A DNA stretch of 21,804 nucleotides from a bacterium (GTDB lineage Bacteria > AUK180): contig JAUXGM010000016.1 of assembly GCA_030622125.1 (NCBI GenBank), forward strand, positions 1 through 21,804, read 5' to 3'. Below the pieces are notes generated by a model. The model was not told the DNA's origin and searched no databases. It saw only the letters and a list, made by a program, of their open reading frames with translations. Made by a program: the position numbers and the translations under genes. Each line of letters opens with the position of its first letter. Position 1 is the first letter of the stretch. Positions 1-21,804 of this stretch are shown here, piece by piece.

Positions 1-1269
1 AAAAATATCATCTATATATCGCTTAAAATAATCAAGGGAAAGTACCTCTTTCAACCGATCGCTTCCGATCTTTTCGATGAAAAATTCATTTTTTAGTATT
101 ACTTTTGAAAATAGAGTATCATTTTTAATTGATTCAAAGACAATCGGCTGGATCATTTCATAACTTTTTTTCCTGCTTACTCCATTTTTTAGAAGTTCCG
201 TTAATAAAACTCCGGAGTAAAATCTTTCTCTTGATCTCTCAAGATTTTTTTCAATATTTTCTTTGTTAATATATATATCTTTTGTAATGAATATAAGTTC
301 CTTTGCCAAAAATGCGATAATATGAAAGCAATCGGGGAACATTATTCTCTCAACCGATGAATGTGAGATATCCCTTTCATGCCATAGAACAATGTCTTCA
401 AGTGCGGGTATTGTAAATCCTCTTAACAAACGGGAAAGTCCCGATATTCTTTCGTTCCGTATGGGATTTTTTTTATGAGGCATTGCGGATGACCCCTTTT
501 GTCCCTTTGAAAAAGGTTCCGATACCTCATTGATCTCACTATGGGAAAGTAATCTTATTTCCGTTGCTAATCGGTCAAAAGTGGTTGCCAATATTGCCGC
601 TTCCAAAATGATCCTTGCATATATATCCCGTTGAATTATTTGATTTGTAGCGGCTGCTTTTTTAAGACCCAATTCCTTTAAGACCTCTTTTTCCAGTTCC
701 GGACAAGTATTTGAGTATGTTCCGACGGCACCTGATATCATCCCGATCCCTCCGTCGGAAAGTCCGATCAAGAATTTCTCTATTGATCTTTTTATTTCTA
801 CATAGTGGTTCAAAAATTTTAGTCCGATAGTCGTCGGTTCCGCTATTACATTGTGGGTTCTTCCGGTTGTGATCAAACTCTTTGTTTCAATTGCCTGTTT
901 TTTAATAACTTTTAAGAGTTCGTTGAATAGTTTCCCGAGGTATCTTTCCGTTTCTTTTATTTGTAAACCTGTTGTCGTATCAAGAATATCGGATGATGTG
1001 ATTCCCATGTGAAGTCCTTTTGAAACACCGGATTTTTCTTCAAGGACCTCTATAAAAGCAATAATATCATGCCTTGTGATCTTTTCCCTTTCTATAACAT
1101 CTTTTTCGCTTACCTTTGTTTTAAGTATCTTATCAAAACTTCCCTTTTCCGCAAGACCTTTTTTCTCATAATATCTAACAAGTTCACCTTCGATTTTCAC
1201 AAACTGATTGATCCTATTTTGACCGCTCCATATATTCTCAATAATTTTATCTTTATAACGGCTGATCAT
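1..1269 (-). CDS. purB: adenylosuccinate lyase, C-terminus beyond the window
   Basis: Adenylosuccinate lyase of the fumarase/aspartase superfamily cleaves SAICAR to AICAR and adenylosuccinate to AMP, each time releasing fumarate. I read 423 codons from an ATG at 1269 to the window edge with no stop. Family lengths near 430 residues mean only the last few residues are missing. Visible signatures are the TSSD stretch (GITSSDILDTTTGLQ, about 1010-965), the GRTH...AEPTT substrate motif (about 860-825) and the superfamily signature GSSAMPHKKNPIRNE (about 500-445), whose Ser lies on the flexible catalytic loop. The residue after GRTH is Asn where Gly is usual. The ATG overlaps the purE stop as ATGA, so translation is probably coupled. 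It is the last purine gene visible in the operon. Recognition as PurB is secure. Confidence 0.95.
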   Translation of the reverse strand, partial: MISRYKDKIIENIWSGQNRINQFVKIEGELVRYYEKKGLAEKGSFDKILKTKVSEKDVIEREKITRHDIIAFIEVLEEKSGVSKGLHMGITSSDILDTTTGLQIKETERYLGKLFNELLKVIKKQAIETKSLITTGRTHNVIAEPTTIGLKFLNHYVEIKRSIEKFLIGLSDGGIGMISGAVGTYSNTCPELEKEVLKELGLKKAAATNQIIQRDIYARIILEAAILATTFDRLATEIRLLSHSEINEVSEPFSKGQKGSSAMPHKKNPIRNERISGLSRLLRGFTIPALEDIVLWHERDISHSSVERIMFPDCFHIIAFLAKELIFITKDIYINKENIEKNLERSRERFYSGVLLTELLKNGVSRKKSYEMIQPIVFESIKNDTLFSKVILKNEFFIEKIGSDRLKEVLSLDYFKRYIDDIF

Positions 1270-1706
1270 TTTACCACCGCTTTTTTAAATTTCTCAAACA
1301 ATACTTTTTCCCCCGTTATCCTCAGAGAGAGTAGAGTAGCATTTATGATCCCGGGCTTGTCATAAGAACAAACGGCAAGCGGCACCCCTTTCGGCATCTC
1401 GATCATTGAATATAAGGCATCCAATTTTATCGGAGAACTTGATATGGGAACACCAAGGACAGGGACATCGGAAAGTGAAGCGACAAGTCCCGGTAATGCA
1501 GCGGAAAAACCTGCAACAGCAATGATCGTAGAATAGTCTTTTGATCTCTCTTTTATAAAAGTAATGAGTTCTTCAAGATTTCTATGAGCGGAAAGTATCT
1601 TCACATCATAAGGCACTAATTGTTCGTTCAGAATTTTCTCAACCTTTTCAAAGTGAATAAGATCGCTCTTGCTGCCGAATAAATAAAGGATCTTTTTAGA
1701 TTTCAA
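1266..1706 (-). CDS. purE: 5-(carboxyamino)imidazole/AIR carboxylase PurE-like
   Basis: PurE forms CAIR, the substrate of PurC. I place the start at TTG 1706 (146 residues) because a perfect GGAGG lies seven bases upstream. The in-frame GTG at 1727 would put that site inside the coding sequence. Motifs are GSKSD (residues 11-15), SAHRN (39-43), AGFSAALPG (65-73) and PVLGVP. The middle loop is odd. Class I enzymes have two more residues here and a conserved His (H75 in E. coli), whereas this loop aligns without gaps to the class II type that uses AIR and CO2 directly. SAHR and VPVLGVP, however, look like class I. No purK is seen nearby, which fits either CO2 use or a distant purK. The gene overlaps purA by 11 bases and purB by 4. 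Confidence 0.9.
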   Translation of the reverse strand: MKSKKILYLFGSKSDLIHFEKVEKILNEQLVPYDVKILSAHRNLEELITFIKERSKDYSTIIAVAGFSAALPGLVASLSDVPVLGVPISSSPIKLDALYSMIEMPKGVPLAVCSYDKPGIINATLLSLRITGEKVLFEKFKKAVVK

Positions 1707-2955
1707 TTGTATTCCTCCTTCCTGCACCGAAAGATATGATCTCTATCGGCACTTCGAGATATTTTTCTATAAATTTTAGATATTTTTTTGCATTTTCCGG
1801 AAGTTCATCAAGGGATTCTATATTGTCAAATGCACCCCACCCATCAAAATCTTTATAAACGGGTGTTACCCCTTCAAGTTCAATATAATTTGAGGGATAA
1901 TTTTTTATCTTTTTATTATTCAGTCTATATTCGGTGCAAACCTTCAATCTTGAAAGCCCATTTAAAACATCCAATTTTGTTATTGCGATTCCAGTTATAC
2001 CATTTATTTTGACGGCATATCTCAACATAACAAGATCAAGCCAGCCAACTCGTCTTTGTCTGCCTGTTGTTGTTCCGAACTCCTTTCCTTTTTCCGCAAG
2101 TTTATCTCCTGTTTCATCATTTAATTCCGTTGGAAACGGTCCGTTGCCTACCCTTGTCGTATATGCTTTCACAACTCCGACCACTTTATTTATAGATGTG
2201 ATCGGAAACCCTGTTCCGGTAATCGCTCCGCCAGCCGTTGTATTTGAGGATGTTACAAAAGGATATGTTCCAAAATCAATATCAAGGAATGTCCCTTGTG
2301 CCCCTTCAAAGAGTATCTTTTTACCTTCTTTACATGCTTCAAAAAGCATCATCTCGGTATTTCTTATGTGAGGGAGTAACTGTTTATAGTATTTTTCATA
2401 TTTTTTGTATATATCCTTTGGATCAAACTCCGATTTTCCATATAAATTTTTGAGAATAAAATTGTTGAATTTAAGATTCTTCTTTATATTTTCTTTTGCA
2501 AGTCCTGTATTTTCAAAGTCACAAAAACGAATGCCGATACGAGCGATCTTATCCCTGTATGTAGGACCTATCCCGCGCTTTGTTGTTCCGATCTTTTCAT
2601 CTTTTCCCTCTTTTGCAGAATCAAGAGCAATATGAAAATCCATAATAATATTACATTTATCGGAGATAAAAAGATTTTTCGTCGAGATATTTTTTTCTTT
2701 TAAGGTATTGATCTCTTTTAAAAGCATTTCGGGATTTACCACCACACCGTTTCCAATAACACATTGGACATTCGGGTACATTATGCCCGATGGTATCAAG
2801 TGGTTGAAAAAATAATTTTTGTCTATCTTGATCGTGTGTCCGGCATTATCTCCGCCTTGAAACCTAACGACATAATCCATTTTTTCGGCAAGGTAATCCG
2901 TTATCTTTCCCTTTCCCTCATCGCCCCATTGAAGCCCTAAAAGAATCGTTCCCAC
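1696..2955 (-). CDS. purA: adenylosuccinate synthetase
   Basis: PurA joins IMP and aspartate using GTP to make adenylosuccinate, the first committed step to AMP. The 419 residues match the usual bacterial length. The N-terminal GTP loop reads WGDEGKGK (10-17) with catalytic Asp12, and GGDNAGHT (34-41) contains catalytic His40. RGIGPTYRDK follows in the IMP region, and TTTGRQRRVGW is the switch/aspartate-binding loop. The start is GTG 2955, preceded by GAGGAG with six bases between. It lies 14 bases after the purH stop and ends inside the start region of purE. Together with purB it gives the operon both IMP-to-AMP steps. Nothing is missing in the sequence. Confidence 0.96.
   Translation of the reverse strand: MGTILLGLQWGDEGKGKITDYLAEKMDYVVRFQGGDNAGHTIKIDKNYFFNHLIPSGIMYPNVQCVIGNGVVVNPEMLLKEINTLKEKNISTKNLFISDKCNIIMDFHIALDSAKEGKDEKIGTTKRGIGPTYRDKIARIGIRFCDFENTGLAKENIKKNLKFNNFILKNLYGKSEFDPKDIYKKYEKYYKQLLPHIRNTEMMLFEACKEGKKILFEGAQGTFLDIDFGTYPFVTSSNTTAGGAITGTGFPITSINKVVGVVKAYTTRVGNGPFPTELNDETGDKLAEKGKEFGTTTGRQRRVGWLDLVMLRYAVKINGITGIAITKLDVLNGLSRLKVCTEYRLNNKKIKNYPSNYIELEGVTPVYKDFDGWGAFDNIESLDELPENAKKYLKFIEKYLEVPIEIISFGAGRRNTIEI
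1714..1718 (-). promoter_or_regulatory. ribosome binding site of purE
   Basis: GGAGG on the minus strand, inside the 3' end of purA, seven bases before TTG 1706. It favours the TTG start over the upstream GTG at 1727. Confidence 0.75.
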
Positions 2956-2969
2956 TTTTTTCTCCTCTT

Positions 2970-4457
2970 CTAATGTCTAAAATATCTTTTACCGGTAAAA
3001 TACATCCCGATGCCGAGTTCCATTGCTTTTTTAATAACCTTTTTATCCTTGATGGAACCGCCGGGCTGAACAATAACCGTAATACCATATTTTTTTGCAA
3101 GTTCAACTGAATCGGTGAACGGAAAAAAACCGTCTGAGATCAAGACACTATCTTTTACCTCATCTTTCCCTTGATCCACCGCCCGTTGTAATGCCTCTAT
3201 TCTATTCGGAAATCCGAAACCGGCACCGATAAGAACCCCGTTTTTCACTAAGATCACACTATTTGAAACATAAGTCCTTATTATTGAAAGTCCGAAATCA
3301 ATATCATTCATAGAAAATATTTTTTTATTTACATCCGCAACCTTTTGCAGTTCAATCTTTTCCGGAAATACCTTATTTTCAAGAAGTATCCCGCCGAAGC
3401 CCCTATATGTTTTTGTAAAATCGATCTCTTGAAGATCACCGACAAGTATTCTTATATTTTTTCTCTTTTCAAAAAGAATCTTAATTCCATTCCTTGAAAT
3501 ATCCGGAAGGATCAACACCTCAAAAAAATTTTCCCGGAATTTCATTAAAAAATTATCAGAAGGCTTTCTATTGAATGTAATTACACTGCCAAAGGCGGAA
3601 ACAGTATCTGTTTTGTATGCCTTTTCAAAACATTCCTCGATACCTTCTCCTGTGGCAACACCGATTGGATTGCCGTGCTTTACAATGGAACAAGCGGGTT
3701 TTTTAAATTCGGAGATCGCCCAGATCCCGATAAAACCGTCATAATAATTATTGAAACTCAAATTTTTCTTTTTAAAATATTTTTTAAAGTTATTCAGATT
3801 ATATTTAAAATTACCAAGTTCATAGATATTCCCAATATCCGACGGATTTTCACCGTATCTGACATCGTCACCTCTTTCAAGAGCAATTGTCTTAAATTTA
3901 TAGTTATCTTCACTATCTATACTTTCGGCAATGATCGAATCATAGTAAGATGTAAAGTAAAATGCCTTTTTTGCCATCTTCAATTTAAAATTTTTACCAT
4001 AAGAATTGTCAAGATATCTTAAAAGATCGTTTGCATCAAAAAACGGTGTAACAAGATCATAATTTTTTGCAGCAGCTCGCAGCAAAGTTATACCGCCAAT
4101 ATCGATAAGTTCAATATTTTTTTTAAAATCTTCTCCTTTTGGAAAAGGATAGAGATTGACATAAACAATTTCAATATTTTTCAATGGATTATTATTTTTA
4201 AGTGGACCTTTCCTTAATAACGCTTCATATAAAATAGGTGATAAAGTTTTAACCCTTCCATCCTGAAGATTATCAATGTCCAGTATTTTTGAAAGATCTT
4301 TTGATACAATATTATGCTCTTTAAAAAAATTGTATGTTCCGGAAGTAGCTAAAATCTCATATCCTTTTTGAATCAGTGATCGTGCAACATTTAATAACTC
4401 TTCATCTTTTTTAAAAGATGATATTATAGTGCCAGGTTGACGGTTTGACGGTTTCAC
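2970..4457 (-). CDS. purH: bifunctional AICAR transformylase / IMP cyclohydrolase
   Basis: PurH formylates AICAR with 10-formyl-THF and closes the ring to IMP. The N-terminal MGS-like cyclohydrolase domain covers roughly residues 10-190 and includes LQDGRVKTLSP. The transformylase domain follows with RYGENP and the catalytic Lys-His in IVKHGNPIGVA. The C-terminus shows SDGFFPF, QPGGSIKD and the typical FTGKRYFRH ending. Length (495) is slightly short of the usual 510-530. The GTG start at 4457 has AGGGAG seven bases upstream and overlaps the stop of the transposase-like gene as GTGA. Residues 2-10 (KPSNRQPGT) are encoded by the terminal inverted repeat of the inserted element. Family resemblance starts only at about IISSF, so the native start appears to have been replaced. 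Confidence 0.95.
   Translation of the reverse strand: MKPSNRQPGTIISSFKKDEELLNVARSLIQKGYEILATSGTYNFFKEHNIVSKDLSKILDIDNLQDGRVKTLSPILYEALLRKGPLKNNNPLKNIEIVYVNLYPFPKGEDFKKNIELIDIGGITLLRAAAKNYDLVTPFFDANDLLRYLDNSYGKNFKLKMAKKAFYFTSYYDSIIAESIDSEDNYKFKTIALERGDDVRYGENPSDIGNIYELGNFKYNLNNFKKYFKKKNLSFNNYYDGFIGIWAISEFKKPACSIVKHGNPIGVATGEGIEECFEKAYKTDTVSAFGSVITFNRKPSDNFLMKFRENFFEVLILPDISRNGIKILFEKRKNIRILVGDLQEIDFTKTYRGFGGILLENKVFPEKIELQKVADVNKKIFSMNDIDFGLSIIRTYVSNSVILVKNGVLIGAGFGFPNRIEALQRAVDQGKDEVKDSVLISDGFFPFTDSVELAKKYGITVIVQPGGSIKDKKVIKKAMELGIGMYFTGKRYFRH
4429..4453 (+). repeat. left terminal inverted repeat (purH side)
   Basis: Inverted copy of 5237-5261, 24 of 25 positions identical. Read toward purH on the minus strand it has no stop codon in any frame and encodes PurH residues 2-10. 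Confidence 0.85.
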
Positions 4458-5245
4458 GATTTTTCTCCCTTTATATATGTATTTCCCTCTATTTCTTTAT
4501 CAATAATTTGCTTCTTTTTTTTACTTTTTTCAATTGTACTTAATGCATCTGATATTGTGGTATGTCGTGATTTTTTCTCTATCACTCTAATTTTTTCCAA
4601 TGTCAATTTTCCATAGTATCTCAATAAATACCATTTTAAATGTAATAAAAATTTCTCTCTTGTTCTCCAAACTCCCACCCATACTTTTTTTTTGGGTAAA
4701 TAATTTTTTAAAGATTCCTTTATTTCTTCTATTGTCATTTTTTTATCTTTAATTTTCTCTTTTCTTTGTTCCAATTTTACATTTTTCTTTTCTTTTCGTC
4801 TATTTATCACCATTAGAACTTTTTCCCTTTCTAATTCGTCCATTAAAAATTGTCCTTTATTTAGTTTTAAAAAGTTTTTACTAATGTCATCACATTTTTG
4901 TTCTTTAAGCCATTTTACAAATAATTTTCTGCCTATATCTCTATCATCACTAAACATTTTGTAAATTAAATCATAACTATGATTTTCATTTTTATGTATT
5001 ATTTCTTGCAAATTACTCCATTTGTATTCTTCTGGCACAGAAACTATTCCTGCTACTACTGGATTATTATAAATATATGCAATTGATGTTAATAAATGTC
5101 TATCTCCTGATATTAATTTACTTTTATGTCGTCCTTGAAATACATGTCCTTTTCTATTATATACTTTGTTAACATAACGGGCAAATTTTGTAGAGTATTT
5201 CTGTATGAATTCTGAGAGCCTTTTATTAGATATCTGAACCGTCAA
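4454..5245 (-). CDS. REP-associated tyrosine transposase-like protein lacking the HUH domain
   Basis: The first 75 residues match the second half of the Y1/IS200-like RAYT family: a start resembling the segment just after the MPNHxHLL motif, then NRKGHVFQGRHKSKLISGD, YIYNNPVVAGIV and EEYKWSN. The N-terminal part that carries the metal-binding HUH motif is absent, and upstream DNA is purC, so it is not merely in another frame. A Lys/Glu-rich middle follows. Around residues 200-240, YYGKLTLEKIRVIEKKSRHTTISDAL resembles the DnaA C-terminal helix-turn-helix found in some RAYTs. The 263-codon frame is open throughout. The TTG start at 5245 overlaps the purC stop as TTGA, and the stop overlaps the purH GTG as GTGA. 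Strand transfer is unlikely without HUH. DNA binding may remain. It looks lower in GC than the pur genes. Confidence 0.7.
   Translation of the reverse strand: MTVQISNKRLSEFIQKYSTKFARYVNKVYNRKGHVFQGRHKSKLISGDRHLLTSIAYIYNNPVVAGIVSVPEEYKWSNLQEIIHKNENHSYDLIYKMFSDDRDIGRKLFVKWLKEQKCDDISKNFLKLNKGQFLMDELEREKVLMVINRRKEKKNVKLEQRKEKIKDKKMTIEEIKESLKNYLPKKKVWVGVWRTREKFLLHLKWYLLRYYGKLTLEKIRVIEKKSRHTTISDALSTIEKSKKKKQIIDKEIEGNTYIKGEKS
4465..4470 (-). promoter_or_regulatory. ribosome binding site of purH, inside the inserted gene
   Basis: AGGGAG on the minus strand, seven bases before GTG 4457. It lies within the last codons of the transposase-like gene, so initiation of purH depends on sequence inside the inserted element. 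Confidence 0.65.
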
Positions 5246-5261
5246 ATCGTCAACCTGGCAC
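5237..5261 (-). repeat. right terminal inverted repeat (purC side)
   Basis: Inverted copy of 4429-4453. Read from purC on the minus strand, two of the three frames meet a TGA and the third stays open and contains the TTG start used by the transposase-like gene. The purC stop TGA (5244-5242) is inside it. Confidence 0.85.
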
Positions 5262-5955
5262 TTTTTTTTAATCTATTTAAAATTTCATTATAATGTTCCA
5301 TAACTCCATCCAGCCCCTTTCTATACCGTTCTTTATCATACATTTCGCCGTTCTTTCCCCATAGACGACAGGAATCGGGATCAATCTCATCGGCAAGAAT
5401 AATATTATTATCATTGTTTTTTCCAAACTCTATCTTAAAATCAACCAAAACAATGTCAATTTTTTTAAAAATTTCTTTTAGGATCTCATTTATTTTTAAA
5501 GCGTATGCCTTCATTTTCTTAATCTCAATTTCATTTGCAATATCCAAAAATTCAAATAATTCTCTTGTTAATTGCGGATCATTTTTTTCATCATCCTTAA
5601 AGAAAAATTCTACGAGCGGTTTTTTAAATTCTTCGCCTTCCTTGAAATTAAATCTTTTTAAGAAACTTCCATAAGCACGATTTCTAACAACAACTTCCAC
5701 CGGGATCATTTTTACATCCCTTACTTCTATGGTCTTCTCATCTATTTTTTTTACATAAGCCATTGGGATACCATTCTTTTTTAGAACTTCAAAAAGTATT
5801 GCCGTGATCCCACAATTTAATTCACCTTTACCCTTCATTTTTTCGTGCTTTACCATATTAAATGCGGTTATGTCATCCTTAAATTCAAGAAAATACTTCC
5901 TTGCTCCCTCATCAAAGAGGACCTTTTTTGTTTTTCCCTCAGCTACAAGCTTCAT
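5242..5955 (-). CDS. purC: SAICAR synthetase
   Basis: PurC couples CAIR and aspartate with ATP to form SAICAR. The 237 residues match the short bacterial form. Visible are the N-terminal GKTKKV nucleotide loop, VVVRNRAYGSFLKR, LVDFKIEFG and ADEIDPDSCRLW, the expected order of ATP and substrate motifs. The ATG at 5955 has GGAG five bases upstream. It is the first gene of the minus-strand purine operon, with a plausible promoter at 5996-6023. Its last residues (SARLTI) and the TGA come from the terminal repeat of the inserted element. The family core ends at about EILNRLKK, so the enzyme is probably intact. Confidence 0.95.
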   Translation of the reverse strand: MKLVAEGKTKKVLFDEGARKYFLEFKDDITAFNMVKHEKMKGKGELNCGITAILFEVLKKNGIPMAYVKKIDEKTIEVRDVKMIPVEVVVRNRAYGSFLKRFNFKEGEEFKKPLVEFFFKDDEKNDPQLTRELFEFLDIANEIEIKKMKAYALKINEILKEIFKKIDIVLVDFKIEFGKNNDNNIILADEIDPDSCRLWGKNGEMYDKERYRKGLDGVMEHYNEILNRLKKSARLTI

Positions 5956-5995
5956 AACTTCTCCTTTAATTTAATAAAAATCGGTAACTTACTTT

Positions 5996-6023
5996 ATTAT
6001 ATCATTTTAAATTTTAAATTCAA
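5996..6023 (-). promoter_or_regulatory. candidate promoter of the purC operon
   Basis: On the minus strand TTGAAT (6023-6018), 16 bases, then TATAAT (6001-5996), about 40 bases before the purC ATG. The -10 is consensus. Chance matches are common in DNA this AT-rich, but position and spacing fit. Confidence 0.5.
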
Positions 6024-6227
6024 ATAAAAAAATTGAAAAATTTCAGAAACATATTGGATTTTACTTGTAAAAGAATTCGGTATTTAAATAATAATATTAA
6101 CCACAGATTAGACAGATTAGACAGATTAAAAATAAAAAATTTATTGAAAACAGAAAAATATTTGAGATTAATCTTTAAATTTTCAGTTATGAAATGAAAT
6201 TTCATTATTCTAAATCTTTTCAATTAT

Positions 6228-6245
6228 TAGAAAATTAATTTTCTA
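6228..6245. repeat. 18-bp perfect palindrome
   Basis: TAGAAAATTAATTTTCTA equals its own complement. It lies near the middle of the 6048-6395 element. It is all but AT, so weak as independent evidence. Confidence 0.5.
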
Positions 6246-6268
6246 TATTAAAAAAAAGATTTAATAAA

Positions 6269-6290
6269 AAGTGATTTGGTAAAATCACTT
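6269..6290. repeat. 9-bp stem, 4-base loop hairpin
   Basis: AAGTGATTT, loop GGTA, AAATCACTT: a perfect stem inside the MITE-like element. No T-run follows on the plus strand, so it is not an obvious terminator. Confidence 0.6.
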
Positions 6291-6413
6291 AAACTGAAAA
6301 TTTAAGAGACTTTAAAATCCGTACAATCCGTCAAATCTGTGGTTAAAAAATCTTATTTGGTAAAAAAACTGTTTTTTTAAAAAGTCCAATATGTTGAGAC
6401 ACCAGACATTTTT

Positions 6414-6442
6414 TTGACAAAAAAGAGCAAATAAGGTATAAT
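6414..6442 (+). promoter_or_regulatory. consensus sigma-70 promoter, near-leaderless gene
   Basis: TTGACA (6414-6419), 17 bases, TATAAT (6437-6442): both boxes and the spacing are exact consensus. The expected start point near 6449 leaves only about ten bases before ATG 6459, and no Shine-Dalgarno site is visible there. It probably drives the 6459-14538 gene series. Confidence 0.8.
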
Positions 6443-6458
6443 TAAAATTAGTATTATA

Positions 6459-7556
6459 ATGGAAATTGAGACGATTAGGTCCTTATTTCAAGCGGAAAAC
6501 AGTAAGATCATGAGTAATTTTACTAAACTTATTTCTCTAAATGGAACACTTATTGATACATCTGCTCGGGAAAAATTCATAATGTCATTTTTGAAAAAAG
6601 ATTACACAACAGATGAAATTGGGAATATTACTGCAACACTTGGAAGTGGAAAAATAAAAATACTTATTCCAATAGGAATAGATGATGGCATATTTGCCGA
6701 TATAGACAGAAAGGTCAACATATACGAAAAAAATCTTTACGGCAGCGGAGTTATCTCTACATTTCGTCTTGCAATGCTCCTGCAACTGTATAAGGTAATC
6801 AAGACCGAACATCTATTTGAAAAACTAAATCTCACATTTCTTTTTTATAAAGGACAGTATTCGAATTATGAGGGGCTTAAATATTATCTTGATAAAAAAA
6901 TATACGATATAGCGATCACTTTTAACCAAAGTTCAATAAATCGGTTCGGCATCAAACCGTTAAATTATGCGTATGTCCGCATTTATAAGAATTCCACAAA
7001 AGAGGACCCCTACTTTGAGCTTGCAAAATTATTGGGAACTGTAAAAGAAAAAATTGATAAGAATTGGGATATAATAATAAAAAAAATTATTCACATAGGA
7101 AAGCATGGTGTTTTACCAAGGGTAGGTTACTTTGATATTTTATTTACCTCATCAAAGAAAAGAGCCGGTGAAGCTATTACAAATTTTTTAAAACTTATTA
7201 AGGATAAGGATTTTTATTACAATATTATCCATAAGTATAATTTTGAAGGGAAAAAGGTATCGTCTATTTATTGGGAATTTTTTAATATGGTAATTTCTGA
7301 TGTTTCTAAAAAAGAATCGATCGCTTTAATTCCAGTAGAGGAGGAGCTTCCACTCGAATCGGCAATTTTGTTCGATAAAAAGATATCGGTATTTGATCTT
7401 GGTCTCTTTACTTATCTTTCCGGTAGTATCAGTGAAGAGGAGATCATTCTTCCAACAGCGGTTTTGGGAACAGAGATATTTTTCAAGATGTTAGAAAACA
7501 TAGTTATTTTAGGAGATAAATTAGAAAAAGATGGAAAGATTAAAGAAATTATATGA
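6459..7556 (+). CDS. M20-peptidase-like protein without metal ligands
   Basis: The 365 residues have the outline of M20/M28-type di-zinc peptidases: DEIGNITATLG (compare DEVGNLIA), then a strand ILIPIGIDDGIF where active enzymes have the metal-binding HxD, then YGSGVISTFRLAMLL where they have a GxxDxKxG ligand region, and a C-terminal part resembling the closing catalytic half. None of the expected His, Asp or Glu-Glu ligands is in place, so it is either a pseudoenzyme or a distant relative recognised only by fold. No signal peptide is seen, so it is likely cytosolic. It is the first gene after a consensus promoter and overlaps rsfS by 26 bases. The start has no ribosome binding site; the next Met (about 6510) has none either. 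Assignment is by eye. Confidence 0.5.
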   Translation: MEIETIRSLFQAENSKIMSNFTKLISLNGTLIDTSAREKFIMSFLKKDYTTDEIGNITATLGSGKIKILIPIGIDDGIFADIDRKVNIYEKNLYGSGVISTFRLAMLLQLYKVIKTEHLFEKLNLTFLFYKGQYSNYEGLKYYLDKKIYDIAITFNQSSINRFGIKPLNYAYVRIYKNSTKEDPYFELAKLLGTVKEKIDKNWDIIIKKIIHIGKHGVLPRVGYFDILFTSSKKRAGEAITNFLKLIKDKDFYYNIIHKYNFEGKKVSSIYWEFFNMVISDVSKKESIALIPVEEELPLESAILFDKKISVFDLGLFTYLSGSISEEEIILPTAVLGTEIFFKMLENIVILGDKLEKDGKIKEII

Positions 7557-7869
7557 TCTTGTTCAAGGCAAAAACGGACAGGATACAATTGTTCTTGATA
7601 TCAGTGAGGTAGCAACATTTGCAAGGTATTTTATTATTACAACGGCAATGTCAACACCCCATTTAAAGCAGCTTAAAGAAGAAATAAAATTCGATTTTAA
7701 ACACAAGGAAGGTGAAATTCCATTAAGTCGAGAAGGGGAGCCCGGTTCGGGGTGGATTATCATTGATTACAACGATATTATTATTCACTGTTTCACAAAA
7801 GAGAAAAGGGAATACTACGACCTTGAAAAAATATGGGGTGGCTGCCGGAGAGTTGAATTTGAAAATTGA
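7531..7869 (+). CDS. rsfS: ribosomal silencing factor RsfS
   Basis: RsfS binds protein L14 on the large subunit and blocks subunit joining when nutrients are short. The 112 residues have the family's typical length and pattern: DTIVLDISEVATFARYFIITTA near the N-terminus, a REGEPGSGWIIIDYNDIIIH core and the ending FTKEKREYYDLEKIWGG. The ATG lies inside the last codons of the preceding gene. It is followed at once by a remnant of rlmH, which is the usual neighbour of rsfS in bacteria (ybeB-ybeA in E. coli). Confidence 0.93.
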   Translation: MERLKKLYDLVQGKNGQDTIVLDISEVATFARYFIITTAMSTPHLKQLKEEIKFDFKHKEGEIPLSREGEPGSGWIIIDYNDIIIHCFTKEKREYYDLEKIWGGCRRVEFEN

Positions 7870-7979
7870 ACTTCACTACATAGGAAAGATGAAGAATCTC
7901 TTTAGAGACGGCAACTTATGTTCTCGTAGAGCAGATATACCGTTTTTGGACAATAGAAAAAGGCAAAAAATATGTATGA
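7859..7979 (+). pseudogene. rlmH: remnant of rlmH (23S rRNA pseudouridine-1915 methyltransferase)
   Basis: Starting at TTG 7859, which overlaps the rsfS stop, one frame gives (M)KIELHYIGKMKN, the typical RlmH N-terminus. From about 7896 a different frame reads ISLETATYVLVEQIYRFWTI and ends EKGKKYV at TGA 7977-7979. This matches the RlmH C-terminal helix (LLLEQ-YRAF-I--G-PYH). About 100 central codons, including the knotted SAM site and the FPH motif, are gone and the ends are out of frame. RlmH is about 155 residues, and only some 35 recognisable ones remain. The position after rsfS supports the identification. The remnant runs into the argS start. Confidence 0.7.
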
Positions 7980-9558
7980 TAGTTTTATAAGAGAAAATTC
8001 TAATATTTTAAAAGATTATCTTCTGAAAAAATATAATTTGAAAGAAAATGTTACTATTGAAAAAGGAACTATCTCCGATGTGGAATTTTATACTTCCCTA
8101 CCGCTTAAAATAGCGAAAAAGATAAAAAAAACACCGATGGAGATTGCTAATGAGTTCTCTTCACTCAAATTCTTCGGTATAAAAAAAATTGAAGTTGCTC
8201 CACCCGGTTTTTTGAATTTTTACTTAATTGATGGAATATATCTTGATTATTTTAACAGTTTTTCAGTAAATAAGCACAATAAGAACGGAAAAAAGATAAA
8301 TATTGAATTTATCTCTGCAAATCCCACAGGTCCTTTTAATGTTGTTTCAGGTAGAGCAGCAGCTTATGGTATGGCTCTTTCCAATTTATTTGAATATCTT
8401 GGATGGAGTGTAACGAAAGAATACTATATAAATGATGCCGGCAGACAGGTAAATATATTTGCGAATTCCATATATAAAGCGTACCAAAAGAAATATGAGA
8501 GCAGAAATGTTGAATTTGATGAAGGTGAATACAATAATCCGTATATATATGAACTTGCAGATATTTTTAAGAGCAGGATATCCGATTCAAATGATCCGAT
8601 AGAGCTTTTAAAAAAAATTGCATTGAAAGAAACAAATGATACAAACAAAAAATTTTTGAAAGATATCGGACTTGAATTTGATATTTGGTTCTCGGAAAAA
8701 TCGTTATATGATTCTAATAAACATAAGAACTATGTTTTAAAGACACTTGAAAAGAAAAGACTTCTTTACGAAAAAGATAATGCGCTTTTTATAAAAAATA
8801 CTGAACTTGGAGATTCGCAGGATTGGGTCTTAAAAAAATCAAATGGCGATTATACCTATCTTTTTGGTGATATTATGTATCATATTAACAAGTATCAAAG
8901 GGGCTTTGACAGGGCAATAAACATCTGGGGACCTGATCATATAAGCGGTGTAAAGAGATTGAAAAAAGCACTTACTGCTTTTGGTATCCCCGAGGACTTT
9001 CTTGAGGTCATAATCCTTCAACAGGTAGAGCTTATAAAGGGCGGAAAAAAGGTTACTATGTCCAAAAGAAGCGGAAATTATGTAACATTGAAGGAGGTAA
9101 TAGATAGCGTTGGAAGTGATGCTGCTAAATATTATTTTCTTTCGAAAACAGCATCTCAACACATAGAATTTTCACTTGATAGTTTTGAAAAGGATAATGA
9201 AAAATCTCCGATCTTTTATTTACAATATATGTTTGCACGGATAAATGGTGTTATATTAAAAGCAAACTCATTGGAAGAACCACGGAAGATCACTACTCTA
9301 CTGAATAGTGAGAAAAGTATTATATACAATTTGTTTCTATTTGAATCGATCATCAATGAATCGGTGCAAAAGATGGAACCTTCTCTGGTAATTACTTACC
9401 TGTCAAAAATAGCAACGGAATTTCACAAGTTTTATCATAACAATAAAATAATCGGAAATGAAAACGAAGAAGAACTTTTGAATTTTATTAAAAAACTTGG
9501 TATTTTTATAAAAGAGGTATTAAATTTATTGGGGTTTACAGCCCCCGAAAGGATGTGA
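7972..9558 (+). CDS. argS: arginyl-tRNA synthetase
   Basis: ArgRS charges tRNA-Arg. The 528 residues are a little short of the usual 550-580. Order: N-terminal Add1-like domain (about 1-85), catalytic core with SANPTGPFNVVSGRAA, EYYINDAGRQ and WGPDHISGVKRLKKAL, the KMSKS region as TMSKR (362-366), then an all-helical DALR anticodon domain ending LLGFTAPERM, the family's usual C-terminus. The HIGH motif is changed: N123-V-V-S126 replaces H-x-G-H. I believe some bacterial ArgRS share such N-[IV]-V-S forms, so loss of activity should not be assumed. The ATG at 7972 has AAAGG about eight bases upstream, inside the rlmH remnant. Confidence 0.94.
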   Translation: MYDSFIRENSNILKDYLLKKYNLKENVTIEKGTISDVEFYTSLPLKIAKKIKKTPMEIANEFSSLKFFGIKKIEVAPPGFLNFYLIDGIYLDYFNSFSVNKHNKNGKKINIEFISANPTGPFNVVSGRAAAYGMALSNLFEYLGWSVTKEYYINDAGRQVNIFANSIYKAYQKKYESRNVEFDEGEYNNPYIYELADIFKSRISDSNDPIELLKKIALKETNDTNKKFLKDIGLEFDIWFSEKSLYDSNKHKNYVLKTLEKKRLLYEKDNALFIKNTELGDSQDWVLKKSNGDYTYLFGDIMYHINKYQRGFDRAINIWGPDHISGVKRLKKALTAFGIPEDFLEVIILQQVELIKGGKKVTMSKRSGNYVTLKEVIDSVGSDAAKYYFLSKTASQHIEFSLDSFEKDNEKSPIFYLQYMFARINGVILKANSLEEPRKITTLLNSEKSIIYNLFLFESIINESVQKMEPSLVITYLSKIATEFHKFYHNNKIIGNENEEELLNFIKKLGIFIKEVLNLLGFTAPERM

Positions 9559-9565
9559 GGCATTT

Positions 9566-12199
9566 ATGGAACTTGAAAAACAATATATACCGCAAAGGTA
9601 TGAAGAAAAGATCTATGCAGAATGGGAAGCAAGAAAATTTTATAAAATAGATATAAAAAAAGACAACAAACCGTTTTCTATTGTAATGCCCCCGCCAAAT
9701 ATTACCGGTCGGCTTCACATAGGTCATGCGATGAATAACTCAATACAGGATATTCTTATAAGATTTCATCGTCTTCTTGGTGAAAATTCACTCTGGATAC
9801 CGGGAATGGACCATGCAGGGATCGCAACACATACGGTAGTTGAAAAAAAGATTGCAAAAGAGAAGGGTATAACAAGATGGGAACTTGGGAGAGAAAAATT
9901 TGTAGCTGAGGTCTGGAAATGGAAAGAAGAATACGGAGATGTCATATTAAAGCAGTTAAGAAGGACCCTGGCGCTTCCCGATTGGTCAAGAAAAAGATTT
10001 ACTCTTGATGATGGACTTTCCAATGCTGTTTACAAGGTATTTGAAACACTCTTTAATGAGGGACTTATTTATAGAGGGGATTATATTGTAAATTGGTGTC
10101 CCAGATGTCATACCGCACTTGCAGATACAGAGGTCGAATACAAAGAAGAAAACGGGCATCTCTGGTATATTAAATATCCGTTAAAAGAAGAGGCAGCCGG
10201 TATTAAATATCTCGTTGTTGCTACGACGAGACCCGAAACAATGCTTGGTGATACTGCTGTTGCCGTCCATTCGAAGGATAAAAGATATAAAAAATTAGTT
10301 GGAAGAACGGTTATCCTTCCCTTACAAAATAAGGAGATCCCGATAATTTCCGATAAATTAGTTGATATGAATTTTGGAACAGGGGTAGTAAAGGTTACGC
10401 CATTTCATGATCCGAAGGATAATGAAATGGGAATTCGTCATAACCTTGAGCTTGTAAAGGTGATCGATGAAGATGGTATGATGATGGGAGATATTCCCGA
10501 TATCTTTCTTAATCTATCGAGAGAAGATGCAAGGACGGTGGCGGTTGATGAACTTCAAAAACTTGGTTTGATAGAAAAGATAGATGACTTTACCCATTCT
10601 GTTTCAACTTGTTATAGGTGTCATACAACACTTGAACCATTGGTATCGCGACAATGGTTCGTTAAAATGAAATCACTTGCAGAACCCGCAATTAATGCGG
10701 TAGAAAATGGAGAGATAAGGTTCTATCCTGAAAAGTGGAAAAACTACTATCTTAATTGGATGTATAACATCAGGGATTGGTGTATATCTCGTCAATTATG
10801 GTGGGGACATAGGATCCCGGTTTTTTATTGTATGGATTGTGATCATACTTATGTGAGTAAGAAGAAATCCGAAAAATGTCCAAAATGCGGAAGCACAAAT
10901 ATTAAACAAGATGAAGATGTTCTTGATACCTGGTTCAGTTCGGCACTTTGGCCCTTTTCCACAATGGGCTGGCCGGAAAAAACAGAACTTCTTGATAAGT
11001 ATTATCCGACTTCCGTATTGGTAACGGATAGAGGGATTATATTCAACTGGGTAGCAAGGATGATCATGATGGGACTGAAATTTATCGGTAAAAAGCCGTT
11101 TGATGATGTTTATATTCACGGGACAATATTGGACGATCAGGGAAGAAAGATGTCAAAATCTCTTGGAAATGGTATTGATCCAATCGAGATGGCTGATAAA
11201 TACGGTGCCGATGCTATGAGATTCTCGCTTTTAAGCCTAACAACCTTTGGACAGGATATTTACCTTTCCGAGAATAAATTCCAGATGGGAAGAAATTTTG
11301 CAAATAAGATATGGAATGCATTTCGTTACATTCTATTAAATACAAAAGATAATGAAAATTATCAGAATAGATTCATCGTAACAAATGGATTTGATAGATG
11401 GATACTTTCAAGATATGGAAATCTGCGTCTTAATGCGGAAAATTTTTTAAAGAACTATCATTTTAGCGAATATGCACATCTACTTTACCATTTTTTTTGG
11501 AATGATTTTTGTGACTGGTATGTTGAATCAACAAAAAACAGATTGGCTCGATCAACAACAATTGAAAATCTTTTCTATATCGGGTCCCGTTTTTTAATAC
11601 TTTTACATCCTATCATGCCGGTCATTACGGAGGTTCTTTACTCTTATCTGCCTAAAAATTTTAAGCAGCAAGAAATGATCTTAAATGAATTGATGCCGAA
11701 AGAAGCGGATGATAAGATTGATAACAAATATGAGCAAGATATTGAGGAAGTATTAAATTGGATCACCTCTATTAGAAGAGCAAGGAAAGAATTTGATATA
11801 AAGCAATCAACAAAGATCACTGTTTTGGTTAAAGCAAAGAATAAGATAGTAGAGAATATTATTCGGGAATTGAAAGATGAAATAAGCGAATTTATCAATG
11901 CGAAAATATTGAAAATCGGTGATTTTGAAAGTGAAAAAAAATCGATAAATATTATAACCACTTCAATAACTTCCTCCATTCCGGCAGAAAATATTATTGA
12001 TATTGAAAAGGAAAAGAAGCGGCTGGAAGAGCAAAAAGAAAAGATCACAAAATTTATTGATGTAAATACGAAAAAACTTGATAACAAAATGTTCATAAAG
12101 AAAGCACCAAGGGATGTTATTGATAAGGCAAAAGAGAATATTGAGAAAAATAAAGGACTGCTTGAACAAGTAGAAAAGAATCTTGAAGGTCTTAAATAA
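9566..12199 (+). CDS. valS: valyl-tRNA synthetase
   Basis: Class I synthetase that charges tRNA-Val and hydrolyses mischarged Thr. At 877 residues it is a normal length. Visible in order: PPPNITGRLHIGH with HIGH at 51-54, CPRC zinc pair, the CP1 editing domain with TTRPETMLGDTAVAVH and GTGVVKVTPFHDPKDNEMG, CYRC, SRQWFVKM, a second zinc group CMDC...CPKC, DVLDTWFSSALWP, KMSKS at 528-532, the anticodon-binding domain, and a C-terminal coiled coil (about 810-877) rich in Lys and Glu. The ATG at 9566 follows the argS stop by seven bases and has GAGG upstream. The 3' end overlaps the next gene by 17 bases. Nothing is missing. Confidence 0.97.
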   Translation: MELEKQYIPQRYEEKIYAEWEARKFYKIDIKKDNKPFSIVMPPPNITGRLHIGHAMNNSIQDILIRFHRLLGENSLWIPGMDHAGIATHTVVEKKIAKEKGITRWELGREKFVAEVWKWKEEYGDVILKQLRRTLALPDWSRKRFTLDDGLSNAVYKVFETLFNEGLIYRGDYIVNWCPRCHTALADTEVEYKEENGHLWYIKYPLKEEAAGIKYLVVATTRPETMLGDTAVAVHSKDKRYKKLVGRTVILPLQNKEIPIISDKLVDMNFGTGVVKVTPFHDPKDNEMGIRHNLELVKVIDEDGMMMGDIPDIFLNLSREDARTVAVDELQKLGLIEKIDDFTHSVSTCYRCHTTLEPLVSRQWFVKMKSLAEPAINAVENGEIRFYPEKWKNYYLNWMYNIRDWCISRQLWWGHRIPVFYCMDCDHTYVSKKKSEKCPKCGSTNIKQDEDVLDTWFSSALWPFSTMGWPEKTELLDKYYPTSVLVTDRGIIFNWVARMIMMGLKFIGKKPFDDVYIHGTILDDQGRKMSKSLGNGIDPIEMADKYGADAMRFSLLSLTTFGQDIYLSENKFQMGRNFANKIWNAFRYILLNTKDNENYQNRFIVTNGFDRWILSRYGNLRLNAENFLKNYHFSEYAHLLYHFFWNDFCDWYVESTKNRLARSTTIENLFYIGSRFLILLHPIMPVITEVLYSYLPKNFKQQEMILNELMPKEADDKIDNKYEQDIEEVLNWITSIRRARKEFDIKQSTKITVLVKAKNKIVENIIRELKDEISEFINAKILKIGDFESEKKSINIITTSITSSIPAENIIDIEKEKKRLEEQKEKITKFIDVNTKKLDNKMFIKKAPRDVIDKAKENIEKNKGLLEQVEKNLEGLK

Positions 12200-13034
12200 A
12201 ATAAATAAAGGAAACTTTATAAAAAAATTCACATCTCATCCGGATTATGAAGCGGGATGTTATTTTCAAATAGATATTATAGAGGGATGTCCTTATGATT
12301 GCGGATATTGTTTTCTGAAACACTATTTGAAAAATCCGGATATAATTGTTTATGATAATCTGGAAAAGATTCAAAAGGAACTTGCTTCTACGAAAGCGAA
12401 CTATATCAATCTTTCTGTAACCACCGATGGAAGCATGCTTTCACTTTTTCCCGGACTATCAAGAAAATTATTTGATATACTGCGGAAATTTCCCAATAAA
12501 TATTTTGAGATACGCTTTAAACATAAAAAAGTGATGAAATTATTAGAACTTGATCCCCCTAAAAATGTGATCTTCACATCAACTATAAGCGGAATTACCA
12601 TAGCGGATAAATTGGAAATAGGGACCTCTTCTACCATTGAAAGAATAGATGCCCTTTCTATTTTTGAAAATAGCGGTTATAAGATAGGTATTATTATGGA
12701 TCCGATCATCCTTTACGAGGGATGGAAAGAGGAATATGGGAAAATATTTTCAATAGCAAATAAAAAATTATCACGATTATGGCGATTTGGGGTTGGACTT
12801 TTACGACTTGAAAGATCGATCTTTCCCATTTTTTTAGAAAGGATCAATAATTCTGTCTTAAAAGGCAAATTATTGGGAGAATTTACCCATGGCGATGATA
12901 ATAAATACCGATATTATTATAATTACAGGATCAATACTTATAAAACGGTATTAAAATTAGCATCGGTAATGAATATTGAGAATATTCTCTTCTATATGGA
13001 AAAGAAAGATGTCAAAAGACAGGTTTTATCGTAA
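12183..13034 (+). CDS. radical SAM protein of the spore photoproduct lyase (SPL) family
   Basis: C36-P-Y-D-C40-G-Y-C43 is the C-x3-C-x2-C cluster motif of the SPL branch of radical SAM enzymes, which binds a 4Fe-4S cluster and cleaves SAM. Further on, IEIGTSSTIERIDAL (reads as LEIGTSSTIERIDAL) and GYKIGIIMDPIILYEGW match the family's GTPS-xERI and GY-vG--fDPII--GW segments. True SplB repairs thymine dimers in spores. Relatives in non-sporulating bacteria have no settled role, so I give no symbol. The start is uncertain. TTG 12183 inside valS keeps all homologous sequence, but no good ribosome site precedes it, whereas AAAGGAAA at about 12207 suggests a non-standard start just downstream. It overlaps murJ by 26 bases. 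Confidence 0.7.
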   Translation: MKVLNKINKGNFIKKFTSHPDYEAGCYFQIDIIEGCPYDCGYCFLKHYLKNPDIIVYDNLEKIQKELASTKANYINLSVTTDGSMLSLFPGLSRKLFDILRKFPNKYFEIRFKHKKVMKLLELDPPKNVIFTSTISGITIADKLEIGTSSTIERIDALSIFENSGYKIGIIMDPIILYEGWKEEYGKIFSIANKKLSRLWRFGVGLLRLERSIFPIFLERINNSVLKGKLLGEFTHGDDNKYRYYYNYRINTYKTVLKLASVMNIENILFYMEKKDVKRQVLS

Positions 13035-14538
13035 CTCATTTTTAATGAGTGGAGTTATTTTTATTTCTCGTATCTTCGGCTTTTTAAGAGATGTTATTTT
13101 AGCTGCTTTTTTTGGTACATCATCTATTTCCGATGCTTATTTCATTGCATATAGAATACCGAATACATTGAGAGCACTTCTCGGTGAAGGGGCGTTCAAT
13201 TCGGCTTTTATCCCTATCTATTCCGAATATACGGAAGCAGATGACAGAAAAAAAGAAGGCTATTTTTTAGGAAATTTATTTATACGGTTTTCACTTGTTC
13301 TTTTTGTTGTCTCTTTTTTGGGAATGTTTTTTTCAAGGCAGATCATCTTACTTATTTCTATTGGAAATCCGGAGGCAACAACCTTTATCTTTACGGCATC
13401 AAGGCTTTTAAGAATTACCTTCTGGTACCTATTTTTTGTCGGGCTCTCCGCATTTTTTATGGGAATACAGCAGGCGAACAATAGTTTTGCCAGATCAGCA
13501 GCTGGGCAGATCGTTTACAATATAAGTTTTATCCTCTTTCTCTTATTACTTTTCAAGGTGAAAGATCAAACAAAACAGGTCTATATTGCTGCTTATGGTG
13601 TTCTTGTTGCAGGATTTTTACAACTTTTATATCAATCTATATCAGCAATTCGGTTGAAAAGGCCGTTTATTTTAAATACAAAAAAAGAACTGTCCTCCAT
13701 TAAAAAACTTATCAAGATCGTTACACCTGCCGTTTTTGGTCAGGCGATCATCGAAATAAATTTACTTGCGGATAGCGTTTTTGCACTTTTTATATCAACA
13801 GGCGTGATCTCTGCAATGTATTATGCTTCAAGGTTAATGCAGCTTCCACTTGGTATATTCTCAGTAAGTATTGCAACGGTTTCACTCGCCTTATTTTCAA
13901 AAAGAATAGCAAAAGGTAAAACGATAACAGAAGAAGTAAATAGAAGTATTGACAGTATATCGGATATAATACTTCCCATATCGAGTTTTTTGATCGGAGG
14001 TGGAATATATCTCATTAAGGTTCTTTTTATGAGGGGGAATTTTACTGAACAATCGGCAAAGATTACAGGTTTTCTTTTGATATTTTATGCAATGGGGTTG
14101 ATATTTTACTCCTTTGTAAAGCTATTTGCACAGATATTTTATGCTCATAAATTGATCAAGTATCCTGTTATCTTTACCTCTGTAGCGATGCTTATAAACA
14201 TAGAGCTCAATATGATACTGATAAAATATCTTGGAGCAGGTGGACTTGCCCTTGCTTCCGCCATCTCCTCTATGCTTAATTTTTTGATGCTTTTCTACTA
14301 TACTAAAAAGAAATTTGAACTTGAAGTATCATTCAGGAAAACACTTAGAATATTACCGATAACGATCATTACATCAATATTATTGATAATTTTAAGACCT
14401 CATATTGAAGGTCTTATTGCCATTAAGATAGAATTGGTAAAAAATCTGATACTTGTTGCCGTTTTCTTCATCCTGAACCTCATCCCTTACATTGCCTTGA
14501 AATTGATTTTGGGAGAAAAAATTAAGATAAACAAATGA
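13009..14538 (+). CDS. murJ: lipid II flippase MurJ
   Basis: MurJ (MATE/MOP superfamily) moves lipid II across the inner membrane for peptidoglycan synthesis, so this cell makes a bacterial wall. I choose ATG 13009 (509 residues). A TTG at 12976 would add eleven residues upstream with no better support. SRIFGFLRD, DAYFIAYRIPN and LRALLGEGAFNSAFIPIYSEY place the charged residues R21, R27, D42 and R55, equivalent to the essential R18, R24, D39 and R52 of E. coli MurJ. About fourteen hydrophobic segments are visible, spread over the whole length. It overlaps the SPL-family gene by 26 bases and is the last gene of the rightward series. Confidence 0.93.
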   Translation: MSKDRFYRNSFLMSGVIFISRIFGFLRDVILAAFFGTSSISDAYFIAYRIPNTLRALLGEGAFNSAFIPIYSEYTEADDRKKEGYFLGNLFIRFSLVLFVVSFLGMFFSRQIILLISIGNPEATTFIFTASRLLRITFWYLFFVGLSAFFMGIQQANNSFARSAAGQIVYNISFILFLLLLFKVKDQTKQVYIAAYGVLVAGFLQLLYQSISAIRLKRPFILNTKKELSSIKKLIKIVTPAVFGQAIIEINLLADSVFALFISTGVISAMYYASRLMQLPLGIFSVSIATVSLALFSKRIAKGKTITEEVNRSIDSISDIILPISSFLIGGGIYLIKVLFMRGNFTEQSAKITGFLLIFYAMGLIFYSFVKLFAQIFYAHKLIKYPVIFTSVAMLINIELNMILIKYLGAGGLALASAISSMLNFLMLFYYTKKKFELEVSFRKTLRILPITIITSILLIILRPHIEGLIAIKIELVKNLILVAVFFILNLIPYIALKLILGEKIKINK

Positions 14539-14582
14539 GTAGATGAGTGAATGAGTTGATGAGTTGATGAATTGATGAGAAA
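14535..14582 (+). repeat. octamer tandem array at the end of murJ
   Basis: Six units of 8 bases: ATGAGTAG, ATGAGTGA, ATGAGTTG twice, ATGAATTG, ATGAGAAA. The murJ stop TGA is inside the first unit. The array has TGA in every unit, so it stays untranslated in that frame. Confidence 0.85.
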
Positions 14583-14606
14583 AGGCAGAAAAAAAAATAA
14601 AAGTAA

Positions 14607-14668
14607 AAATACAATACAAAGTCGTATGGGTTCGGTATGCCGAACCCTTATTGTTCTGTATTGTATTT
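14607..14668. repeat. 62-base two-part hairpin after murJ
   Basis: A perfect 12-bp outer stem (AAATACAATACA at 14607-14618 with 14657-14668), an imperfect middle, and a perfect 8-bp GC-rich inner stem GGGTTCGG / CCGAACCC (14628-14635 with 14640-14647) closing on loop TATG. It stands about 70 bases after the murJ stop, between convergent genes, and could stop transcription from either side, though no long T-run follows. It could equally be a mobile palindromic repeat. Confidence 0.7.
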
Positions 14669-14957
14669 GACTGGTGCACTTGCATTATTTCCTTTGACTA
14701 TATTGTTCTCGGGCAATTTATCGTTATCTAATGAAGAGTCCGGGACCCAGTCTTGGGACACACGATGCAAGCAACGAATGTCCCGCTTGTTTTCGGAGTT
14801 TGTATTTGTTTTTTTTTCATTGTCAATTATCAATTGTCCATTGTCAATTGTTTTCGGTAATGTCCCTCTTTTGTTGGTTACGGAGATTAATATTGTTTTT
14901 CACTAACCTCTAACCTTAGTCTATTCGTATTCACTCAACGAACTTTGTTCGCTTCGT
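14669..14957. other. repeat-rich intergenic stretch between convergent genes
   Basis: I see no gene here. A 12-base direct repeat CATTGTCAATT(A/G) occurs at 14818-14829 and 14839-14850, with CAATTG palindromes between. CGAAC-TTT-GTTCG (14939-14951) is a short hairpin just beyond the stop of the tricorn gene and could be part of its terminator. Small open frames in this stretch are low-complexity translations of the repeats. Confidence 0.6.
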
Positions 14958-17900
14958 TCATCTGATTTTTGGGAGTTTTCGGCTCGGTCTTTTGTCAAAT
15001 TTCGGCATCTTCGGCGGATTCTCTTTATATTCTTTCATTATCTCTTCTATTGTAACATCAAGCTGCCTATCTTTGCCACTCTTATAGTCCTTTGGTCTGT
15101 TATCCACTTCAATATCAGGATCGGTTCCATAATTTTCAACACCCCAACCGACATCTTTGAACCAGAAGGAAAATTCAGGCTGCGTAGTTACAGCACCATC
15201 AGAAAGAAAATGGCGGGGCCATATACCAATAACTCCACCCCATGTCCTTTTGCCGATAAGTTTTCCCAACTTCAATAACTTAGAGCAATGGCTGAATATA
15301 TCGCCATCACTTCCGGCATGTTCATTCGTTAGAACAATGATCTGTCCCATAACCGAATCGGTAGGGTATGGTTCGGGTTGTCCCCATCTTTGAATATCGT
15401 ATCCGATCCTTTTTCTTGCAAGTTTTTCTAAGATAAGCTGCGAAACATTACCGCCGCCATTGTATCTTATATCAACAACTAAGCCGTCATATTCAATCTC
15501 GGAAAGAAAATACCGATGGAATTCCGAAAATCCATAAGGTCCCATATCCGGAATATGGACATAACCTATTTTTCCATTGGTTTTTTTATGAACATACTCT
15601 CTATTCTTCTCTACCCAATTTCTATACCTTAGATTTATTTCACTTCCGATAGTATCGATAAAAACCGCTCTCTCTTTTTTTGCTTTTGGATCATAAATGG
15701 AAAGTTCAATACAAGTTTTTGCCTTATTGAGAAGCATTCTTTCAATGGAAACATTTTTTTTGACCTTGATACCGTCAATTTCCCTAATGATCTCACCCTC
15801 AGAGATATTCGCTCCCGGTGTTTGCAGTGGAGAATTGAATTTATTATTCCATGTATCACCGCTTATTATATTGGTAATTTTGTATCCCTTGTTTTGATTA
15901 TCCCATTTGAATTCACCGCCTAAAAATCCGACTTTATATACAGGAGGTTTATGATAATCACCACCGAACTCATAGCAGTGAGATGTTCCAAGTTCACCCT
16001 GCATCTCCCAAACAAGATCGGAAAACTCACCCCTTGAACCGATCTTATCGATCAGTTTGAAATATCTTTTAAAGATAAGATTCCAATCAATATCCGACAT
16101 CTTTTCATTCCAGAAGTTATCCCTCTGCAAACGCCATGCTTCTTTATACATTTGCCTCCATTCATCTAACGGTTCAACAAGTATCTTCGCTCTTGTAATA
16201 TCAATATTCCCGCCTTCTTTACCTTCTTTCGAAAGAACCTCCGGTGTTATCGGTACACTATTTGGAAATACCCTGATCTCACTACCTATTCTAATAAATA
16301 TCTTATCTTTTGTCAGGTAAAAATAAGATGCTCCGGCAAAAAAAATCTCTACTTTCTTCTTTTTTAAATCATAAGCAATGATCTTTGCCGACGGTTTTTT
16401 CTCCGAAGAAAAGAAATCCTCTGAAAGTGCGCCCTCAATTGGAAATGCAAGAGCAAAAATCCTGTCTTTAGAAACGGCTATCTGCTCATAGATTGAGATA
16501 GGAAGCGGCATAAGTGCCACCCTATCCTTAATATTTTTAAAATCGATCTGGACCTTAACTTTTTCCTCTTTTTCATCTATTCGAGACATATCTTCTTGAG
16601 CTCCACCCTTCTTTTGTTGCCTTTCCTTTTCATCCGGAATTGCTCCGAAGGCAGTTGGAACCTGGACATCCTTTCTCAATGGAATAACATATATCTTGTC
16701 CGTTCTTGGAAAACTTGCTTCAAACTGTATCTTATCACCAACCGGATCAAGTTCCCGTGCGGAGATAAAATAAAGATATTTTCCATCGAGAGAAAAACAA
16801 GGATTAAAATCTTGTAAAATCGGGTTGGTAATTACATTATCCTTTTGCTTTTTTATATCATAAACAAGTATTGCCATTCTTCTTTTACCGATCATAGCAG
16901 AGTAAGCAAGGAAACTACCGTCGGGCGACCAATTCAAACCCATAGGCGAAAAATACTTGTTCTTATGGATTACCTTTGATGTCCTTTTTTTAATATCAAT
17001 TAGGATCACTTCATAGCGATGGTTTATTAGTGCTAAATAATTTCCATCGGGAGATGGTAAAGTTGCTGCTACTCTTCCAATATCTTTTTTTATGCTTTTT
17101 CCGTTCTCTCCCTTTCCGTATTTGAATATCTTGATGGATTCCTCACCCATCTCATCTGTAATAACTGCAATATTTTTATCCTTATTTAAGAATTTAGGTA
17201 AGCGGTATCGTGCATCTGATCTTGTTCCGAATTGATAAACAGGACCCTCAAAGTTATCCATTCCAAAAACAGAACCCCTTGCGGAGAATGCGATCTTTTT
17301 TCCGTCTGAAGATGGGGTAAAATCTTCAAGATATTTGTTTCCCGATACGAATTTCCTATCAATATATTTCTTCGGTGAATTATATTTAAAATCAAGCCTC
17401 TTCACATCATTGGCTTTTACATTTAATAAGTAAAGATCACCGCCGGAATGATAAATTATATTTTTTCCATCCGTTGAAGCATTTCTTACATAAAATTCAT
17501 TATGAGCAGTATGTCTTTTGATATTTTTCCCATCCGTATTACAGGAATAGATATTTCCTATTCCTTCATGATCGGAAATAAAATATATTTTACCGTCTAT
17601 CCACATAGGGCAGGTAAGATTTGTCTTAATATCAATGATCTTCTTAAAATTAAAATTGCCTCCATTATCAATCCAGATTTCACCAGCAGTTCCACCTCTA
17701 TATCTTTTCCATCTTGCAGGATCAGCGGTATTTCTACCGATAACAACACCCTTGCCCTTTTCTTGAAATGAGATGTGGTTTGCAGGACCGTAGGGCAATT
17801 CCGTTATATTTCCATTAAGATCAACTGTGAAAAGTGCCTGTACCCTTGCATTTATCTGTTTTGCATTGGTTGAAAAGATGATCTTTCCATCATCCGTCCA

Positions 17901-18173
17901 GCCAACACAGTTACTGTTTGCAGAAAGATAGGTCAACCTTTTATTTATGCCGCCATAAGAATCCATTAGATAGATCTCTTTTACGCCTTCTTCGGTACCT
18001 GAGAAAGCAACAAATTTTCCATTGGGAGAAAAGAACGGTTTTGAAGCAGAACCTTTTGTGGTTGTTAACCGAATCGCTTTTTTTCCATCAATGTTCAATG
18101 ACCATAGATCGTCTTCACTTACAAAGATAATCTCTCTGCTGTGAATAGTTGGAAATCGATAATATCCTTTCAT
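14958..18173 (-). CDS. tricorn protease homologue (S41-type serine protease)
   Basis: Tricorn is a large cytosolic hexameric protease that degrades peptides released by proteasome-like machines. The 1071 residues match the family. Residues 1 to about 670 form beta-propeller blades with many SPDGKxxAF-type repeats. A helical linker follows, then a PDZ domain (about 765-850) and the S41 core with GYVHIPDMGPYGF, DIRYNGGGNVSQL, TNEHAGSDGD and TWGGVIGIWPRH. Catalytic residues are present: S731-H732 in GTSH, nucleophile S955, D956 and E1013 in VENYG, equivalent to S745, H746, S965 and E1023 of Thermoplasma tricorn. No signal peptide is seen. The ATG at 18173 has GGAGGAG upstream and overlaps the glycosyltransferase stop as ATGA. 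Confidence 0.92.
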   Translation of the reverse strand: MKGYYRFPTIHSREIIFVSEDDLWSLNIDGKKAIRLTTTKGSASKPFFSPNGKFVAFSGTEEGVKEIYLMDSYGGINKRLTYLSANSNCVGWTDDGKIIFSTNAKQINARVQALFTVDLNGNITELPYGPANHISFQEKGKGVVIGRNTADPARWKRYRGGTAGEIWIDNGGNFNFKKIIDIKTNLTCPMWIDGKIYFISDHEGIGNIYSCNTDGKNIKRHTAHNEFYVRNASTDGKNIIYHSGGDLYLLNVKANDVKRLDFKYNSPKKYIDRKFVSGNKYLEDFTPSSDGKKIAFSARGSVFGMDNFEGPVYQFGTRSDARYRLPKFLNKDKNIAVITDEMGEESIKIFKYGKGENGKSIKKDIGRVAATLPSPDGNYLALINHRYEVILIDIKKRTSKVIHKNKYFSPMGLNWSPDGSFLAYSAMIGKRRMAILVYDIKKQKDNVITNPILQDFNPCFSLDGKYLYFISARELDPVGDKIQFEASFPRTDKIYVIPLRKDVQVPTAFGAIPDEKERQQKKGGAQEDMSRIDEKEEKVKVQIDFKNIKDRVALMPLPISIYEQIAVSKDRIFALAFPIEGALSEDFFSSEKKPSAKIIAYDLKKKKVEIFFAGASYFYLTKDKIFIRIGSEIRVFPNSVPITPEVLSKEGKEGGNIDITRAKILVEPLDEWRQMYKEAWRLQRDNFWNEKMSDIDWNLIFKRYFKLIDKIGSRGEFSDLVWEMQGELGTSHCYEFGGDYHKPPVYKVGFLGGEFKWDNQNKGYKITNIISGDTWNNKFNSPLQTPGANISEGEIIREIDGIKVKKNVSIERMLLNKAKTCIELSIYDPKAKKERAVFIDTIGSEINLRYRNWVEKNREYVHKKTNGKIGYVHIPDMGPYGFSEFHRYFLSEIEYDGLVVDIRYNGGGNVSQLILEKLARKRIGYDIQRWGQPEPYPTDSVMGQIIVLTNEHAGSDGDIFSHCSKLLKLGKLIGKRTWGGVIGIWPRHFLSDGAVTTQPEFSFWFKDVGWGVENYGTDPDIEVDNRPKDYKSGKDRQLDVTIEEIMKEYKENPPKMPKFDKRPSRKLPKIR

Positions 18174-19204
18174 ATCTCCTCCGTTAGATATTTAAAAACA
18201 TTTCTGTTTTCATATTGTTCCGCTGCCTGCGGAAAAATAATTGTTTTTACTTTATATTTATACGCTGTAATCAGCGAATTTATTCCACCATGAGTAATAA
18301 ATATATCTGCTTTTGGCAGGAGTTTGGTGAGTGGGGCATTCTTTATAAAATTTATACCCTCTTTTTTTAAGTTATCAACTCCTATAACATAGATTCTATA
18401 TTTTTTGCTGTCAAGGTTTATTTTTTTTAAGATATTCTTGACCCGTTTGGAATTATTAAAGACTGTGCCAAGTGAGATCAGAACTACTTTTTTACCATTA
18501 CCTTCTATTTTTATATCACCATCGAATATCAATGAATCATCCGGAATATAATCTAAAAAGACCATATTTTTTAACGGCTTTTTTATAAAGTAATTAAATT
18601 CTCTTGGTGATGTTAGAATGATCTTGTGGTGATCTATAAATGTATCGGTAAATGTATCCCTTGATCTTATCTTATATTTTTTGTAAGAACCGATCAAGAA
18701 TAATGATAAAAATCTAAAGAAATTGAGTTGAAGTTTATTAACTATTTTATAAAGGAATTTTGGAAGATTGTATCTCAAATTATATGGTGGTTCAGTCCCC
18801 TTTCTAAAGGGGAAAATGATCGGATATACTATGAATCTTTTAATCTTATATCTTCTTGCTGTTATACCGCATCTTGATTGTAAAAGGTCAAAAGCGATCC
18901 CGTCATAATTTCCATTATTTAATATCTTATCAACAAGTTCCGCCATCTTTTTTTCATATTTTAGCATTCTTCTCAAGATGATGATGATCTTGAGCGGGTT
19001 TTTCGTATCGGCTATCTTGACATCTATTGTAATATCAATTGGGATGGTGTCTATATTTAATTTTTGAAATACCGGTAGAAATCCGGATTCACAAACTACG
19101 GTAATTGAATAGCCCTCTTTTTGCAGGTATTTTATTGCACCGATATCGGGAAGCAAATGTCCTATTGCCGGAAATGTAATAAATAGAATATTCCCTTTTG
19201 TCAT
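18170..19204 (-). CDS. GT1-family glycosyltransferase, short C-terminus
   Basis: A UDP-glycosyltransferase-like GT-B protein. The N-terminal Rossmann half begins ILFITFPAIGHLLPDIGAIKYL, typical of macrolide/glycolipid glycosyltransferases. The C-terminal half has VVLISLGTVFNN and FITHGGINSLITA, then IFPQAAEQYENRNVFKYL, which is the UGT donor-binding signature region. The 344 residues stop only a few positions after that signature. Relatives usually run another 50-60 residues and end with a helix folding back onto the N-domain, so this gene looks 3'-truncated. Its last codons (GAG GAG ATA TGA) serve as ribosome site and start overlap for the tricorn gene. The sugar and acceptor cannot be told. 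No Shine-Dalgarno site precedes the ATG. Confidence 0.75.
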   Translation of the reverse strand: MTKGNILFITFPAIGHLLPDIGAIKYLQKEGYSITVVCESGFLPVFQKLNIDTIPIDITIDVKIADTKNPLKIIIILRRMLKYEKKMAELVDKILNNGNYDGIAFDLLQSRCGITARRYKIKRFIVYPIIFPFRKGTEPPYNLRYNLPKFLYKIVNKLQLNFFRFLSLFLIGSYKKYKIRSRDTFTDTFIDHHKIILTSPREFNYFIKKPLKNMVFLDYIPDDSLIFDGDIKIEGNGKKVVLISLGTVFNNSKRVKNILKKINLDSKKYRIYVIGVDNLKKEGINFIKNAPLTKLLPKADIFITHGGINSLITAYKYKVKTIIFPQAAEQYENRNVFKYLTEEI

Positions 19205-19212
19205 AATATTTT

Positions 19213-19240
19213 ATTTTACTCTTTTTTTAAAATAATTCAA
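19213..19240 (-). promoter_or_regulatory. possible promoter of the glycosyltransferase-tricorn pair
   Basis: TTGAAT (19240-19235), 16 bases, TAAAAT (19218-19213) on the minus strand, ending eight bases before the ATG. The -35 and spacing match the purC candidate. In AT-rich sequence this is weak. Confidence 0.3.
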
Positions 19241-19273
19241 TAGTTTTTTACGAAATAAGAAATATAATAACCA

Positions 19274-19292
19274 CAGCACCAAGAAGGTGCTG
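19274..19292. repeat. GC-rich hairpin between the R-M genes and the glycosyltransferase
   Basis: CAGCACC, loop AAGAA, GGTGCTG: a perfect 7-bp stem flanked by ACCACAG on both sides (19270 and 19299). It may end transcription of the nuclease gene, but no T-run follows. The ACCACAG flanks recall the repeat at 6099. Confidence 0.6.
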
Positions 19293-19376
19293 GATATACC
19301 ACAGAGCAACAATCGTTATTAGTGTACCAGTTTTTTTCCGTTATTCTGAACAGATAAAAATCGCTCAATTTAAGTA

Positions 19377-20321
19377 TTATTTAAATATTTTAATAAAACC
19401 AGCAGTATTAACAAAATAGTTATTCGGATTATCTGCAATTTTTCTAAATATTTTAAATGTTTGATGATTGATTTTCGTTGCTTTCGAATCAATTTCTCGC
19501 GTTCTATTATTTGAATATTCTATTATTTTTTTCTCAGTTAAAATATCATTTGCATATATTCCATCTAAAAACGCTAAATAATGAACTCCTTCATTTAAAG
19601 ATATCATTTTTATTAATTCATTTATTTGTTTATCTTGAGAACCACCGCTTTCTTTAACATGCTTTGCCTCAATAATAAAATATTCAGTATTAAATTTTAC
19701 TAAAACATCCGGTTTTTTATTCTCTGCAATATTGTATCTAATTCCTAGTATTTTCTTAATGCCGTGCCAATTTCCATTTGAAATAAAACAAAATTCATTG
19801 TTTGATACTTGTTTATAGTTATCATTTAATGTAAATTTCAATTTTTTTTCAAGTAGATACTTTAATTTCATCTCTCCAGCATTTCCTTGCCTTCGTGATG
19901 CTCCCTTGTCTAATATACCAGTTACCGTAGATTTGTCTATTGCTTGATACAATTTTCTATTCTTAAAAAACAATTTTAACAATTTTTCTAAAATATCATA
20001 TCTCTCTTCGTTTGTTAACTTTCTGTAAACACTTAAAGATATATCATATACATTAAAAAACATAACAAAAGGTGAACAAATTGATTTCCCACAAATATTT
20101 TTATCTAATTCAATTATAAGATCTTCTCTACTTTCATTTACATCTGTTGAATGTTTTTTGATTTGTTCAATTATTGTTCTAATATCATTTGCAATCTTTA
20201 CATATTCATCAGCCGCTTTAATTCCTTCGCTAAGGTGCCAATAAAAATGATTGTATTCCTTGTTTAGAATATCTTCAGGATGTTTAGCAGAATATAGTAA
20301 ACTTTCAAGATTTTTTCTCAT
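19377..20321 (-). CDS. Type II restriction endonuclease, PD-(D/E)XK fold
   Basis: The 314 residues have a helical N-terminal half (about 1-150) and a C-terminal nuclease core. AGEMKLKYLLEKKL gives the leading helix with Glu. KPDVLV supplies D205 and IIEAKHV supplies E218-A-K220, the classical catalytic D-x12-E-x-K spacing, followed by GGSQDKQINELI as seen in several Type II enzymes. It directly follows and overlaps a DNA methyltransferase by 17 bases, so it is almost certainly the cutting partner. The recognition site cannot be read from the sequence. GC content looks lower than in the housekeeping genes, which suggests transfer. Confidence 0.78.
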   Translation of the reverse strand: MRKNLESLLYSAKHPEDILNKEYNHFYWHLSEGIKAADEYVKIANDIRTIIEQIKKHSTDVNESREDLIIELDKNICGKSICSPFVMFFNVYDISLSVYRKLTNEERYDILEKLLKLFFKNRKLYQAIDKSTVTGILDKGASRRQGNAGEMKLKYLLEKKLKFTLNDNYKQVSNNEFCFISNGNWHGIKKILGIRYNIAENKKPDVLVKFNTEYFIIEAKHVKESGGSQDKQINELIKMISLNEGVHYLAFLDGIYANDILTEKKIIEYSNNRTREIDSKATKINHQTFKIFRKIADNPNNYFVNTAGFIKIFK

Positions 20322-21462
20322 CTTTTCTCTGTATTATTTGTGTATAATAAATATAATTAATCAGATTGTACATAAATTCAAAACTAATTCTTTTTCTATT
20401 GTTGTCACGAAAATTTGTTAAAAAGAATGATGAATATCTATGCCTTATTTTCTTTAATTCTCTATTTACTTCAACAATAATTTTCAATTGAATTTCAATA
20501 CTTAATTTCTTTCCTATTATTAAGTGAGCCATATTTCTTGATGTTTTTTTCCCAATTAGCCCAATATCTTTCTCTTCCCTGATATCATAAAGCCCTAATG
20601 ATTGATTGTTTTTTCTGTCAATAGAGCGTAGTAAGATAATATTATTTATTATTTTTTTATATGATTTTTCATCCATTTTAACTTTTATTTTTTGATTAAA
20701 ACTATTATACGAAAAAGTGATTTCCTTTTCGCCTTTTTGAATCATATCTAATGTCAAACGTTTAATTTGCAAAGTATTGTTATATTTTTTAATCTTATCA
20801 AAATATTCGCCGCCTATTTTATATCCATAATTTCTATTAATAATTGTCACTGTCTCTTTACGAGACGGAAATATTTTTGTTTTTATTAAATCATTCGGTT
20901 TACAATTTGTTCTTTTTCTATAATAAAAAGAAATTACATTATATGTAGTATCTTCAAAAACCTGTTCTTGAAAAATATTCAATTTAACAATCTCAAATTT
21001 ATTGAAAAAAAAAATCCTTATTCTCTTTGTATTTTCAGCAGAAAGAAAATTCAAAGGGATAATTATTATACCTTCTTGTGAATTTAATATTGAATATATT
21101 GATATTTGAAATAAATCATCAAATTCAGGAAACTTGTCAAAATATTTCCTCTTCAATTTAGTGTCTGCTTTATTCTTATATAAATATGGAGGGTTTGTTA
21201 TAACAAATTCATATTGATTAGATGTTAATATGGAATCTTTTTCGAATATATCAATATTGTTAATAAATTTTTTGTCAATATCATACCCAATTGAGTTAAT
21301 AGCCCCATTCTTAGATGCCCATTTTAACAAGTCACCATTTCCAGCAAATGGATCAACGACTCTTTTCATATCAATAAACTTTTCAAAGCCTTTTAATATG
21401 TAGTCCGATTTTGTTGTCAAATATTGACCTTTCTTTCTTTTTTCAGATAAAATATTTCTCAT
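20305..21462 (-). CDS. N6-adenine DNA methyltransferase of a Type II R-M system
   Basis: SAM-dependent methyltransferase of 385 residues. GQYLTT near residue 13 resembles motif X, DPFAGNG (37-43) is motif I for SAM binding, and TNPPY with N90-P-P-Y93 is catalytic motif IV for adenine N6. The order X-I-IV with a C-terminal recognition region (about 190-385) marks the gamma class of TaqI-like enzymes. The ATG at 21462 lies six bases from the -10 box, so its mRNA is likely leaderless. The stop lies inside the nuclease gene, giving methylase-first order in one transcript, which protects the host DNA before the nuclease appears. No separate specificity or control gene is seen. Confidence 0.85.
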   Translation of the reverse strand: MRNILSEKRKKGQYLTTKSDYILKGFEKFIDMKRVVDPFAGNGDLLKWASKNGAINSIGYDIDKKFINNIDIFEKDSILTSNQYEFVITNPPYLYKNKADTKLKRKYFDKFPEFDDLFQISIYSILNSQEGIIIIPLNFLSAENTKRIRIFFFNKFEIVKLNIFQEQVFEDTTYNVISFYYRKRTNCKPNDLIKTKIFPSRKETVTIINRNYGYKIGGEYFDKIKKYNNTLQIKRLTLDMIQKGEKEITFSYNSFNQKIKVKMDEKSYKKIINNIILLRSIDRKNNQSLGLYDIREEKDIGLIGKKTSRNMAHLIIGKKLSIEIQLKIIVEVNRELKKIRHRYSSFFLTNFRDNNRKRISFEFMYNLINYIYYTQIIQRKDEKKS

Positions 21463-21468
21463 GTTTGC

Positions 21469-21497
21469 ATTATAACAAAATGTTATTCCTATGTCAA
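21469..21497 (-). promoter_or_regulatory. consensus promoter of the R-M operon, leaderless
   Basis: On the minus strand TTGACA (21497-21492), 17 bases, TATAAT (21474-21469): exact consensus. Only six bases separate the -10 box from the methyltransferase ATG, so the transcript should start at or next to the start codon. Confidence 0.8.
21472..21486. promoter_or_regulatory. operator-like inverted repeat over the -10 box
   Basis: ATAAC-AAAAT-GTTAT is a perfect 5-bp inverted repeat covering half of the -10 box and part of the spacer. A bound protein would block the promoter. A third related pentamer (GTTAT in 21498-21502) lies upstream of the -35. Short and AT-rich, so tentative. Confidence 0.35.
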
Positions 21498-21524
21498 GTT
21501 ATTGTCATGGAGTATTGTTACAAT

Positions 21525-21563
21525 ATGAAAATGTTAATGAATTTTACTAAATGAAAATGTTAA
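21525..21563. repeat. 13-base direct repeat
   Basis: ATGAAAATGTTAA occurs at 21525-21537 and again at 21551-21563, upstream of the R-M promoter. Confidence 0.7.
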
Positions 21564-21789
21564 ACTTTTTAAAATTATTTTGAAATTATTGCAATATCTT
21601 TTCATCTCCGTTTCAGATTTTCAAAAATATTTGACCATAAATATCCGTTGCTAAAATTCAATAACTCACTTCGTTCAAACAAATTGCAATTTTTCCTACG
21701 GAACGCAACTACTATTTATTAAATCTTCAAATGTCGTTAGAAAAGACATTTACAATATTTTTTTTAAAGGAATAAAAGTTTAACATTTT
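21554..21789. repeat. 236-bp inverted-repeat pair, possible small element
   Basis: AAAATGTTAAACTTTT (21554-21569) and its exact complement (21774-21789) face each other across 204 bases. The space between has no gene I can support. It holds a 7-bp hairpin AAATGTC / GACATTT (21729-21751). The right arm ends 15 bases before the window edge, so the full extent is unknown. Confidence 0.5.
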
Positions 21790-21804
21790 GACTTTGGAAT
21801 AACA

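Follow-up and report, generated by a model that had tools for sequence, protein, structure and literature searches.

A RAYT cassette between purC and purH, probably an entrenched and translationally coupled TIRtron inserted in an ancestor of at least two genera

The window, as we call the whole 21,804-nt stretch of contig JAUXGM010000016.1 that was analyzed, contains a purine operon in which purC and purH are separated by an open reading frame (ORF) for a REP-associated tyrosine transposase (RAYT) flanked by terminal inverted repeats (TIRs), giving the gene order C-[RAYT]-H-A-E (Table 1). For comparison we use L046, the purC-RAYT-purH locus of genome G002 (contig JAGGYO010000182.1, “bacterium isolate AUK180”), which belongs to another genus of the same family. 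The window genome is a MAG and, judging by its kinship to G002, probably belongs to AUK180 (“Candidatus Uvuciota”), a GTDB phylum listed with 3 genomes in PMC11382960.

Table 1. Features of the purC-purH region in the window.
Feature	Position	Strand	Evidence or sequence
purC (SAICAR synthetase)	5242..5955	-	PF01259, 3e-73
Upstream TIR	5237..5262	-	head GTGCCAGG and doubled box TTGACGAT/TTGACGGT
RAYT/TnpAREP-like ORF, 5'-truncated, 263 aa	4454..5245	-	NF047646 match and alignment with L046
AGGGAG, Shine-Dalgarno-like	4465..4470	-	inside RAYT ORF, 7 nt 5' of purH GTG
Downstream TIR	4428..4453	+	head GTGCCAGG, boxes TTGACGGT x2
purH	2970..4457	-	PF01808, 5e-61; PF02142, 1e-11; GTG start just upstream of TIR
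purA, next gene of the operon	1696..2955	-	PF00709, 1e-178
purE	1266..1727	-	PF00731, 6e-35

The two arms of the inverted repeat are 26 bp long, with 25 of 26 positions matching in the core. An inverted-repeat insertion between purC and purH had been proposed in the initial annotation and is confirmed both by these arms and by the element-free junctions of three relatives described below; the repeat is real, but its ends had been given as 25 bp. The PurC codons AGT GCC AGG TTG ACG ATT TGA (5262-5242) are repeat sequence, and the upstream arm thereby provides the last six residues, SARLTI, which follow directly on ...KK, and the stop codon. Homology of PurC to four family members stops at residue 230-231, which is the repeat boundary. 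The RAYT ORF starts with a TTG (5245-5243) that overlaps the purC stop as TTGA, and its own stop, TGA (4456-4454), overlaps the purH start (GTG, 4457-4455) as GTGA, while PurH residues 2-10 (KPSNRQPGT) are encoded by the downstream arm (4454-4428). The sequence thus agrees with the initial annotation in that the end of PurC, the TTG of the ORF and PurH residues 2-10 lie within the repeat ends, that both junctions are four-base overlaps, and that the ribosome site of purH (4470-4465) is located inside the inserted gene.

On the reverse strand the upstream arm contains TGA in two frames because the two copies of the box have a spacing of 8, and the downstream arm is open in all three frames. This polar design, with stops on entry and open frames on exit, holds for the window TIR and is not general, as 28 TIR arm sequences from 26 RAYT loci gave 29 versus 27 frames, with 30 and 27 in shuffled sequences. 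In the predicted RNA fold, the arms pair with each other (z -4.5). When up to three mismatches were allowed, the arm sequence was found six times in the 2.08-Mb window genome, as compared to no occurrence of the reversed control pattern; of the four dispersed copies, one is exact and three each carry 3 differences in 26 bases. The flanks of the cassette consist of GTGCCAGG and a direct box pair, and both a GTAG tag and the GGGGWSAS head are absent. A CGTC-type REP family was considered, given that the boxes contain GACG, and was set aside as no such stem-loop was seen.

The inserted ORF has no Pfam match above the cut-off. Its match to NF047646, the NCBIfam profile for REP-associated tyrosine transposases, is confined to profile positions 66-146; the E value is 3e-8 for this part, and the match does not reach the whole-protein cut-off. 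The ORF is 48% identical to the full-length 324-aa RAYT of L046 over residues 63-318. According to both the profile coordinates and the alignment, the first ~66 residues are missing, including the HUH motif, which is intact in L046 (QNHFH, H60/H62) and of which the histidine is nearly invariant among 38 RAYTs. The conserved tyrosine, which we take to be the catalytic nucleophile, is retained (Y57 in the window, Y119 in L046) and is invariant in the 38 RAYTs. On these similarities, the inserted ORF is classified as a RAYT/TnpAREP of the TIR-flanked “TIRYT” type that has been truncated at its 5' end, the exact deletion being known from one assembly. Four further full-length RAYTs are located elsewhere in the window genome.

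In G002, purC, a full-length RAYT with the HUH motif and purH follow each other in the same order with similar ends, and the arms of the cassette match at 25 of 26 positions, as compared to the 26-bp arms of the window. PurC ends with ...RLRKVPG and a stop within the arm, PurH starts with an ATG as MKASKRQPGTIISSFKK, as compared to VKPSNRQPGTIISSFKK in the window, and the RAYT stop overlaps the purH start as ATGA. Here also, a Shine-Dalgarno-like sequence, AAGGA, equivalent to AGGGAG in the window, is located inside the RAYT ORF, and the two genera share the point of fusion to PurH down to the base (GGCAC/..AT.AT.TCATC, with the slash at the fusion point). This same arrangement in a second genus argues against an assembly error or chance as the origin of the junction as such, and both were rejected.

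The order purL-F-M-C-H-A-E is kept in G001-G004, with the RAYT as the sole difference between C and H, and the order purC-H-A-E is conserved in four genera. At the purC-purH junction of G001, G003 and G004, neither the element nor the repeat sequence was found, and none of the three thus presents the case of a relative with the end sequence at purC and purH that lacks the element. In these genomes purC and purH overlap directly, as GTGA or ATGA, and PurH starts with MKKAIVSS or MRRAIISS; compared to G003, the cassette replaces ~14 bases that hold the native stop and start. The overlaps had been taken to indicate evolved translational coupling. They are real, but since an equally tight overlap is present without the element, the coupling was kept or re-made and not invented. 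The downstream RAYT-purH overlap is common to both genera and the upstream TTGA overlap is confined to the window lineage. It came about through the 5' deletion, which placed RAYT codon ~67 beside the arm, and through a difference of one base in the run of A residues that precedes the arm (A8 in the window; L046 has AAGAAAG), owing to which the window purC bypasses the first TGA of the arm and terminates at the second.

Because a full-length copy occupies the same site in G002 and the element is absent in three relatives, the comparative sequence data indicate that the insertion predates the split of the two genera and replaced the native junction, and that the cassette was inherited vertically and lost its 5' end later, in the window lineage. 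Two separate insertions, one per genus, of related RAYT cassettes with a preference for this junction would fit with the TIR boxes, which differ in concert between the genera (TTGACGG versus TTGACGC) and match the solo copies of their own genome. They would also fit with the weak grouping of the two carrier lineages (80/85) in the purC/H/A/E host tree, which makes one loss in G001/G004 possible. However, the window ORF and L046 are sisters (100/98) in the tree built from 38 RAYTs, with the nearest other RAYTs only 32% and 28% identical, and each is the sole copy of its clade in its genome. The base-identical fusion to PurH, and a RAYT identity of 48% between the genera that is close to that of purA (52%), likewise argue for one event. 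We consider two insertions very unlikely.

The initial annotation had suggested that other copies of the ends might also be located at gene boundaries, and further RAYT cassettes of the window genome were indeed found at translation junctions, which means that the purC-purH case is no unique accident. A second cassette (L010, contig C140, 1155-2204) precedes the gene for guanylate kinase (gmk). The gene 5' of it ends with ...NWGRWLV and a stop in the left arm, the gmk ATG is located five bases before the RAYT stop, and residues 2-13 (SKLIKLTTVPIS) are encoded by the right arm. This leader is absent from gmk in G001, G002, G003 and G004, where gmk directly abuts another gene. A third cassette is located at the gene for a YchF-like GTPase in both genera (L011 on contig C172 in the window genome and its syntenic orthologue L099 in G002; 1334-1366). 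At one arm edge lies the TAG that stops the upstream gene; at the other lies the TAA of the RAYT, which overlaps the ATG of the GTPase gene. At L009 (contig C73), urocanase starts 9 bases after the arm. We also surveyed 35 inverted-repeat RAYT loci from several phyla: counting ORFs of at least 80 codons, as bare ORFs without a matched control, at 21 loci a same-strand ORF stops no more than 60 bases from the outer edge of the upstream arm, and both sides fit at 13. The reliable cases are those with Pfam support, namely gmk, YchF-like, asparagine synthase, GatB, EF-G, MFS and AAA. Separately, a solo TIR copy in G004 (L080, 1507-2580) appears to give a glycosyltransferase gene its stop codon.

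The dN/dS ratio of the RAYT between the genera was estimated at ~0.31, as compared to 0.13-0.20 for purC, purA and purE, at dS values near saturation. In relative-rate comparisons with two outgroups, 14 and 20 unique changes were counted in the window copy versus 26 and 22 in the intact copy. By these measures the truncated copy is not evolving faster than the intact one and no relaxation is seen, which leaves either continued constraint or a recent truncation as the explanation. A plain decaying insertion, in which the ORF would be a pseudogene in the course of being lost and the overlaps chance by-products, would be consistent with the loss of the catalytic domain and with the three inexact copies among the four dispersed TIRs. 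It is more difficult to reconcile with the lack of rate acceleration, with a frame of 263 codons that is uninterrupted in an A+T-rich genome, with a four-base RAYT-purH overlap that is retained in both genera at 48% identity, and with the same architecture at other junctions. Decay thus seems unlikely to us as an account of the locus, as compared to a cassette held in place by its role at the junction.

A tandem box of 7-9 bases, the sequence of which is element-specific, was detected in 20 of 34 RAYT TIRs at shuffle p≤0.03, where about one would be expected. A G-rich head with such a box was seen in several phyla (L103, L094, L008, L097, L098, L102, L055, L106 and others). In the solo copies of the window genome (G000) and G002, the head GTGCCAGG and the tail CAGATTTTATTGATTGRAATTTGAG are constant and both units of the doubled box vary together (TTGACGGT, TTGACGCT, TTGCTTCT); the TTGCTTCT box has only four matches, to none of which a RAYT was assigned. 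Copies of ~60 bp with this constant head and tail and a central doubled box that varies in concert are located at L078, L082, L085, L089, L125, L137, L003, L004 and L118. No clean empty site that would mark a recent solo insertion was found in the species pair G001/G004, the loci being rearranged or composite. One insertion in G001 (L079, ~1640-1970) includes a portion of a different interspersed repeat family, which has more than 50 matches in G004. The spacer 5' of purC (window 6030-6420) is itself a high-copy interspersed repeat with 72 matching stretches in the genome, two further copies being near full length (88% and 83%), and contains nested inverted repeats (6048-6062/6381-6395 and 6097-6132/6311-6346).

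The C-terminal part of the window ORF resembles DnaA domain IV in its sequence. Taken alone, the ORF matches DnaA TIGR00362 weakly (positions 335-431, E 0.011). Seventeen of the 38 RAYTs match PF08299 (Bac_DnaA_C), and the RAYT family profile matches solved DnaA chains at 9.5e-9 and TnpAREP (4er8) at 7e-6. The DnaA-like stretch is the most conserved region of the RAYT (~62%). AlphaFold models of the window ORF and the L046 RAYT were unusable (pLDDT 41 and 39). The concerted variation of the doubled boxes between a constant head and tail suggests that they are candidate binding sites read by the DnaA-like domain; being element-specific and located next to this domain, they might provide an answer to the question left open in PMC6006769 about its target. 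It could further be imagined that the truncated RAYT was exapted as a regulator of the operon, with the DnaA-like region binding the doubled TIR boxes to tune expression. The retention of this HTH-like, most conserved region near intact boxes would speak for such a role, as would the frequency of tandem boxes among RAYT TIRs, the DnaA match of the family profile and the unaccelerated evolution of the truncated copy. Yet the DnaA match of the window protein itself is weak and the structure models are of low confidence (pLDDT ~40), and we regard exaptation as decidedly improbable.

Overall, these results make it highly probable that the purC-purH cassette is an entrenched, translationally coupled TIRtron that was inserted in an ancestor of at least two genera and later truncated. 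A TIR-flanked RAYT would have entered the purC-purH junction in this common ancestor, and ~14-20 bases with the purC stop and the purH start would have been replaced, either at insertion or by later trimming. Judging from the overlaps, the spacing and the operon order, the genes are probably co-transcribed; ribosomes that leave purC may reinitiate on the RAYT frame, and those that finish the RAYT may reinitiate on purH. The open RAYT frame would then be the path that carries translation on to purH, and its translation may prevent the long TIR-TIR stem from closing over the purH start. A deletion in the window lineage appears to have fused the upstream TIR to RAYT codon ~67, thereby removing the HUH catalytic core; the remaining protein is presumably translated, catalytically dead and probably still capable of binding DNA. 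Under this model the cassette is hard to lose, because clean excision would take with it the purC stop and the purH start. A broader conjecture is that TIR-flanked RAYT cassettes act as a recurrent “translational splice” at operon junctions, where they supply the stop before and the start and leader codons after, and become irremovable, and that the dead derivative in the window regulates its own operon as a DNA-binding protein through the doubled TIR boxes; in this full form, we think it quite unlikely.

RAYTs are vertically kept, often single-copy transposases, and why they persist is an open question. The cassettes described here suggest a concrete route, in which essential genes (purC/purH, gmk) come to take their stop and start from the ends of the cassette, such that precise excision cannot remove the element and the reading frame must stay open. 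No description of TIRtrons that supply stops or starts to flanking genes was found in the open-access literature.

TIRtrons, or TIRYTs, were named by Di Nocera et al. 2013 (PMC3733652) and consist of a RAYT-like gene between terminal inverted repeats; most TIRYTs belong to TnpAREP subclass 2.1 and have Bac_DnaA_C or HTH C-termini (PMC6006769). The purC-purH cassette resembles them in its RAYT-like gene with HUH and tyrosine (intact in L046), in TIRs that replace REPs, in the solo TIRs and possibly in a DnaA-like C-terminus. It differs in that its head is GTGCCAGG instead of GGGGWSAS, which is common and not universal in TIRtrons, in the lack of HUH in the window copy, and in its position inside an operon, where it is retained and where the flanking essential genes have their ends encoded by the TIRs. 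As in the gammaproteobacterial RAYT/REPtrons (PMC2817692), a transposase gene is placed between two inverted repeats of its own and solo copies are dispersed in the genome, but the purC-purH cassette lacks a GTAG-tagged palindromic REP, and its copies are far fewer. The Y1 HUH transposase fold is shared with IS200/IS605 elements, in contrast to which the cassette is single-copy, has inverted repeats, is vertically kept and gives no sign of autonomous mobility. Finally, coding palindromes, such as REPs in genes (PMC3733652) and the Rickettsia palindromic elements, are likewise repeat DNA translated within host proteins, whereas here a whole transposase cassette joins two genes, giving one its stop and the other its start.
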